A DNA stretch of 64,000 nt, taken from positions 2,837,501 through 2,901,500 of the forward strand of contig NZ_CP142850.1 of assembly GCF_036287235.1 (NCBI RefSeq), written 5' to 3'. The first letter of the stretch is position 1. The number at the start of each line of letters is the position of its first letter. This DNA is from Exiguobacterium sp. 9-2 (GTDB taxonomy: Bacteria > Bacillota > Bacilli > Exiguobacteriales > Exiguobacteriaceae). The notes under the pieces are model-generated. The model was not told the DNA's origin, ran no database searches, and was given only the letters and a program-made list of their open reading frames with translations. This document shows, piece after piece, positions 1 through 64,000 of the stretch. The translations under genes were made by a program, and so were the position numbers.

Positions 1-10
1 TGTTCATTCG

Positions 11-2136
11 TCATTTCGGCGGAACCAGCGTCAAACCAATGCGTCCTCGCTCCGGTTCAACATTCGTCACCCATACCGTCACGATATCCCCGACAGCGAC
101 AACATCAAGTGGATGTTTGACACGCTTACGACTGAGCTTCGAAATATGGATCAATCCATTCTCTTTCACCCCGATATCAACGAACGCACCAAAATCAAGA
201 ACATTACGGATCGTCCCTTGGAATTCCATCCCGACTTGAATCATATCCATCGATAGAACATCTTGGCGAAGTAACGGTTTATCGAGTGCTTCTCGCGGGT
301 CACGTCCCGGACGTTGTAACGCCTCGATGATGTCACGTAACGTTGGCTCTCCGATCTCGAGCGTCTGTGCCATCTCCGGTAATGCCAATGTGGACAATTG
401 TTCCCGGAGTGCATCCGTTCCGACTTGATCGAGCGTTAAACCTAGTGTCTTGAATAACCTTTCGACTGTTTTGTACTGCTCCGGATGGATTGGCGTCCGG
501 TCGAGCGGATGCGTTCCATCTAAGATCCGGAGGAATCCAGCTGCCTGTTCATAAGCTTTTGCCCCAAGACGAGGGACTTTCAATAATTCCTGACGCGTCT
601 TGAACGTTCCAAGTTCTGAGCGACGTTCGACGATTTTTTTTTTTCGCCGTCGCTTTCGTGATTCCTGCGACGTAACTCAAAAGCGGTTCTGACGCTGTAT
701 TGACATCAACTCCGACCTGGTTGACGACCGTTTCGACGACAAAATCAAGCGTCTCCTTCAATTTCGTTTGCGAGACATCATGTTGATATTGACCGACACC
801 AACAGATTGCGGATCGACTTTGACGAGTTCTGCCAGTGGATCCTGCAAGCGACGTGCGATCGAAATTGCGGATCGTTGTTCGACTTGAAGCTCCGGAAAC
901 TCCGTTCGGGCAATCTCTGAAGCGGAATAAATACTTGCCCCTGCCTCGTCGACGATCGTAAAGGCAATATCTTTCTGCCCCTTCATCCAATCCGCAACGA
1001 ATGCTTCTGTTTCCCGCGAAGCCGTCCCATTGCCAATCGCAATCAATTCAATACCATACGTGTCGACGAGCTTTTGAAAGGGTTTGGCGCGCTTCTTTCG
1101 CTTTTTGCTCTGACATCGTCACGTAGATGACACCGACTTCCTTCATCTCACCCGTCGGATCAATGACCGCCCACTTACACCCCGTCCGATAAGCCGGATC
1201 AAGACCAAGCATGACTTTCCCTTTCATCGGTGGCTGCATGTAGAGTTGACGGAGGTTCTTACCGAAGACGTCAATCGCCTGAAGTTCTGCTTTCTCAGTC
1301 AGTTCGTTCCGAATTTCTCGTTCGATAGCAGGAAAAACGGATTTTTTATACCCCGTTGTGATTGCCGCTTCGACGATGTCACGTTTCTTTGGCGCCAGTT
1401 GTGCATATGAACGAAGTAACGTTGGTAAAACCTGCTGTTCCTCTAATACGACCTTCACCGAGACGATTTTCAACGACTCAGCACGGTTGATCGCAAGAAT
1501 CCGGTGCGGAACAATCTGTTGAATCCGTTCGTTGTAAGCATAGTACTGTGCAAAGACACCTTTTTCATCGACTGCGTCCTTTTTCTGTTTCGTGACGATT
1601 TCTGCTGAACGACGTATTTGCTTGCGTATGAACTCACGCACCGTCGCTTGTTCGCCCCACTCCTCAGCGATGATTGATTGAGCTCCGGCAAGTGCTTCTT
1701 CCGAATCGAGTGTACCGCTCAAACGCTGAAATGTCGCTTCATCATAGGCAGACTTGTCGCGTAACCAGTCAGCAAGTGGCGCAAGCCCTGCTTCCCGTGC
1801 GATTTCCGCCTTCGTCCGACGTTTTGGTCGAAACGGTAAGTAAATATCTTCGACTTGTTGTAAGGTCGTCGCTTCTTCAAGCGTTCGACGGAGTTCCGGC
1901 GTTAGTACACCTTGTTCCTCGATTTTTTCAAGGACGTCACTTCGTCTACTTTCAAGTTGTGTTAATTGTTTATGTCGATCGAGGATCGCTTTAATCGCGA
2001 CCTCATCGAGTTCTCCTGTCTGTTCTTTCCGGTAGCGGGCGATGAACGGAATCGTACCGCCTTCTTCCGTCAATTGTAAGACTGCCTTCACTTGAGCAGG
2101 ACGTACATTCAATTCACTTGCGATTCTCTTTTCCAT
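11..2136 (-). pseudogene. tex: Tex-family S1 RNA-binding protein, frameshifted
   Basis: Tex is a conserved cytoplasmic nucleic-acid-binding protein with an N-terminal helical region, a YqgF-like fold, an HhH region and a C-terminal S1 domain. Three fragments of 362, 165 and 190 residues in different frames add up to a normal Tex of about 715 residues. The N-terminal part starts at the ATG at 2136 behind GAGAGG. The S1 domain is at the extreme C-terminus (GMEFQGTIRNVLDFGAFVDI). The first frame change lies near 1072-1075, where one extra A in an A4 run would explain it. The second lies in an 11-base T run at 634-644 (A11 on the coding strand), where A10 or A7 would restore frame. Both sites suit consensus errors, so the gene may be intact in the organism. 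In B. subtilis the homologue ydcI also lies just downstream of the sigB operon. Confidence 0.85.
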
Positions 2137-2180
2137 CTGCTTCACCTCTCATTCATTATACCGAAGAATGCATGGAAAAG

Positions 2181-2209
2181 AAAAAAGACTGACACGAGGT
2201 CAGTCTTTT
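2181..2209 (-). terminator. Terminator after sigB
   Basis: A 7-bp GACTGAC/GTCAGTC stem is flanked by A and T runs. It overlaps the last codons and stop of sigB. There is no room for an rsbX gene before tex. Confidence 0.7.
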
Positions 2210-2997
2210 GAGAATACTTCATTTGGTTCAACTTTAATCGCTTCACGTAACTTCTGCAAAGCACGTCGTTGGAGACGGGACACATGCATTTGTGAAATGC
2301 CGAGTAGTTCTCCCGTTTCTTTTTGACTCATATTGCGATAATAGGCACATTCGAGGATAGAACGCTCGCGGTCCGTCAAGACAGCAAATGCCTTTTCAAG
2401 AATCAGACGCTGATCGACAGAGTCATAGCCATTCTCTTGATTACCAACGAGGTCGAGCAAGGTAACGGTACTACCTTCCTGATCTGCCTCAATCGAGCTA
2501 TCGACGGAGAGAGCTTGATAACTCTTACCCATCTCGAGTGTTTCAAGGACTTCCTCTTCTGATACTTCAAGGCGAGCAGCAATCTCATCGATGCGCGGAG
2601 AGCGTTGTAGCTCCGTCGTCAATTCCTCGACTGCCTTCTTAATTTTCGGACCGAGTTCCTTAATGCGACGTGGAACGTGGACGCTCCATGTCTTATCGCG
2701 GATGAAACGTTTGATTTCTCCGATGATCGTCGGAACAGCAAACGATTCAAAACTGCGACCAAACTCCTTATCGAATCGACGAAGCGCCGCGAGTAACCCA
2801 ATCATACCGACCTGAACGAGATCGTCATGAATCGGTCGACCACGCGAAAACTTTCGGGCCAAAGCTTCTACCAAGTCTGAATAACGCTCGAGTAATGCCG
2901 CATGCACTTCCTCATCTTGGTCGTCCTGCTGATACAAATCAATCAGTCGAAGTACTTCATCATCACTGTGATGGCGTTGTTGAGACTTTGCTGGCAC
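2200..2997 (-). CDS. sigB: General stress sigma factor sigma-B
   Basis: Alternative sigma factor directing RNA polymerase to general-stress promoters. The protein shows the sigma-70 region 2 and 3 signatures closely matching B. subtilis SigB (DLVQVGMIGLLAALRRFD, FLRDKTWSVHVPRRIKELGP in a slightly variant form) and a region 4 helix-turn-helix (KETGELLGISQMHVSRLQRR). I chose the GTG at 2997 because GAGGTGG lies 6 bases upstream; this gives 265 residues, close to the 264 of B. subtilis. An ATG at 3012 in the same frame is possible but would overlap the Shine-Dalgarno site. The start lies inside rsbW, so the two are probably translationally coupled. It is the last gene of an rsbV-rsbW-sigB unit. 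Confidence 0.93.
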   Translation of the reverse strand: MPAKSQQRHHSDDEVLRLIDLYQQDDQDEEVHAALLERYSDLVEALARKFSRGRPIHDDLVQVGMIGLLAALRRFDKEFGRSFESFAVPTIIGEIKRFIRDKTWSVHVPRRIKELGPKIKKAVEELTTELQRSPRIDEIAARLEVSEEEVLETLEMGKSYQALSVDSSIEADQEGSTVTLLDLVGNQENGYDSVDQRLILEKAFAVLTDRERSILECAYYRNMSQKETGELLGISQMHVSRLQRRALQKLREAIKVEPNEVFSKD

Positions 2998-3445
2998 TTT
3001 GACCCACCTCATCTCTATTCATATATTTTGTCATATGGACAGTGACGCCGTTCGCTTTCTCGATCGTTACTTGATCCATCAATGCTTCGATCATCAAGAT
3101 ACCAAGTCCTCCTTCATGCAAGGAATCGAGATCGTGTGCGTCCGTAATCGGCTCACTTTGGCGTTTGACCTCATCTTTATCGAACGTAATGCCGTTATCT
3201 TTAACGATGATCTCAAGACGATCATCTGGATAGACGTTGCAAGTCAAGGCGATGCTGCCATCTTCTTTTCCTTCGTACGCATGTTGAACAGCGTTCGCAC
3301 ATGCTTCTGAGACAGCGATTTTGATATCTTCGATGTCATCGTACGTATACCCCATTCGGTTCGCGACGCCTGAAACCGTCAAACGAGCGATGGCTACATA
3401 TTCCGGTTTGGCCGGTAATGTCATGTTCAGTTGTTCGTTCTTCAT
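2963..3445 (-). CDS. rsbW: Serine kinase / anti-sigma-B factor RsbW
   Basis: GHKL-fold kinase that binds and inactivates sigma-B and phosphorylates RsbV. It has 160 residues, the usual length. The ATP-binding elements are visible: the N-box in IKIAVSEACANAVQHAY (about residues 43-59), the DNG motif (IVKDNGITF) and a glycine-rich lid (LHEGGLGILMIEALMD). It overlaps the end of rsbV by 4 bases and the start of sigB by 35 bases, the tight coupling expected for a partner-switching module whose proteins are made in fixed ratio. Confidence 0.93.
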   Translation of the reverse strand: MKNEQLNMTLPAKPEYVAIARLTVSGVANRMGYTYDDIEDIKIAVSEACANAVQHAYEGKEDGSIALTCNVYPDDRLEIIVKDNGITFDKDEVKRQSEPITDAHDLDSLHEGGLGILMIEALMDQVTIEKANGVTVHMTKYMNRDEVGQSASKVSTTPSQ

Positions 3446-3768
3446 TGCGTTCCACCTCGTACACCACTATCAATTGTAATGATGCTTGAAAGACCTGTGA
3501 TCTCGAATAGACGACGGATACGTTCAGAGACGCCAACGAGCGTGAACGACGTACCGTTCTTTTTCGCTGCTTTGAGCGCACCGACAAAAACACCGAGACC
3601 GGTTGAATCCATATAATGAACTTCATCCAAGTGCACGATGACATCATTCGTTTCGACTGCCGGGACTAATTCTTGGCGAAGCTTTGGTGCCGTATACGTA
3701 TCAATCTCACCTGCGATATAAAGATGCGTCTGACCGTCTAGCTGCTCTGTTTTAATTGTTAAATCCAT
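3442..3768 (-). CDS. rsbV: Anti-anti-sigma factor RsbV
   Basis: STAS-domain antagonist. The unphosphorylated form sequesters RsbW and frees sigma-B. The phosphorylation serine is Ser55 in YMDSTGLGVF, equivalent to Ser56 of B. subtilis RsbV. The start is the ATG at 3768, 9 bases after GAGGAGG, giving 108 residues. A TTG at 3786 also opens the frame but would use up the Shine-Dalgarno site. It is the first gene of the operon behind a sigma-B-like promoter. RsbU or RsbP, which would dephosphorylate it, is not encoded nearby. Confidence 0.93.
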   Translation of the reverse strand: MDLTIKTEQLDGQTHLYIAGEIDTYTAPKLRQELVPAVETNDVIVHLDEVHYMDSTGLGVFVGALKAAKKNGTSFTLVGVSERIRRLFEITGLSSIITIDSGVRGGTQ

Positions 3769-3856
3769 CTTCAAGTTCCTCCTCAAGGAAAATCTGTCTA
3801 TGTGGTCTTGCTATTCATCCTACCTCTTCCCTTTATAAAAAGGTCACTTGGGTATG

Positions 3857-3883
3857 TTTCCCCGTAAGAGAAAACTTTGAAAC
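3857..3883 (-). promoter_or_regulatory. Sigma-B-type promoter of rsbV-rsbW-sigB
   Basis: On the minus strand GTTTCA (3878-3883) is followed after 15 bases by GGGAAA (3857-3862), or after 14 bases by GGGGAA. This fits the known sigma-B consensus GTTTAA-N12-15-GGGWAW. It predicts a leader of about 80 bases before rsbV and positive autoregulation, as known for the internal promoter of the B. subtilis operon. Confidence 0.65.
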
Positions 3884-3904
3884 CCATTTTTAAAAAAAGA
3901 GGTC

Positions 3905-3933
3905 AAAAAAAGTCGTATACGCTAGTATCGACT
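3905..3933 (-). terminator. Terminator after ndoA
   Basis: Stem AGTCG-ATAC with loop TAGC and one bulge, followed on the minus strand by seven T. It separates the alr-ndoAI-ndoA transcript from the rsbV-rsbW-sigB transcript. Confidence 0.75.
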
Positions 3934-3962
3934 CTTCTTGTGTTGCGCTTCTATGTAAGTGC

Positions 3963-4313
3963 CTAAAAATCAACCAAGCCTAAGCTGATTGCGACGGCAC
4001 TATTTACTTTCATCATCGTGTCCGGATCTAGATGTGTGACTTTATCCGTTAGACGGCGTTTATCAATTGTACGGATTTGCTCAAGTAAGATGACCGAATC
4101 ACGTTCTAATCCGTGTCGCTCTCGATATACTTCCACATGGGTCGGTAGTTTGGCTTTGTCGATCTGTGCCGTGATCGCAGCCACGATGACTGTCGGGCTG
4201 AATCGGTTACCAATATCATTTTGTAGAACAAGCACGGGACGAACTCCCCCTTGTTCCGATCCGACCACAGGTGACAAATTTGCATAAAACACGTCGCCAC
4301 GTTTGACTATCAA
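3963..4313 (-). CDS. ndoA: mRNA interferase EndoA (MazF-type toxin)
   Basis: Sequence-specific endoribonuclease of the PemK/MazF family, 116 residues. The hallmark N-terminus ([20 protein letters not shown]) and the [23 protein letters not shown] stretches match B. subtilis EndoA very closely. Translation appears to start at a TTG (4313) 3 bases after the stop of the antitoxin gene, with GGGGTG upstream, so toxin output probably depends on antitoxin translation. It sits between alr and the sigma-B operon, as in Bacillus. Confidence 0.92.
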
Positions 4314-4316
4314 AGC

Positions 4317-4541
4317 TTACACCCCGCTTACTTGACGTAGGAGTGAGAACTCCGCCTCCGTTTCAATCTGGAACATTTCGCCTACGATCGATAAATTGAT
4401 TGCTGCCATTTCTTCGTAACCACGCTTCAATTCCTCACGTAGCTGACGCTTGCGTTCTTCGGTCGTATGATTCGACTTCATCCCAATCGTCTCCTTCGCT
4501 ACATTTCGCTCAACAAACTGCATTTCCCGTTGTTGGACCAA
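4317..4541 (-). CDS. ndoAI: EndoAI-type antitoxin, atypical N-terminus
   Basis: The C-terminal half (KRGYEEMAAINLSIVGEMFQ, ending RQVSGV) corresponds to the toxin-binding tail of B. subtilis EndoAI (RRGYMEMAKINLNIS, ending RLVSGG). At 74 residues it is shorter than the 93-residue homologue, and I cannot recognise the usual ribbon-helix-helix start. It begins with TTG (4541) about 10 bases after GGAGG. The N-terminus may be genuinely divergent or damaged by an indel, since several nearby genes are. Its position before ndoA supports the assignment. Confidence 0.7.
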   Translation of the reverse strand: MVQQREMQFVERNVAKETIGMKSNHTTEERKRQLREELKRGYEEMAAINLSIVGEMFQIETEAEFSLLRQVSGV

Positions 4542-4680
4542 GATAATGGCACCTCCAGATTCACTGAAACCTTAACGAACGACTCACTTTCTACTTCAAT
4601 ATATCAGTCGAATTCAGAAAATACAATCAAAATTCAAACAAATAACATATTTTTGCCATCTTATTGATGTCTTATTCGAA

Positions 4681-5751
4681 TCACTGACGCGGAACACGTT
4701 TCGAGAATTGACAGAGAACTTCATAGTTGATCGTCCCGAGCCAATGGGCCGCTTCCTCGATTGGTGCCCCTTCTCCAATCAAGATGACTTCCGTTCCAAT
4801 CGGATATTCTCGCGGTAAACGAATCATCAAGCGATCCATACAGACACGACCGACGATTTCGCACGGTAGACCGTCTACAATCAGTGAATAGCCCTGAAAC
4901 TTGCGTGACCAGCCATCTGCATAACCAATCGGAACGGTACCGATCCATTCATCTGTCGGTGCCGTATAAGTCGCTCCGTAACTGATCGTCTGACCCGGTT
5001 CGACTTGTTTGACCTGCATCAGACGACTCTTCAGTGAAAACGCTGGTTTTAAAAATTCATAATGTCCTGCCATCTCATCCGACGGCATCGCCCCATATAA
5101 CGCGATACCGACCCGAACGACGTTAAACGGCGCTTGTCCCGCTAAGCGAATCGCTGCCGCTGAATTAGCACAATGTACGTAACGAATGTCCGGTACTAGC
5201 GCGACATAGGATAAAAATGTCTCGAGCTGACGTTCGAACAATCGACTGTTCAGCTCGTCAGCGGTTGCGAAATGCGTATAGATGCCTTCGAGTTCGACAA
5301 GATCATTACACTCAACCAAAATATGCTTCAACTCATCGACATGCTGCAGTCCGAGTCGCCCCATCCCGGTATCGACCTTGATATGCAAACGGAGATGATC
5401 GATTTCCGTCAGATGCCGTTTCGCTTCTTGGAGCCAATCGGCTGAAAAGACAGGAACGGCGACATCGTAATTCGAAGCGACTGGCGCATGCTCCGGCAGT
5501 AAAGCTTCAAGCATCAAAATTGGCGCTCGGATACCCGCTTCTCGCAACTCAATCGCTTCTTCAAGGAGCGCAACAGCGAGTAAGTCAGCTCCATTTTCAA
5601 GGGCAATCTCAGCGACTGTCACTGCACCGTGACCATAGCCGTCTGCCTTGACGACTGCCATCACCTGTTGCTCGCCCATTCGTGTTTTAATTTCGCGTAT
5701 ATTGTGTGCGATCGCTTCCCGATCGATTTCAATCCAAGTTGGTCGATACAT
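4681..5751 (-). CDS. alr: Alanine racemase
   Basis: PLP-dependent interconversion of L- and D-alanine for peptidoglycan. It has 356 residues. The PLP lysine lies in AVVKADGYGHGAV (about residue 35). The second-base tyrosine region is IGYADGWSR, and CMDRLMIRLP is a family-typical C-terminal segment. It starts one base after the acpS stop, so the two are co-transcribed. The lipoprotein gene ydcC found between them in B. subtilis is absent. Confidence 0.95.
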   Translation of the reverse strand: MYRPTWIEIDREAIAHNIREIKTRMGEQQVMAVVKADGYGHGAVTVAEIALENGADLLAVALLEEAIELREAGIRAPILMLEALLPEHAPVASNYDVAVPVFSADWLQEAKRHLTEIDHLRLHIKVDTGMGRLGLQHVDELKHILVECNDLVELEGIYTHFATADELNSRLFERQLETFLSYVALVPDIRYVHCANSAAAIRLAGQAPFNVVRVGIALYGAMPSDEMAGHYEFLKPAFSLKSRLMQVKQVEPGQTISYGATYTAPTDEWIGTVPIGYADGWSRKFQGYSLIVDGLPCEIVGRVCMDRLMIRLPREYPIGTEVILIGEGAPIEEAAHWLGTINYEVLCQFSKRVPRQ

Positions 5752-5752
5752 C

Positions 5753-6109
5753 CTAATCCCTCTTCTCTAATAAGACTTGCGCAGACGCGTAGTGCTCTGA
5801 ATGTGTAATCGAGACATGGATGACGCCATCGAATGGTCCGCTCATGATCGGTCGTCCGGTCTCATCGTTTAAAACTTCGACGTCCTGCCAGGAAACCTCT
5901 TTTCCGACACCGGTTCCAAATGCTTTAACGAACGCTTCCTTTGCGGCGAAGCGACCTGCCAGGTACTCAATTTGCCGGTGTCCTGAAAGCGATTGAAATC
6001 GTTCCTGTTCTGCCTGCGTCAAAATTCTTCCTGCAAAACGTGGCTGTCGCTCGAGCGTTTGCTCGATTCGATTTAGTTCGACTAAATCGATCCCAATTCC
6101 ATAAATCAT
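5753..6109 (-). CDS. acpS: Holo-[acyl-carrier-protein] synthase
   Basis: Transfers 4'-phosphopantetheine from CoA to acyl carrier protein. It has 118 residues, the family norm. The Mg-binding motifs are visible: GIDLVELNRIE at the N-terminus and LAGRFAAKEAFVKAFGTG (about residues 49-66). The ATG at 6109 has GGAGG 8 bases upstream; the longer open frame to 6148 has no such site. It is first in the acpS-alr-ndoAI-ndoA unit and divergent from the rhomboid gene. Confidence 0.94.
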   Translation of the reverse strand: MIYGIGIDLVELNRIEQTLERQPRFAGRILTQAEQERFQSLSGHRQIEYLAGRFAAKEAFVKAFGTGVGKEVSWQDVEVLNDETGRPIMSGPFDGVIHVSITHSEHYASAQVLLEKRD

Positions 6110-6177
6110 CCGAGACGCCTCCACAGTTCTATTCTTCGCCATCTTCATATAGAATGAAGATGAAGCGAGGTGTTGTC

Positions 6178-6835
6178 ATGTTTAGTCGAACGGAAAATCT
6201 ACAAACGTTCACACGTTCTTATCCGGTCGTTTCGTTGTTCATTTTAATCCAAGTCGCCCTGTTTGTCATCGAACAGTTAGGTGGACTCCTTAATCTGACG
6301 TTCTCTCCCTTAAGTGCAGGCGCAGCAATTAATCTCTTAATCGGGCAAGGTGAATGGTGGCGTGTCGTCACGGCAACGTTCTGGTCGATTTGCTGCCTTT
6401 TATTTGCTCGTCGGTACGCTCGCGAACGTTTTGACGTACTTCACGAAAATCAATGAACCATTCTATGGACAAGCTGGAGCATCTGGCGCCATTCTTGGTC
6501 TGCTTGGTTTTTATGTCTACTTGAGTCGCTTCAAACGGACGGTCATCATGGCAGACGATACACGGCTTGTGTATATCTTCACTGCAGTCACGGCAGTCTT
6601 TACGTTACTTGGATCGAACGTCGCTGTCTTCGGTCACTTGTACGGTTTCGTCCTCGGATTCCTTTTCGGATTCGTCTTCGGCAACCGCGCCGTGCCATTC
6701 ACACGTCCGTTCCAAACGGGTCGTCGGACAAGTGGTGGTCCTGTCTTCGTAAGCGGTTCTGGGCAGTTGGGTCGTATCTTCTTCTATGTCATCATCGCCT
6801 TTGCTGTACTCGGATTATTCTTCCGTTACCTATAA
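6178..6835 (+). pseudogene. Rhomboid intramembrane protease, copy 1, internally deleted
   Basis: Rhomboids are polytopic membrane serine proteases. This copy has the N-terminus (from ATG 6178, behind GAGGTG) and the C-terminal part with the catalytic serine motif GQAGASGAILGLLGF and the catalytic histidine in VFGHLYGFVLG. The segment holding the HxxxN motif (WHIAFNTF) is missing: at 6382 the sequence jumps from ACGTTC straight to TGGTCGATTTGC. Compared with copy 2 this removes roughly 80-100 bases and shifts the frame, so the N-terminal frame ends at 6456. The missing piece is found in copy 2. Confidence 0.8.
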
Positions 6836-6845
6836 ACCAGCATAC

Positions 6846-6882
6846 AAAAAAAAGGACTACGCTACATGCGTAAGTCCTTTTT
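6846..6882 (+). terminator. Terminator, first copy
   Basis: AAGGAC-(T)ACGC stem with a TACAT loop flanked by A and T runs, duplicated together with the rhomboid 3' end. Right after its T run the sequence continues with rhomboid coding sequence (TTGCATTATG), which marks the duplication junction. Confidence 0.65.
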
Positions 6883-7423
6883 GCATTATGATTTTTGGCA
6901 CATTGCGTTCAATACGTTTGCCCTTGTCATCTTTGCTCCACCACTCGAGCGGATGATTGGTCATGGTCGATTTGCTGCCTTTTATTTGCTCGTCGGTACG
7001 CTCGCGAACGTTTTGACGTACTTCACGAAAATCAATGAACCATTCTATGGACAAGCTGGAGCATCTGGCGCCATTCTTGGTCTGCTTGGTTTTTTATGTC
7101 TACTTGAGTCGCTTCAAACGGACGGTCATCATGGCAGACGATACACGGCTTGTGTATATCTTCACTGCAGTCACGGCAGTCTTTACGTTACTTGGATCGA
7201 ACGTCGCTGTCTTCGGTCACTTGTACGGTTTCGTCCTCGGATTCCTTTTCGGATTCGTCTTCGGCAACCGCGCCGTGCCGTGCCATTCACACGTCCGTTC
7301 CAAACGGGTCGTCGGACAAGTGGTGGTCCTGTCTTCGTAAGCGGTTCTGGGCAGTTGGGTCGTATCTTCTTCTATGTCATCATCGCCTTTGCTGTACTCG
7401 GATTATTCTTCCGTTACCTATAA
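6883..7423 (+). pseudogene. Rhomboid protease, copy 2, 5'-truncated and frameshifted
   Basis: Second copy of the rhomboid 3' portion, offset about 582 bases from copy 1. It supplies the otherwise missing LHYDFWHIAFNTFALVIF segment plus the GASGA serine motif. Two differences from copy 1 break the frame: six T instead of five at about 7090-7095, and a 5-base tandem repeat of CGTGC near 7272-7281. Together they add 6 bases, so only the stretch between them is out of frame and the C-terminus is restored. There is no start codon context of its own; the nearest ATG (6866) lies inside the duplicated terminator. A full rhomboid of about 250 residues can be built only by combining both copies. Confidence 0.8.
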
Positions 7424-7433
7424 ACCAGCATAC

Positions 7434-7471
7434 AAAAAAAGGACTACGCTACATGCGTAAGTCCTTTTTTT
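7434..7471 (+). terminator. Terminator, second copy
   Basis: Second copy of the hairpin at 6846, with a seven-base T run. It probably also serves the convergent gene at 7474-7737. Confidence 0.75.
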
Positions 7472-7473
7472 GA

Positions 7474-7737
7474 TTATTTGCGTAGAACTTCTGCCAAGTC
7501 CTTCACATCATCAATCAAGTTATGGATCGTCTCCTGATTATCCGTATAAAGTGCTTTTAATTCCTCAAAGCGTCCTTTCGGATCTTGTTTGACAGCAGAC
7601 AATTGTGTTCCTGCGCCACTGAATGTTCGTTTCACTGCCGTGAACTGCGCTTGACGCGTATCTTTATGCAGTAGTGATAAAGTAGCGCCGACAAGTGCGC
7701 CACCAAGTGTTGCTACGACAAAATAGTTCTTCTTCAT
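7474..7737 (-). CDS. YtxH-like small membrane-associated protein
   Basis: 87 residues with one N-terminal hydrophobic segment (YFVVATLGGALVGATLSLL) followed by a charged helical region (VKQDPKGRFEELKALYTD). This layout resembles the YtxH family of general-stress-associated proteins whose biochemical role is unknown. It lies 46 bases downstream of the gene at 7784-8260, on the same strand, so it is probably the third gene of the operon beginning at 8527. Confidence 0.6.
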   Translation of the reverse strand: MKKNYFVVATLGGALVGATLSLLHKDTRQAQFTAVKRTFSGAGTQLSAVKQDPKGRFEELKALYTDNQETIHNLIDDVKDLAEVLRK

Positions 7738-7783
7738 CTGTTAGTCCCCCTGCATCTCACTCATTTGTGTTGGTGGTACGATT

Positions 7784-8260
7784 TTATACCGTTTTCATGA
7801 CGGGAGAAGGCGCGAACGACTTCCCTGCCTCTTCAGCATACTGGTCTACCGTGAGACGTTCAACTGATTTTGCATAACGAGCCCCGTCGCTTGTCTCATG
7901 GAACTGAATCAATAAGACGAGATCCGTCCCCTTCTCGACACGTCCAATCCGAAAAGCCTGGAAGCCACCATATTCTGCTCCAATGACTTTTGGATTCGAC
8001 ATCACTTGATGTACGAATAAATCTCCGCTATTTTGATCTGCCGGAATCGACCAGTAGAAGAGACTGCCTTCATCCGAAAAATTTCCACGTGATTCGAGCA
8101 ACGTGTAGGTATTGCCACTTTGAAAAGGTGATTTCGAGTCCGTCTCTATCCAGAGGATAGCGTCACCGCTTCCGCTAGCAACACGAATGTGAGCGTCCCG
8201 AGAACGAATTTGTTCAACAAACGAACCGCTACCGAATGTGATCGAAAGTTTAGATGGCAT
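7784..8260 (-). CDS. Hypothetical protein, translationally coupled
   Basis: 158 residues starting MPSKLSITFGSGSF at the ATG at 8260, which has GGAGG 6 bases upstream and overlaps the inferred stop of the pterin dehydratase gene (ATGCCATCTAA). The C-terminal half (VIGAEYGGFQAFRIGRVEKG, then LVLLIQFHET) has an alternating strand pattern that recalls ferredoxin-like dimeric alpha/beta-barrel proteins, but I do not recognise the family. In the sequence as given it reads in frame with the upstream gene, which I believe is an artefact of a one-base insertion. Confidence 0.55.
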   Translation of the reverse strand: MPSKLSITFGSGSFVEQIRSRDAHIRVASGSGDAILWIETDSKSPFQSGNTYTLLESRGNFSDEGSLFYWSIPADQNSGDLFVHQVMSNPKVIGAEYGGFQAFRIGRVEKGTDLVLLIQFHETSDGARYAKSVERLTVDQYAEEAGKSFAPSPVMKTV

Positions 8261-8527
8261 CACAGGCCTCCGCAAGTTGAAAGTCTTTTTTTCGTCAAAT
8301 CCATTTTCATCATGAGTCGTCGCCGCAAGTGTGACGTTTTTATAGTCAATCACGATCCGTGGATGATGATTCAAGTTTTCGGCGATACTCCCGACTTCCT
8401 GTACGAAATCCAGTGCAGCAGGAAACGATGGAAGTGTATACGTTCGGACGATTTCATCATCGACGATACTCCAATCCTGCAATCGTTCAAGACGCTCTTC
8501 CACTTCATACTCATTCAACCTAGCCAT
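8250..8527 (-). pseudogene. phhB: 4a-hydroxytetrahydrobiopterin dehydratase, one-base frameshift near 3' end
   Basis: Pterin-4a-carbinolamine dehydratase family, about 91 residues when repaired. The signature is clear: ENLNHHPRIVIDYKNVTLAA with the catalytic histidine pair. It starts at ATG 8527 behind GGAGGAG. A 7-base T run (8286-8292 on the plus strand) appears to hold one base too many: with six, the protein ends DFQLAEACDAI followed by TAA at 8250-8252, a normal C-terminus for the family. As given, the frame instead runs into the next gene, giving a false 255-residue fusion. First gene of a three-gene minus-strand operon. Confidence 0.75.
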
Positions 8528-8689
8528 CCCTTTCTCCTCCTCTACTATCATTTTCGTCCTATACTTTATACCCCATTCTATTACTTCTCTATACCTGTTT
8601 GTATCCGATTTCTTCCTTTCGCCTTCTATGTGAGATAGAGTACAATGTGAAAGAGAACACTAATTCAAAACCGAAAGGGGCTCACGCAC

Positions 8690-9223
8690 ATGCGCGCTCT
8701 GATTGTCATTGATTACACGATCGACTTCGTTGCTGACGAAGGGAAGCTGACTTGTGGAAAACCAGGACAGGCGATTGAAGACCGGATCGCTACATTGATG
8801 GAGGAATTTTCAACAGAGGACTACGTCGTCATTGCCAACGATATTCATGAGGAAGGTGATACGTTCCATCCGGAAACTGTCCTTTTCCCGCCGCATAATA
8901 TTCGCGGAACACATGGACGTGATTTGTTTGGGAAAGTCGCAGCCATGGCACGTGTCGCTGATCACATCATTGATAAGACGCGTTACAGTGCGTTCGCCGG
9001 GACGGACCTTGATTTACGCTTGCGTGAACGTGGTATCCGCGAAGTCCACCTCGTTGGCGTCTGTACGGACATCTGTGTCCTTCATACAGCTGTTGATGCC
9101 TACAATCTCGGATATCATATCGTCGTCCATGCCGATGCGGTCGCAAGCTTTAACGCGACGGGTCACGACTGGGCGCTTACACACTTTAAACAATCGATCG
9201 GCGCAGAAGTCGTCGGCGAATAA
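8690..9223 (+). CDS. pncA: Nicotinamidase / isochorismatase-family cysteine hydrolase
   Basis: Hydrolyses nicotinamide to nicotinate in NAD salvage. It has 177 residues. The catalytic aspartate is in LIVIDYTIDF (about residue 8), a conserved lysine is in DKTRYSAFAGTDLD, and the nucleophilic cysteine is in GVCTDICVLHTAVDAY; a cis-peptide-type VG precedes it. A nicotinate phosphoribosyltransferase gene follows 17 bases later, which argues for nicotinamidase rather than another isochorismatase-like hydrolase. It starts with ATG at 8690 after GAAAGGGG. Confidence 0.87.
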   Translation: MRALIVIDYTIDFVADEGKLTCGKPGQAIEDRIATLMEEFSTEDYVVIANDIHEEGDTFHPETVLFPPHNIRGTHGRDLFGKVAAMARVADHIIDKTRYSAFAGTDLDLRLRERGIREVHLVGVCTDICVLHTAVDAYNLGYHIVVHADAVASFNATGHDWALTHFKQSIGAEVVGE

Positions 9224-9240
9224 GAAGGGATTTGTCCGTT

Positions 9241-10696
9241 ATGTTACAACGTAATCTTGCACTCCATACCGATCTATACTTACCACGGTGGATGTATATC
9301 TACTGGAAAGAAGGACGTCACAATGAACGTGCCGTCTTCGATGTCTACTACCGTTCGAATCCGTTTGCAGGAGGGTATGTCGTCTTTGCGGGTCTTGAGA
9401 ACATCATCGAGTACATTCAAACACTCCGTTTCACGGAAGAAGACATCACGTACTTGCAAGAGATGATCGGCTTCCCAGATGAATTCAAGGATGAACTGCG
9501 TCAATTCAAGTTCAACGGTTCGATTTCCAGTGTCAAAGAAGGTGAGATCGTCTTCCCGAACGAACCATTGATTCGGATCGAGGCACGAATTTTTGAAGCG
9601 AAACTCTTACAGACCGCGATTTTGAACATCGCGAACCATGAATCACTCATCGCGACGAAGTACGCACGCATTCGTCAATCGGCACCCCGTGCGAAGTTTC
9701 TTGAAGCCGGTGCCCGACGTGCGCAAGGCATCGATGCTGCTTACTTCGGAACGCGTGCTTCGTACCTCGCTGGTTTTGACGTCACAAGTCTTGCTTCAGC
9801 AGGACGCGATTTCGGAATCCCATGTGGCGGAACGATGGAACATGCCGACATTCAATTCCATGATGATGAACTAACAGCATTCCGGACATTTGCTTCTCAC
9901 TATCCGGATCAATCGACGTTACTCGTCGATACGTATGACACACTCAAGAGTGGTCTGCCGAATGCCATCACGGTCGCAAAGGAACTCCAAGCCAAAGGAC
10001 ATAAACTGCGCGGAATCCGGATCGATTCTGGTGACTTATCTTATTTGTCAAAACGTGCTCGTAACATGCTTGACGAAGCCGGCTTCCCAGAAGTCGACAT
10101 CGTCTTGTCAGGGGATCTCGATCGATGAGTACGTCATCCAAGATTTGCGCATCCAAGGCGCCCAAGCGAATACGTTCCTCGTCGGAACACGTGGTATTAC
10201 AGCTTACGAGCAACCCGCTCTCGGAATGGTCTATAAACTGGTCGCACGTGAAGTAGACGGCGAACTCACGCCTGTCATCAAAGTGTCCTCGTCAAAAGCC
10301 AAGACGACGACACCACACATCAAGGAAGTCTATCGCATCATCGATCCGGTGACGGATAAGTTTAAAGGGGATTACGTGACGTTGATGGATGAGGATCCAT
10401 CGACACTTGAAGCCGTCGATCTCATCGACGTCCGGGACCCATCGTTCCGTAACCGTGTAGAGCAGTTCAAGGTCGAACGCTTGCTTGAACCGATCTTCAA
10501 AGATGGAGAGTTAATCTATACAGTTCCAACGATCGAAGAGATCCGTCACTTCCATGAAACGCAGATTGGTCGTCTTTGGGAGGAGTACAAACGTCTCCGT
10601 TTGCCAGAGATTTATGCCGTCACATTCAGTGACCGTCTCTGGAAACTCAAACTCGACATGATTCGGGAGACACGACTCGCGAGTGGTTTAAAATAA
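9241..10696 (+). pseudogene. pncB: Nicotinate phosphoribosyltransferase, 4-base insertion
   Basis: Converts nicotinate and PRPP to nicotinate mononucleotide, the step after nicotinamidase. Two overlapping frames cover a full-length protein of about 485 residues: the N-terminal part includes the conserved ARRAQGIDAA and GGTMEHAD motifs, and the C-terminal part begins DEYVIQDLRIQGAQANTFLV. The frames change at 10111-10128, where CTCGATCGATGAG contains CGAT twice. Removing one copy gives an uninterrupted LSGDLDEYVIQDL, as in homologues. ATG 9241 follows GAAGGGA; it is cotranscribed with pncA. Confidence 0.85.
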
Positions 10697-11078
10697 GACG
10701 CACAAACAAGCGCCGTTCTTCCTCCCTCAGGATGAACGGCGCTTTTCTCATGTTAATCCTGCTTCGTTTCCGACAGGTGTCATTTCTTTCTGTTGGCGCT
10801 TGTTCCATCTTCTTACGAAAGTACCACGCGAAACCAAGCGCACCTCCGATAAAGACGATATACGTTATGCGTTGACCGAATTCTGCTAAGGAATCCGCGT
10901 AAAAAATACTGATTAAATGATCACTTCCACTAATGAGTAGCAAACAGGCAATCAGGAGCGCAATGCGATATGCAAGCGTCGGGCGGTCTGTCGGTTCAGC
11001 ATGCCAATACATGATGATATGGTGGGCAAGTAAGACAATACCCAGGATTCCTAATATTCCAATGAGTACTTGCGGCAT
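10647..11078 (-). CDS. Small multi-pass membrane protein, C-terminus suspect
   Basis: About 95 residues contain three hydrophobic segments (VLIGILGILGIVLLAHHIIM, IALLIACLLLISGSDHLI, ITYIVFIGGALGFAWYF) ending in a basic RKKMEQ. I do not recognise the family. The last part of the frame reads through the pncB terminator and into pncB, which is unlikely. In the next frame a sensible tail (KEMTPVGNEAGLT) ends at TGA 10748-10750, just before that terminator. A one-base indel near 10795-10812 is therefore likely, and the true gene would be 10748-11078. Confidence 0.6.
   Translation of the reverse strand: MPQVLIGILGILGIVLLAHHIIMYWHAEPTDRPTLAYRIALLIACLLLISGSDHLISIFYADSLAEFGQRITYIVFIGGALGFAWYFRKKMEQAPTERNDTCRKRSRINMRKAPFILREEERRLFVRLILNHSRVVSPESCRV
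10708..10746. terminator. Bidirectional terminator between pncB and membrane protein gene
   Basis: An 11-bp stem AAGCGCCGTTC/GAACGGCGCTT with a 15-base loop lies between two convergent genes. Confidence 0.8.
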
Positions 11079-11219
11079 AATGAACGATCCTCCTGTTAGT
11101 AATATCTAGTCTTATTTAAACATAGTTCACACGAATTTCGTCAGGAAAAGTTTCCCGTCCCCCATTCCTCACTGTATACTGTAGAAAAATCGTAAGCGAT
11201 CAAGGGAGGGCATTTTTTC

Positions 11220-11711
11220 ATGAAAACCTTTAAATTATGCACATTGCGCATTTTAATGGACGAGTCAGGACGTGATACGACGATTCCCGTCGCCATTCAA
11301 GACGGACTAACGGTCAGTACCGAACAAACGGCACAATGGGTCGCAGAAATCGTCGTTCCTTCGAGCGATCAGCCGATCGTCGATGAATTGTTCACAAAAC
11401 ATTTACGTGCTTTGATTGAAATCACGATCTCACGACCCGATAATGACCCTGCCGCGATGATCGTCACGCCTCTTGAACGGACTGCCTTAAGCGAACACGT
11501 CTCCTATGTCTTCACTGGTAAGATGGTCATGATGAAGAATGATTTATCCGAATCGATCTTACGTGAAGTCGTCGAGGATGGATTCGCTGGTGAGGAACTC
11601 GTCCAAGAATACAAGGATCGTCGTTCAAAACGCGGTGCACATATCACGAGTATCGCTAAAGAAACATTTAAACAGTATCTAGCAGAACATCCAGAAACAC
11701 CGATTTCTTAA
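11220..11711 (+). CDS. YwpF-like family protein
   Basis: 163 residues. The start (MKTFKLCTLRIL) and overall length match the YwpF family of Bacillales, whose function is not established. It is soluble, with no signal peptide or membrane segment. GGGAGGG precedes the ATG by about 11 bases. The 3' end overlaps the convergent histidine phosphatase gene by 4 bases. Confidence 0.7.
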   Translation: MKTFKLCTLRILMDESGRDTTIPVAIQDGLTVSTEQTAQWVAEIVVPSSDQPIVDELFTKHLRALIEITISRPDNDPAAMIVTPLERTALSEHVSYVFTGKMVMMKNDLSESILREVVEDGFAGEELVQEYKDRRSKRGAHITSIAKETFKQYLAEHPETPIS

Positions 11712-12280
11712 GGTTTTTCGACTTCGTCCGTGATGTGATCCGCTACATTGATTCGATCAATCGTATAGTGGTCCGTATATTGGATATAATTCGCACATGC
11801 ATTTTTCAAAGGTGTCCGGTAACTGAATGTCTCATCAATCGACGATAAGGCTGCTTTGATCGTATGCGAGTGACAGACGATTAAGATTCGTTTCCCCTCA
11901 TACGTTCGTGTCACTTCCTGTAATGCTTCGAATACGCGATCCTGAATCGCTTGTTCCGTTTCAAGACCCGGAACACGTTTCGTATCGTTCGCTTGAACAG
12001 CTTCATAAATCGACGCAACCGGTTCACCGGAAGCAGCACCAAATTCACGTTCGACGAGTCGGTCATCGGTCGCTGTGATCGTCAATCTGACCGCACGTCC
12101 GATGATTTCTGCTGTCTCAACAGCGCGAGACAACGGGCTTGCTAGCAAGACATCCCACTTTTCATTGGCTAGATAAGCGGCGCTGAGTTCCGCTTGTCTT
12201 TTTCCTGTTGCATTCAACGGGATATCTTCTCTTCCTTGGATTCGTTCATTTAAGTTCCAATCCGTCTGACCATGTCGCAC
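11708..12280 (-). CDS. Histidine phosphatase (phosphoglycerate-mutase-like)
   Basis: 190 residues of the histidine phosphatase superfamily: the catalytic RHG is at the very start (MRHGQTDWNLNERIQGREDI), with LASPLSRAVETAEII and the second histidine in LIVCHSHTIKAAL. The available start is a GTG at 12280 that already lies in the catalytic motif, with no beta-strand before it. Upstream, ATGACTGACTGAAATT holds a 4-base tandem ACTG. With one copy removed the frame opens from ATG at 12302 as MTEICLVRHGQTDW, the expected N-terminus. Another short-duplication frameshift is therefore likely. The substrate is unknown. Confidence 0.8.
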   Translation of the reverse strand: MRHGQTDWNLNERIQGREDIPLNATGKRQAELSAAYLANEKWDVLLASPLSRAVETAEIIGRAVRLTITATDDRLVEREFGAASGEPVASIYEAVQANDTKRVPGLETEQAIQDRVFEALQEVTRTYEGKRILIVCHSHTIKAALSSIDETFSYRTPLKNACANYIQYTDHYTIDRINVADHITDEVEKP

Positions 12281-12319
12281 TAAACAAATTTCAGTCAGTC
12301 ATGCCTCTGTCTCCTTCAT

Positions 12320-13300
12320 TCAAGAAATATGACTGATTGTATCATGTTTTTCATCGGGAAGTTGTCGCGGTGGCAATAACAACACCTGACAAGTGAAGCG
12401 TTCAATTCGTTCGAGCAGTCGTTCAATTTTCAATGGATTTTCTGTCTGTGCAAAACTAGCAAGTGAGTGGGTACCGTTCGGAAAAGAAAACAAACGGACA
12501 TCAGCTCCGACATCGGCTCCTTTTTCAACGAAGTGAAGAGCTTGGGAAAACGGAACGATTGGATCTTTTTTGCCATGTAGGAGCATGATCGGTGGGGCGT
12601 CTGACGAGAGATGCGTCACAGGTGAAACGTGGGTCATGAGCTTGCGCCATTCTTCCCGTCCACCTTTATAAAACTTAATGTGAGCGATCCAGGTCTGAAT
12701 GAAAGTAAACAATAAAAAATTCGTCGGTGGATATAAGGCAATGACACCACTAATCAATGGCATGTGTCGTTCATCGCGCTCACCAACGAAAGCAGATGGG
12801 GCAAGTGCCGTCGTCAGCATGAGTGCAGCTCCGGCTGAGTCTCCCCATACCATCATCCGTCCTCTTAAAATGCGAAGATCTTCTGCTTCTTTGTTCAAAA
12901 AGCATAAGGCATCCCTTACATCTTCGAGATTATCCGGAAAATAACTCCCTTCTTCAAACAGACGATAATCGATACTACAAACAGCAACCCCAAGTTCAAG
13001 CAGGCGATCAACGATCGGGCTAAAACAGAACATATCCTCGCGCTCTCCACGAACGAATGCGCCACCGTGCGCGTAGATCGCGACCGGAAACGGTCCTTCC
13101 CCCGGCGGATAATAGAGATCGAGTTGTAAGGTACGGTCTCCCACTTGTTTGTAAGTGAGTGTCCGCGGTGCGAGTTGTTTTTTTTCTGTGATTGGCAAGG
13201 CGGGTTCAGTCCACCGAAGTAATGCACCGTAATTATTCCAGATACTTGCTCCCGCAGCTGCCGTCGTTAGTAATGCAGCTCCCCCCCCATAGCCATGCAT
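12320..13300 (-). CDS. Alpha/beta hydrolase (esterase/lipase-like)
   Basis: Alpha/beta hydrolase fold-3/BD-FAE-like esterase. The oxyanion motif is YAHGGAFVRG, the nucleophile elbow VWGDSAGAALM, the acid GKKDPIVPFSQ and the histidine PNGTHSLASF. The open frame starts at an ATG (13300) with no ribosome-binding site. A strong site (GGAGGTG) precedes a GTG at 13317 whose frame (KRETACMAMGG) meets the coding frame in an 8-base G run at 13281-13288. One more or two fewer G would join them and give an N-terminal hydrophobic segment (about ALLTTAAAGASIW). The start is therefore probably 13317 with a homopolymer error. Confidence 0.78.
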   Translation of the reverse strand: MHGYGGGAALLTTAAAGASIWNNYGALLRWTEPALPITEKKQLAPRTLTYKQVGDRTLQLDLYYPPGEGPFPVAIYAHGGAFVRGEREDMFCFSPIVDRLLELGVAVCSIDYRLFEEGSYFPDNLEDVRDALCFLNKEAEDLRILRGRMMVWGDSAGAALMLTTALAPSAFVGERDERHMPLISGVIALYPPTNFLLFTFIQTWIAHIKFYKGGREEWRKLMTHVSPVTHLSSDAPPIMLLHGKKDPIVPFSQALHFVEKGADVGADVRLFSFPNGTHSLASFAQTENPLKIERLLERIERFTCQVLLLPPRQLPDEKHDTISHIS

Positions 13301-13406
13301 GCAGTTTCACGTTTCACTTGATCACCTCCAAAAGACGTACCAATTCCTTCACTTTTTTATCCTTTTACCCCGTTTTAAAAGAAGTCGAACGTCTCGGTAT
13401 TCGTAC

Positions 13407-13435
13407 TTGACGCTTCTCAAACGTTCCGCTATAGT
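13407..13435 (+). promoter_or_regulatory. Sigma-A promoter of zinc-binding lipoprotein gene
   Basis: TTGACG (13407-13412), a 17-base spacer, then TATAGT (13430-13435). The Zur-like box lies just downstream. Confidence 0.7.
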
Positions 13436-13445
13436 GAAAAAGTCC

Positions 13446-13466
13446 AAATCGGAATAATTACGTTTT
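13446..13466 (+). promoter_or_regulatory. Zur box
   Basis: This 21-base site (AAATCGGAATAATTACGTTT followed by T) matches the Bacillus Zur consensus AAATCGTAATNATTACGATT at all but two positions. It lies about 10 bases after the predicted transcription start, where a bound repressor would block transcription when zinc is sufficient. Confidence 0.72.
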
Positions 13467-13486
13467 AATAACGGAGGTAACATATA

Positions 13487-14500
13487 ATGAAAAAAATCAT
13501 TCCTGCTTTAACGGTCGCATTCGCGAGCGCAAGTATCCTCGCAGCTTGTGGATCAAACACCGATTCATCGACTTCAGATGATAAAAAGACGGAAATCTAT
13601 ACATCGACGTTCGCAACAGCTGCCATTGCCCGTGAAATCGGTGGTAATCAAGTCAACGTCAAGATGATCGTCCCACCTGGAGCAGATCCGCACTCCTATG
13701 AACCGACGTCAAAGCAACTCACTGAGATTGCCAAAGGTGACCTTTTCCTTTTGACGGGTACGACACTTGAACCCTATTCAAAAAAAATCCAAGAGAGTCT
13801 AAAAGGCACGGACGTCCGGTTCGTCGAGACGAGTAAGGATGTCACTTTGCTGGAATCGGATGCTACGCTTCACGCACATGAAGAAGAGGGACATACAGAA
13901 GATGAGCATGCGCACGAAGAAGCAGGGCACGATGATCACGCAACTGATGAACATGCTCACGAAGAGGAAGAACACGATCATGGAAAATACGATCCACACG
14001 TCTGGCTTGATCCTGTCAACGCCAAAGCAATGGCACGTTCTATCACAGTCGCCTTATCAAAAGAAGTACCAAAAGACAAAGCAACATTCGAAAAAAACTT
14101 GAAAGCGTTCGATCAGCAAGCTGACGCACTCGATAAAGAGTTCAAGCAAGCCGTCGCTGACGGATCAAAAAAAGAACTTCTCGTCACACATGCAGCTTAC
14201 GGTTACCTCGCCGAACGATATGGTTTCACGCAGCTTCCAATCGCCGGAATTTCCCCTTCCGATGAACCGTCACAAAAGCAACTGGCTGCTTTTTGAAAAA
14301 GAGCGCGGATGCATGATTTGAAATACGTCGCGTTCGAAGAAACGGTTTCACCAAAGGTTGCGCGTGTCATCCAAAAAGAAATCGGAGCTAAATCCGTGAC
14401 GATCCATAACCTCGAGTCGGTGACGAAATCGCAACAAAATAGCTCGTATTTCAAATTGATGGAAGAAAACGTCCAGACGTTAGAACAGGCACTTCAGTAA
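13487..14500 (+). pseudogene. znuA: Zinc ABC transporter substrate-binding lipoprotein, internal TGA
   Basis: Cluster A-I metal-binding lipoprotein (ZnuA/AdcA type). A signal peptide with lipobox ASILAACGS ends at about Cys21. The zinc ligands fit IVPPGADPHSYEP and KYDPHVWLDP, with a histidine-rich acidic loop between residues about 124 and 163 (HAHEEEGHTEDEHAHEEAGH). An in-frame TGA (14294-14296) interrupts KQLAAF and KRARMHDLKYVAFEE; the frame is unchanged on both sides, so this is a nonsense substitution or error, not an indel. The Zur box upstream supports zinc over manganese. No permease or ATPase gene is adjacent. Confidence 0.85.
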
Positions 14501-14565
14501 AGTACAGTTGACACGCGTTACTCAATGCGGTACGGTAAGAAACGTGTTTTACAACAATTGAATGA

Positions 14566-14677
14566 CTTCTTTTTATCGCGAGAAACGGAGGGACTGGCCC
14601 AATGATGTTTCGGCAGCGGCGACGATTTGATTCGTACTGTGCCAAATCCAGCAAGCGAAAGCTTGAGAGATAAGAAG
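14566..14677 (+). ncRNA. SAM riboswitch (S-box)
   Basis: The S-box core is recognisable in order: P1 5' strand CTTCTT, GGAGGGACTGGCCC, a GGCAGC element, GTGCCAAATCCAGCA, and the closing GAGAGATAAGAAG. The 3' P1 strand AAGAAG (14672-14677) can pair either with CTTCTT at 14566 or with the CTTCTTTCTT of the terminator, the usual on/off choice. High SAM should terminate transcription before metT. Confidence 0.92.
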
Positions 14678-14695
14678 AGCGTCTTTTTATTTCAT

Positions 14696-14732
14696 AAAGA
14701 CCTCCTTCTTTCTTGCGAAGGGGTCTTTTTTT
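14696..14732 (+). terminator. S-box-controlled intrinsic terminator
   Basis: The hairpin AAAGACCtCCTTC/GAAGGgGTCTTT is followed by T7 and lies between the S-box and metT. Its 5' arm overlaps the sequence able to pair with the P1 3' strand of the aptamer. Confidence 0.88.
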
Positions 14733-14759
14733 GTATCTTTGAGAAATGAGGTATCAACA

Positions 14760-16070
14760 ATGAAAGAAACGATTACGCCTAACAAATGGGCACTGCTTCC
14801 GCTCGTCGTATTCCTGGTCCTCTTCATCGGAGCCGGTATCTTCTATGACGATTTTTACAAATTTCCGATTCTGATCGCCGCTTTGATCGCGTTGATCTTT
14901 GCTGCAATCATGACGAAAGGATCGATCAATCAAACGGTCGAACGTATCGCAACCGGTGCCGGAAATCCTGATATCATGATCATGGTCTTCATTTTCTTAT
15001 TAGCCGGTGCGTTCTCTGGAACAGCGGAAGCGATCGGCGCAATTGAAGCAACTGTCAATGCTGCTTTGACGTTCTTACCTCCTTCACTCCTGATGAGTGG
15101 GATATTTGTTATCGCAGCATTCATCTCGATGGCAATGGGTACCTCGACAGGAACGATTGCCGCTCTCGCACCGATTGCCTTCGGTATTCATGAAGCAACA
15201 GGTATCAACGTTGCGATCGCAGCAGCGTCAGTCGTTGGTGGTTCGATGTTCGGTGATAACTTGTCGTTCATCTCGGATACGACAATCGCTGCCGTTCGGA
15301 CACAAAAAACGAACATGCGCGATAAATTCCGGACGAACTTCATGATCGTTCTCCCGGCTGCCGTCTTAACGGTCATCTTACTCGCGTTCGTTTCTGGTTC
15401 TGGCGATGCGGCAGCAGCTAAAGCATTCGAGTTCTACAAATTAATTCCGTATCTCGCCGTCATCGTCCTTGCACTATTTGGTGTCAATGTCATTCTTGTT
15501 CTCGTCGGTGGCACATTGCTTACTGGAATCATCGGTATGATCGACGGTAGCTTTGGCTTAAGTGGGTTCGTCCTTTCGATGTCTGAAGGAATGATGGGCA
15601 TGGCAGAGATTTCCATCTTGACACTCCTCATGGGTGGTCTCGTCAGTTTGATCACGTTCAATGGCGGAATCGCCTACTTGAAAGAGACGTTGACGCGCAA
15701 GATTTCACAGCGTCGCGGTGCTGAATTCAGTATGGCAGCACTCGTCAGTGCGACGAACCTCGCAACGGCGAACAATACGATCTCGATTCTCGTCGCTGGA
15801 CCACTCGCGGCTGAAATCGCTGATACGTATGAAATCGACCGCAAGAAATCAGCGAGTATTCTTGATATCTTCTCTTGTGGTATTCAAGGCATCATTCCGT
15901 ATGGGGCACAACTGCTGATCGCAGCAGAGTTGACGAAGACAGCTTCACCAGAACTGATTCCGTATCTGTTCTATCCGTTCCTGCTCTTCGTCTGTGGATC
16001 GATTGCCATCATCTTTGGTTTCCCACGTCCGAAAAAATCAGTTGCTCAACAGGAAAAAATCTCTTCTTAA
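14760..16070 (+). CDS. metT: NhaC-family transporter, probable methionine transporter MetT
   Basis: 436-residue polytopic protein of the Na+/H+ antiporter NhaC family with about 11 hydrophobic segments; AMGTSTGTIAALAPIA and GGSMFGDNLSFISDTTIAA are typical. NhaC members under S-box control in Firmicutes were named MetT and predicted from comparative genomics to import methionine. The SAM riboswitch directly upstream makes that role much more likely than sodium/proton exchange. ATG 14760 is preceded by GAGG at 8 bases. A monocistronic unit ended by a terminator. Confidence 0.87.
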   Translation: MKETITPNKWALLPLVVFLVLFIGAGIFYDDFYKFPILIAALIALIFAAIMTKGSINQTVERIATGAGNPDIMIMVFIFLLAGAFSGTAEAIGAIEATVNAALTFLPPSLLMSGIFVIAAFISMAMGTSTGTIAALAPIAFGIHEATGINVAIAAASVVGGSMFGDNLSFISDTTIAAVRTQKTNMRDKFRTNFMIVLPAAVLTVILLAFVSGSGDAAAAKAFEFYKLIPYLAVIVLALFGVNVILVLVGGTLLTGIIGMIDGSFGLSGFVLSMSEGMMGMAEISILTLLMGGLVSLITFNGGIAYLKETLTRKISQRRGAEFSMAALVSATNLATANNTISILVAGPLAAEIADTYEIDRKKSASILDIFSCGIQGIIPYGAQLLIAAELTKTASPELIPYLFYPFLLFVCGSIAIIFGFPRPKKSVAQQEKISS

Positions 16071-16076
16071 CCAACG

Positions 16077-16110
16077 ACAGGTCCGATCATGGTGATCGGA
16101 CCTGTTTCAT
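16077..16110 (+). terminator. Terminator after metT
   Basis: The 13-bp stem ACAGGTCCGATCA/TGATCGGACCTGT with a 3-base loop is followed by a T-rich stretch. It also covers the 3' end of the convergent gene. Confidence 0.88.
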
Positions 16111-16313
16111 TATTTTTTCTGCTTCGCTTGTCGTTCTAAAATCAAATACGCGATTGCTGGAAGTGGAAACTGAAGGAGTCCCGCGCCTCCCCATACCCAC
16201 GGGTTACGTCCTGATTTTCGTGCACTGAAAAATAGGCTAACTGCTTGCGTGACCAACAAGGCACTAATACTAAGCCAAGCTCCCTTTGATAGCTTTTTAT
16301 TCTTTTGAGCCAT
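16110..16313 (-). CDS. Small two-segment membrane protein
   Basis: 67 residues: a lysine-rich start (MAQKNKKLSKGAW), a first hydrophobic segment (SISALLVTQAVSLFF), a short polar loop with RNPWVW, a second segment (LLQFPLPAIAYLILE) and a basic tail. No family recognised. ATG 16313 follows AGGGGGAG, a better start than the upstream in-frame codon at 16337. Confidence 0.6.
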   Translation of the reverse strand: MAQKNKKLSKGAWLSISALLVTQAVSLFFSARKSGRNPWVWGGAGLLQFPLPAIAYLILERQAKQKK

Positions 16314-16472
16314 CCTTTCTCCCCCTCTTTCTGACATACGGTCAGATGTGATGAATTCTCTTTTATTTTAACCCATTCTATTCCTCCATGAGCATGGAAA
16401 CGGACGGTTTCGTTCGTTCGTGCTAAACTAAACGAGCAAATCTAAACTACGTTTTATGAGGAGGAGTAACAC

Positions 16473-17285
16473 ATGCAATACGCAAAACTTTCAAACGGTA
16501 TTACGATTCCCCAAATCGGATTCGGTGTCTGGCAAGTAGACGAAGAAACAGAAGCACCCGCTGCTGTTGCTGAAGCACTACGTGTCGGCTATCGTCATAT
16601 CGATACAGCTGCTGTCTATAAAAACGAGCGCGGTGTCGCAAAAGGAATCAAAGAAAGCGGCGTGAAACGTGAGGATCTCTTCTTAACGTCGAAAGTCTGG
16701 AACGATGATATTCGTGCCGGTCGGACGAAGGAAGCATTCGCAGAATCGCTCGAACGTCTCGAAACAGACTACCTTGACCTCTACCTGATCCACTGGCCAG
16801 TCGAAGGCTATATCGAAGCGTGGAAAGCAATGGTTGAACTTTATGAAGCAGGCAAGATCAAAGCGATCGGTGTCTCGAACTTCAAGGAACATCACCTCGA
16901 TACATTGGCAGAAGAGGGCTTGATGGCACCAATGATCAACCAAGTCGAATTGCATCCACAATTGCCGCAACACGAACTGCACGAATACTTGCAAGATCAC
17001 AACATCCAAGTCGAAGCATGGAGTCCACTCATGCAAGGGAAATTCCTCGAAATCAACGATTTCAAGGAAATCGCAGAGAAGCATGGTAAGACACCTTCAC
17101 AAGTCGTCTTGCGCTGGCACCTCGACAACGGTATCGTTGCTCTTCCAAAATCCGTCACACCAGAACGCATTGCAGAAAACTTCGACGTCTTTGATTTCCA
17201 ACTCGATGCCGATGATCTTGAGAAAATTGATCGTCTAGCAACGGATGTCCGCCTCGGACCGGATCCAGACGAAATCGATTTTTAA
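16473..17285 (+). CDS. Aldo/keto reductase
   Basis: 270-residue NADPH-dependent AKR of the 2,5-diketogluconate-reductase/YtbE type. The catalytic tetrad is visible: Asp and Tyr in YRHIDTAAVYKNERGV (about residues 45-53), Lys in LTSKVWNDD and His in YLIHWPVEG. The cofactor motif ALPKSVTPERIAENFDVFDF is near the C-terminus. GAGGAGG precedes the ATG. It probably detoxifies small aldehydes, but the substrate cannot be read from sequence. Confidence 0.92.
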   Translation: MQYAKLSNGITIPQIGFGVWQVDEETEAPAAVAEALRVGYRHIDTAAVYKNERGVAKGIKESGVKREDLFLTSKVWNDDIRAGRTKEAFAESLERLETDYLDLYLIHWPVEGYIEAWKAMVELYEAGKIKAIGVSNFKEHHLDTLAEEGLMAPMINQVELHPQLPQHELHEYLQDHNIQVEAWSPLMQGKFLEINDFKEIAEKHGKTPSQVVLRWHLDNGIVALPKSVTPERIAENFDVFDFQLDADDLEKIDRLATDVRLGPDPDEIDF

Positions 17286-17347
17286 TCTAAAAGTTATTGT
17301 AAAAAGAGTGATTTCCATGTGAAGTCATCTTGATTTAGATGAACGAC

Positions 17348-17393
17348 AAGAGACCCGTTTCCAGTCGACGACTTGGAAGCAGGTCTCTTTTTT
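17348..17393 (+). terminator. Terminator after aldo/keto reductase gene
   Basis: AAGAGACC...TTTCCA pairs with TGGAA...GGTCTCTT, followed by T6. Confidence 0.8.
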
Positions 17394-17407
17394 ATAGATG
17401 GTACTAG

Positions 17408-17869
17408 TCATACGTAATAAATTAAAATCGTATCTTCCGCTTCTTCTGCCTTTTGAAAATAGGCACGCAGATCGGCGAACTGCTCCCAGACATATTCGAA
17501 TTCGCCCGGTATTCCAGCTTCATCATGAATCGAAGCGAGTGCCCGTTGATCGAAGTTTCGCATCACTTCAGCGGAAATGATCAAAAGCGGTAAAGGAAGA
17601 ATACCGACGATTGCCGCTTTTTCCTCATTGACGATCAACTCTTCACCAATGATCGCTCGCCCTAGATTATAGTGCGTGTCCTGATCAATATAGATATCGA
17701 TTTGATTCATCAAATGGTAGATGGCATTCGTTTGTTCGAGGGCAAACAATTGTTCATGGTCGGGTTGTGTCTCATGAATGAATAATATCCAGTCCATGAT
17801 GATGTGGGGATCGTTTCCGAACGACTCCCAGACCGCATCCGTGACGCGAACGAAATGTACGTTTTCCAT
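17408..17869 (-). CDS. DUF1877-like hypothetical protein
   Basis: 153 residues, acidic, without membrane segments. The length and the central HYNLGRAIIGEELIVNEEKA together with FEYVWEQFADLRAYFQKAEE near the C-terminus resemble DUF1877 (YfbM-like) proteins, of unknown function. The similarity is judged by eye and modest. It lies between two terminators and has its own unit. Confidence 0.55.
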   Translation of the reverse strand: MENVHFVRVTDAVWESFGNDPHIIMDWILFIHETQPDHEQLFALEQTNAIYHLMNQIDIYIDQDTHYNLGRAIIGEELIVNEEKAAIVGILPLPLLIISAEVMRNFDQRALASIHDEAGIPGEFEYVWEQFADLRAYFQKAEEAEDTILIYYV

Positions 17870-17925
17870 TCTCCCCCTCCCTTCTGTACTCTGTATTCCC
17901 TTTTTAAATTCGTTCTATACAAAAA

Positions 17926-17954
17926 AAAGAGCCAGATTTCTCTGACTCTCTTTT
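17926..17954 (-). terminator. Terminator after AGCS symporter gene
   Basis: AGAGTCAGA/TCTGGCTCT-type stem directly after the stop of the symporter gene, with a T-run on the minus strand. Confidence 0.72.
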
Positions 17955-17955
17955 C

Positions 17956-19401
17956 TTAGATCGCTTTTTCGTCTTCTTCTGACCCATGCCATGCTTCAAG
18001 CGTATGTTTTCCTGGCAAGTTCGGAATTGAATCCGCATAGAAACGCGGCTCTTTTCCTGCTTTTCGTTGTGTCACGTAATCATCGAGCGCAAGCTTCGCG
18101 ATTTTTGCGAGGCGGAAAATCGCATATAGATTAACGATTGCCATCAGTCCCATACAGATGTCCGCTAAAGCCCAAACGAGACTAGCCGACTCGACAAGTG
18201 AACCGAAGACGATCATGACGAGGACGAGTGCACGGTATGCCATCATGACTTGTTTATTGTCACGGATGAACGTGATGTTCGATTCACCGTAATAGTAGTT
18301 TCCAACGACAGAACTAAAGGCAAAGAGGAAGATGGCAAGTGCCATGAATCCTGTCGCAAGTGATCCAACTTGCGACGCAAGTGCCCCTTGCGCTAAATCA
18401 ATACCGGCTAAGGCATCTCCATTCGCATCTTTTGTCGGAACACCACTGACGAGAACAATCATCGCTGTCGCCGAACAGACCATCAACGTATCAACGAAGA
18501 CCGCGAATGATTGAATCAAGCCTTGTTTGACCGGGTGGGAGACTTCAGCCGTTGCTGCTGCGTTCGGTGCCGAACCCATACCGGCCTCGTTCGAGAACAA
18601 ACCGCGACGAATACCATTTAAAACGGCCGCTCCGATTGCTCCCCCTGCTAGTGTCTTAAATTCGAATAATCCTTCTTGGAAAATCAATTTAAAGACGTTC
18701 GGTAATACTTCAAGATTCGTCACCATGATATACAGGGCGATCAGGATATAACCACCTGCCATGATTGGAACCATAAACGAAGCGACTGTCGCAATACTAC
18801 GAACACCACCAAAAATGATCAGTGCCGTCAAGACGACCAATCCGACCGTAATCCACATCTTATCCACACCATATTGACTTTGCAGTGACAAGGAAATCGT
18901 ATTCGATTGGACAGAGTTGAAGACAAAACCAAATGAGATCGTGATCAGAACACTAAAGACGATTCCTAACCACCGTTGTCCAAGCGCTTTTTCCATGTAA
19001 TAGGCTGGACCACCACGCCATTCTTTTCCGTCACGTACCTTATAAATCTGAGCAAGTGTACTTTCAACGAATGCTGATGCCGATCCAATTAAGGCAATCA
19101 ACCACATCCAAAAAACTGCTCCTGGACCACCTAGTGCAATTGCAGCCGCTACACCCGCGATGTTTCCGGTACCAACACGCGCTGCCGTACTGATTGCGAA
19201 TGCTTGAAATGGAGAGACACCGTCTTTTCCATCATCTGTTCCTTGGAACAATAAGCGAACCATCTCCGGAATCATCCGGAATTGAACGAACCGCATTCGA
19301 AGTGTAAAATAAATACCTAACACGACTAGCAGTGTGATCAATACATTTGTCCATAACAAATCACTGACTCTATTCACTAACCTCATTAATTCCTTTTCCA
19401 T
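17956..19401 (-). CDS. Sodium:alanine/glycine symporter (AGCS family)
   Basis: 481-residue inner-membrane AGCS (AlsT-type) symporter with about 10 transmembrane segments. Family signatures include ARVGTGNIAGVAAAIALGGP, FWMWLIALIGSASAFVESTL, GGPAYYMEKALG and SNEAGMGSAPNAAATAEVSH. ATG 19401 is preceded by GAGGAG at 5 bases. A second paralogue (54761-56137) sits next to the alanine dehydrogenase locus, so the substrates of the two may differ (for example glutamine, glycine or alanine). Confidence 0.93.
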   Translation of the reverse strand: MEKELMRLVNRVSDLLWTNVLITLLVVLGIYFTLRMRFVQFRMIPEMVRLLFQGTDDGKDGVSPFQAFAISTAARVGTGNIAGVAAAIALGGPGAVFWMWLIALIGSASAFVESTLAQIYKVRDGKEWRGGPAYYMEKALGQRWLGIVFSVLITISFGFVFNSVQSNTISLSLQSQYGVDKMWITVGLVVLTALIIFGGVRSIATVASFMVPIMAGGYILIALYIMVTNLEVLPNVFKLIFQEGLFEFKTLAGGAIGAAVLNGIRRGLFSNEAGMGSAPNAAATAEVSHPVKQGLIQSFAVFVDTLMVCSATAMIVLVSGVPTKDANGDALAGIDLAQGALASQVGSLATGFMALAIFLFAFSSVVGNYYYGESNITFIRDNKQVMMAYRALVLVMIVFGSLVESASLVWALADICMGLMAIVNLYAIFRLAKIAKLALDDYVTQRKAGKEPRFYADSIPNLPGKHTLEAWHGSEEDEKAI

Positions 19402-19516
19402 CAAAACTCCTCACTTTCATCCATCTTTTCTCTCTATTTGTATGTAAGTTTTTTTCACATGTGATTTATCATACGCAATTTTTTTTGAAAAATCAAACTC
19501 ACTTATAACTCAGAAC

Positions 19517-19563
19517 ATAAAAAACGTGTTAAACCTCACATCAGATGTCAGGTTTAACACGTT
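19517..19563 (-). terminator. Terminator after the CoA-disulfide reductase fusion gene
   Basis: A 14-bp perfect stem (AACGTGTTAAACCT) is followed by T6 on the minus strand. Confidence 0.88.
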
Positions 19564-19582
19564 CACATAGTTAATTCTTTTA

Positions 19583-22036
19583 TTAGATGAACAGATTCAG
19601 GTTAGCACCATCTGTTGCGCCGAGATAACTCGCGACACCACCGTAATCAATGCCGTCGAGGAGTTCTTCTTTCTTAATGCCCATGATATCCATCGACATC
19701 GTGCAGGCAATCATGCGGACACCCGCCGCTTGCGCTTTTGCCATCATCGTCTCGAGCGCATCGACTTGTTTATCCTTCATGACTTTTTTCATCATTTTTT
19801 GACCAGCACCTGCCATATTCATGTTCGAGAGTGGCAGTTCCCCGGCGTGTTTCGGCATCATCATCCCCATCATCCGCTCAATACCGGCTTTCTCGACGGC
19901 AGGAGCATCCGGTTTTCGAATGATGTTCAAGCCCCAGAACGTAAAGAACATCGTCACTTGTTTCCCCATCGCTTGTGCACCTTGCGCAATGACGAAAGAG
20001 GCAAGTGCTTTATCAAGATCACCACTGAAGACGACCATCGTCGCATCATCTGCCGGATTGACTTGAACCGGTGCTGCAGCAGGTGTCTCCCCTTGCCCTT
20101 TTTCAAGCAAGACCTCGACGACTCCCTGATTCATTTCAGCTGAATGGACCGTGTGACCTAGTTTTTTCGCCCATGCTTGAACATCCGGCAAGAATCCTGG
20201 ATCCGATGCCTTAACGAAAATTTGCTCGCCGTCCGTCATCTGATCGATTTTTGTTTTCAGCTCTAAGATTGGACCTGGGCACTGTAAGCCGCACGTATCG
20301 AGCAGCGTCACTTGTTCCGGTGTAGTCTTCGTTTTCGGCTCACGCTCCGTTACCGTCACAGCTGTCTCCTCCTTCACTTGGCTTCGCGCTTCTTGATCAC
20401 GATGGACGACCGACCATGTTTTGTAGCCGCCGCTTAAGTTTTTCACATCATAACCGTGTTGTTGCAATAGTTGGCTCGCAACATATCCACGTAATCCGAC
20501 TTGGCATGTCACATAGATCGTTTGATCCTTCGGCAGATCAGTCAACTTCTCACGTAACGTCGGTAACGAGATATTGACCGATCCCGGAATCGCGCCTAAC
20601 TCGTTTTCCGATGGTTCACGGACATCGAGTAATAAGCCGCCATTGGCGACGATCGCGTCAATTTCGTGCCAATGAACGTTCGCACTGTCACCAAGAACGA
20701 TGTTCGACGCAATATATCCTGCCATGTTGACCGGATCTTTCGCTGAACTATACGGCGGTGCATATGATAGTTCAAGATCTGGTAGATCAAGCACTGTCAA
20801 TCCACCTTTGATCGCTGTCGCGAGGACATCGATCCGTTTCTCGACTCCTGTCATACCGATTGCCTGCGCTCCGTAGATCGTTCCTTCGATCGGATCAAAT
20901 AGTAACTTCATCGAAATTGGACTCGCCCCTGGGTAGTACCCCGCATGCGATCCCGGATGCAGGTGCACAGCTTCATAACGTAGACCGAGCTGACGTAACC
21001 GTTTTTCGTTGTTGCCGGTCGAAGCGACTGTCAAGTCGAAGACTTTTGCTACCGCTGTTCCGAGTGTGCCGCTGTACCGGACATCGCGTCCTGCGATGAT
21101 GTCAGCAACGAGGCGTCCTTGACGGTTTGCCGGCCATGCGAGCGGAACATGTGTCGCTTCCTTCGTGATATAATCTTTGACTTCAATCGCGTCACCGATC
21201 GCAAAGATTGATGGATCGGATGTCCGCAGTTGGTCGTCGACTTGAATCGTCTGTTTGATTCCAAGTGTTAAACCAGCATCTGCTGCGAGCGTGTTCTCCG
21301 GTGCAACACCAATCGATAGAATATTCATCTCTGTCTCAATCACGCGTCCGCACGTTAAGACGACACGACGACCTGCCTCTTCAAAACGAGCAACGCCATC
21401 TTCTAGAATCAACTCGACACCTTTCGCACGAAGATGTTCATGAACGATCGCTGCCATTTCCGGGTCAATTGGAGCCATGACTTGATTCGCCATCTCGACG
21501 AGGGTGACGTGCGCCCCACGTTCAGCGAGATTTTCCGCCATCTCGAGACCAATGAAACCACCGCCGATGACAAGTGCTTTATCCGGACGCGTCGTATCGA
21601 CGTATTCCCGCATTCGGTCCGTATCTGGAATATTCCGTAACGTAAAGACGTTCGATGCATCACTCAATCCCGGAATGTTCGGACGAATCGGTTTTGCACC
21701 TGGAGAAAGAATCAGATGATCGTACGATTCATCGTATTCTTCACCCGTTTCGACGTTGCGGATCGTGACTGTCTTCGCTTCACGGTTGATCCGAATCGCT
21801 TCCGACAAATTGCGGACATCTAAATTAAACCGTGCATGCATGCCTTCTGGCGTTTGGACGAGTAATTTATTGCGATCTTTGATGACATCTCCGATATAGT
21901 AAGGCAGTCCACAGTTCGCGAACGAAATCTCTTTTCCTCGTTCAAGCAAAATGATTTCTGCCGTTTCGTCAATCCGACGCAGTCGTGCTGCAGCCGTAGC
22001 GCCACCAGCGACGCCGCCTACGATGATCGTTTTCAT
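19583..22036 (-). CDS. CoA-disulfide reductase-rhodanese-TusA-DsrE fusion
   Basis: 817-residue four-part protein. Residues 1 to about 445 are a pyridine-nucleotide-disulfide reductase with the FAD motif IIVGGVAGGATAAARLRR and the active cysteine Cys42 in SFANCGLPYYIG. About 455-545 is a rhodanese with the active loop TCQVGLRG (Cys near 509). About 575-650 is TusA/SirA-like with DTCGLQCPGP. About 660-817 is DsrE/F-like (VFSGDLDKALASFVIAQGAQ). Such fusions handle CoA persulfide or polysulfide and pass sulfane sulfur between domains; the exact acceptor is not known. Start ATG 22036 follows GAGGAGG. The gene is monocistronic, with a palindrome inside its promoter. Confidence 0.92.
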   Translation of the reverse strand: MKTIIVGGVAGGATAAARLRRIDETAEIILLERGKEISFANCGLPYYIGDVIKDRNKLLVQTPEGMHARFNLDVRNLSEAIRINREAKTVTIRNVETGEEYDESYDHLILSPGAKPIRPNIPGLSDASNVFTLRNIPDTDRMREYVDTTRPDKALVIGGGFIGLEMAENLAERGAHVTLVEMANQVMAPIDPEMAAIVHEHLRAKGVELILEDGVARFEEAGRRVVLTCGRVIETEMNILSIGVAPENTLAADAGLTLGIKQTIQVDDQLRTSDPSIFAIGDAIEVKDYITKEATHVPLAWPANRQGRLVADIIAGRDVRYSGTLGTAVAKVFDLTVASTGNNEKRLRQLGLRYEAVHLHPGSHAGYYPGASPISMKLLFDPIEGTIYGAQAIGMTGVEKRIDVLATAIKGGLTVLDLPDLELSYAPPYSSAKDPVNMAGYIASNIVLGDSANVHWHEIDAIVANGGLLLDVREPSENELGAIPGSVNISLPTLREKLTDLPKDQTIYVTCQVGLRGYVASQLLQQHGYDVKNLSGGYKTWSVVHRDQEARSQVKEETAVTVTEREPKTKTTPEQVTLLDTCGLQCPGPILELKTKIDQMTDGEQIFVKASDPGFLPDVQAWAKKLGHTVHSAEMNQGVVEVLLEKGQGETPAAAPVQVNPADDATMVVFSGDLDKALASFVIAQGAQAMGKQVTMFFTFWGLNIIRKPDAPAVEKAGIERMMGMMMPKHAGELPLSNMNMAGAGQKMMKKVMKDKQVDALETMMAKAQAAGVRMIACTMSMDIMGIKKEELLDGIDYGGVASYLGATDGANLNLFI

Positions 22037-22071
22037 CTGATGATTCCTCCTCGATTTTCTATCTGCCACTC

Positions 22072-22100
22072 AATATACCCTGTTAGGTATGTATTTTCAA
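22072..22100 (-). promoter_or_regulatory. Promoter of CoADR fusion gene with embedded ATACC-N6-GGTAT operator
   Basis: On the minus strand TTGAAA (22095-22100), a 17-base spacer and TATATT (22072-22077) form a good sigma-A promoter. Within the spacer and -10 lies the inverted repeat ATACC-CTGTTA-GGTAT (22075-22090). G/C-tract ATACC-type repeats are typical of CsoR-family repressors, including the persulfide sensor CstR, which would suit the gene. The assignment to CstR is inference. Confidence 0.6.
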
Positions 22101-22236
22101 GTCAGTTGCTTGCGGCTTCACAGATATGACATATCCCATTCGTTTTGTATTTTCTTCCTATCTGAACGGACATTAGTTGCATTTCCTTCTGAAATGCTTG
22201 AAACTAAATCTATAGTATATAAAGGGGGATTTTGCA

Positions 22237-22764
22237 ATGGACCAGGAACGTAACTCGAACGAATCAAACGAGAACAATAAAGTGACACCGATTCACCAAG
22301 ATCGTCAACCCGAAACAAACGAACAAGGAATCGCGCCACAACAGCAACAACACTTAGAAGCTTTCCAAGCTTTCCTCGTTGAAAAAGGCATTCCAATGGA
22401 AGCACGTGAGAATGAGACACACGTCTTCTTCATGACACAAGAAAAAACACCTGCAGGAGCAGAACCGATGATGATGATCGTCTTCAGTAAGACGACGACA
22501 GATGTCGAATTGTTCGCTCGTACGGTGACACACGTACCAGATGGTGTCGAGGATCTTCCGATTCTTAATGCCATTAACGATTTCAACCAAGAGTTCAAAT
22601 ACTTCCGCGTCGTTCTCGATAGCGACCGTGATGTCACGATCGCATCGACAATTGATCTGGATCACGGCTTCAATCCAGCAGCGATCTTCGGACATTCTGT
22701 CATGATGTTCCAAGCATCGGACGAAGTCTATACGTATTTGACAAAACTGTATGAACAGTTCTGA
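22237..22764 (+). CDS. YbjN-like domain protein
   Basis: 175 residues. The first 40 are polar and probably disordered (rich in N, E, Q). The rest has the strand/helix pattern and length of YbjN/type III-chaperone-like proteins (LEAFQAFLVEKGIPMEAREN, then NAINDFNQEFKYFRVVLDSD). The role is unknown; such domains often act as adaptors or chaperones. AAAGGGGG precedes ATG 22237. Confidence 0.55.
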   Translation: MDQERNSNESNENNKVTPIHQDRQPETNEQGIAPQQQQHLEAFQAFLVEKGIPMEARENETHVFFMTQEKTPAGAEPMMMIVFSKTTTDVELFARTVTHVPDGVEDLPILNAINDFNQEFKYFRVVLDSDRDVTIASTIDLDHGFNPAAIFGHSVMMFQASDEVYTYLTKLYEQF

Positions 22765-22777
22765 TTTTTGATTTTGG

Positions 22778-22812
22778 ACGGCTTTGGATTCTTATTCCAA
22801 AGCCGTTTTTTA
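22778..22812 (+). terminator. Terminator after YbjN-like gene
   Basis: An ACGGCTTTGGA/TCCAAAGCCGT 11-bp stem with a 7-base loop, followed by T6. Confidence 0.88.
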
Positions 22813-22915
22813 TTTAAAGTTCAATTAAAAATATGAATTATTCTCCTTACGTTCAGATTTCTGAAAACAACTACATGATAGAAACTTCTTATCACTTTTG
22901 TAGGAGGTCACGATT

Positions 22916-24091
22916 ATGAAAAAGCGCATAAAAGTAGCTTCGATCTTTATGTTAGCTGGCATCTTAGCTGCCTGCGGTTCGAACGCAACCGATACGACTG
23001 TACCGAAAGAAGAGCAGTCGACAGAAACGAAATCAGCGGATGCTGGAATCGCTGCAACGACATTGATAGATGAATTGACGATCTACAGCTCGATCAAAGC
23101 AGAACTCGACAAAGCGAAAGACGGACAAGCAATGGATTGGAAGATGGTCAAGACGAGTTATGAGGCAAAACTAAAAGGTGGTGTCAAAACGGTAGCACCA
23201 GAAATCGACCAAGTCATTCAATCCGCTTTAGTAGATGTTGAAGCGAAGAATCTCGATCAGAACATCGCACGTCAACTCGTCGATAAAGGTCTACAATCCT
23301 ATTTCTATCAATTACAAAAGGCAACTCAAGCAAAAGCTGAAGAAGCACTCGTTGCGGGTAAACCGGAAGCTGCAACAGAAGCACTCAAAGATGTCGAAGC
23401 AATGGCCAGGACCACTTTCATCCCGACAGCGAAAAAGTGCGACGTAAGCTACGATTTCAAAAATGAAGACGCGATTGCTCAAGCAATTATTTCCGGTCTA
23501 TCTGCCCAGCAAGAAGCCATTGATACTAAAAAAATCGGTGACTTCAATGTCGCGAAACAAGTGACGGATAAATCGATTTATCGTTCGTTCTACTTGGCTG
23601 CACTCGATTATGCTCAAAAAATCGAGGATGGTGTCAAAAGCGGGACGGACGAAAAAGAATTACAGGTAGGGCAAGCAGAAGGATATGCTTCCTTCCTTGC
23701 AGTTGAAAAATCTTTAGCGGATGGCGAGGAAGAGGCTGTCAAAATACTAAAAGAACGTTATGACTTCTCGAAGACAAAGCCAGCTGACGTTTCTTACAAA
23801 GAAATCGAAGGATTATTCGCACAAGCGTTGACGGAAAAAGTCGACGAATCTCATGAAGAAACACAAGAAGCAATCGAGAAGAAAGACATCGATACAGCGC
23901 GGGCAAAAGCAATGGAAGCTAACCTATTCATCGTTGCGATGAAACCCACGCTTGAAAACCGTCTCGGTAAAGAAAAAGTAGCGCAAATCACTAAAGATGC
24001 GAACGAATGGTTCGCGCTCGTTGAAAAAGGTGACATCACGGCCAAAATGATAGGTGAACGGATTACGGACGCACTCAAACCATTTAACTAA
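22916..24091 (+). CDS. Helical-repeat lipoprotein of unknown function
   Basis: 391 residues with a lipoprotein signal (ASIFMLAGILAACGSN, Cys at about 20) and then an almost wholly helical, charged exported region. Three related blocks of roughly 60-110 residues seem present, each with a (I/V)A(R/K)Q-type helix followed by (S/R)FY or an equivalent: NIARQLVDKGLQSYFYQLQK, NVAKQVTDKSIYRSFYLAAL and a weaker DIDTARAKAMEANLFIVAMK. No catalytic motif seen. TAGGAGG precedes the ATG. Single-gene unit; imelysin-like or peptidoglycan-contacting roles are conceivable but unsupported. Confidence 0.75.
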   Translation: MKKRIKVASIFMLAGILAACGSNATDTTVPKEEQSTETKSADAGIAATTLIDELTIYSSIKAELDKAKDGQAMDWKMVKTSYEAKLKGGVKTVAPEIDQVIQSALVDVEAKNLDQNIARQLVDKGLQSYFYQLQKATQAKAEEALVAGKPEAATEALKDVEAMARTTFIPTAKKCDVSYDFKNEDAIAQAIISGLSAQQEAIDTKKIGDFNVAKQVTDKSIYRSFYLAALDYAQKIEDGVKSGTDEKELQVGQAEGYASFLAVEKSLADGEEEAVKILKERYDFSKTKPADVSYKEIEGLFAQALTEKVDESHEETQEAIEKKDIDTARAKAMEANLFIVAMKPTLENRLGKEKVAQITKDANEWFALVEKGDITAKMIGERITDALKPFN

Positions 24092-24236
24092 GCAAAAATG
24101 TTATGAAAACGGAGTGCTAAGGTGAACCTCTTCATGTCTACACCAAGCTTCCGCTTTACGAGTGATGCCCGATACGAATCAGAAGACGCGCAAGCGATTT
24201 GTATCAACTAACGATGCCATGATGGCATGACTATAA

Positions 24237-24286
24237 AAACCATGTCGATTCCCGAATGACACTGTGGAGATCGACATGGTTTTTTC
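24237..24286. terminator. Terminator between lipoprotein and acetyltransferase genes
   Basis: AAAACCATGTCGA/TCGACATGGTTTT 13-bp stem with T6; it probably serves the acetyltransferase from the minus strand and the lipoprotein from the plus strand. Confidence 0.75.
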
Positions 24287-24851
24287 ATTGCTGTATATCG
24301 TAACGACGTTCCATATAATCAAAGGTACCGCCACTAATTTCAATCGTCCGGACCGGTTTAAAGCCAAGGCGGCGATACAGTCGTTGCGCTCCAACGTTCG
24401 TTTGATCAGCGTTTAACGTAAACGCTTGTAGTCCCTGTTTCTCGCCTACTTCCGCTGCTGCCTGCAACAGTTCCGTACCAATTCCTTTTCCACCATGACG
24501 CGCATCCACTGATAAGGTATCCAGGTAATAGACCGGTCCTTCCGTCTCGACGTCGATCTGGACGTCTTGACCTGTCCACTGTTTCAAATGTTCTTTAATT
24601 GGTTCGTCGAGTTGTTTCGCCTCTGTTCCGGCATAAGCGATCACGATGCCCGCTACTTCGTCCTTGATGATTTTCACGAGGATGTTCTCATGACTGAGCC
24701 GGTTTCCGGTTTGGGAAACGAAATAAGCGAGCCTTTCTAGAACCTCTTCTTTTTCTGTCGTTCCCGTCAATGTCTCAGCAATCTCATGAATCGCTTGCTC
24801 AATCAACGGGGCAATCTGTTGTGCTTCAGAAGCATGTGCTTGTCGAATCAT
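24285..24851 (-). CDS. GNAT-family N-acetyltransferase
   Basis: 188 residues. The acetyl-CoA-binding motif A is LSVDARHGGKGIGTELLQAA (R/Q-x-x-G-x-G/A type, here GGKGIG), with the following helix and the typical late tyrosine segment (LYRRLGFKPVRTIEI). The substrate is unknown; the last residues resemble those of general GNAT proteins acting on small molecules or protein N-termini. ATG 24851 follows AAAGGAG. Confidence 0.88.
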   Translation of the reverse strand: MIRQAHASEAQQIAPLIEQAIHEIAETLTGTTEKEEVLERLAYFVSQTGNRLSHENILVKIIKDEVAGIVIAYAGTEAKQLDEPIKEHLKQWTGQDVQIDVETEGPVYYLDTLSVDARHGGKGIGTELLQAAAEVGEKQGLQAFTLNADQTNVGAQRLYRRLGFKPVRTIEISGGTFDYMERRYDIQQ

Positions 24852-24898
24852 CTAATCGTTCTCCTTTGAACTTATTTTCTAATTAATGAACCTGAAAA

Positions 24899-24945
24899 AT
24901 CGGACTCGACGATGTCGAATCCGATACATGATTTTTTTAGATATT
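24899..24945 (-). terminator. Terminator after YitT-family gene
   Basis: The stem ATCGGA-TCGAC/GTCGA-TCCGAT lies between A and T runs, between the YitT gene and the acetyltransferase gene. Confidence 0.65.
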
Positions 24946-24952
24946 CTCCGTT

Positions 24953-25570
24953 TTACTGCGTCACTCTTTTTACGACAGGTGCCGGTACGATGATAGGCTC
25001 CCGTGTCATGACAGCAACGACACGACCGGCGATCGCTACGGCCAGTAATGTGTATAACGTCAAGCTAAGTGGCAGATAAACAAGTGAAATCACTAACACG
25101 ATGGCGTCGAGTCCGAACAAAATCGTTCCGATCGATAGACCTGTCAGTTTGCTGAGTCCCATCGACAGTAGATCGTCTCCACCTGTTGCCGCTCCACTTT
25201 TCAAAACAAGTCCGAGACCATATCCGGTCACGATTCCGCTAGCGATCGCTGCGATGAGTGTCGCTGGCCAAGCCTGTTCTGGAAAGTGGAACAAATCGAG
25301 TCGGTGCCACATTTCATAAAAGAGTGATAACGCACCTGCTGATAGTAATGCTTCACTGACGAAACGCTTGCCTTTGAAGTACAAGGCACCGATGAAAAAT
25401 GGAATATCGAGCACGATCATCGAGATCGAAGGATTGATATCAAAAAAGTATCGACCAAGCAACGATAATCCGATAAAGCCGCCTTCTGCTAATCCGAACT
25501 GTTCATTCAATGTGTAGTAACCGAACGCCATGATCAGCGTTCCGGTTAAGATGGTTGCGATTCGTTTCAT
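24953..25570 (-). CDS. YitT/YczE-family membrane protein
   Basis: 205 residues with five hydrophobic segments. The family signature is a first segment GTLIMAFGYYTLNEQFGLAE and the glycine-rich loop LKSGAATGGDDLLSMGLSKL. YitT proteins are uncharacterised integral membrane proteins. This copy lacks the C-terminal DUF2179 domain of longer YitT proteins. The transcript appears to start about 200 bases upstream and includes a structured leader that sequesters the ribosome-binding site, so expression is probably controlled at translation. Confidence 0.82.
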   Translation of the reverse strand: MKRIATILTGTLIMAFGYYTLNEQFGLAEGGFIGLSLLGRYFFDINPSISMIVLDIPFFIGALYFKGKRFVSEALLSAGALSLFYEMWHRLDLFHFPEQAWPATLIAAIASGIVTGYGLGLVLKSGAATGGDDLLSMGLSKLTGLSIGTILFGLDAIVLVISLVYLPLSLTLYTLLAVAIAGRVVAVMTREPIIVPAPVVKRVTQ

Positions 25571-25775
25571 GTTTTATTGTCCTCTCCCATTTACATCGTG
25601 GGAGAGGTTTTATACGTCCCGTTTGGGTATTCATCTATTTTCGCTCTCCCTGATTTTTATAAGCCATTACCGTCTTGTTCGTCTTGACCGGTACTGCTAA
25701 AAATCAGGTAAGCTGAATAGATGATTGGTCCTCTCGGTATCCATCGGTTTCCACCCCTTCATTAAAAATCTATTT
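25571..25775 (-). ncRNA. Structured 5' leader of YitT gene, candidate riboswitch
   Basis: A TATAAT (-10) at 25781-25786 on the minus strand implies a leader of about 200 bases. Its features 5' to 3' are: CATCTATT (25715-25722) pairing with AATAGATG (25632-25639), enclosing an 11-bp perfect stem CCTGATTTTTA/TAAAAATCAGG and an inner TACCG/CGGTA stem. Next comes GGGAGAG (25644-25650). Then CCTCTCCCA (25599-25607) pairs with TGGGAGAGG (25581-25589), which holds the Shine-Dalgarno site. The first GGGAGAG can compete for CTCTCCC and free the site. A second GATTTTTA (25763-25770) offers an alternative partner for TAAAAATC. I could not match it to a known riboswitch class. Confidence 0.5.
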
Positions 25776-25894
25776 TCATTATAACCCGAATTTCAGTAAC
25801 TAAAACAGTTTTACGCATTCTTCATACAATCCAAACACTTTTGCTCACTCATTCACAATTTAGACAAGATTATGCTCAATGTTGAACAAACTAC

Positions 25895-25923
25895 TTGAAA
25901 GTGAAATTGCGAAGGATTACACT
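25895..25923 (+). promoter_or_regulatory. Sigma-A promoter of nox
   Basis: TTGAAA (25895-25900), a 17-base spacer, TACACT (25918-25923). The 410-base stretch between the YitT and nox genes thus holds the YitT leader and promoter on one strand and this promoter on the other. Confidence 0.65.
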
Positions 25924-25939
25924 AAGTATATCAAATGAA

Positions 25940-25955
25940 TGTGATTTACATCACA
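25940..25955 (+). promoter_or_regulatory. TGTGA-N6-TCACA operator upstream of nox
   Basis: The perfect inverted repeat TGTGATTTACATCACA lies about 10 bases after the predicted transcription start and 26 bases before the ATG. The half-sites fit Crp/Fnr-family and, less exactly, Rex operators. A site downstream of the promoter fits repression, which favours Rex, the NADH-sensing repressor, for an NADH oxidase gene. Confidence 0.6.
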
Positions 25956-25981
25956 AACAAAACACAAAGGAGACTTTACCC

Positions 25982-27331
25982 ATGAAAGTAGCAGTCATCG
26001 GATGTACACACGCAGGAACAGCAGCAGTCAAAGAACTCGCTTCACAACAAGATGTCGAGATCACCGTTTATGAGCGGAATGACAATGTATCGTTTCTCTC
26101 TTGTGGGATCGCACTTCACGTCGGTGGTGTCGTCAAGCACGCGGAATCGCTATTTTACTCGTCACCAAGTGAACTTGCTGAGCTCGGAGCCGAGATGCGT
26201 CTGAAACATGATGTACTTGAAATCGATAGTGAACGTCAAACGATCGTTGCGAAAAACCTCATGACTGGTGAAGTCGTTCACGATACGTACGATAAACTCA
26301 TCATGACGACTGGATCTTGGCCGATCATTCCAATGCTTCCGGGTATTGAGTTGAATCAGATCGAGCTCTGTAAAAACTATCACCACGCTCAAACAATCAT
26401 CGAAAAAGCATCAGATGCAGAGCGGATCACGGTCGTTGGTGCAGGCTATATCGGTGCTGAACTCGTCGAAGCGTTTGAAGCCTACGGAAAAGATGTTACG
26501 TTCATCGACAGTGCAGATCGCATTCTCAACAAATACCTCGACCGCTCGTTCACTGACGTCATTGAACGCGAATTAACAGATCGCGGCATTCGTCTTGAAC
26601 TTGGACAAACCGTCCAAAGCTTCAAAGGAGAAAACGGTGCTGTCACACACGTCGTTACAGATAAAGGCACATTTGAAACGGATCTCGTCATTCTCTGTGT
26701 CGGTTTCCGCCCAAGCACGGAACTCTTAAAAGGACAAGTCGATATGTTACCGAACGGTGCCATCATCGTTGACGATTATATGCGGACGAGCAACCCGAAC
26801 ATTTTTGCTGCTGGTGACAGCTGTGCCGTCTATTACAACCCAGCTCGGACACATGCCTATATTCCACTCGCAACGAATGCTGTCCGGATGGGTACGCTCA
26901 TCGGAAAAAACTTACTCGCGCCAAAGATTCGTTACCAAGGAACACAAGGCACATCTGGTCTTCGCTTATATGATTTGAACATCGCGTCGACTGGTTTGAC
27001 AGAAGAAGCGGCACCCTTGTTCGGACTTGAAGTGAGCAGCACGACAGTTACAGATGCGTATCGTCCAGAGTTCATGCCAACAGCAGAAGACGTCCAATTG
27101 AAGCTCGTCTTCGAGACGGCAACACATCGTGTCGTCGGTGCACAAATCATCTCAAAAGTTGATTTGACACAGGCAATGAACACACTTTCTGTCGCGATTC
27201 AAAATGACATGACACTTGAAGAGCTCGCTTTCGTCGATTTCTTCTTCCAACCGCACTACAACAAACCGTGGAACTTACTAAACCAAGCAGCTCTACAAGC
27301 AATGAGCGAGCGCCAATCAGCTCGTGTCTAA
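25982..27331 (+). CDS. nox: NADH oxidase, water-forming type (FAD/CoADR family)
   Basis: 449-residue pyridine-nucleotide-disulfide oxidoreductase. The N-terminal FAD motif is VAVIGCTHAGTAAVKEL. The single redox cysteine lies in NVSFLSCGIALHVGG (about residue 43), as in Nox proteins that reduce oxygen to water. The NAD motif is VVGAGYIGAELVEAF, the second FAD motif FAAGDSCAVYY, and the C-terminal FFFQPHYNKPWNLLNQAALQ is typical of Nox. CoA-disulfide reductase is the main alternative. ATG 25982 follows AAAGGAG. Monocistronic and probably redox-regulated. Confidence 0.88.
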   Translation: MKVAVIGCTHAGTAAVKELASQQDVEITVYERNDNVSFLSCGIALHVGGVVKHAESLFYSSPSELAELGAEMRLKHDVLEIDSERQTIVAKNLMTGEVVHDTYDKLIMTTGSWPIIPMLPGIELNQIELCKNYHHAQTIIEKASDAERITVVGAGYIGAELVEAFEAYGKDVTFIDSADRILNKYLDRSFTDVIERELTDRGIRLELGQTVQSFKGENGAVTHVVTDKGTFETDLVILCVGFRPSTELLKGQVDMLPNGAIIVDDYMRTSNPNIFAAGDSCAVYYNPARTHAYIPLATNAVRMGTLIGKNLLAPKIRYQGTQGTSGLRLYDLNIASTGLTEEAAPLFGLEVSSTTVTDAYRPEFMPTAEDVQLKLVFETATHRVVGAQIISKVDLTQAMNTLSVAIQNDMTLEELAFVDFFFQPHYNKPWNLLNQAALQAMSERQSARV

Positions 27332-27350
27332 ATTTATTGCAAGATAGATT

Positions 27351-27395
27351 AAGTGCAATTTTTCTCTATTATGAGGAGAAAGATTGCACTTTTTG
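27351..27395 (+). terminator. Terminator after nox
   Basis: AAGTGCAATTTTTCTC pairs with GAGAAAGATTGCACTT, followed by T5. Confidence 0.82.
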
Positions 27396-27484
27396 TTCAT
27401 TTCGAACCGTTTTCTATAAAAGAACACGTCATGCAGTTTGCGATTTGAATGCGTAATCAATGACTGAACGTTACAGTCACCTCT

Positions 27485-27958
27485 TCATTTTTCCGTTTCA
27501 ATCTGATAAAGATGCTGCCAGTCCTGATACGACATCGTTCCGTTCATCGTCTCCATATCAAAGCGTAACGGTGCGATCAATTCGAGTGAATTACCATCTG
27601 GATCCTCGAAGTAGATTGCTGCGTGCGCATGTGGATGATTATCGAGAACGAGCGGTTGATTTGCTCCTGCTACACCGAAGGCTGATCGAACTTCAATCCC
27701 TCTCTCCTTTAACCAGTCCTGTGCTTTGTCGATATTTTCATGCTCCATCCGAAACGCAACATGGCGAATCGACGGATGATACGGTAACTCAGCTTGACCT
27801 GCTTTCCATAGCCCCAACCAACTCTTACCGTGCTCGATCCAAAAGAAAGCGACGCGTTCATTTCGGAACGCACATTCAAGACCTAACTCTTCGTAAAAGA
27901 CAATCGATCGTTCGAGCTCTTTGACCGGTAAATGGGCTTCATAAAGTCCAGCAATCAT
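27485..27958 (-). CDS. VOC-family (glyoxalase/dioxygenase-fold) protein
   Basis: 157 residues with paired beta-alpha-beta-beta-beta modules: GLYEAHLPVKELERSIVFYE at the start and HAAIYFEDPDGNSLELIAPL near the end, which supplies the usual metal-ligand glutamate. Histidines in SIRHVAFRM and HPHAHAAIYF suit metal binding. It may be a thiol transferase, lyase or dioxygenase; the substrate cannot be assigned. I chose ATG 27958 behind AGAGGAG over the open frame to 28018. Confidence 0.82.
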   Translation of the reverse strand: MIAGLYEAHLPVKELERSIVFYEELGLECAFRNERVAFFWIEHGKSWLGLWKAGQAELPYHPSIRHVAFRMEHENIDKAQDWLKERGIEVRSAFGVAGANQPLVLDNHPHAHAAIYFEDPDGNSLELIAPLRFDMETMNGTMSYQDWQHLYQIETEK

Positions 27959-28022
27959 CTTCTTCACACTCCTCTTTTTCGAGTGTAAACCATCAATTTC
28001 CAAATTTACTACCATCAAAAAC

Positions 28023-28047
28023 GTTTAATCCGACTTGTTGAGGGAAC
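28023..28047 (+). promoter_or_regulatory. Sigma-B-type promoter of the SDR gene
   Basis: GTTTAA (28023-28028) is a perfect -35, followed after 13 bases by GGGAAC (28042-28047), one mismatch to GGGWAW. The predicted start is about 35 bases before ATG 28090. The downstream gene belongs to a known sigma-B-dependent family. Confidence 0.65.
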
Positions 28048-28089
28048 ATACAACCTATACCAAAACCAACTTTCAGGAGGAATGTTTAC

Positions 28090-28974
28090 ATGGCTGCATC
28101 GAAAAATCCGTTAACACAATACTTCAATGACGATTTCCCAAAACAATATCAGGACGCTCCAGCGGTTCAAGCAAAAATGGAACCTGTTCCCGATTGTGGA
28201 GAAGAAAGTTATAAAGGTTCTGGCAAATTGATCGGCAAAAAAGCACTGATTACGGGTGGCGACTCCGGCATCGGCCGAGCAGCAGCAATCGCCTACGCAC
28301 GTGAAGGGGCTGATATCGTCCTTAACTACTTACCGGAAGAACAACAGGATGCTGAAGAGGTCAAAGCACTCGTTGAAGCAGCGGGACAAGAAGCATATCT
28401 CTTACCTGGTGATTTAAGTGATGAAGCGTTCTGTGGACAACTCGTCAAAGAAGCACACGAATCACTCGGTGGACTCGACATTTTGGCACTTGTCGCGGGT
28501 AAACAACAAGCTGTCGAAAACATTCTCGACCTTTCGACGGAGCAATTACGCAAGACATACGAAATCAACGTCTTCTCCCTCTTCTGGGTCGTCAAGGCAG
28601 CCTTGCCACTCTTAAAGGAAGGCGCTTCGATTATCACGACGACATCTGTCCAAGGATATAATCCAAGCGCGAATCTCTTAGATTACGCTTCGACGAAGTT
28701 TGCCATCAACGGTTTCACGCGTGGACTCGCTAAACAAGTCGCGCCAAAAGGAATCCGTGTCAACTCCGTCGCACCTGGTCCGATTTGGACACCGCTTCAA
28801 ATCTCGGGTGGTCAGCCAAGCGAGAACATTCCAGAGTTCGGGCAGGAAACACCACTGAAACGAAGTGGTCAACCGGTCGAACTGTCTGATGTCTATGTCT
28901 TCCTTGCTTCAGACGCTGCAAGCTATGTCACAGCGCAAATCTATGGTGTCACAGGTGGAATCGAGTTAGCATAA
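28090..28974 (+). CDS. SDR-family oxidoreductase, general stress protein 39-like
   Basis: 294 residues with the extended N-terminus typical of the GSP39/YhdF/YdaD group ([19 protein letters not shown]). The Rossmann motif is [19 protein letters not shown] and the catalytic tyrosine/lysine motif is [14 protein letters not shown] (SxnYxxxK with serine in TTTSVQG). The terminal [12 protein letters not shown] is a family feature. B. subtilis members of this group are sigma-B-dependent, which agrees with the promoter found upstream. The physiological substrate is unknown. CAGGAGG precedes the ATG. Confidence 0.9.
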
Positions 28975-28986
28975 GGATCGAATCTC

Positions 28987-29014
28987 GACAGGGTAGCTTC
29001 GGCTATCCTGTTTT
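28987..29014 (+). terminator. Terminator after SDR gene
   Basis: The ACAGGGTAGC/GCTATCCTGT stem is closed by a TTCG tetraloop and followed by T4. Confidence 0.75.
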
Positions 29015-29096
29015 CGCGTGTCTTAACGGGATATCAGTTGCATCACCCGGTGCCATTTAGTCTAATGAAAGTAATAACGATGAAGGAGTGAATCAG

Positions 29097-29648
29097 ATGA
29101 CTGAAAAAGAAAAGATGATTAAAGGGGAACTCTATTTAGCACAAGATCCAGAACTTGTGGCCGACCGCATCCGGGCACAATCGCTCTGTTATGAGTTTAA
29201 TCAATTGAGTGTCCATGATCGTGCCAAGCGAAAGATGCTTTTGCAACAATTATTTCAGACGGAGCAAGCCGACTTTTACATCGAACCGACCTTTAAATGT
29301 GATTATGGCTACAACATTACGTTAGGGGCTCGTTTTTATGCCAACTATGACTGTGTCTTGCTCGATATTTGTCCGATTACGATCGGCGACAACTGCATGC
29401 TTGCTCCAGGAGTACATATCTATACCGCGACCCACCCACTCGATCCTGTCGAGCGCAATAGCGGTTATGAATTAGGAAAACCGGTCGTCATCGGGAACAA
29501 TGTCTGGATCGGTGGACGCGCGGTCATCAATCCCGGTGTGACGATCGGAGATAATGCAGTTATTGCCTCAGGTAGTGTCGTCGTCAAGGATGTACCGGCA
29601 AACAGCGTCGTTGGTGGAAATCCAGCTCGGATCATCAAGACGATCTAA
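29097..29648 (+). CDS. maa: Maltose/galactoside O-acetyltransferase family
   Basis: 183-residue left-handed beta-helix acetyltransferase. The N-terminal Maa domain is [20 protein letters not shown]. Hexapeptide repeats fill the C-terminal half, with [21 protein letters not shown], the catalytic histidine in [14 protein letters not shown], and [20 protein letters not shown]. It transfers acetyl from acetyl-CoA to sugar hydroxyls, probably in detoxification. Start ATG 29097 has AAGGAG at 8 bases; the frame also opens at 29088 without advantage. Confidence 0.9.
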
Positions 29649-29676
29649 TTCTCATCAAATTCTAATCTGTTCCTCA

Positions 29677-29701
29677 GTTTCCTTTCACGTGGTCTGGTTA
29701 T
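29677..29701 (+). promoter_or_regulatory. Possible sigma-B-type promoter of the repeat-protein/two-component unit
   Basis: GTTTCC (29677-29682), a 13-base spacer, then GGTTAT (29696-29701), one mismatch to GGGTAT. The spacing is the same as at the SDR gene. No competing sigma-A promoter is clearer, but the match is only moderate. Confidence 0.4.
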
Positions 29702-29746
29702 TCTATGTATAAGAACAACAGCCACTACTTAAAGGAGGACATCATC

Positions 29747-30631
29747 ATGACTGAAAAACGAACAGATAAAGGAAATAAACGCTTCAAAAAAGGAATCGCT
29801 ACACTTGCCGTAACGGGTACAGTCTTAACAGGAGCCGGTGCGTTCCTACTCCTCACAGGCCCAGGACACTCTCTCGTCAACTCGACGGTCACCACTTCAC
29901 AGCAGGCAGAGCAAAAAGTCGAAGCTGCTTCGCGCCAAGTCGAACAAAAGCTTCCTGCTTCCATGCGTGACGATCAAGAAATCGAAGGCACATTGCAGAA
30001 ACTATCGGATCGTTCGATGACGATCGACGTTAACGGTGACGCTCAGACGTATGACTTTGCATCGTCAGTCGAACGCGAAGACGTGCAAGAAGGCGATTGG
30101 GTTAAAATCGATTTGAATGCGAATCAGCAAATCACGGAACTTGAGCGAGAAGATCAAGATGATCGCAATGACCGAGAGGACGATGGCAATCGTTCAAATG
30201 ATTCATCGAACGATGCGAATGAACGGTACGGCATCCTTCGTGCCCTATCACAAAGTGAATTGACACTCGAACAAGAGGGACAAGAGACGATCTACGCAAT
30301 GGCGGATCGTGCGGAACGTGACGCTGCGAAATCTGGGGATATCGTAAAAATCGAATTGAATGCAGACGGTCAAGTCCGTGAGCTTGATCGGGAAGATGAC
30401 GACGAAAATCGTAATGATACACGCGATGAAGACCGTAACGATGCACGGGAGCAAGAAGTCCGCGGTACACTCTCTAAAATAACGAATCAAGAGATCATCA
30501 TTGAACAGAATGGTGCGCAAAAATCGTACTCTCGTGCATCAAACATGGAACAAGATGATGACGTCCGAGTTGGTGGTTCCGTCAAACTTGAGTTGAACGC
30601 GTCAGACGAAGTGACAGAAATCGATGAATGA
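29747..30631 (+). CDS. Membrane-anchored protein with three acidic repeat domains (DUF5666-like)
   Basis: 294 residues. A basic start and one hydrophobic segment (IATLAVTGTVLTGAGAFLLL) predict a secreted or membrane-anchored protein. Three repeats of about 55-60 residues follow, each with an initial GTL/GIL strand, a TIDVNG- or IIEQNG-like hairpin, a VKIDLNA-type strand and a terminal ITELERED motif. They are separated by highly acidic D/N/R linkers. The fold resembles OB-like DUF5666 repeats by eye. First gene of a run with a response regulator 19 bases downstream; it may be a sensed or accessory protein. The acidic linkers suggest calcium or cation binding (inference). Confidence 0.65.
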   Translation: MTEKRTDKGNKRFKKGIATLAVTGTVLTGAGAFLLLTGPGHSLVNSTVTTSQQAEQKVEAASRQVEQKLPASMRDDQEIEGTLQKLSDRSMTIDVNGDAQTYDFASSVEREDVQEGDWVKIDLNANQQITELEREDQDDRNDREDDGNRSNDSSNDANERYGILRALSQSELTLEQEGQETIYAMADRAERDAAKSGDIVKIELNADGQVRELDREDDDENRNDTRDEDRNDAREQEVRGTLSKITNQEIIIEQNGAQKSYSRASNMEQDDDVRVGGSVKLELNASDEVTEIDE

Positions 30632-30650
30632 TCATTAAAGGAGGATGTTT

Positions 30651-31334
30651 ATGCCAACCACCATCTTAATCGTTGAGGACGATGCGAAAATCGCACGCCT
30701 CCTTGAACTCGAACTCCAATATGCCGGGTACGCGACACGTGTCGCCTCCAACGGAAAAGATGGTCTCGCTGCCGCTGAGCATTCGGTTGATCTCGTCTTA
30801 CTCGACGTGATGATGCCGGAGCTGAGCGGCTTCGAAGTGTTGCGCAGGCTCCGTGGAAAAGGTATTCACGTCCCCGTCATTATGCTAACAGCACGCGGAG
30901 AAGTCTACGATAAAGTCGCGGGACTCGATCTTGGTGCGAATGATTATGTGACGAAACCGTTCGAGATGGAGGAACTCCTTGCCCGGATCCGAGCGTTATT
31001 ACGCACTCCGACTTCAACTAGTAACGCATCGCGCACGTTACAGTTCGCCGATCTTGTACTCAATCTTGATCGACATGAAGCATTTCGCAATGAAGGGCGA
31101 CTCGATTTGACACCGCGTGAGTTCGAACTTCTGACATATTTACTAGAAAACAAGGAACATGTCCTGACACGCGAACAAATCCTAAATCGCGTCTGGGGGT
31201 ACGATTACTTCGGTGAGACGAACATCGTCGACGTCTACATCCGTTATCTTCGCAAAAAAGTCGATGCCCATCCTCCAGCTTTGATTCAGACCGTTCGTGG
31301 GGTTGGTTATGTGCTACGGGAGGCGATCCCATGA
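30651..31334 (+). CDS. OmpR-family response regulator
   Basis: 227-residue DNA-binding response regulator. The receiver domain has acidic pocket residues in LIVEDDAKI and the phosphoacceptor Asp52 in LVLLDVMMPELSG, with Thr in MLTARGE and Lys in NDYVTKPF. The winged helix follows (LTPREFELLTYLLENKEHVL and TNIVDVYIRYLRKKVD). I chose ATG 30651 because AGGAGG lies 6 bases before it; the ATG at 30645 abuts that site. It overlaps the kinase gene by 4 bases (ATGA). Confidence 0.95.
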   Translation: MPTTILIVEDDAKIARLLELELQYAGYATRVASNGKDGLAAAEHSVDLVLLDVMMPELSGFEVLRRLRGKGIHVPVIMLTARGEVYDKVAGLDLGANDYVTKPFEMEELLARIRALLRTPTSTSNASRTLQFADLVLNLDRHEAFRNEGRLDLTPREFELLTYLLENKEHVLTREQILNRVWGYDYFGETNIVDVYIRYLRKKVDAHPPALIQTVRGVGYVLREAIP

Positions 31335-32602
31335 AGCTTCGAACAAAGCTTGCTTTATCCGTCACCGCCTTTACGACACTCTTGCTATTCCTTTCGTTCA
31401 TCGTCGTGACACTCGTCGTCCAAAATCATTTAATTGAATCGCGTTATACCCAACTGGAACAGGCAGAGGAATTGATGGAAGATGATTCATCGGTCCGGAC
31501 ATTGCTGACGCTTCATGAGGATGCTGTCGTCTTATCGAACGAAAATGGACGCTGGGTCATCTCAAACGATGAAGATGGCGACGACTCGTCTACTGTTAAC
31601 GGAGACGTACAAGCAAATGACCTCCCCGGTATCCCACGCTCGAAGGAACCTTTTAAGTCTGGCGATTGGTTCGGCATCGTCTATCAGGATCAAGCCTATC
31701 TGTTCGAAGATGAGAGCGTCGATGATACAGTCTCGACACTCGTTTTGACCTTCACCATCGTGTTGGTCGTTGGAATCCTGATCGCGTTCATCAGTAGCTT
31801 CTGGATTGCTTATCAGACGCTCCGCCCGCTCAGGCAACTAAATGATACGATGCAACGAATCTCCTCTTCTGGAACGCTTGAGACCGTGCAGACCAAACGT
31901 GATGATGAGATCGGTCGCCTCGGTCGCGTCTTCAATCAGATGATTGGTCGTGTCGATCAGACGATGGAACAACAACGGCAGTTCGTCGCGGATGTCTCGC
32001 ATGAAATGAAGACACCCTTGACCGTCATTGAGGGATACACTCAATTATTGAAACGCTGGGGCAAAACGAAGCCCGACGTACTCGATGAATCGATCGAACA
32101 CATCTTGCAGGAGACACATGCGATGCGGACGACCTTGATTGAGCCTATGCTCGAATTGTCTCGTCTCGGTTACGAGGAAACATCTGTCGAAGTAATTGAC
32201 TTAGCAGAGCTTGGAAGCGAACTCGCTGATCGGATGTATCACGCAACAGGGACGATCATTCCTGTTGATGCCTCCGGAACGATTCGGGCAAATCGCGAAG
32301 CGGTGTTACGTATCTTGACGATCTATATCGATAATGTCCTGAAGTATGCTACTTCACCAAAATTGCACCTGCGCAAAGAACGTCTGGCTGTCCTTGATCG
32401 GGGAACGTCTCTAACGGACGAAGAACGCGCTCGGTTATTCGACCGGTTTTACCGACTCGATGCAGCACGCGATCGTTCAGGAAGTGGACTCGGATTGTCG
32501 ATTGCTGCTGCACTTGCGACGACACATCATTTTAAGGTCGGTAGTGAAGCGCGTCAGCCAGATGGAAGCTGCTTCTATTTAATCCCCGAGCAGTCTGAAT
32601 GA
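31331..32602 (+). CDS. Sensor histidine kinase
   Basis: 423 residues: two membrane segments (about 9-31 and 134-160) flank an extracellular domain of about 100 residues rich in acidic residues (EDDSSVRTL, NDEDGDDSSTVNGD). HAMP, then HisKA with the phosphoacceptor in VADVSHEMKTPLTVIEGYTQ (His near 224) and a short HATPase_c with YIDNVLKYA, a degenerate DRGTSL G1 box, FDRFYRLD and SGSGLGLSIAAAL. The layout resembles ArlS/CssS-type kinases. The signal is unknown, but the acidic sensor and acidic repeat neighbour hint at a cationic cue. Confidence 0.93.
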   Translation: MKLRTKLALSVTAFTTLLLFLSFIVVTLVVQNHLIESRYTQLEQAEELMEDDSSVRTLLTLHEDAVVLSNENGRWVISNDEDGDDSSTVNGDVQANDLPGIPRSKEPFKSGDWFGIVYQDQAYLFEDESVDDTVSTLVLTFTIVLVVGILIAFISSFWIAYQTLRPLRQLNDTMQRISSSGTLETVQTKRDDEIGRLGRVFNQMIGRVDQTMEQQRQFVADVSHEMKTPLTVIEGYTQLLKRWGKTKPDVLDESIEHILQETHAMRTTLIEPMLELSRLGYEETSVEVIDLAELGSELADRMYHATGTIIPVDASGTIRANREAVLRILTIYIDNVLKYATSPKLHLRKERLAVLDRGTSLTDEERARLFDRFYRLDAARDRSGSGLGLSIAAALATTHHFKVGSEARQPDGSCFYLIPEQSE

Positions 32603-32669
32603 AACTTTTTCTACAATTGTGTCGTACACTTAAGGAAGAACGTCACATGATGAAAGAAGGAATTTCACG

Positions 32670-33749
32670 ATGGCTAAAAAACGTTGGGGTGGACTTGCTG
32701 TTGCCGGCGCCTTTCTCTTGACGAAAGGAAAGGTCATCCTTGCCTTATTGAAATTTTCAAAGTTCGGAGGCACTCTGATTTCGTTCGGAATCTCTCTTCT
32801 CTTTTACGCTCAAATATTCGGTGTTTGGTTCGGGGTCGGATTGCTCTATCTCCTATTCATTCATGAGATGGGACATCTACTCGCCGCTAAACGACTCGGT
32901 TTTAAGACCGGTCCTGCCATTTTCGTTCCGTTCATGGGAGCCGTCATCGGCATCAAGGATACATTTCGAACGCCAAAACAAGAAGCGATTCTCGCGTACG
33001 GTGGACCACTGGCTGGTCTCGTATCCCTGATTCCGCTTGCGATCGGATATGCTGTGACGGGAAATGACTTCTGGCTCGTCATCTTCCACCTCGGGGCTCT
33101 ATTGAATCTCTTCAACCTACTTCCCGTCAGTCCGCTTGACGGCGGACGGATTCTTGCGGGACTTCCGATCATCGTCTGGGTCGCGGGACTTGCTGCCTTG
33201 ATTGCCTACGGTATCACCCACTTTAGTCTGATTTTGCTCTTGATTGCCTTTTTAGGCGGTAGTGCCGTTTGGAAAAGGTATAAGTTCGCGAAACAATATG
33301 AGGCGAACCGGTCGACCTTAATGTTGTACCGTGCCGCACGTGAACGCGTTTTACGGGCAAAGGCAGAGCAAGAACGTGCAGACGCTGAAGTCGCACTTGC
33401 TCCAGAACTAGAAGGTGAGGAAGAACAAACAATCGAGAGTACCTACGATCCGATCGCTTGGTCACTTCGTCTCGATTTACAAGACTTGCGACAAGCGAGT
33501 CCGGAAGAGGCACGTCAGGAAGCAGACGATCTGTTACGGTATCAATATGATGCCGCCAACGATTACGATGCCTTATTGCGACGGATCGATCAGCGGATTG
33601 AACCACTTCGTCTTGCTGAAGAGTCTGTTCAGTATCATCAGATGCCGAAAAAACAACAAACGATCACGCTCCTCGCTTATTTGGCGCTCGGTGCTATTTT
33701 ATTCATTGCTTTCGAATATTCGAAAGGTTACCTGCCTACACCATCTTAA
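32670..33749 (+). CDS. Site-2-protease-family (M50) membrane metalloprotease
   Basis: 359 residues. The zinc motif HEMGHLLAAKRLG lies in a membrane segment (His at about residue 65), and the third ligand motif is NLLPVSPLDGGRILAG (Asp near 158). About four N-terminal membrane segments are followed by a long cytoplasmic, Arg/Glu-rich helical region (about residues 205-330) and a final membrane segment. No PDZ domain is visible. It sits 67 bases after the kinase gene on the same strand, so co-transcription is likely and a regulated-proteolysis role for the cluster is plausible but unproven. Confidence 0.82.
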   Translation: MAKKRWGGLAVAGAFLLTKGKVILALLKFSKFGGTLISFGISLLFYAQIFGVWFGVGLLYLLFIHEMGHLLAAKRLGFKTGPAIFVPFMGAVIGIKDTFRTPKQEAILAYGGPLAGLVSLIPLAIGYAVTGNDFWLVIFHLGALLNLFNLLPVSPLDGGRILAGLPIIVWVAGLAALIAYGITHFSLILLLIAFLGGSAVWKRYKFAKQYEANRSTLMLYRAARERVLRAKAEQERADAEVALAPELEGEEEQTIESTYDPIAWSLRLDLQDLRQASPEEARQEADDLLRYQYDAANDYDALLRRIDQRIEPLRLAEESVQYHQMPKKQQTITLLAYLALGAILFIAFEYSKGYLPTPS

Positions 33750-33762
33750 ATCGAGATCCATC

Positions 33763-33790
33763 GGATGCGCTTCATGGCGCATCCTTTTTT
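33763..33790 (+). terminator. Terminator after M50 protease gene
   Basis: GGATGCGC/GCGCATCC 8-bp stem with T6; it closes the transcription unit that begins before 29747. Confidence 0.88.
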
Positions 33791-33899
33791 CATAGAACGA
33801 ACACATTGACTAGAGTGATTTCTTGCATCTCGTTAAAGAAGCGACTACTCTGAGTAAAACCCTACTTACCACTTGTCTAAAATAGGAGGTCCTCCTTCC

Positions 33900-35288
33900 A
33901 TGAATAAAAACACTGCCCGTTTGGGTGAAGCACCTGTCAATCAGCTTTTACTTAGTCTCTCTTTACCAGCGATGGTCGGGATGCTCGTCACGGCACTCTA
34001 CAATATCGTCGATACGATTTTCGTCGCTCAAGGAATCGGTACGGCTGCCGTGGCCGCCGTCGGAATCGCTTTCCCCGTCCAGCTCGTATTAATGGCAATC
34101 GCCAACTCGATCGGGATCGGTGGTGCTGCAATTGCGTCACAACGACTCGGTCAAAAACAAACAGATGGTGCCAGTCGTGCTTATGCCAACGTCTTGATGG
34201 CTGTTTTCTTCATCAGTATGCTCGCTATCATCAGTGCTTTCATCTTCGTCGAACCGTTGCTACGTCTCTTTGGAGCGACGGATGAGATCATGCCGTACAG
34301 TATCGCTTTCTTACGCGTCCTCTTGATCGGATCTCCTTTCTTCATGTTGACGATGGCGTCGAGTGCGATGCTCCGCGCAGAAGGACGCGCGAACTATCAG
34401 ATGCGCGTCATGCTGACGACGGTTGCGATCAATATCGTCCTGACACCGCTGTTCATCTTTGGTCTTGATTGGGGCATCCAAGGTGCTGCACTCGGGACAG
34501 TCGTTGCGCAAATCGTTGGTGCTGTACTTGTTTTTCGATTCTTCTTTACGAAACGCCGACAAACTGGCTTGACGCTCAATCGGAGTGCTTTTAAACCTGA
34601 TTTCCGATTAACGTTCCGGATGATGCAAATTGGATCATCGTCGTTCATCATGCAAGTCTCTCAATCCGTTCTATTCATCACCGTCAATCATATGCTCGTC
34701 CGGTACGGGGGTACGACAGAACTGGCAACGTTTGCAGTCATCAATAAGTTCATGGCGCTCGTCGGTATGCCGATCATGGGGATCGTGCAAGGGATGCAAC
34801 CGATCGTCGGGTATAATTTCGGATCCCGGCAGTTTAGCCGGATGTCGCTTGCCATCAAGTTGGCAATCCGCTACGGCTTATCGTTATCGATCAGCTTGTG
34901 GTTACTCATTCAACTGTTCCCTCGTTTTTGGGTCGGCTTGTTCACAGAAGAGGCGACACTTCTACAGGAAGGCTCGAGTGCGATGCGTATCTTATTCGCC
35001 TTATCGTTCGTCTACGGAATTCAAATGATTGTCAACGGAATGTACCAATCGCTTGCAAAAGCAAAAGTCGCTTTATTCTTGTCCTTGTCACGCCAAACGT
35101 TATACACGATTCCACTCGTCTTGATATTGCCAGTGTTCTTCGGTGTCAATGGTGTCTGGTTCGCTTTTCCGATCGCTGATGCAATGGCTGTTTTGACGGC
35201 CCTTGTTTTCGCCTATAAAGATCGCGTTCTGTTATTTAAACCGGAAGAGTACGTCGCAGAGGAACAAAAAGTCGCTACCGCGAAGTGA
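33900..35288 (+). CDS. MATE-family efflux transporter
   Basis: 462-residue polytopic transporter with 12 hydrophobic segments in two MatE repeats. Signature pieces include LSLPAMVGMLVTALYNIVDT, GIGTAAVAAVGIAFP and QGMQPIVGYNFGSRQFSR. It probably exports cationic drugs or metabolites using a Na+ or H+ gradient. ATG 33900 is preceded by AGGAGG, but that site is immediately followed by TCCTCCT, so the Shine-Dalgarno site can fold on itself. The frame also opens at 33873 without a good site. Confidence 0.92.
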   Translation: MNKNTARLGEAPVNQLLLSLSLPAMVGMLVTALYNIVDTIFVAQGIGTAAVAAVGIAFPVQLVLMAIANSIGIGGAAIASQRLGQKQTDGASRAYANVLMAVFFISMLAIISAFIFVEPLLRLFGATDEIMPYSIAFLRVLLIGSPFFMLTMASSAMLRAEGRANYQMRVMLTTVAINIVLTPLFIFGLDWGIQGAALGTVVAQIVGAVLVFRFFFTKRRQTGLTLNRSAFKPDFRLTFRMMQIGSSSFIMQVSQSVLFITVNHMLVRYGGTTELATFAVINKFMALVGMPIMGIVQGMQPIVGYNFGSRQFSRMSLAIKLAIRYGLSLSISLWLLIQLFPRFWVGLFTEEATLLQEGSSAMRILFALSFVYGIQMIVNGMYQSLAKAKVALFLSLSRQTLYTIPLVLILPVFFGVNGVWFAFPIADAMAVLTALVFAYKDRVLLFKPEEYVAEEQKVATAK

Positions 35289-35301
35289 ATGGAATGGATC
35301 T

Positions 35302-35332
35302 AAGATCGTCTGCTTTGCAGATGGTCTTTTTT
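35302..35332 (+). terminator. Terminator after MATE gene
   Basis: AAGATCGTCTGC pairs with GCAGATGGTCTT (one G-T pair) with a TTT loop and a T6 tail. Confidence 0.75.
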
Positions 35333-35396
35333 GATGGACTTCCAGAATACGAACATGTATTCTGTTACTAGTGAATGACAGAAAGGAGCCTGCTGG

Positions 35397-35963
35397 ATGT
35401 ATACATTAGCAATTGACTTTGAAACGGCAAACCGAAATAGTCGAAGCATTTGTGCGTTTGGTTGGTCCGTTCTCTCGAACGGTCGTGTCACGGAGAGTAA
35501 ACAGGTCTTAATCAATCCAGAAGAAAATTTCGATGCTGGAAACATTCGGGTCCACGGAATTCGTCCGAGCGATGTCTTTGATGCGCCGACGTTACCTGAA
35601 GCAATGGAAGCCCATGGCTTATACGATTTGATTGCAGGCGCTCAACTGATCGTTGCTCACAATGCATCATTTGATATGGGGGCACTCCAAAAAGCGATTC
35701 AAAAATACGATATGTACCAGATGTCCGCTTTCACCTACGGCTGCACGGTCAAATTATCCCGCAAATTGTATCCTTGGTTGCCGAACCATCGATTGAATAC
35801 GATGGCAGAGTTTCTCAACGTCTCTTTCCAGCACCATGATGCGAAAGAAGATGCCTACGTCTGTGCGTTACTCTTAAACGATATGTTGGAACGAACGAAC
35901 CTACAGGATCCGGTCACTTTGCATACGTTCTGCGGCGTTCGGATGGGACAGGTTGCCTACTAA
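35397..35963 (+). CDS. DEDDh 3'-5' exonuclease (DnaQ-like)
   Basis: 188-residue stand-alone exonuclease of the DNA polymerase III epsilon family. The DEDDh residues are visible: Asp7 and Glu9 in AIDFETANR, Asp in VAHNASFDMGALQKAI (about residue 95) and the final His/Asp pair in FQHHDAKEDAYVCALLL (about 151-156). It lacks a clamp-binding or polymerase domain, so it is probably involved in DNA repair or RNA/DNA turnover. Short unit ended by a terminator. Confidence 0.9.
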   Translation: MYTLAIDFETANRNSRSICAFGWSVLSNGRVTESKQVLINPEENFDAGNIRVHGIRPSDVFDAPTLPEAMEAHGLYDLIAGAQLIVAHNASFDMGALQKAIQKYDMYQMSAFTYGCTVKLSRKLYPWLPNHRLNTMAEFLNVSFQHHDAKEDAYVCALLLNDMLERTNLQDPVTLHTFCGVRMGQVAY

Positions 35964-35969
35964 ACAAAA

Positions 35970-36003
35970 AAACACTCCCGACTGATGTCAGGAGTGTTTT
36001 TTT
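35970..36003. terminator. Bidirectional terminator between exonuclease and OYE genes
   Basis: AAAACACTCC/GGAGTGTTTT stem between convergent genes with A and T runs on both sides. Confidence 0.85.
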
Positions 36004-36010
36004 CATGGTG

Positions 36011-37126
36011 TTATTTGCTCGTTTGTTTGATTGGGAACCAGCCTGGGCGACTTGTGATGCCTGCCCATAATGCATCTGGAACGACGAGTTCTGCTTGTGC
36101 TTCTGGATCAAGTTCTGTCCGGATTGACGCAAGGTCACCCGCTTCGACTTTCTCAACCCATTTCGGTTCCATGATCAGTTCACGACCAAGAGCGATCATT
36201 GGAACGACAGCCAAACCTTGTTCGACTTCGTCCGCTGTGTGAAGCGATCCGACACCGATGATAGGTACTTGTTCACCAACACGTTCTTGAACGAGTGTAA
36301 TAGGTGATGTCGTTTCATTTTCATCACGAATTGAACCTGCGAAGAAGTCCATCACGGAAACGTGCAAGTAATCGAGGTCTTTTTTCGCCAGCTCATCGAC
36401 GAGGCGCATCGTATCATCGAGTGTGATTCCTGGATTTTCAATTTCTTCTGGAGAGAAACGGTATCCGACGATGAACGAAGGATCTTGTTTCGCGACAGCT
36501 TCGACTGCATCCACGACAGCTAATGGGAAGGCGAGACGTTTTTCTAAGCTACCGCCCCATTTATCTTCACGACGGTTTGAGTGTGGTGAGAAGAACTGTT
36601 GGATCAAGTACGTGTTTGCACCGTGAATCTCAACACCATCAAATCCAGCTTCCATCGCACGGCGTGTCGCTTGACCGAATGCTTCGATGATTGCTTCGAC
36701 TTCTTCTGCCTCTAACGCACGTGGTGTCATCGCACCTTCACGCACGGGTGCAACAGCACTTGCACTGACCGTTTGCCCACCGACGAGTTCTGGTGGTGCC
36801 ATACGACCAGCGTGGAAGATTTGTAAGATCGCTTTTGCGCCTTTATCTTGAATCGTTTTCGCGAGTCGCTTCAGACTCGGCACGAGATCGTCACGATGCG
36901 CACCAAACTCATTCGGGAATCCTTGACCGTCTGCTGTGACGTTCGCACATGCTGTAATGACAGCGCTGACGCCACCTGAACGTTCTGCGTAGTACGCGAG
37001 TTCCGCATCCGATACTTCGCCGTTCTCTTGTGCCGCATAGTTCGTCATCGGTGCCATCAAGACGCGGTTTTTCAGCGTCACACCGTTTGGTAGTGTAAAT
37101 GGTTCAAACATTGCTTGAGTTGCCAT
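36011..37126 (-). CDS. NADH:flavin oxidoreductase, old yellow enzyme family
   Basis: 371-residue FMN-dependent TIM-barrel ene-reductase. Visible motifs: FEPFTLPNGVTLKNRVLMAP at the start, ILQIFHAGRMAPPELVGG, FDGVEIHGANTYLIQQFFSP and the phosphate-binding IIGVGSLHTADEVEQGLAVV. It reduces activated double bonds of electrophiles. The ATG at 37126 follows GAGGAGG; the open frame to 37222 overlaps the MMPL stop and is unlikely. It lies about 90 bases downstream of the MMPL gene on the same strand, possibly co-transcribed. Confidence 0.92.
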   Translation of the reverse strand: MATQAMFEPFTLPNGVTLKNRVLMAPMTNYAAQENGEVSDAELAYYAERSGGVSAVITACANVTADGQGFPNEFGAHRDDLVPSLKRLAKTIQDKGAKAILQIFHAGRMAPPELVGGQTVSASAVAPVREGAMTPRALEAEEVEAIIEAFGQATRRAMEAGFDGVEIHGANTYLIQQFFSPHSNRREDKWGGSLEKRLAFPLAVVDAVEAVAKQDPSFIVGYRFSPEEIENPGITLDDTMRLVDELAKKDLDYLHVSVMDFFAGSIRDENETTSPITLVQERVGEQVPIIGVGSLHTADEVEQGLAVVPMIALGRELIMEPKWVEKVEAGDLASIRTELDPEAQAELVVPDALWAGITSRPGWFPIKQTSK

Positions 37127-37218
37127 GAGTGAAGTGCCTCCTCTAATTTCTTGAATTGAATATCGACAGTATACGCTCGTCTTCCTCTGAATAGCTACTG
37201 ATGTGCTTACGCGATGTG

Positions 37219-39309
37219 TCACTTGCGGATCGCTTTACGACGCCCTCCCGGCCACCACCAGTTCCAGTGACCAAATAGCTTCATCAGTGCGGGGACAAGG
37301 AGCATCCGGACAATCGTAGCATCAATAAAAATTGCAAGCGCGATACCGACGCCAAGTTGTTTGATCGGACTAACACCTGTAAAGGCAAACGCACCAGTGA
37401 CGACGATCATGATCAAGGCAGCGGACGTAATGATTTTACTCGTCTTCGCCAGTCCCATCTCGGTCGCATGATCGTTATCGCCCGTCTCGTCATAATATTC
37501 TTCCATTCGCGAGACGAGGAACACTTCATAATCCATCGATAAGCCGAAGACGAGTGAGAAGATGAAGACCGGTGTTAGAATGCCGATCGTCTCCTGCGGA
37601 AGAACTGCGCCGGACTCGAACAAGACGACGAGTAATCCAAACGTTGCTCCTAAACTGAGCAAATTCATCAGAATCGCTTTGATTGGAATCAAGATGGATC
37701 GGAACGCGATTAGCAGAATGATGAATGTCGCCAAGACGACGACACCGATAGCCAGTGGGAGTTTCGATTCAATGGCATCATAAATTTCCTGATTAAAGGC
37801 TGCTGGTCCCCCGACAAGGTAACCGTCCGCCTGCACCTTCCGTACCCAGTCTTGCGAAGTAGCATCGCCGGGATTTCCTTTTAAATTGACGTTGATCCGT
37901 GCTTGATCGTTCTCTGATAGAAACGGCTTCAGTGCATCGCGCCCAGCCGAAACAGCGAGTAACTGCTCGAGCGGAACCTGTTGCTGTTCCGCGATCGTTG
38001 CGGCGGACACGACGGAACGCACTTCTGAATCTGATTCGAGTCGAATCGTCACATCTTCGATTTTTTCTCGTCCCACCTCTGAGGAAGCATCCGCAGACAA
38101 GATGAGAACGGCGTCCGTTCCATCGTTCCCGAATGTTTTTTCCCACGACTCAAAGGCCAGACGCGACGGATAGGATTCCGGCAGGGCAGTTGCTTGCGGA
38201 ATGTTCAACGTCAAGTCACGTAACGGAAATAAACAAGGTAAAAGAAGTAATAAAGATAGAATCGTCACTGTGACAGGGCGCTTCATGACGAAACGTGCGA
38301 GGCGGCGCCAACGATCTTCTCCACGACCTGCTTGTTGCCGGAAAAGTCGTCCTTTTTCTAGTACCTTCCCGAAAACGATTAATAGTGCCGGTAGTAATGT
38401 CAACGCACTGACAACCGCCCCGAGTACCGAAACGAGTGTCCCGATTGCGACAGCGCGGAAGACATCAACATCAATCAACAACAATCCGGCAAGTCCGACG
38501 AATACACAGATTCCGGAAAATAAAATCGAGCGTCCTGCCGTCTCGACCGAACGAATCGCTGCCGACCGAATCCCTTGTCCGTCCTGCCGTTCTTCACGGA
38601 ACCGATTAACGTATAACAACGAAAAATCAATGCCGAGTGCCAGCGAAATCATTGCGACCGCATTCAAGACGAAGATCGATAACTCTTGTTGTCCGGCAAC
38701 GAAATAAAGAACACCGGCACCAAAAACAAAAGTGACGAGTCCCATGATCAAGGGTAAGATGGCGGCAACGGGTGTACCGAAAACGAGTAGTAAGACGATC
38801 AATGCTGCCGGAATTCCGATTAACTCAGCTCGGATGAGGTCATTTTTGGACGCTGTATTCAAATCATCAACGACGACCGGTTCACCCGTTAGCCGAATCG
38901 TCCCGGTACCATCCAGTTGACGTGTGACCGCTGTTGCCCATTTCGCATCAAGTGTTGGTACACCGACTGTCACGTATCCCTTATCGTCCCGCATCGCTCG
39001 CGGATTTTCGACGGGACCAATGACGTTCCCGACTCCTTTGATGTCACGGAAGCGCTCGACATGTTGTACCATCGTTTGTCGTAGATTCTCTTGATTCTCA
39101 AATAGGACGATGATCGTATGTGGATCCTGCCCAAAATCTTGAGCGAGCACCGTTTCGACACGTTGAAAATCACCGTCACGTGTAAATCCATTTCCTTCTA
39201 GACGATCGGGTAATTGATATGCAAAATAACCAAGCACGACGAGTAGAAGCCCCCAAACGACCAACACTCCTCGAAAATACGCACTAATCAGATGACCAAG
39301 CCGTTCCAT
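37219..39309 (-). CDS. MMPL-family RND transporter
   Basis: 696 residues, two repeats each with one membrane segment, a large extracytoplasmic loop and a five-helix bundle (for example GVPAALIVLLLVFGTPVAAI, SLALGIDFSLLYVNRFREER, FGLSMDYEVFLVSRMEEYYD). The conserved DY/DF pairs in helices 4 and 10 match proton relay residues of MMPL/YdfJ-type transporters. Export of lipids or hydrophobic compounds is likely; no adjacent substrate gene identifies it. Start ATG 39309 follows GGAG. Confidence 0.9.
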   Translation of the reverse strand: MERLGHLISAYFRGVLVVWGLLLVVLGYFAYQLPDRLEGNGFTRDGDFQRVETVLAQDFGQDPHTIIVLFENQENLRQTMVQHVERFRDIKGVGNVIGPVENPRAMRDDKGYVTVGVPTLDAKWATAVTRQLDGTGTIRLTGEPVVVDDLNTASKNDLIRAELIGIPAALIVLLLVFGTPVAAILPLIMGLVTFVFGAGVLYFVAGQQELSIFVLNAVAMISLALGIDFSLLYVNRFREERQDGQGIRSAAIRSVETAGRSILFSGICVFVGLAGLLLIDVDVFRAVAIGTLVSVLGAVVSALTLLPALLIVFGKVLEKGRLFRQQAGRGEDRWRRLARFVMKRPVTVTILSLLLLLPCLFPLRDLTLNIPQATALPESYPSRLAFESWEKTFGNDGTDAVLILSADASSEVGREKIEDVTIRLESDSEVRSVVSAATIAEQQQVPLEQLLAVSAGRDALKPFLSENDQARINVNLKGNPGDATSQDWVRKVQADGYLVGGPAAFNQEIYDAIESKLPLAIGVVVLATFIILLIAFRSILIPIKAILMNLLSLGATFGLLVVLFESGAVLPQETIGILTPVFIFSLVFGLSMDYEVFLVSRMEEYYDETGDNDHATEMGLAKTSKIITSAALIMIVVTGAFAFTGVSPIKQLGVGIALAIFIDATIVRMLLVPALMKLFGHWNWWWPGGRRKAIRK

Positions 39310-39338
39310 GATGCGTCTCCTTCCTGTATAAACGTACA

Positions 39339-39377
39339 AAAAACATCCTTCTTGCTGAAAAGCGAAAAGGATGTTTC
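39339..39377. terminator. Terminator upstream of MMPL gene
   Basis: AAACATCCTT/AAGGATGTTT stem between the gene ending at 39379 and the MMPL start; it separates the two units. Confidence 0.7.
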
Positions 39378-39378
39378 A

Positions 39379-40182
39379 TTACGTCTTTTGAAAAATTTGA
39401 ACCCATGTGTTGCCGAATGTAGTCGATGTCGACACGATCGCAAGACGCCGCGCCTCTTCATCGAGTAACACACTTTTGAGTAAAACGGAGGAGTAGCATC
39501 CCTCGAACTTATATTTCAGCTGACTCTTCTCATACAAGTAAAACCGAGAGGAATCGGTGATCGAAAACAATTGGTGCCGGTGGTCAACGAGTGAATACTC
39601 CGCGTAATCCGAAAAAGGAATGACCGATTCCTGATTCGTCGCGGCATCCCAAATCACATACCGTTCTTGTAGATCATCATAGGAGATGATCGTCGTAGGT
39701 GCGATGAATCGCTCGAACGTCAAACGTGTATCATATCCTCGCTCAACTAAGCGTCCGAACAGCGGCACCTCTTCATAGTTTGAGTACCGCCAGTCCCCTG
39801 TTTGAACGTTCACACAGACGACGTCCGTTTCTGCCGTGTATAGGAAGATTTCATCATCTTGCCACAAGAATAAATTACTGAACCATGCTTCGGAGAAAGC
39901 AGCGGGTCGCTTAATGTAATTTAAATGCCCTTGCTCTAAATCCAATAAACCAAAATAAGCTGACTCTTCAAATACGATGAACAATCGTCCACCGCCTGGC
40001 TCAATGTACCAGGAGAATGGAACATACGCACATGCTGTTTCCCACAGTGGTCTTAAATCCGCATCACATTTCATAAATCCGTGGCGATCTCGAAAAAGAA
40101 GCAAATCCTCCCCGATGCGATCAAACAGTGAGACGGATTCATGGAGTAACAGCTCTGCAGCAGGTTTATACATATGCATCAC
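39379..40182 (-). CDS. Hypothetical soluble protein, beta-rich
   Basis: 267 residues, no signal or membrane segment. Repeating short strand motifs with aromatic ends (GEDLLLFRDRHGFM, GRLFIVFEESAYFGLL, DEIFLYTAETDVVCVN, HQLFSITDSSRFYLY) suggest a beta-propeller-like repeat fold, with no catalytic motif. I do not recognise the family. The frame opens with GTG ATG CAT ATG; the ATG at 40173 (MYKPAAELLL) is best spaced from AGGAAG. It forms its own unit before a terminator. Confidence 0.6.
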   Translation of the reverse strand: MMHMYKPAAELLLHESVSLFDRIGEDLLLFRDRHGFMKCDADLRPLWETACAYVPFSWYIEPGGGRLFIVFEESAYFGLLDLEQGHLNYIKRPAAFSEAWFSNLFLWQDDEIFLYTAETDVVCVNVQTGDWRYSNYEEVPLFGRLVERGYDTRLTFERFIAPTTIISYDDLQERYVIWDAATNQESVIPFSDYAEYSLVDHRHQLFSITDSSRFYLYEKSQLKYKFEGCYSSVLLKSVLLDEEARRLAIVSTSTTFGNTWVQIFQKT

Positions 40183-40288
40183 TTCCTACTTCATACGGTA
40201 TCAACCTTCTCAGTTTCTCGCTACTATTGATGCGCTTGGCTTGCACCTCCTGTTATACTAACTTCATGGAAAAAGGAGGACGAACACG

Positions 40289-40462
40289 ATGAAACCTTTA
40301 CAATTATCCGCAGAGACAGCTGTCGAACTTGCGAAACGTCTGAACGTACCACTTGAACAACTAATGCATATGCCACGCCATATCTTGATTCAAAAGCTCG
40401 TCGAACTCGAGCAGGAACAAGCGAACACGGAACCTGATTCGTCTAGCGAATCGGAATCTTGA
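40289..40462 (+). CDS. YycC-like small protein
   Basis: 57 residues: MKPLQLSAETAVELAKRLNV followed by PLEQLMHMPRHILIQKLVEL and a short acidic/serine tail. This closely matches the B. subtilis YycC family (RPLQISAETAQKLAAKLGVP...MHMPQHILLKKLAEL). The function is unknown. AAAGGAGG precedes the ATG by 9 bases and a terminator follows directly, so it is a short independent gene. Confidence 0.85.
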   Translation: MKPLQLSAETAVELAKRLNVPLEQLMHMPRHILIQKLVELEQEQANTEPDSSSESES

Positions 40463-40464
40463 GT

Positions 40465-40506
40465 AAGTAGCCTCTTTTCCAACGGTGGAAGGAGGCTTTA
40501 TTTTTT
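40465..40506. terminator. Terminator between yycC-like gene and M50-like gene
   Basis: AAGTAGCCTCTTTTCC pairs with GGAAGGAGGCTTTA and is followed by T-rich sequence between convergent genes. Confidence 0.75.
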
Positions 40507-40509
40507 ACC

Positions 40510-40992
40510 TTAGGATTGCGGATGGTATTCTGATTTACCGTACCGGAAGACATTAATGATCGCTTTCCCATCACTCGGATAACCGTTCGGATGATCGATC
40601 GGGAAGAGGGAGAAAAAGACGAAATAAAACGAAAAATACGCGAATTGATAGGTAAAGATTGATGCTTCGAACACACCGGCATAAATCAGACCATTGATGG
40701 CTAAGATACTCGCCACGTTTGCAATCGATCCACCGGCATAAACCAGAATGTTAGCGAATTTCGTCTCGTTACGTAGTGCCTCATATTGACACCAGCCATC
40801 CCAAAAATAGACGCGATTCAAACGAATCGGACCAACACGAAGCAACGACTTTCCTGAACCGATATTGATCTCCATGTTTCCGCCGAATAATCGGGCAAAA
40901 AAGTAATGTCCCATCTCATGAATCAATGTCACGATAGGCAATAGTAAAAAGAACGACAAAAAGAATTTCCATAAATCACCGAAACCGAACAT
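40510..40992 (-). CDS. Small membrane protein with HEMGH zinc-protease motif
   Basis: 160 residues with about four hydrophobic segments. The motif TLIHEMGHYFFARLFGG (about residues 22-38) is the HExxH of M50 site-2 proteases, but the expected NxxPxxxxDG motif is replaced by SLFPIDHPNGYPSDGKAI, close but shorter. It is much smaller than a standard S2P, so it may be a minimal protease or a degenerate relative. ATG at 40992. A sigma-B-like promoter lies upstream, which suggests stress induction. Confidence 0.72.
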   Translation of the reverse strand: MFGFGDLWKFFLSFFLLLPIVTLIHEMGHYFFARLFGGNMEINIGSGKSLLRVGPIRLNRVYFWDGWCQYEALRNETKFANILVYAGGSIANVASILAINGLIYAGVFEASIFTYQFAYFSFYFVFFSLFPIDHPNGYPSDGKAIINVFRYGKSEYHPQS

Positions 40993-41045
40993 ACAACGTA
41001 CATCCTTTCACGTCAAAACAACATTTAAAATACTACATATGAATT

Positions 41046-41070
41046 GTTCCCGAAAGATGTATGTTCAAAC
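41046..41070 (-). promoter_or_regulatory. Sigma-B-type promoter of the HEMGH-motif gene
   Basis: On the minus strand GTTTGA (41065-41070), a 13-base spacer, then GGGAAC (41046-41051). The -10 and spacer length are identical to those at the SDR gene. The predicted start lies about 45 bases before the ATG at 40992. Confidence 0.55.
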
Positions 41071-41135
41071 AATCTTTCAATGATTTTCGTAAGTCAATTG
41101 TATGACAGGCTGACATCGGACTGTCATCCGCACAC

Positions 41136-41172
41136 AAAAGAAGGACGAAGCCATTTAGTGCTTCATCCTTCT
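41136..41172 (-). terminator. Terminator after pullulanase gene
   Basis: GAAGGATGAAGC/GCTTCGTCCTTC stem followed by CTTTTGT on the minus strand. Confidence 0.75.
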
Positions 41173-41176
41173 CCAT

Positions 41177-43189
41177 TTAATCGGTTTTCTTTCGACGCTT
41201 GTTCGCTGCGTACAACAATCCGATGATCGTCAGTGCTGCACCACCTGCTACCGCGTATTTCTTGTAATCTGCTTTTCGTTCCGCAATAACCGTAGTCGTC
41301 AATGCTGGAACGACTAACTGTTTTTCTTCGTGCAACCGTGGTGCGTGTAATTTAACGGCACCCGACTCAACCAACACCTCGAATTCACCATTTGGCAATT
41401 CAATCGTGATATCTTTTTCCGTCGCATTGTGATAGACACGCTGCCGTTCGACGTATCCTTCATATGTTCGCTTCAGTTCAAAGGCAATGACACCTTCCTC
41501 TTCTTCAAGGAAACGAAGATGTTTTTTAATCATCGCCGCGTTTGCGAGACGGAACATCGGATACTGACGACGAAGGGCAATCAATCCTTTGACGTACTCG
41601 ACTGCTGGTCGCTCTGTTTCTGCCCGTTCATAGTCGAGACGATTCACGACCTCTCCGGCATTGAAACTGTCACGAATACCGTCTTTCGTCCGGAAGAACT
41701 CTTGTCCGGCATGGAGGAAAGGAATCCCTTGTCCCGTCAAAATGATTGCATTTGCAAGCATTTGCCGTTTCCGACGAATCTCTTCCGTGTCTTCTGGACG
41801 AGACACCGTCAATTTATCCCAAATCGTCAAATCATCATGAGCCTCGACGTACGAGACGACTTGATTCGGCTCATCGGCAAACCCTTGCGAAGAGACGTTA
41901 CCAGCGATTCCCCGTTTGACTTCACTCGTCCGGTCAAATGCACCACTGATGAAACCACAGTCTTCTGGCGTTTGGACGTCGCCTTTGACCCCGTCCCGTA
42001 AACCGTTGTTGAAATGAGCGATTCCTGGCATCTTCGGTGCGTTGAAATAGTTCGCTTTTTCTTCCGGATCAAGTGGCGTATCGAGGTCCCAGCCTTCACC
42101 GATGATCAGAATCGATGGATCAATCCGGTCAAGTGCATGGCGCACTTGATTCATCGTCTCAACATCATGAAGTCCCATTAAGTCGAAGCGGAACCCATCG
42201 AGATGGTATTCTTTCGCCCAGTACGTCACACAATCAAGAATGAACTTTCGCATCATCAGACGTTCAGATGCAGTATCATTTCCACAGAAACTACCGTTTG
42301 AGAGACTCCCATCCGCCTCTTGACGATAAAAGTATCCAGGAACGAACTGACCAAGCGGAACCGTCGCCGCATCATACGTATGATTGAAGACGACGTCCAT
42401 GATGACACGGATCCCGCGATCATGTAACGCCTGCACCAATTGTTTTAATTCAAGGATCCGCGTTCGTGGATCATCCGGATTCGAGGAGTACGAACCTTCC
42501 GGCGCAAAGTAGTTCACCGGATCATAACCCCAGTTATAGTTATCCGGGTCGTTCGGCGCTGTCTCATTGACCGAGCCAAAATCATAGATCGGTAGTAACT
42601 GGACATGTGTCACACCGAGGTCTGCCAAATAATCAAGCCCTGTCAATCCACCATTTGGTGTCCGTGTCCCTGCTTCCGTCAGTCCAGCGAACGTACCACG
42701 TGCAACGACACCACTGGCCGGATGACTCGTTGCATCGCGTACGTGTAATTCATAGACAACTGCGTCTTGCGAAGAATGGAACAATGGACGTTCTTCAATC
42801 CATCGTTCTGGTGTCACACTGGTCGGGTCAATTAATGCGCCGCGCTTTCCGTTCGTTCCGACGGCTTTCGCATACGGATCGACCGCCTCGACCTTTTGTC
42901 CGTTGATGCTCGCTTGAAACGTATAGAAATAACCTTCATATGTCGCTCGATCGAGTTCAACGACGTACGTTCCCCGTTCGTCTGCCACCATCTCGACCTC
43001 TTCGACTTTTCGTGCGCGTAGTGTCTTGTAGAGACGAATCACGACACGTTCTGCTGTCGGCGCCCACAAGCGCACGTGAATCGCTGTCTCTGAGAAGGTC
43101 GCTCCTAAATCATTTCCACTATAGGCAAATCGCTCATCCAGTTCTTGCGGTGTGAGCGTCAACATGTCTGCTGTTTGTTTCAAAGCCAA
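41177..43189 (-). CDS. Type I pullulanase with C-terminal membrane segment
   Basis: 670-residue GH13 debranching enzyme. An N-terminal CBM48-like domain ([20 protein letters not shown]) precedes the barrel. The type I signature [19 protein letters not shown] is present; catalytic residues are Asp in [11 protein letters not shown] (about 335), Glu in [10 protein letters not shown] (about 365) and the stabilising Asp in [13 protein letters not shown] (about 452). It has no signal peptide, so the barrel should be cytoplasmic and act on glycogen or maltodextrin branches. The last 30 residues hold a hydrophobic helix ([18 protein letters not shown]) and a basic NKRRKKTD tail, absent from B. subtilis AmyX, which would tether it to the membrane. 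Confidence 0.93.
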
Positions 43190-43294
43190 GCACCCCTTTC
43201 ATTTCATGGTTTTTATTATAACAAAATTTCAAAGCAGTGGACGCTTCCGGTATTCCTCTCTAAAATAGAGAGTGGAATGAAAGGGGAGATTGAA

Positions 43295-43789
43295 ATGGCA
43301 GCAAAAGATAATTCATTTGATATCGTGTCACAAATCAACATCGAGGAAGTCAAGAACGCGGTCCAAATCGCACTGAAGGAAATCACGAACCGCTTCGACT
43401 TCAAAGGTTCAAAGAGCGACATGAAGCTCGAAAAAGAGGATTTAATTCTAATCTCAGATGACGATTTCAAACTCGATCAAGTCAAAGATGTCTTAACAGC
43501 AAAATTGATCAAGCGCGAAGTCCCAACCAAAAACCTGCAGTATGAAAAAGTCGAGCAGGCTGCCGGGAATACGGTCCGACAACGTGTCATCCTGAAAAGT
43601 GGAATCGACCGTGACGACGCGAAAAAGATCAACAATGCCGTCAAGGAATCGAAATTAAAAGTGAAGACACAGATCCAAGATGACCAAATCCGCGTCACAG
43701 GTAAATCACGTGACGACTTACAACAAGTCATGCAGATCGTTCGTGAGCTTCCATTATCAGTCGATGTTCAATTCATTAACTTCCGTTAA
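43295..43789 (+). CDS. YajQ-family nucleotide-binding protein
   Basis: 164 residues of the UPF0234/YajQ family, two ferredoxin-like halves. Typical motifs: [33 protein letters not shown] and [20 protein letters not shown]. Members bind nucleotides or RNA, and some proteobacterial members bind cyclic di-GMP; a diguanylate cyclase gene lies 3.5 kb away, but no functional link is shown. ATG 43295 follows AGGGGAG. Confidence 0.92.
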
Positions 43790-43869
43790 TCGATTGATCT
43801 GAACGCTCATATTCAAAAGATAGGTATAACGCATTTTCGGGTATCTCCTTAACAAAGGAGTGGTCGATC

Positions 43870-44463
43870 ATGCGTTATGCCCTTTTTGCGGATCTTCACA
43901 GTTCAGTAGCCGACACAGCGGCTGTCCTAGCTGACATACGACAGCTCGCTCCCGATGCGCATTTGTTTTGTCTCGGTGATGTTCATGAATGCCATGTCGG
44001 TAAAAAGCGAGCGAAGCGCTATTCTTTCGAATCGCTCTCCCTCGTCGTGACGCTTGATGATGATTTTTTAAACCTAATTGATTTTAAGACGTTACTGGGT
44101 AATCAAGAAGAGCGCATCCTGTCGCTCGTTCCACCGCAACTATCTCCTGTCATCGATGCGTTACGCGACTGCCCTCGAAAACAACACATCGAGGGTGCAT
44201 TGTTGATTCATGGAGATCAATTGAATTGGTCCCGTGATTTTTTGCCTGATCTGTCACAGCAACGTGAACCAGTACTCTTTTTTGGTCATAGTCATATCAG
44301 AGGTTTGTTTCGAAATGGTATTGCTCTGTCGAGCCCATTGTATCAATCTTTATCCATTAATGGAGGACGATATGCCATCAATCTAGGTCCTGTCGTGTTC
44401 GAACGAGAATGGTGTCTTTACGATTCAGTGCAACAATCGATCGTATTCTATCAGGCGAAGTAA
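43870..44463 (+). CDS. Calcineurin-like metallophosphoesterase
   Basis: 197 residues with all metal-binding motifs: Asp/His in LFADLHSSVAD (8-10), Asp in FCLGDVHECH, Asn in LLGNQEERIL (GNHE-like, with Gln replacing His), His in LLIHGDQLNW and GHSH in LFFGHSHIRG. The substitution GNQEE for GNHDE may change the second metal site or substrate preference. Substrate unknown. An inverted repeat CTCCTT/AAGGAG just upstream includes the ribosome-binding site. Confidence 0.85.
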   Translation: MRYALFADLHSSVADTAAVLADIRQLAPDAHLFCLGDVHECHVGKKRAKRYSFESLSLVVTLDDDFLNLIDFKTLLGNQEERILSLVPPQLSPVIDALRDCPRKQHIEGALLIHGDQLNWSRDFLPDLSQQREPVLFFGHSHIRGLFRNGIALSSPLYQSLSINGGRYAINLGPVVFEREWCLYDSVQQSIVFYQAK

Positions 44464-44473
44464 GAGGATACGA

Positions 44474-44509
44474 CAAAAGCCGTCGGGCACAGGGCTCGAC
44501 GGCTTTTGT
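44474..44509 (+). terminator. Terminator after phosphoesterase gene
   Basis: AAAAGCCGTCG/CGACGGCTTTT 11-bp stem, probably bidirectional between convergent genes. Confidence 0.88.
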
Positions 44510-44525
44510 TCATGCATCTTATTGA

Positions 44526-45131
44526 TCAGAGATAACGGACAAGCGATGCCTTGACGATATCCACTTGTGTGAAGTTCGTCTCTTCCGCGAATGCTTCGAT
44601 GACTTGACGGACATCCCCTTGACGACGAACGAAGCTCGTCGGAACTGGTGTTGTACCGACAAGTTGCTCATGCAAACTCGTCAATCGATGATCATCGATG
44701 ATCGTCGTCATCAAATCAAGGAACAGAAGAACATGCAGACGGTTCAAATAATCCCATGGTTTATCTTCCGAACGGAATTCATTACGAGCGAGCCATTTTT
44801 TTAATCCGATCGCATCGATTTGACTCAACGTCTCTGTCGTGCGTGCCGACTTCCAAAGCGTCAACAGTTCGCCGAGTTTTTTTCGTGTCTGTTTCTTACG
44901 CATGAAGAATTCAAAATTGTCTTTCGTGCGCAACGCGTCTCCTTCAATCGGAGCAATCAAATCAGCTTCCGGCGCCGTCACGAAATCGTGAACGAAATCG
45001 ACAGACTCTCCCGGTAACCAAGCAGCGACTTTCCCGTGAAAATCAGCCATGAAGGCGACCGTTTCTGCCAAAGGCTCCTGCTTCATCTGTGAAGCAGCTT
45101 GCTGTAATCGGTCTTTCGTCTCAGTCTTCAT
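44526..45131 (-). CDS. Hypothetical protein downstream of argS
   Basis: 201 residues, soluble, helical (for example RDRL-type start KDRLQQAASQMKQEPLAETV and DVRQVIEAFAEETNFTQVDI). No known motif seen. It lies 30 bases after argS on the same strand, so it is probably co-transcribed under the arginine T-box. A link to arginine or translation is therefore possible but unsupported by its sequence. Confidence 0.6.
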   Translation of the reverse strand: MKTETKDRLQQAASQMKQEPLAETVAFMADFHGKVAAWLPGESVDFVHDFVTAPEADLIAPIEGDALRTKDNFEFFMRKKQTRKKLGELLTLWKSARTTETLSQIDAIGLKKWLARNEFRSEDKPWDYLNRLHVLLFLDLMTTIIDDHRLTSLHEQLVGTTPVPTSFVRRQGDVRQVIEAFAEETNFTQVDIVKASLVRYL

Positions 45132-45161
45132 AATCTACCTCTTCTTATTCGTGGATTGGTC

Positions 45162-46844
45162 TTACATTTCTTCTGGAGCGCCGACACCAAGCAAACGAAG
45201 ACCCTCTGTCAAGACGATCGTGACCGACTTGACGAGTGCAAGACGCGATTGTTTTGCTGCGTCATCTTCGAGAACACGGACGTGTCCGTAGTATTTATTG
45301 AAGCTTTGTGCAAGATCTAAGACGTAACGGCTGATGATTGACGGCTCGCGACGTGTGAACGCACGATCGATGACCGTCGAGAATTGGTTCAGCATCGATA
45401 CGACACCCCATGCATGATCATCGGCACTGCCAGCGAATGGTGTGCCATCATAGCTACCTTTACGGAGCAATGAGTGCGCACGAGCATTCGTGTACTGGAC
45501 ATACGGTCCTGTTTCACCTTCGAATTTCAACATCTGCTCAAGATCGAACTCGATGTTGTTCATCCGTTCGTTCTTTAAGTCGTGGAAGATGACGGCGCCA
45601 ACACCTACTTGACGAGCTGTGGCTTCGGCATTCGCTAAGTTCGGATTTTTTTCCGCGATGTTTTGCTTCGCGACGTCGATTGCTTCTTGTAGTACTTCTT
45701 CAAGCAAGACGATCCGGCCTTTACGCGTCGACATTTTCTTTCCGTCTTTCATGATCAGACCGAACGGTACATGGTGCATTCCGTCGACGTTCTCAAATCC
45801 AAGTTTCTTCAGGACTGCGAACAATTGCTTGAAGTGAAGCGCTTGTTCCCCACCGACGACGTAGAATGCTTGCTCAAAACGGTACGTTTCGAGACGATAG
45901 ACAGCAGCTGCTAAGTCACGTGTCGCATAAAGCGTTGCGCCATCCTTCTTTTTAATTAAAGCAGGCGGCATACCTTCTGCTTCGAGGTCGACGACCATTG
46001 CCCCTTCTGATTCGACGAGTAAATCTTTTTCTTCAAGCAAATCGATGACGTGTTGCATCTTATCGTTGTAGAAGGCTTCTCCGTTCAAGCTATCGAATTT
46101 AACTCCGAGCATCTCATAGACACGGTTGAACTCGACGAGTGAGACTTCACGGAACCACGTCCAAAGTGTTGTTGCCTGCTCATCACCTTGTTCGAGTTTT
46201 TTGAACCAGAGACGTCCTTCGTCCTCAAGCGTCGGATTTGTTTCCGCTTCTTCGTGGAACCGGACGTATAATTTCAACAATTCCTTGATTGGTTCTGCAC
46301 GGACCGCTTCTTCCTCACCCCACATCGTGTAAGCCACCATCAATTTCCCGAACTGTGTTCCCCAGTCCCCTAAGTGGTTGACACCGACGACGTCGTACCC
46401 TTTTTTACGTGAGATTTGGTTGAGCGCATTTCCGATTACTGTTGAACGTAAGTGACCCATCGAGAAAGGTTTCGCGATGTTTGGTGATGAAAAATCAGTG
46501 ACGATCGTTTTTCCATTCGCTTCACTTGATCCGAACGCCTCTTGCTCCGTCAGGACTTGGTTGACGATTTCTTGCGAGACGACTTCCCGGTTCAAGAAGA
46601 CGTTAATGTAAGGACCAACAGCTTGAACGTTTGAGAACAACGGCGCATCAATTTTTTCTGCGAGCTCCGAAGCAATCATGTTCGGTGCTTTACGGAATGC
46701 TTTCGCGAGCATGAAACATGGGAATGCCAGATCTCCATGATCTTCATGTTTCGGTTGCTCGATCAGTTGTTCGATTTGTTCAACCGATAAGGCACCTTCC
46801 ATGACTTGATGTAATACTTCTGCATACTGCGCTTTATAACTCAT
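45162..46844 (-). CDS. argS: Arginyl-tRNA synthetase
   Basis: 560-residue class I synthetase. The HIGH-like motif is SSPNIAKPFSMGHLRSTVIG (about residues 115-134) and the KMSKS-like motif KDGKKMSTRKGRIVLLEE. The N-terminal Add1 domain and C-terminal anticodon-binding domain (LAQSFNKYYGHVRVLEDDAA) are present. The ATG at 46844 follows AGGAGG at 9 bases; the longer open frame enters the T-box terminator. Expression is controlled by the T-box leader upstream. Confidence 0.96.
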   Translation of the reverse strand: MSYKAQYAEVLHQVMEGALSVEQIEQLIEQPKHEDHGDLAFPCFMLAKAFRKAPNMIASELAEKIDAPLFSNVQAVGPYINVFLNREVVSQEIVNQVLTEQEAFGSSEANGKTIVTDFSSPNIAKPFSMGHLRSTVIGNALNQISRKKGYDVVGVNHLGDWGTQFGKLMVAYTMWGEEEAVRAEPIKELLKLYVRFHEEAETNPTLEDEGRLWFKKLEQGDEQATTLWTWFREVSLVEFNRVYEMLGVKFDSLNGEAFYNDKMQHVIDLLEEKDLLVESEGAMVVDLEAEGMPPALIKKKDGATLYATRDLAAAVYRLETYRFEQAFYVVGGEQALHFKQLFAVLKKLGFENVDGMHHVPFGLIMKDGKKMSTRKGRIVLLEEVLQEAIDVAKQNIAEKNPNLANAEATARQVGVGAVIFHDLKNERMNNIEFDLEQMLKFEGETGPYVQYTNARAHSLLRKGSYDGTPFAGSADDHAWGVVSMLNQFSTVIDRAFTRREPSIISRYVLDLAQSFNKYYGHVRVLEDDAAKQSRLALVKSVTIVLTEGLRLLGVGAPEEM

Positions 46845-46879
46845 CTTTATTTCCTCCTGCTTTACTGATTTTTTGGCAA

Positions 46880-47130
46880 TAAAAAACGCCCCTTGCGCCA
46901 CGCGCAAAGAGACGGAATGACCGCGGTACCACTCTTCTTGGTGTCACTCGACACCCACCTTGTTCGGGGATAACGGGGTTCCCCCGGCTACGCCTTTTCC
47001 TTCAGGAATCGGGCAGCGTCTCAGAAGTGCGTTTCACGATCGGTTCGTCCTCAGGCTTCCACCATTCCCTGATTCGCTAGTTGACGAAAATCAACCGTTA
47101 CTCTCTTCATCATCGACTGTATTCGATATC
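46880..47130 (-). ncRNA. T-box riboswitch leader of argS
   Basis: The leader begins near 47130 after the promoter TTGAGA-N17-TATAAT (47160-47165 and 47137-47142 on the minus strand). The T-box sequence AAGAGTGGTACCGCGG (46921-46936) matches the conserved AGNGTGGTACCGCGG. A terminator hairpin of the form TTTGCGCGTGGCGCAA with T6 (46880-46912) follows. Uncharged tRNA-Arg should stabilise the antiterminator. The specifier codon was not securely identified. This fills most of the 400-base gap before the diguanylate cyclase gene. Confidence 0.93.
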
Positions 47131-47251
47131 TTTCACATTATACGCAATTCTTTCTTTTCTCTCAACCTTATTTTTTTGGTAAATGGCTTATCAAAATTTC
47201 CACAATTCGGGTATAGGAATAAAAGATACTTCTCAGGGGGAGGGATGTTTC

Positions 47252-48928
47252 ATGCGCTACTACCAACATGTAGCCCGGGCGAGCTGGATCGTCTTCGGTC
47301 TCGTCGCTTTGACATTATTAGTGATCGGCATCGTTCATCCACCAACCTTCCATCCTTCCATCTCCATCATCAACACCCTTTATTTGTTTGGACTCGTTCT
47401 CCTGTTTCAGTTCGATAATGTCCGTCGTGGTGGCATTTACTATACATTCCAAGAAGGCATCATCTTATTTTTATTCCTCAATTACGGTTTGACGTACGCT
47501 TTGATTTTAAGCCAAATCGGTATTCTCGTCTTTCAATTCATGTCTCACCGAAAAGCGATTCGCTGGAAACGTTTCGTTTATCTCTACCCAATCAACGCCT
47601 TGTTCGATTTAGTCTACATCTCGCTTCCGGCCTTTGCGTATTATGCGCTCGGCGGACCAATCGGCTCAAACTTTACGTATACGAAAGCCTTACTCCCTTT
47701 CATCGGCTTTTTGATCACTGTCTTCCTTGTCTCTTACTTCCAATGTCTGTTCGTCAATCGCTTCCTCTACTTGAAATACGATTGGCGACGTCTCGTGAAG
47801 TTGCAGTCCCTCGTTTATGGAATCAGCATGTTAAGTGCTCTACTTGGAATCTGGTTCTACGATGAAAGTCCGCTCGTCGCGGCTACAGTATCCGCCTTGA
47901 TTCTCTTCTTGTTCAAACGTCTGTTGCAAGAACGTGGTGACTTCCTTGAAGCAAACGATAATGCCAAACGATTTGATGATGCGAAGGAACACTTGTTGAT
48001 TTCCCGCTTCGAGCGCGAGACGATCGATTCGTTACTCCTCGATTTACCACATCTGTTGCCGTTTTCTGAAGGTTGGATCTCAATTCAACAACAGCGGAAA
48101 CAAGTCATCTATAACATTCGGACGAAACAACCAATCGACGTGTTACCACTGTTTCATTCCTTGTCAGCTGACGATTTGCATACCCCAATCATCTATGGTC
48201 TGCGTTGCGACTGGGGAAACGATATTCAAATCGGATTGCCTGTCGATCGTCACTCGATGCTAGCGATTCCTTCGATTACGAGCGGAGAGGTCGATGTTTC
48301 GATCATCCTGTTCCATCAAGTCGCAGACGCCTATGATGTGACAAATGCTGACGAATTATCTCGTTTGCTTCGTACCTTTTGTCGCGTCTTAGAACGCTCA
48401 CGTGAAACGGTCCAACTCTATACGGAAAGTCGGACCGATGCTTTGACCGAATTACCGAATAGCCGTGCTTTTTATGAACACGGTCGGCAGGAATTTGCCG
48501 CTGACTCCTACCCGCTCTCCGTAATTCTGTTCGATATCGATCATTTCAAACGTGTCAATGATACGTACGGTCATAAAGTAGGTGATCTCGTCCTTCGTGA
48601 ACTCGGTCGACGCATCCAGACGATCCAATTGCAACATGATGATGTCTTTGCTGCTCGTTATGGTGGGGAGGAATTCGTGCTTCTGTTGCGAAATGGTAGT
48701 CAAGAGGCTGCTATTCAGATTGCCGAGACGGTCCGCCATACGGTCATGGATCGTCCCTTCCTCGTCGATGGTCACCGACTGTCCTTAACCGTCAGCCTCG
48801 GAATTGATACAGTGGATGAAAGATATCAACGGACGTTCGAAGAATCGTTACGTCAAGCCGACCATGCACTCTATGTCGGCGGAAAACACAACGGACGCAA
48901 TTGTACCGCGCATTATGCAAACCTTTGA
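47252..48928 (+). CDS. Membrane-bound diguanylate cyclase (GGDEF)
   Basis: 558 residues. About six N-terminal membrane segments (residues 8-205) form a sensor-type module. A middle region (about 225-395) resembles a GAF domain. The C-terminal GGDEF domain (about 395-556) has DALTELPNSRAFYEHGR, LFDIDHFKRVNDTYGHKVGD and the active site RYGGEEFVLLL (about residue 470), so it is likely catalytically active in making cyclic di-GMP. An RxxD inhibitory site was not obvious. ATG 47252 follows GGGGGAGGG. No EAL partner is adjacent. Confidence 0.92.
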   Translation: MRYYQHVARASWIVFGLVALTLLVIGIVHPPTFHPSISIINTLYLFGLVLLFQFDNVRRGGIYYTFQEGIILFLFLNYGLTYALILSQIGILVFQFMSHRKAIRWKRFVYLYPINALFDLVYISLPAFAYYALGGPIGSNFTYTKALLPFIGFLITVFLVSYFQCLFVNRFLYLKYDWRRLVKLQSLVYGISMLSALLGIWFYDESPLVAATVSALILFLFKRLLQERGDFLEANDNAKRFDDAKEHLLISRFERETIDSLLLDLPHLLPFSEGWISIQQQRKQVIYNIRTKQPIDVLPLFHSLSADDLHTPIIYGLRCDWGNDIQIGLPVDRHSMLAIPSITSGEVDVSIILFHQVADAYDVTNADELSRLLRTFCRVLERSRETVQLYTESRTDALTELPNSRAFYEHGRQEFAADSYPLSVILFDIDHFKRVNDTYGHKVGDLVLRELGRRIQTIQLQHDDVFAARYGGEEFVLLLRNGSQEAAIQIAETVRHTVMDRPFLVDGHRLSLTVSLGIDTVDERYQRTFEESLRQADHALYVGGKHNGRNCTAHYANL

Positions 48929-48934
48929 AAGGTC

Positions 48935-49726
48935 GTGACTCTATTGTCGATTACGGAAATTGAAATGACGCTACCGACATCACAAGCCCACCGGACGATT
49001 CGAATTCATCGTCCGCCCCATTTGGATCCTTCTGAAGCATTACCAGTAATTTATATGCACGATGGACAAAACGTCTTTAGTGGAGAAACCGCCTCGTTCG
49101 GAAAAGGCTGGGAGATTCATCTTGCACTACAACAGACACAGATTCCGGCAATGGTCGTCGCGATTGACAGTCCAGAAGATGGAATGGATCGGTACGATGA
49201 CTATGCTCCTTGGAGCGACGAAGCCTTATTGATGCGGAGCGCCTATCCTTCGCATCGGACGTCAATTGGTGGCAACGGTAAGGTCTATATGGACTGGATC
49301 ATCCGCGAGTTAAAACCATACATTGATGCCAACTATGCGACACGCCCTGATGATACGACAATGATCGGCAGTTCGATGGGTGGCGTCATCTCGCTATATG
49401 GATTATTCGCGTATCCGGAAGTCATCACGCGCGTCGCTGCCTTATCGACTGCCGGATGGGCAAACTTCTCCTCACTCCTTGAATTCATAGAGCGAAGCCC
49501 GTCTCTGTCTGCAACGCATCGCTGTTATATGGACGTCGGCACAAAAGAAGTGAGTGGTCCGATGACCGAGACGGATTATTTACACACGAATGATGTCTTA
49601 GCGCGAGCGATTGAACAGAAACTCACTCAAAGTCGCTATACGATCATTCCGGAAGCAATCCATCATGAAACGGCCTGGGCCAAACGTTTGCCAGATATTT
49701 TACGTTACTTGTTCCCGTCCTCTTGA
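48935..49726 (+). CDS. Alpha/beta hydrolase, putative esterase (esterase D-like)
   Basis: 263 residues of the PF00756-type esterase fold. The YMHDGQNVFSG oxyanion region, nucleophile elbow MIGSSMGGVISLYG (Ser near 147) and histidine IHHETAWAKRL support a serine hydrolase; acid in YMDVGTKE. It starts 6 bases after the diguanylate cyclase stop, probably with GTG, so the two are co-transcribed. The substrate is unknown; relatives include enterochelin/acyl-CoA esterases. Confidence 0.84.
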   Translation: MTLLSITEIEMTLPTSQAHRTIRIHRPPHLDPSEALPVIYMHDGQNVFSGETASFGKGWEIHLALQQTQIPAMVVAIDSPEDGMDRYDDYAPWSDEALLMRSAYPSHRTSIGGNGKVYMDWIIRELKPYIDANYATRPDDTTMIGSSMGGVISLYGLFAYPEVITRVAALSTAGWANFSSLLEFIERSPSLSATHRCYMDVGTKEVSGPMTETDYLHTNDVLARAIEQKLTQSRYTIIPEAIHHETAWAKRLPDILRYLFPSS

Positions 49727-49733
49727 ATACACA

Positions 49734-49777
49734 AAAAAAGCCGGACGGTTTCTATTAAAGAAATCATCCGGCTTTTT
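49734..49777. terminator. Bidirectional terminator between esterase and trhO
   Basis: AAAAAGCCGGA/TCCGGCTTTTT arms with an inner TTTCT/AGAAA stem. Confidence 0.88.
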
Positions 49778-49786
49778 ACGCGTGCC

Positions 49787-50710
49787 TTATACTAATTCTT
49801 CTTGTTGCTCTTTTTCATAACGGTTGCGCGGATGCTCCCGGCATTCATCGGAACACGAACGCATGACTTTTGGTTCGCATTCTTCACAGCAGAAGTGCTG
49901 TCGATTACATTCCGGGTTTGCACAATTAACATAGCGCGTCTCCGGTTTTCCGCAGTAGTAACATTCTGAGACGACAGACGGATTGACGGCATTGACAGGA
50001 ACTTGTACACGCTCATCAAAGACGTATAGTTCACCTTCCCAGTCTTCTCCTTGTGTCTGTTCATCTTTTCCATACATGACGACTCCGCCTTTCAGGTGGA
50101 AGATATCATCACTCTGTTGCCGTTTACGGAAGTACGCCGTGAATTTCTCACAACGAACGCCACCCGTACAGTATGTGAGAACCTTTTTCCCTTCAAACAA
50201 ATGCTCGTTCTCGTCTAGCCATTCAGGGAATTCCCGTGAAGCATCGACATCGACTTTTACGGCATTCTTGAAGTGTCCGAGGTCGTATTCGTAGTTGTTG
50301 CGTACATCGAGAATGACGACGTCATCTTGTTTCATCATTTCTTTCCACTCTGCTGGTTCAAGATACGCAGCGTGTTCTTCTGGTACGTTGAATTCGTCCT
50401 CAAAACGCCATGTGACGAGTTCTTTTTTGTAACGGACGAACGTCTTTTTGAAGGCATGCTCTTCAACTTCATCAATTTTGAATTCGATGTCAGCGAATCG
50501 TGGATCCGCCGTCAAGTCCTTCATGTATTGTTCCGTTTGTTCGACCGTTCCAGAGAGTGTGCCGTTGATTCCTTCTGGTGCAATCAAAATCCGACCTTTG
50601 ATACCGAGCTCTTTACAGTAAGCAAGATGCTCTTTCGTTAGCTGTTCCGCATTTTCAATTGGAACATACTTATAAAATAATAGTACGCGATAAGGTTTCA
50701 TATTCCTCAT
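49787..50710 (-). CDS. trhO: tRNA uridine(34) hydroxylase TrhO (rhodanese family)
   Basis: 307 residues of the YceA/YbfQ family, which makes 5-hydroxyuridine at tRNA position 34 in an oxygen-dependent reaction. An N-terminal ferredoxin-like part (YRVLLFYKYVPIENAEQLTK), a central rhodanese with active loop LTYCTGGVRCEKFTAYF, and a C-terminal cysteine-rich tail (CYYCGKPETRYVNCANPECN) that may bind zinc. Start 50710 or 50701; both are weakly supported by GGGGG or GAGGA. A structured leader lies upstream. Confidence 0.92.
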   Translation of the reverse strand: MRNMKPYRVLLFYKYVPIENAEQLTKEHLAYCKELGIKGRILIAPEGINGTLSGTVEQTEQYMKDLTADPRFADIEFKIDEVEEHAFKKTFVRYKKELVTWRFEDEFNVPEEHAAYLEPAEWKEMMKQDDVVILDVRNNYEYDLGHFKNAVKVDVDASREFPEWLDENEHLFEGKKVLTYCTGGVRCEKFTAYFRKRQQSDDIFHLKGGVVMYGKDEQTQGEDWEGELYVFDERVQVPVNAVNPSVVSECYYCGKPETRYVNCANPECNRQHFCCEECEPKVMRSCSDECREHPRNRYEKEQQEELV

Positions 50711-50727
50711 TAGCCCCCATGTCAGTT

Positions 50728-50803
50728 TTTTGCAGTAAAACGAACGTTGGCAAACGAAGCGTCTAGCTATTGACTAGCTGGGAACGCCTGCAAAACGCAC
50801 CCA
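50728..50803 (-). promoter_or_regulatory. Structured 5' leader of trhO
   Basis: On the minus strand a TATACT -10 (near 50808-50813) is followed by TTTTGCAG (50788-50795) pairing with CTGCAAAA (50728-50735). Inside are a GCGT...AGCTA/TAGCT...ACGC hairpin (50759-50787) and a short AACG/CGTT hairpin, giving a three-way junction about 70 bases long just before the start codon. Not matched to a known RNA family. Confidence 0.4.
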
Positions 50804-50939
50804 TTTAAGTATAATACCAACTACCTTTCGAATGTACAATCTACAATTCCTGAATCCCTTTCAAGGAATTTCATTCCCTTTCTGAATCAGAAAGAGGTAA
50901 AATAAAACACAGTAGTACATCTCGCAAGGAGGATTCCGA

Positions 50940-51587
50940 ATGCTCCATACACTTCGTGACTGGATCGAGCAGATGATTTTCTTTCTCCAAGACTTACCTG
51001 GAGGAGCTGCCACCGGTTTGATTGCCCCGTTTCTTGAGTCTCTATTTCCTTTCCTACCACTCGTCCTGATCATTTCCGCGAATGCGGCAACTTATGGTTT
51101 TGGTATGGGTGTTCTCGTATCATGGGTCGGGAGCATGCTTGGATCACTCGTCGTCTTCGCTTGTATTCGATATCTATTTCGTCGTCCGGTCACGCGTTGG
51201 CTTGAAAAACACCATGCCGCGCAACAGTGGATTGAACGTGTTCGTCACATGAGTCCCATCTCACTCGGATTCTTTTTTTCGCTTCCATTCATGCCTGCGT
51301 TCATCATCACGTCCATTTCTGCCATGATTCAACTATCGCTGCGGACGTATTTGATCGCTGCTGGTGCCGGGCGTCTGATCGTCGTCATCATCTTCTCGCT
51401 AATCGGAAAGGAATGGTCCACGTTCCTCGAACGTCCGATGCGTCTTGTCCTTCTATTTTTGATTTTACTCGCCATCTGGGGAGTTAGTCGCGGGACGGAA
51501 GAATGGTTGAAGCGTCGTGCCCTTTCAAAACGTGCGGATCATTTACGAGAAATCGAAGATAAGATCGAACGTCCATCTGAAAAATGA
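50940..51587 (+). CDS. VTT/TVP38-like (DedA superfamily) membrane protein
   Basis: 215 residues with about five hydrophobic segments. The core FLESLFPFLPLVLIISANAA and SLPFMPAFIITSISAMIQLS correspond to the VTT/SNARE-associated domain of DedA/TVP38 proteins, thought to act in lipid movement or membrane homeostasis. GGAGG precedes ATG 50940. A helical, charged C-terminus (about residues 185-215) is cytoplasmic. Confidence 0.78.
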   Translation: MLHTLRDWIEQMIFFLQDLPGGAATGLIAPFLESLFPFLPLVLIISANAATYGFGMGVLVSWVGSMLGSLVVFACIRYLFRRPVTRWLEKHHAAQQWIERVRHMSPISLGFFFSLPFMPAFIITSISAMIQLSLRTYLIAAGAGRLIVVIIFSLIGKEWSTFLERPMRLVLLFLILLAIWGVSRGTEEWLKRRALSKRADHLREIEDKIERPSEK

Positions 51588-51590
51588 CTC

Positions 51591-51623
51591 AAGCCTGTCT
51601 ATGATTCCATAGACAGGCTTTTT
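51591..51623 (+). terminator. Terminator after VTT protein gene
   Basis: AAGCCTGTCTAT/ATAGACAGGCTT 12-bp stem with T5. Confidence 0.9.
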
Positions 51624-51715
51624 AAGCTGTTCTCATTTTTCTAGGGACTAGGTCTTTTGAATCATTTTATAAAGTGATTAATATATAAAAATAACGTTCA
51701 AACAATGTTCAATAT

Positions 51716-51729
51716 TGAAAACGCTTACA
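51716..51729 (+). promoter_or_regulatory. cre site (CcpA)
   Basis: TGAAAACGCTTACA matches the catabolite-response consensus TGWAANCGNTNWCA at every position. It lies 123 bases before the DUF485 gene and predicts carbon catabolite control of the symporter operon. Confidence 0.8.
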
Positions 51730-51734
51730 TTAAA

Positions 51735-51749
51735 TTGGTATGACCAATA
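51735..51749 (+). promoter_or_regulatory. ATTGGT-ATG-ACCAAT palindrome (FadR/LldR-type operator candidate)
   Basis: The perfect inverted repeat ATTGGTATGACCAAT, starting 5 bases after the cre site, resembles TGGTNNNACCA operators bound by GntR/FadR-subfamily repressors such as LldR or PdhR. No such regulator gene is in the window. Confidence 0.5.
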
Positions 51750-51851
51750 TTAATATAATAATGATCTTTTCTTCTTAAAAATTAGGATAGCTTTTCCAGA
51801 AACGACATCCTTATAATGAATTTACATTCATTCCTTAAAGGAGGCGTCCTC

Positions 51852-52178
51852 ATGCATCAAGTGTCCGAAGTTCAAAAAAATGAAGCGACTCAATCTGCTC
51901 CAGCCATCGTCGAGAGTGCTACCTTTCAACAATTGATGCGCCAAAAGAACGGCTTCATTCTTCCAGCTATTAGTTTTTGCCTTATTTTTTATTTTGCGCT
52001 TCCGATTTTGACAAGTTACTTCACGATTTTGAATGAGCCAGTATTCGGTGATATTACAGGAGCTTGGGTATTCGCATTTGCCCAGTTCATCATGACGTGG
52101 ACGTTCTGCATGATGTATAGCAAAAAAGCACGTGCCTTTGATCGACTCGTCGAACAGATCAAGGAGGAGTCGAAATGA
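51852..52178 (+). CDS. DUF485 membrane protein (symporter partner)
   Basis: 108 residues with two hydrophobic segments (ILPAISFCLIFYFALPILTS and ITGAWVFAFAQFIMTWTFCM). DUF485 proteins are nearly always encoded with acetate/solute symporters, as in YwcB-YwcA or YjcH-ActP. It overlaps the symporter gene by 4 bases. Start ATG 51852 after AAAGGAGG. Confidence 0.9.
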   Translation: MHQVSEVQKNEATQSAPAIVESATFQQLMRQKNGFILPAISFCLIFYFALPILTSYFTILNEPVFGDITGAWVFAFAQFIMTWTFCMMYSKKARAFDRLVEQIKEESK

Positions 52179-53731
52179 ATTATACTGCCGTTGCCTTATT
52201 CGCAGCGATCGTCGGTTTGACGCTCGTCATTACATACTTTGCTGCCCGTAAAACAAAAACAGCTAACGACTTTTATACAGCGGACGGCGGACTCACTGGT
52301 GCACAAAACGGGATGGCGATTGCCGGCGACTATATGTCCGCCGCCTCGTTCCTCGGAATTGCCGGGATGATCGCTTTAGCCGGATTCGACGGATTCTTTT
52401 ACTCGATCGGCTTCCTCGTTGCTTATCTTGTTGTCTTGTACCTCGTTGCCGAACCACTTCGGAACCTCGGAAAATACACGATGGCTGATATGATTGCCGC
52501 TCGTTTTAACGCCTCAAAAGTTCGTGGAGTCGCTGCCATGAACTCGATCGCGATCTCGATTTTTTACATGATCGCGCAACTCGTCGGTGCAGGTGCCTTG
52601 ATTGAATTGTTGTTAGGAATTCCTTATACGACGAGTGTCATCATCGTCGGTATCTTAATGACGGTCTACGTCGTTTTCGGTGGTATGACTGCGACTTCGT
52701 GGGTTCAAATCATCAAAGCGATTCTCTTGATGGCAGGAACAGCCGTCATCTCGTTCATGGTCTTCGCGAAGTTCGATTTCTCGATCTTCAAGATGTTTTC
52801 AGAAGTGAAACAAGCCACGCCGCTCGGGAATTCATTCTTGAATCCTGGAAACAAATTTAAGTTACCACTCGATACGATTTCGCTCAATCTCGCGCTCGTT
52901 CTTGGAACAGCTGGATTACCACATATCTTAATTCGTTTCTTTACTGTTAAGGATGCTCCGACAGCTCGTAAATCCGTCGTGTACGCGACATGGATCATTG
53001 GTGTCTTTTATATCTTGACGATTTTCCTCGGCTTTGGTGCTGCTGCTTTCGTTGGTTCTGAAGATATCATCGCTGCTAATGCTGCTGGTAACATGGCTGC
53101 GCCACTTCTCGCTAAAGCACTTGGTGGCGATTTACTCTTTGCCTTCGTCGCTGCGGTCGCTTTTGCGACAATCCTCGCTGTTGTTGCAGGACTCGTCTTA
53201 TCCGCTGCGTCTGCCTTTGCTCATGATTTTTATAGTCATATTCTACGCAAAGGGCAAGCAACGGAAAAAGAACAGATGACGGCAGCACGACTTGCTTCCA
53301 TCGCTGTCGCCTTGATTTCGATGGTACTGGCATTGTTCGCACAATCGATGAACGTCGCGTTCCTCGTATCGCTTGCCTTCGCTGTCGCGGCAAGTGCCAA
53401 CTTGCCAGTCATTCTCTTGACGATCTTCTGGCGCCGTTTCAATACTGGCGGAGCTGTCACAGGTATGGTCGTCGGGTTATTCTCTTCACTGATTCTCGTC
53501 GCACTCAGTCCAAACCTTTGGGCAGTCGACGGTTCAGCCTTGTTCGTCGGGGAAGCCCTCTTCCCGCTGACGAATCCAGGAATCGTCTCCATCCCGCTTG
53601 GTTTCCTCGGAGCTATCGTCGGGACATTGTTGACGAAATCGAACGAGGTTGCCGGTAACTTCGAACGTATCTTAGTCAAGGCCAATACCGGTATCGATGC
53701 AGCAACGGAAGTCGCCGCGTCAAAAGAATAA
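52175..53731 (+). CDS. Sodium:solute symporter (ActP/YwcA-like)
   Basis: 518-residue SSS-family transporter with about 13 membrane segments. Recognisable pieces: DFYTADGGLTGAQNGMAIAG, DYMSAASFLGIAGMIALAGF and AGLVLSAASAFAHDFYSHIL, all typical of cation/acetate symporters. Acetate or a related monocarboxylate is the likely substrate. The perfect cre site upstream fits an overflow-metabolite scavenger that is shut off on preferred sugars. Confidence 0.9.
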   Translation: MNYTAVALFAAIVGLTLVITYFAARKTKTANDFYTADGGLTGAQNGMAIAGDYMSAASFLGIAGMIALAGFDGFFYSIGFLVAYLVVLYLVAEPLRNLGKYTMADMIAARFNASKVRGVAAMNSIAISIFYMIAQLVGAGALIELLLGIPYTTSVIIVGILMTVYVVFGGMTATSWVQIIKAILLMAGTAVISFMVFAKFDFSIFKMFSEVKQATPLGNSFLNPGNKFKLPLDTISLNLALVLGTAGLPHILIRFFTVKDAPTARKSVVYATWIIGVFYILTIFLGFGAAAFVGSEDIIAANAAGNMAAPLLAKALGGDLLFAFVAAVAFATILAVVAGLVLSAASAFAHDFYSHILRKGQATEKEQMTAARLASIAVALISMVLALFAQSMNVAFLVSLAFAVAASANLPVILLTIFWRRFNTGGAVTGMVVGLFSSLILVALSPNLWAVDGSALFVGEALFPLTNPGIVSIPLGFLGAIVGTLLTKSNEVAGNFERILVKANTGIDAATEVAASKE

Positions 53732-53741
53732 GTTCCCCTTA

Positions 53742-53772
53742 ACGGCTCCTTCAACCCCCTTGAAGGAGCCGT
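53742..53772 (+). terminator. Terminator after symporter operon
   Basis: ACGGCTCCTTCAA/TTGAAGGAGCCGT 13-bp perfect stem with a C5 loop; a weak T-run follows. Confidence 0.85.
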
Positions 53773-53845
53773 CCCCTTTTACATTCTTCTCATTCATTGC
53801 CATACTAAGTGAATAATAGAGAAGAAAAGGAAAGGAAGACTGTAC

Positions 53846-54703
53846 ATGGATCTCGCTTTTTATTATTTCTTAATCCTCGGATTTTTCATTGGAATCATTT
53901 CCGGATTTTTCGGAATCGGTGGCGGTATCATCTTGACGCCTCTGTTACTCATTTTAGGATATGCTCCAAGTGTCGCGATCGCGACGAGTCTTATGCTGAC
54001 ACTTGGATCTACCGTTTCAGGAACGATCTCTCACTTACGTCTTAAAAATGTCGTCTGGCGCGATAGTCTCGTCGTCGGTGGCGTCGGAATTATCGGTTCG
54101 ACGATCGCGACACCACTCGTTCTTCGTCTAGAGGCAGTCAATGGTGCTCATCTCGTCATCTCAATCGTTTATATCGGTCTCTTACTCTACTTCGCGAATA
54201 AATTTTTACGTCCGAAATCAACGACGGGTGAACAGACGGGGTGGAAAAATCGATATCTCGCTCTTGCCTTCACTGGTTTGTTCGCCGGATTCATTTCTTC
54301 ATTACTTGGTGTCAGCGGTGGCTTCATCATCACCCCGTTACTCGTCGGGATCGTTGGCTATGAGTTGAAACGTGCGGTCGGAACGAGTATTGCTTCCGCG
54401 TTGCTGATTGTCCTATCGGGACTTGTCAATTACACGGTCGCAAGTACGAACATCGATATCCTGGTCGGAATCATGCTGATCGTCGGTGCCTTGCTCGGAG
54501 CACCGATTGGCGCGAAGCAATTGACGCACTTCGAAAGCCCATTCGTCAAAAAGTACCTCGGTATCTTCTATTTGACGGTTGCGATCAGTGTTTTACTCGA
54601 GGTCATCGGCTGGAACGTCGCTTCACTCTCTGTCCTCGTTGCGCTGAGTTTGATTTTCTTACTGACACTCCTCATCTACAGTCGTCGTCGGACGAATGGA
54701 TGA
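53846..54703 (+). CDS. TauE/SafE-family sulfite/organic anion exporter
   Basis: 285 residues with eight hydrophobic segments in two homologous halves, each starting with the family pattern: FFIGIISGFFGIGGGIILTP and LFAGFISSLLGVSGGFIITP. The family exports sulfite, sulfoacetate and related anions or other small anions, and the substrate here is unknown. It is 35 kb away from the persulfide-type fusion gene, so no operon link. Confidence 0.9.
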   Translation: MDLAFYYFLILGFFIGIISGFFGIGGGIILTPLLLILGYAPSVAIATSLMLTLGSTVSGTISHLRLKNVVWRDSLVVGGVGIIGSTIATPLVLRLEAVNGAHLVISIVYIGLLLYFANKFLRPKSTTGEQTGWKNRYLALAFTGLFAGFISSLLGVSGGFIITPLLVGIVGYELKRAVGTSIASALLIVLSGLVNYTVASTNIDILVGIMLIVGALLGAPIGAKQLTHFESPFVKKYLGIFYLTVAISVLLEVIGWNVASLSVLVALSLIFLLTLLIYSRRRTNG

Positions 54704-54716
54704 ATCGTCTCATCAT

Positions 54717-54755
54717 AAAAGCCGTGGTGCCTGTTTAAAGGCATCACGGCTTTTG
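54717..54755. terminator. Bidirectional terminator between TauE and AGCS genes
   Basis: AAAAGCCGTGGTGCCT pairs with AGGCATCACGGCTTTT between convergent genes. Confidence 0.88.
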
Positions 54756-54760
54756 TTCGT

Positions 54761-56137
54761 TTAAGCGACTCGTTTATGACCCGTCCGTTCGTAATTCCTC
54801 GTTTGTTCAATGACCAAGTGCGACAAGAACAGCATCCCGATCAAGTTCGGAATCATCATCAATCCATTTGCGATATCTGCGACGAGCCACAACGGTTCTA
54901 ATTGCGCGACGGCACCATAACAGGCTGCGAGTGCAAAGAATACACGGTATCCTTCGTTGAAACGTGTCGTACCGCTCAAGTACTCCAAGCACTTCTCTCC
55001 ATAGACATACCAACCGATGATCGTCGAATAACCGAAGAAGAAGACGGAGAATGCGACAGTCCATTCTCCAAATGATCCAAGGACGCTCGCAAAGGCGGTT
55101 GCTGTCAGTGCTGCCCCGGAAAGATTCGCATCATGCGTCATACCTGAATGTAGTCCGCCTGACGGATCCCAAAAGCCTGTCGTCAGAAGGACGAGTGCCG
55201 TCATCGTACAAACGATCAAGGTCACGATGAAGGTACTCGTCATCGAAATCAATCCTTGTTCGACCGGACGCTCACTTTTCGCAGATCCGGCAATCAATGC
55301 TGCTGTCCCAAGTCCTGCTTCGTTCGTGAAAATACCACGTGCTACACCGACTTGCATCGCCATCATGATCGATACACCGGTGAAGGCTCCTGCAGGCGCA
55401 AGCGGCTGGAGGGCGTACTCAAAGATTAAACCAAAGGCTGGTAGAATCTGATCCGCCTTCAATATTAAAAGGACACAAGCGGCACCGATATAAAGTAAGC
55501 TCATGATCGGAACAAAGATCGTCGAGATCGCACTGACGCGTTCAAGTCCACCACGAATCGATACATAGACTGCCAGCGCGAGCAGAATGCCGAAGAGTAG
55601 AAGCGGTACATGAAACGATTGCTCAAGCACCGTTGCCATCGCATTCGCTTGCACGGTGTTCCCGACACCAAATGATGCAATCAAACCAAATGCCGCAAAC
55701 AAGATGGCGAGGAATTTAAATTTTGCACCTAGTCCCTTTTCGATATAATACATCGGTCCACTGACAGCTTCGCCGCGTTCATTTCGACTTCTAAAAAGAA
55801 TCGCAAGAAGACTTTCCGCATATTTCGTCGCCATTCCGATCAAACCGATGATCCACATCCAAAAGACTGCACCCGGTCCGCCCATCGTCAAGGCGACCGC
55901 GATTCCCGCGATGTTTCCGTTCCCGATCGTCGCTGCAAGAGACGTCATTAACATCTGAAAGCTACTAATTTCCCCTTCACCCTGTCCTGATTTTTGAACA
56001 GACAATTGAAACGCTTGTTTCAAGCGACGAAACTGAAGACCACGTAAACGAATCGTAAAGTACACTCCCGTTCCTACTAACAACACCATGCTTGGAATTC
56101 CCCAGACCCAAGCAGATATCAGACGTAACACATCCAT
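54761..56137 (-). CDS. Alanine/sodium symporter (AGCS family), second paralogue
   Basis: 458 residues, about 10 membrane segments. AGCS motifs: LAATIGNGNIAGIAVALTMG, GPGAVFWMWIIGLIGMATKY, GPMYYIEKGLGAKFK and FTNEAGLGTAALIAGSAKSE. It is divergent from the PucR-type regulator gene that precedes alanine dehydrogenase, and the shared intergenic region holds a copy of the putative regulator box; L-alanine uptake is therefore the best guess. Confidence 0.92.
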   Translation of the reverse strand: MDVLRLISAWVWGIPSMVLLVGTGVYFTIRLRGLQFRRLKQAFQLSVQKSGQGEGEISSFQMLMTSLAATIGNGNIAGIAVALTMGGPGAVFWMWIIGLIGMATKYAESLLAILFRSRNERGEAVSGPMYYIEKGLGAKFKFLAILFAAFGLIASFGVGNTVQANAMATVLEQSFHVPLLLFGILLALAVYVSIRGGLERVSAISTIFVPIMSLLYIGAACVLLILKADQILPAFGLIFEYALQPLAPAGAFTGVSIMMAMQVGVARGIFTNEAGLGTAALIAGSAKSERPVEQGLISMTSTFIVTLIVCTMTALVLLTTGFWDPSGGLHSGMTHDANLSGAALTATAFASVLGSFGEWTVAFSVFFFGYSTIIGWYVYGEKCLEYLSGTTRFNEGYRVFFALAACYGAVAQLEPLWLVADIANGLMMIPNLIGMLFLSHLVIEQTRNYERTGHKRVA

Positions 56138-56215
56138 GCCATTTCATCCTCTCTCTTTTTTCCGAGGCTTACCGTAGCATGGAGTTGTGTTTTCATACAA
56201 TACGAAAGAATAATT

Positions 56216-56233
56216 TTTGTGATTTTACACAAC
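56216..56233. promoter_or_regulatory. Putative AdeR box, copy 1
   Basis: TTTGTGATTTTACACAAC: an inverted repeat (TTTGTG/CACAAC, one mismatch) between the divergent symporter and regulator genes. Seventeen bases are identical to the copy at 57494. Confidence 0.6.
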
Positions 56234-56282
56234 AGAAGCTATACTAAAGATACTGAACGAGAGAGAAAGAAGGGATTCCTCC

Positions 56283-57500
56283 ATGTTAGAAGCTTCATAC
56301 CATTCGTTAGACGATTTAGCGGAAGCGATCGGTATCGCCTTAAATGCGCCGATTACGATTGAAGATCGTAATCACCGTCTCCTTGCCTATAGTACGCATA
56401 CTGCTGACACGGACCCTGCTCGTGTCGCAACGATCATCGGTCGCCGGGTACCGGAATCGGTCATTGACCAACTCTGGAAAGACGAAGTCATCCAGAGTCT
56501 CGCTACTCAAGACGATCCGCTCATCATTTCTGCACGCACGGATGTTGGACTGAATGACCGCGTCGCCATTGCCATCAAACAAGATTCAGAAATTCTCGGC
56601 TACATTTGGTCGATTGCTCGCAGTACCCCGTTCACTCCATCAGAACTAGCAGATTTAAAGAAAGGAGCTCTGCTTGCTCAACGTCAATTACTAGCGATCG
56701 ACATGCAGAAAAAACGGAAGGAAGAGCAGACGGAACAATTCTTCTTTGAGTTATTACATGAAGAACTATCCGAGTCGGAGATCCTGAAGATGTTTTCTAA
56801 GCTCCATGTCGCACCCCCTGGCATTAGTCGTTTGACGGTCATCCGTTTTTCTGAAGCAATCACACCACGACTTGCGGATCGTCTGCGCTATTTATTGACG
56901 ATCCAACAGACAGTTCGTCCATTACTTTACGCATATGATGAAACAGATTTTATCTTGTGGATCAGCACAAACGACCGCGACGCAGAACAAGAGCGTCTAC
57001 AGTTTGACGCCTTCATTCAGTCCTTCCGTCAATTGCTCGCGGAGCGGTTTGATTATACGGATTTCGTTGCGGCAAGTAGTGAAGTCTTCACGGGCGTCCA
57101 AGCGCTTCCGGAGCGTTACGAAGAGGCGGGTATCGTCTTACGTTTGAAAGATGCCTTTCCATTCGAACTGAAGAACGTGACGCGTTACGAACGTCTCGGC
57201 TTGTTTCAGCTCTTGCCAATTTTTTCAGAACGTTTGCGACGACGAACGGTTCGTCTCGAAGAAATCGAGCGATTGCGTGCTTACGATGTGAAACATGCCT
57301 CCTCTTTATGTGAGACGCTAGAATGGTTTCTTCATTATGATGGGAACGTCAAGCAAGTCGCTTCCCATCTCCATGTTCATCCGAATACGATCCTATATCG
57401 GATGCGACGGATCGAGGAGGAAGCTGGTATCCGGATGGAATCACTACCCGAACGTTCCTTACTTTATTTGTACCTAAAAGCAGACCGATATCCTTTGTGA
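56283..57500 (+). CDS. adeR: PucR-family regulator, AdeR-like
   Basis: 405 residues. The N-terminal region (about 1-140) is GAF/PucR-like ([20 protein letters not shown]) and the C-terminal helix-turn-helix is typical of PucR/Cda[21 protein letters not shown] then [16 protein letters not shown] (about 345-385). In B. subtilis the PucR-type activator AdeR (YukF) is encoded next to and activates the alanine dehydrogenase gene, the same arrangement as here. Its effector is presumably alanine or a related signal. It probably acts on the ald promoter and the divergent symporter promoter. Confidence 0.85.
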
Positions 57501-57525
57501 TTTTACACAAAGGATATCGGTTATT
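57480..57525 (+). terminator. Terminator of adeR that also contains AdeR box copy 2
   Basis: ACCGATATCCTTTGTG-ATTTTA-CACAAAGGATATCGGT (57484-57517) is a perfect 16-bp inverted repeat with a 6-base loop, followed by TATTTTTG. It begins inside the last codons of adeR, whose stop TGA is at 57498-57500. Its core TTTGTGATTTTACACAAA (57494-57511) matches the box at 56216. The core sits about 70 bases before the predicted ald start (TATACT at 57565-57570), a normal activator position. Confidence 0.65.
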
Positions 57526-57621
57526 TTTGAAAACGCCGATAAAGTAGAGCGCTTTCATTTCTCGTATACTGAAGAAGAAGAGAAATTGATTTGTTTATTT
57601 GCGAAAGGGGATCGCGTTCAC

Positions 57622-58746
57622 ATGATCATTGGAGTATTAAAAGAAATTAAAAACAACGAAAACCGTGTTGCATTAACACCTGCCGGGGTAGCAGCGTTAC
57701 ATGCACAAGGACATCGTGTCATCATTGAATCGATGGCAGGCATGGGGAGTGGCTTCACGAACGAGGAGTACGTCAAAGCTGGTGCTGAAATCATCGCGAC
57801 TGCTGCTGAAGTCTGGGCAACAGCCGAACTGGCTTTAAAAGTCAAAGAGCCAATCGCTTCAGAGTACCAATATTTCCGTCCGGACCTGACATTATTCACG
57901 TATCTCCATCTAGCTGCTGAGCCAGAACTGACACGTGCACTCGTTGATTCGAACATCACAGCAATCGCTTATGAGACAGTAGAGAAGAACCGTACACTTC
58001 CATTGTTAACACCAATGAGTGAAGTCGCCGGTCGTATGGCATCACAAATCGGTGCACAGTTCTTGGAAAAACCACACGGTGGTATGGGCATCCTGCTTGC
58101 AGGTGTCCCTGGGGTTCGTCGTGGAAAAGTAACAGTCATCGGTGGCGGTGTCGTCGGAACAAATGCTGCGAAACTCGCTGTCGGTCTTGGTGCAGATGTT
58201 ACGATCATTGATGTTAGTCCAGAACGCCTTCGCCAGTTAGATGATATCTTTGGTAACTCGATCAATACATTGATCTCAAACCCGTACACGATTGCTGAAG
58301 CGGTCGCTGAAAGTGATCTCGTCATCGGTGCTGTCTTGATTCCAGGTGCAAAAGCACCGAAGCTCGTCACTGCCGACATGGTCAAACGGATGAAGCCAGG
58401 TGCTGTCATCGTTGACGTTGCCATCGACCAGGGTGGAATCTTTGAGACGGTTGACCGCATCTCGACGCATGATGATCCAACGTACGAAAAATTCGGTGTC
58501 GTTCATTACGCGGTCGCGAACATGCCGGGTGCCGTTCCACGTACGTCTACCCTGGCATTGACGAACGCAACGCTTCCGTATGTCCTTGAACTCGCGAATA
58601 AAGGCACACATCGTGCGCTTGCTGAAAACAATGCTCTTGAAAAAGGATTGAATGTCGCGCAAGGCTTCGTCACGTATGAAGCGGTCGCACGCGATCTCGG
58701 ATACACGTACAAATCCGTTGAAGATGTACTTCACTTACACGCATAA
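57622..58746 (+). CDS. ald: Alanine dehydrogenase
   Basis: 374 residues. Oxidative deamination of L-alanine to pyruvate and ammonia with NAD. The N-terminal substrate domain has [20 protein letters not shown] and [17 protein letters not shown] (catalytic lysine near 74). The Rossmann domain has [20 protein letters not shown], and PVTP-like [20 protein letters not shown] includes the catalytic aspartate. The C-terminus is standard. Start ATG 57622 after AAAGGGG. Catabolic use of alanine under the regulator encoded just upstream. Confidence 0.95.
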
Positions 58747-58756
58747 TTTCGAAAGT

Positions 58757-58802
58757 AAAAATAGCCGATGCTTCCTTTTCTAGGAATGATCGGCTATTTT
58801 TT
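58757..58802 (+). terminator. Terminator after ald
   Basis: AAAATAGCCGATGCTTCC pairs with GGAATGATCGGCTATTTT followed by T4. Confidence 0.85.
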
Positions 58803-58918
58803 ATGAAAAGAAGAAATTGCGGACGAATCTCTTTATTATTTCTTGAGGCACCACTCGGCTTGTCATATGATGAAAATGAAAATATATGATTTTGAATTAA
58901 TAGAGGTGATTTCATTAC

Positions 58919-59779
58919 ATGACACAAACCGTAACCGCTCATTCTCATGAACTTCAGAGCCATGTCGCTGAAGTTGCGTTACTCGAAGCACTGACATCTG
59001 ATACAGAAGAGAACGTACGTATTGCCGCAACCGAGCGCTTACGTGTTCTTGTTCCATCCCATCCATTGCTCAACATTGCTACAGCCCATTCCCTTTATTT
59101 TAAGAACGAACTCACTCAAGCGCGTCGACTTATTGAAGAGACGCACCAGCAAATCGGCGAGCATGTGCAAGGATACATTCTTCTCGGTATCATCAGTGAA
59201 GAGGAAGGATATATGCACGAAGCAGAACAGTTTTTCCTTTCAGCCATCACACGGTTCCCGGAAGAACCGGCAGGACATCGTTCTCTTGCCGTCCATTACA
59301 ATCATCGACAATTTTATGGAGAATCAGCCGTCCATGCGTTTACATATTTAAAGAAAGTTGGCGCATCTGGAATCGATACGCTGATGGCTATTGATTCCAT
59401 CCAACAACTAGACGGTCATTCGATCGATATGTTGGAAACACTCTATGCGTTAATCATCGGGGTATCTCATCTCGATAAAACAGCTGTCTTTCATGCGACT
59501 GCTTCTGCTAATCAAGGTATTCAATACGAGATGCTACATGCTACATTGCGTGAAGACAGCGACGATACACTCTACGCTAAACTCGACGAACGCATTTCCA
59601 ATATGCTCGAGCACGGCTTGTACGCAGCTGTTTATGACGATTCCGAAGAAAAAATCTATCGCTATGTTTTCCGTGATATGTGTCGAGATATGACCATCCG
59701 TCATGCAGGATGGCGTGCGTACCCAGACTATATTCGACTACGTTTTCTCTATTTCAAACAATTGTTGTTACGCGACTGA
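58919..59779 (+). CDS. TPR-repeat protein of unknown function
   Basis: 286 residues, helical. At least two tetratricopeptide units are visible: NIATAHSLYFKNELTQARRL and GYILLGIISEEEGYMHEAEQ with FFLSAITRFPEEPAGHRSLA. No catalytic domain. TPR proteins usually act as scaffolds; no partner gene is adjacent. AGAGGTG precedes ATG 58919. It is convergent, with a 3-base gap, with the next gene. Confidence 0.72.
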   Translation: MTQTVTAHSHELQSHVAEVALLEALTSDTEENVRIAATERLRVLVPSHPLLNIATAHSLYFKNELTQARRLIEETHQQIGEHVQGYILLGIISEEEGYMHEAEQFFLSAITRFPEEPAGHRSLAVHYNHRQFYGESAVHAFTYLKKVGASGIDTLMAIDSIQQLDGHSIDMLETLYALIIGVSHLDKTAVFHATASANQGIQYEMLHATLREDSDDTLYAKLDERISNMLEHGLYAAVYDDSEEKIYRYVFRDMCRDMTIRHAGWRAYPDYIRLRFLYFKQLLLRD

Positions 59780-59782
59780 AAG

Positions 59783-60430
59783 TCAAAAAGCAAACGCAAC
59801 GAGTGCCGCGATCGTCCATGGCAAGATTAAGTTGTCGAGATCGCGATATGAGATTGCTTCGATTAAGGCTGCGATGTTTGCAAGCAAGAAGCCGTAACTG
59901 ACAGCGAGCCAAATCGGTTGTCCATAAAATAAGAACGTTACAGTCAAAACAAGGAATGACGCTAAAAACAAAGCGATACTTCCTTCAAAGGAACGTTTCG
60001 TCTCACCGCGGACGTAAAACGTCTTCCCGAAGCGTTTTCCGACGAGTGCCGCGAGACCATCTCCCCAAGCGAGCACCATGCTTCCCGCAACGAGTGCCAT
60101 CGGTTGTCGTTCGAAGAAGAATAGGACGAGTCCTGCCAATGCGAGCGGATAATAGACCGTTCCATAAGAAGGACGGTCGACGCCATGCATCTGTCCGATT
60201 CCTTTTCGTAATGTCAACAGATTGACGAGAGCAAAGAAAAGTAATGGTACGATCGCGATGTACCAGTGATCAAGCCATAGCAGCGCAAGAAATACCCAGT
60301 GACCGACAGCGACATGAATCCATTTCCGAACCGTCTCGGGAGAAAAACCGAAACGGCGTCCAACGAATTCAAGAATGACGAGAATGAAGCCAACGATTCC
60401 AATCGTGCCAATGGCAGCAAACCATTCCAT
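59783..60430 (-). CDS. Diacylglycerol/polyprenol kinase family membrane protein
   Basis: 215 residues with about six hydrophobic segments. The family motifs are PETVRKWIHVAVGHWVFLAL near the start, GSMVLAWGDGLAALVGKRFG and GETKRSFEGSIALFLASFLV (nucleotide-binding CTP-kinase type), as in dolichol kinase and phosphatidate cytidylyltransferase-related proteins. It likely phosphorylates a polyprenol or diacylglycerol. ATG 60430 follows GGGGG; the open frame to 60565 is not translated from a good site. Confidence 0.85.
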   Translation of the reverse strand: MEWFAAIGTIGIVGFILVILEFVGRRFGFSPETVRKWIHVAVGHWVFLALLWLDHWYIAIVPLLFFALVNLLTLRKGIGQMHGVDRPSYGTVYYPLALAGLVLFFFERQPMALVAGSMVLAWGDGLAALVGKRFGKTFYVRGETKRSFEGSIALFLASFLVLTVTFLFYGQPIWLAVSYGFLLANIAALIEAISYRDLDNLILPWTIAALVAFAF

Positions 60431-60541
60431 CGTGATTCCCCCTTTCCTATTATTGTACGTTGTTTTAGTTGCCATTTGCCCTATTGAACCTTCATTTGAT
60501 AACATAAGGTCAAATGACGTCCTAGAGAGGAAGTTTTGGAA

Positions 60542-61165
60542 ATGTATGATGCTCAAGCAGTCCAAACATTATCAAGTTGTCTGCAACGCCTGAACGAGGG
60601 GAAAGGAATCGAACCCCTCGTCGCAATAGAAGGAACGGAATTGCCAAAGGTCATCAATCGCCTGAAACAATTCGATCCATTAAAAAATGGTTTATCGATC
60701 AATGAAATCGTTCATTTGGCAAATGCTCTAATCGGAGAACACATGTCAGCGACGACGATCCAGAACTGGACGAAACGTGAAGTTCGGGACATCATCGGCG
60801 TACCGCACCGTGGGAAAAAATACTCGATCAATCAAGCCGCCATCATCTACCTGTTGGATGATTTAAAACACCTCTTCTCGTTAGAAGAAACACGGGAACT
60901 GCTGACGATTGTCTTCCAGAACCCAAATATCGATGAGGATGATTTAATCAGCCCTCTTAATTTTTATCTCGTCTATACGCAGCACGCGGAGACAAGTGGA
61001 CCGATCGAATTAACGGAGAAGCGTCTCAAACGCTCGCTCGAGCGGATTAACGCCTACCGCCCTGAAACTGTTCATGTCTTACAACTCTGCCTCTACGCCC
61101 GTCGTGTGTCGCATTTGACACACGAAGCCAAACAACGCCTCCATCATGTCCTGCAAACGACATGA
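60542..61165 (+). CDS. DUF1836 protein, HTH-type
   Basis: 207 residues. The LSINEIVHLANALIGEHMSA and TTIQNWTKREVRDIIGVPH segments form a MerR-like helix-turn-helix start, the mark of DUF1836 (YmbI-like) proteins. KKYSINQAAIIYLLDDLKHL follows. They are presumed DNA-binding regulators; no target is evident. ATG 60542 has AGAGGAAG about 10 bases upstream. Confidence 0.8.
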   Translation: MYDAQAVQTLSSCLQRLNEGKGIEPLVAIEGTELPKVINRLKQFDPLKNGLSINEIVHLANALIGEHMSATTIQNWTKREVRDIIGVPHRGKKYSINQAAIIYLLDDLKHLFSLEETRELLTIVFQNPNIDEDDLISPLNFYLVYTQHAETSGPIELTEKRLKRSLERINAYRPETVHVLQLCLYARRVSHLTHEAKQRLHHVLQTT

Positions 61166-61169
61166 TGAA

Positions 61170-61209
61170 AAAAAGATGCCATCCATGTCATGGAAGGCAT
61201 CTTTTTTTA
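61170..61209. terminator. Bidirectional terminator between DUF1836 and LURP-like genes
   Basis: AAAAGATGCCATCCAT/ATGGAAGGCATCTTTT stem with A and T runs. Confidence 0.88.
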
Positions 61210-61210
61210 T

Positions 61211-61687
61211 TTAAACAGCTGTCAGTGATTTATAGTGGACGTTGTTCGTCAGACTTTTCAGGACAGAGAGTAGTTCGTACATCGAGAGCTTGTCAGCATC
61301 CTTGACAAGACGGTATTCATCACCGTCCTGCAATAATTCCGCAACGACTTCTCCGGCTGCACTCCGTACGGAGAATTTTCCTTTTGTCAGGTCGAAGGAA
61401 ATCGTGAACGTACCACGCTCATATACGTTGTACTCACATTTCTTCGAGAAGAGCGAAAACTTCTCGCGCATTTGACCTACCTCTTGTCCATCATGGTTCA
61501 TCACGACCCATTTCTTACATGTCGGAATGAACTTACCAAACGCTACCCCTCTACCTTCACCATTCATTACTTGAACACGACCGTTTTCGTCGTGTTGAAC
61601 CGCACCGATCATTTGGTGCGCTTCATCATAAATCGCGGCATGACCTTGCGAAAAAACGCAACCCTGCACATAGACAACTTTGCGCAA
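61211..61687 (-). CDS. Tubby C-terminal/LURP-one-like beta-rich protein
   Basis: 158 residues, beta-rich (VYVQGCVFSQGHAAIYDEAH, KCEYNVYERGTFTISFDLTK, GEVVAELLQDGDEYRLVKDA). The succession of short strands and a few aromatic residues resembles LURP-one/YxjI-type tubby-like domains, by eye only. I chose a TTG start at 61687 because GAGAGGAG lies 8 bases upstream; the GTG at 61705 would absorb that site. Confidence 0.5.
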   Translation of the reverse strand: MRKVVYVQGCVFSQGHAAIYDEAHQMIGAVQHDENGRVQVMNGEGRGVAFGKFIPTCKKWVVMNHDGQEVGQMREKFSLFSKKCEYNVYERGTFTISFDLTKGKFSVRSAAGEVVAELLQDGDEYRLVKDADKLSMYELLSVLKSLTNNVHYKSLTAV

Positions 61688-61858
61688 CAGAAATTCTCCT
61701 CTCACTGCTAAAACGTGCTGGTTTTTCGTCCCCAGTTTATTTAGACATCCTGTATAGTTTAACTTTCTTTATCTGTATGATATTTCGTTAACGAAAATGA
61801 TTATTGCACCGTTTCTTCAAATTGACAACCCCCTTTTGTCGACAATCATTCGACAAGT

Positions 61859-62386
61859 TCAATGCAGGTTCATCTCCTTTGCAAATGCGAGCAATTCTTC
61901 CCGATCGATGAGGCGAACTTGATTCGGTTCTGCCAGTTGATACGCGGCTTCTGTAAAGGTCGAATTCGTAACGACCCATCCCTCGTCCATTTCGTAGAAT
62001 GGAACCGAGGCAGCGACCTGTTGAACCGCTTCGAGCCCTACAGCCGCACTGTATCGCTTCGCCTGGATGGCAATCTTATACCCTCGTTCATCCTCTATCA
62101 ACAAATCTGCTCCGAAGTCGCGTGAGGCAGGTGTCAACTCGACCCGATATCCTGCTGTTTCAAATAAATCGGCAAGCCATTCTTCAAATTCTCGTCCTTC
62201 CATTCGATCGAGTCTTTTTTCAAGCGACGGCGTTAAAACGGACAAAAGAAGAAAAAGGATACACCCTACTATACTGATGATTAAGATTAAAGGTTCCCAA
62301 GAACTCGAAAAAAAATAAGTTCCGAAAATTCCTATCATGGCAAACAAAGCTGCTAGTAACAATCGTTTTCTTTTTAATTGTTTCAT
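61859..62386 (-). CDS. Membrane-anchored Mrr-like restriction endonuclease-fold protein
   Basis: 175 residues. Two N-terminal hydrophobic segments (LLLAALFAMIGIFGTYFF and LILIISIVGCILFLLLSVL) precede a PD-(D/E)xK nuclease domain: FEEWLADLFETAGYRVELTP, then the active-site pair in DFGADLLIEDERG and KIAIQAKRYS (QxK). The hallmark of the Mrr/PF04471 group. There is no methylase or specificity gene, so it is either a solitary modification-dependent defence nuclease or a DNA-processing enzyme held at the membrane. It is monocistronic. Confidence 0.82.
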   Translation of the reverse strand: MKQLKRKRLLLAALFAMIGIFGTYFFSSSWEPLILIISIVGCILFLLLSVLTPSLEKRLDRMEGREFEEWLADLFETAGYRVELTPASRDFGADLLIEDERGYKIAIQAKRYSAAVGLEAVQQVAASVPFYEMDEGWVVTNSTFTEAAYQLAEPNQVRLIDREELLAFAKEMNLH

Positions 62387-62548
62387 CCTACTTTTCCCCT
62401 CTACTTCGTCGTGACCTTTTTTTCACTATACTAAAATTCTTCGTTGGTTGCTTCCTTCGACAGGAAACGCGGCTCGTCTTGCAGAAGTAAACTAACGAGG
62501 AAAGACTGTCTTAAAATCCACGGTCGAAGACCAGTCAGGAGGTAGCTC

Positions 62549-64000
62549 ATGGCAGAACATTCATCTCCTTCATCGCTACGGATCATCCATTCGACGTTAC
62601 GTGCTATGAAAGAACCCGTACTTCTTGTCGATGCAGATGGAAAGATTCACTTTCATAATGACGCGTTTCAACACCAGTTCATGACCGCTCCGGATAAAGA
62701 AACGATCCAGGAACTTTTTTCGATTACGGATGATTTGTTTCCGATCCAACAGGAAACCATCATTTTGACGACACATCAGTTAACAGTCACAGCGATTGAA
62801 GAGACGGACTATTTTCTTGTCCATGTCGCTTCTCTTAAAATAGAAGACTTATTCGATTCAACGCTTGATGCTGCCTTATTCATCACAGATCCGGAGTTTC
62901 GGATTCGAGCATACAACGAGGTAGCCAGTACCTTATTCCGATTCGATCTTGCTGAAGACATCATCGGTCTAAAACCGACGATTCTCCATGACGCAAAGGA
63001 AGTCGCTACCCGCCGTCAACATCTTGAACAACTGAACTTAAAAGATTTATCAGATGAACAACTCTTCTTACTCCATGGTCGGGACGCGGAAAATGAATGG
63101 ACCTATCATCGTCTGGATGGTTCGACGTTCCATGGACGGCTTTATATGACACGTCTGCCGAATGATACGTACTTTTTACTCATTCAGGACATCACGACAC
63201 AAAAACAAATCGAATGGCACCTGACGAAAAGTGAACGCCGCTTCCGACTCTTCTCGGAGTCCGTCGTCGAAGCCGTCATTTTTCATGATCATGGCATCAT
63301 CATCGATGCCAACCGTGCAGCAGAGGTCATCTTCCGGACGAAGCTTGAAAAGATGAAAGGAAAAACGACACTTGAGTTGATTCATCCGGATCATCATGCG
63401 CGTGTCTTACAACGAATCGAAGAGCATCGAGAAGAGCCCTATGAAGTTCTTGGTCAACGTGCTGACGGAACTTCTGTCGAAATCGAAGTTTTCCCACGTG
63501 AAATCATCTACAACAAAATTCGCATGCGCGTCGCCGTCGTTCGGGATATCACGGAACGAAAAAAAATCGAGAAAATGCTTGAACGTGAAAAAAATGCCAT
63601 CATGCGTCAACGTGACATCACACAATCGATTCTTCAAGCCTCTAATGAAGGATTCCTGCTGACGGAAGAGGATGGAAGTTTCATCTTCATGAACGTCAAA
63701 GCACGCAAGTTACTTGATGTACCAGGGATTGCGCCAAGTAAGATCCAAGAACGGATCAGCTTGATCCCGAATCTTGATTTGAATACCCGATTCGATATGT
63801 TACGACAAGTCGAAGAGCTACTCGCCGGAAAACATTCTGAACTATCGTTTCGTTTTACGTTACAGCGACCGAACGAATCAAGTCCACTTTATTTTGAATT
63901 TTATGCGACGGCGATCAAGAAGGAAAAGAGTCGTATTTCTCGTCATGGTTTCTTATTCGTTTTCCGTGACCGAACTGAGGAAGCAAAGATGGATCAAGTC
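62549..64000 (+). CDS. Multi-PAS sensor protein, 3' end beyond window
   Basis: At least 484 residues, open to the edge. Successive PAS modules: residues about 15-95 (AMKEPVLLVDADGKIHFHND), 105-225 (LFDSTLDAALFITDPEFRIR), 230-345 (RRFRLFSESVVEAVIFHDHG, with the PAC ending MRVAVVRDITERKKIEKML) and one more from about 365 (ILQASNEGFLLTEEDGSFIF). Output probably follows downstream (GGDEF, EAL or histidine kinase). No membrane segment is visible so far, so it is likely cytoplasmic. AGGAGG precedes ATG 62549. Confidence 0.85.
   Translation, partial: MAEHSSPSSLRIIHSTLRAMKEPVLLVDADGKIHFHNDAFQHQFMTAPDKETIQELFSITDDLFPIQQETIILTTHQLTVTAIEETDYFLVHVASLKIEDLFDSTLDAALFITDPEFRIRAYNEVASTLFRFDLAEDIIGLKPTILHDAKEVATRRQHLEQLNLKDLSDEQLFLLHGRDAENEWTYHRLDGSTFHGRLYMTRLPNDTYFLLIQDITTQKQIEWHLTKSERRFRLFSESVVEAVIFHDHGIIIDANRAAEVIFRTKLEKMKGKTTLELIHPDHHARVLQRIEEHREEPYEVLGQRADGTSVEIEVFPREIIYNKIRMRVAVVRDITERKKIEKMLEREKNAIMRQRDITQSILQASNEGFLLTEEDGSFIFMNVKARKLLDVPGIAPSKIQERISLIPNLDLNTRFDMLRQVEELLAGKHSELSFRFTLQRPNESSPLYFEFYATAIKKEKSRISRHGFLFVFRDRTEEAKMDQV

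Follow-up and report, generated by a model that had tools for sequence, protein, structure and literature searches.

The gene for a short YitT-family membrane protein of Exiguobacterium sp. 9-2 is preceded on the minus strand by a leader of 216 bases, and we asked what this leader does and what it may sense. The original prediction took it for a candidate new translational riboswitch. The locus lies in a stretch of 64,000 nucleotides (the window) of a complete 3.06-Mb genome, and all coordinates are those of the window. The gene and its probable promoter are as follows.

24953..25570, minus strand: yitT, short YitT-family membrane protein of 205 amino acids (Pfam PF02588, E 4.9e-35)
25778..25783, minus strand: -10 box TATAAT, probable promoter, read from the sequence

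The closest YitT was that of Exiguobacterium sp. Leaf196 (99% identity). The Pfam match spans residues 4-188 only and no match to a C-terminal DUF2179 was obtained in the short YitT. YitT-type proteins are widespread and, to our knowledge, have no established function. No solved structural relatives of the protein were found, its predicted structure (pLDDT 53) was too poor for a structure search, and yitT has no conserved gene neighbourhood, being alone or beside unrelated genes. YitT point mutations occur in three macrolide-selected Mycoplasma pneumoniae mutants (PMC10240068) and were set aside as a functional hint, being too indirect. The TATAAT noted in the original prediction is a perfect -10 box, and no consensus -35 hexamer was found upstream of it on the minus strand. 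A conserved block, GTAAAACTGTTTTAGTT.CTGAA.TTC.GGTTATAAT, ends in this box in most Exiguobacterium leaders despite diverged flanks.

The leader folds into two hairpins, P1 and P2, whose elements are listed below together with a mimic of the yitT Shine-Dalgarno (SD) site.

25632..25723, minus strand: hairpin P1 (segments 1 and 2), MFE fold; its 5' arm overlaps the second half and the stop of a small ORF, uORF1
25723-25716 with 25639-25632, minus strand: P1 stem CATCTATT/AATAGATG, from the sequence
25708-25698 with 25659-25649, minus strand: P1 stem CCTGATTTTTA/TAAAAATCAGG, from the sequence
25693-25689 with 25672-25668, minus strand: P1 stem TACCG/CGGTA, from the sequence
25644..25650, minus strand: GGGAGAG, end of segment 2, SD of a second small ORF (uORF2) and mimic of the yitT SD
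25599..25607, minus strand: segment 3, anti-SD strand of P2, CCTCTCCCA (MFE fold, sequence and pair conservation)
25581..25589, minus strand: segment 4, 3' strand of P2 holding the yitT SD, TGGGAGAGG (MFE fold, sequence and pair conservation)

The MFE of the whole leader was -63.8 kcal/mol against -40.9 kcal/mol for dinucleotide shuffles (z -5.4, 0/200), and fold z-scores against shuffles spanned -5.4 to -9.5; the part from P1 to the yitT ATG of L003, a near-identical Exiguobacterium leader, gave -8.0, and the P1-to-start regions of 22 leaders had a mean of -4.9. All named arms of the long imperfect hairpin of the original prediction were found in place, as was the hairpin holding the yitT SD, formed by 25607-25599 with 25589-25581. 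The GGGAGAG mimic can pair with CTCTCCC (25606-25600) and compete for the anti-SD strand as proposed, and every Exiguobacterium leader of the window's clade has it. The second GATTTTTA, offered as a further alternative partner, does exist at 25770-25763 but only in the closest relatives, being absent from L004-L011, and it was rejected as a functional partner. No intrinsic terminator was found on the coding strand, and since no T-run follows P2 there the control would be translational, as had been proposed; a transcription attenuator with an intrinsic terminator was ruled out. The sole terminator-like match lies on the opposite strand (25581-25607). A search of the leader against Rfam gave no match to a known riboswitch class under strict or permissive settings, the best permissive matches being at chance level (E 4.1 and 4.2) and to the unrelated families GAIT and snoRNA sR5.

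The features described so far agree with a riboswitch, and analysis of the coding capacity of the leader led to another reading. Two elements absent from the original prediction were identified, uORF1, whose stop lies inside the hairpin, and uORF2, whose SD is GGGAGAG.

25697..25744, minus strand: uORF1, peptide MDTERTNHLFSLPDF, stop UAG at 25699-25697, then C
25750..25759, minus strand: SD region of uORF1, AAGGGGTGGA, from the sequence; AAGG-type SD also in relatives

The codons of uORF1 are ATG GAT ACC GAG AGG ACC AAT CAT CTA TTC AGC TTA CCT GAT TTT TAG (15 and the stop), and AAGGGG precedes them, between the promoter and the first hairpin. The second half of this ORF makes up the 5' arm of what had been taken for an aptamer, and the last codons and stop of the ORF lie within the long hairpin. 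Comparison of 93 distinct leaders showed that pN/pS in the uORF1 frame is 0.32 in this clade and 0.08, 0.29 and 0.06 in the other groups, and that it is about 0.6 or more in the other two frames, with several values above 1. Third positions change while the residue is kept, Leu -4 being encoded by CTT, TTA, TTG and CTG within one clade. A short ORF with its own SD thus stands upstream of yitT, with substitutions that indicate selection on the peptide, and the leader very probably encodes a leader peptide.

A metabolite-sensing translational riboswitch, in which P1 is the aptamer and its ligand-bound form decides the pairing of the yitT SD, fits the strong fold, the sequestered SD, the available alternative pairing and the lack of an Rfam match. 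Selection at the protein level nevertheless acts on the 5' arm of P1, which is coding (pN/pS 0.06-0.32, confined to the uORF1 frame). Aptamer classes retain their binding core, but the sequence and internal loops of P1 differ between lineages, no loop or junction core is common to them and the invariant feature is a stop codon. The metabolite aptamer, and with it a new riboswitch class with a conserved core, is therefore highly improbable. Since half of P1 is coding and under selection and both the peptide and UAG-C are conserved, the most likely sensor is the ribosome that translates uORF1, together with the nascent chain. A strong switch-like leader can pass for a riboswitch if a 15-codon ORF is overlooked.

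The distribution of uORF1 was determined by a genome-contig scan with the YitT protein (11 Exiguobacterium and 13 Brevibacillus loci) and by an orthologue search in 399 Bacilli genomes (cut-off E 1e-50 or better). Short-YitT orthologues were found in 108 of the 399 genomes, in six families (f1 with Exiguobacterium, f22 with Brevibacillus, f4, f12, f17 and f28), and none beyond Bacilli among 398 genomes sampled from the phylum. All 108 genomes carry uORF1. A small ORF preceded by its own SD is present in every collected leader except L025, which belongs to a non-orthologous Clostridia protein (34% identical) and is the sole leader without uORF1. The peptides are MDTERTNHLFSLPDF and variants in Exiguobacterium, MRPHRTIWKRFDLSYI in Brevibacillus and MCPRRTIPQRTIWKRYDLSYT and similar in the other families, each followed by the stop; ten f4 genomes outside the collected leaders show the leader-peptide pattern at the same place. 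A degenerate DNA pattern of the C-terminal nonapeptide and stop had a single match in each of 63 genomes, located in every case some 130-260 bases before yitT; elsewhere in these genomes there were 0 matches, and the reversed control also gave 0. No further copies of the leader peptide were found in the source genome. Such a tie to one YitT subfamily offers a handle for finding the inducer and thus the substrate of the protein.

In L122 (family f17) two tandem uORF1-hairpin units, with the peptides MFPQSIWKRQDLSYT and MFPHFIWKRHDLSYT, precede one yitT and may form a tandem attenuator. In L012-L024, L115, L117 and L122 the first 20 bases of uORF1 contain a small hairpin directly behind the start codon, with differing sequences (CGTCC/GGACG, TTGCC/GGCAG, TTTCCA/TGGAAA), which may tune uORF1 initiation.

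The end of uORF1 is tightly constrained. In 93/93 leaders uORF1 ends in TAG and C follows, a count that did not presuppose TAG as the nonapeptide pattern did, while the yitT stops at the same 93 loci are TGA in 51, TAA in 40 and TAG in 2. Pairing in the window does not require the G of TAG, so that structure alone cannot account for the fixed UAG. UAG is read by RF1 only. The residues adjoining the stop are conserved as WK[RQ]xDLSY[TI] in 61 leaders, with few exceptions, and as LFxLPDF in 32; the C-terminus outside Exiguobacterium reads IWKR[YF]DLSY[TI]. The overlap between Exiguobacterium and the other families is small (L at -4, F/Y at -6, W at -9 in one clade and the AGG-coded Arg), so that a single common mechanism is an assumption. 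An invariant UAG-C amid freely changing synonymous sites predicts RF1-specific inhibition, and the peptide would add to the few termination-arrest peptides known.

The same stop might serve a general termination sensor, in which a weak UAG-C and a poor release peptide delay the ribosome at the stop whenever RF1 runs short or is sequestered, as by RF1-trapping antimicrobial peptides, and the peptide recognises no small molecule. The invariance of UAG-C, an RF1-only stop, is what such a sensor would show, but the last nine residues are conserved more tightly than a bare slow stop needs and uORF1 is tied to a single transporter-like gene rather than to stress genes, and we regard such a sensor as unlikely.

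Classical attenuation by shortage of a charged tRNA, where a slow uORF1 codon such as AGG (Arg) or Trp opens P1, finds some footing in the Arg about five codons in, which is AGG in 88/93 leaders and never CGN, and in the Trp at -9 of all non-Exiguobacterium leaders and one Exiguobacterium clade. The other Exiguobacterium clade lacks this Trp, however, there is no run of a single amino acid, and AGG lies near the uORF1 start, where a ribosome would be too far upstream to cover P1. As tRNA shortage also leaves the fixed UAG-C and the conserved C-terminus unaccounted for and yitT is not biosynthetic, this explanation is very unlikely. The AGG-coded Arg (codon 5 in the window, 25732-25730) suggests a codon- or RNA-level constraint for which we have no explanation at hand.

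Comparison of the hairpins revealed that P1 starts at or spans the uORF1 UAG in all groups, a strong hairpin at the same place, whereas Exiguobacterium, Brevibacillus and the remaining groups have unrelated P1 sequences. In the window's clade 94.6% of P1 pairs are kept (slid controls at most 50% paired), and within groups most stems keep 87-100% pairing (slid controls at most 77%). The covariation that the original prediction had proposed to look for in homologous leaders was seen in part: three pairs changed on both sides in P1 of the window's clade and three in P1 of Brevibacillus, suggesting modest covariation inside each lineage, while the pairing of GGGAGAG with segment 3 is kept in 99% of cells but is invariant and therefore gives no covariation evidence. 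A four-segment design with segments 1/3 and 2/4 nearly alike is found in L115, L117 and L122 and is explicit also in Brevibacillus. The 2:3 pairing is strong in these leaders (up to about 17 pairs in Brevibacillus, in the stalled fold of L018) and weak, with 7 pairs, in Exiguobacterium. Modelled folds accordingly contain a hairpin at the leader ORF, a second one predicted to hide the SD and a potential alternative 2:3 pairing.

This arrangement also bears on the possibility that uORF1 encodes a functional micropeptide and that the hairpins tune expression without switching. Selection at the peptide level is what a micropeptide would show, but a peptide acting in trans would need neither a position in cis nor a stop placed at a hairpin, and uORF1 is always in cis with its stop fixed at the base of the hairpin shielding the downstream initiation sites. 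We consider this the least probable account, and extremely unlikely.

The conserved C-terminus, the fixed RF1-type stop and the hairpin at the stop are most simply read as a peptide that, under inducing conditions, blocks its own RF1-dependent release. The leader is likely to be a leader-peptide translational attenuator: by preventing termination through RF1, the nascent peptide would open P1 and free yitT. Transcription would start just past 25778. Without inducer, a ribosome would translate uORF1 and terminate at UAG, P1 would re-form over the uORF1 end and mask the SD and start of uORF2, and P2 would mask the yitT SD, keeping yitT off. With inducer, the nascent peptide would block release, probably with the help of a small ligand or a drug present in the tunnel of the ribosome, and the ribosome would be parked with UAG in the A site and would cover P1's 5' arm. 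Segment 2, once freed, could then pair with the anti-SD strand of P2 (route a), and/or ribosomes could start uORF2 and run through P2 (route b). Either route would expose the yitT SD, and the membrane protein made would plausibly export the inducer. As to the parts of this scheme, we hold translational attenuation by a leader peptide with good confidence, arrest at UAG through RF1 is somewhat favoured, and direct transport of the inducer by YitT is possible, at a little less than an even chance.

Route b depends on the second ORF.

25503..25634, minus strand: uORF2, 43 codons, SD GGGAGAG, out of frame with yitT

In Exiguobacterium uORF2 extends across P2 and into yitT, overlapping its start, and an SD in segment 2 with an ATG 52-71 bases after the uORF1 stop was found in 81/90 leaders. 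No clear selection on the uORF2 peptide sequence was detected, so that only the act of translating it could matter. Another candidate, ATGGCT (the ATG before GCT inside P1), was rejected as a conserved ORF since a stop follows at once in other species.

Switching was modelled by placing a ribosome on the uORF1 stop and comparing access to SD and start in the equilibrium fold; the model ignores folding during transcription, and its access numbers are guides only. The modelled ribosome freed the yitT SD in 14/25 Brevibacillus leaders, in 7/33 others and in 0/15 and 3/17 leaders of the two Exiguobacterium clades; in the window's clade access was 0.49 with or without it. In the energy model the 8-9 pairs of P2 outcompete the alternative of 7 pairs, which leaves the SD unreleased in Exiguobacterium, so that the uORF2 route would be needed there. 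Modelled access to the uORF2 start rose from 0.28 to 0.44 in the window's clade and from 0.17 to 0.63 in the sister clade, and the start was freed in 10/15 and 17/17 leaders of the two clades. Release of the yitT SD, as modelled, is the weakest step of the mechanism in the window's own leader.

Several known arrest peptides resemble uORF1. The closest parallel is the ornithine-sensing SpeFL of gamma-proteobacteria, whose nascent chain inhibits RF1-mediated release (PMC8429421): both are leader peptides, and termination arrest of the RF1 type is what we propose for uORF1, while the peptide (no common motif seen), the bacteria and the target gene are different. TnaC, which senses tryptophan and controls tnaCAB, blocks the release factor at its stop, which is UGA read by RF2, and acts through Rho-dependent control of transcription (PMC8429421). 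Arrest at the stop codon through a blocked release factor would be shared with uORF1, and the W-x-x-x-D spacing (W12/D16 in TnaC, WKR[YF]D outside Exiguobacterium) is a resemblance only; the distance from D to the last residue is 8 residues in TnaC and 4 in the uORF1 peptide, and the Exiguobacterium peptide lacks the motif. The macrolide-induced MsrDL of msrD is arrested at its own stop, where release factors cannot accommodate and the choice of stop codon matters (PMC10314930). The uORF1 product would likewise be a short peptide arrested at its own stop, but MsrDL is MYLIFM with UAA in a transcription attenuator with an intrinsic terminator, whereas the yitT leader uses UAG only and has no terminator. 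The translational attenuators of ermA and ermB have two leader peptides, stem-loops that hide the target SD and a second leader ORF beside the first (PMC8274638), as here; they differ in their targets, which are rRNA methylases, in stalling inside the peptide (ermBL codon 10) and in the peptides themselves. No earlier description of a leader peptide, attenuator or uORF for YitT or YczE was found in a search of mostly open-access literature, and the yitT leader peptide is most likely an undescribed member of the arrest-peptide kind, spread over at least six families. More tentatively, and with somewhat less than even confidence, we propose that a new family of ligand-sensing arrest peptides, acting through RF1 and UAG only, makes up together with the short YitT a self-contained unit for sensing and export. 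The inducing compound would in that case be transported by YitT, which would give a way into the function of an orphan family.

Elsewhere in the window, the gene at 22237-22764 (plus strand) is overlapped by antisense ORFs at 22354-22713, 22305-22637 and 22118-22420 (minus strand), which are probably spurious. Rfam searches also identified two ordinary regulatory leaders, a SAM riboswitch (RF00162, 82.8 bits) at 14570-14676 on the plus strand and a T-box leader (RF00230, 106 bits) at 46905-47122 on the minus strand.
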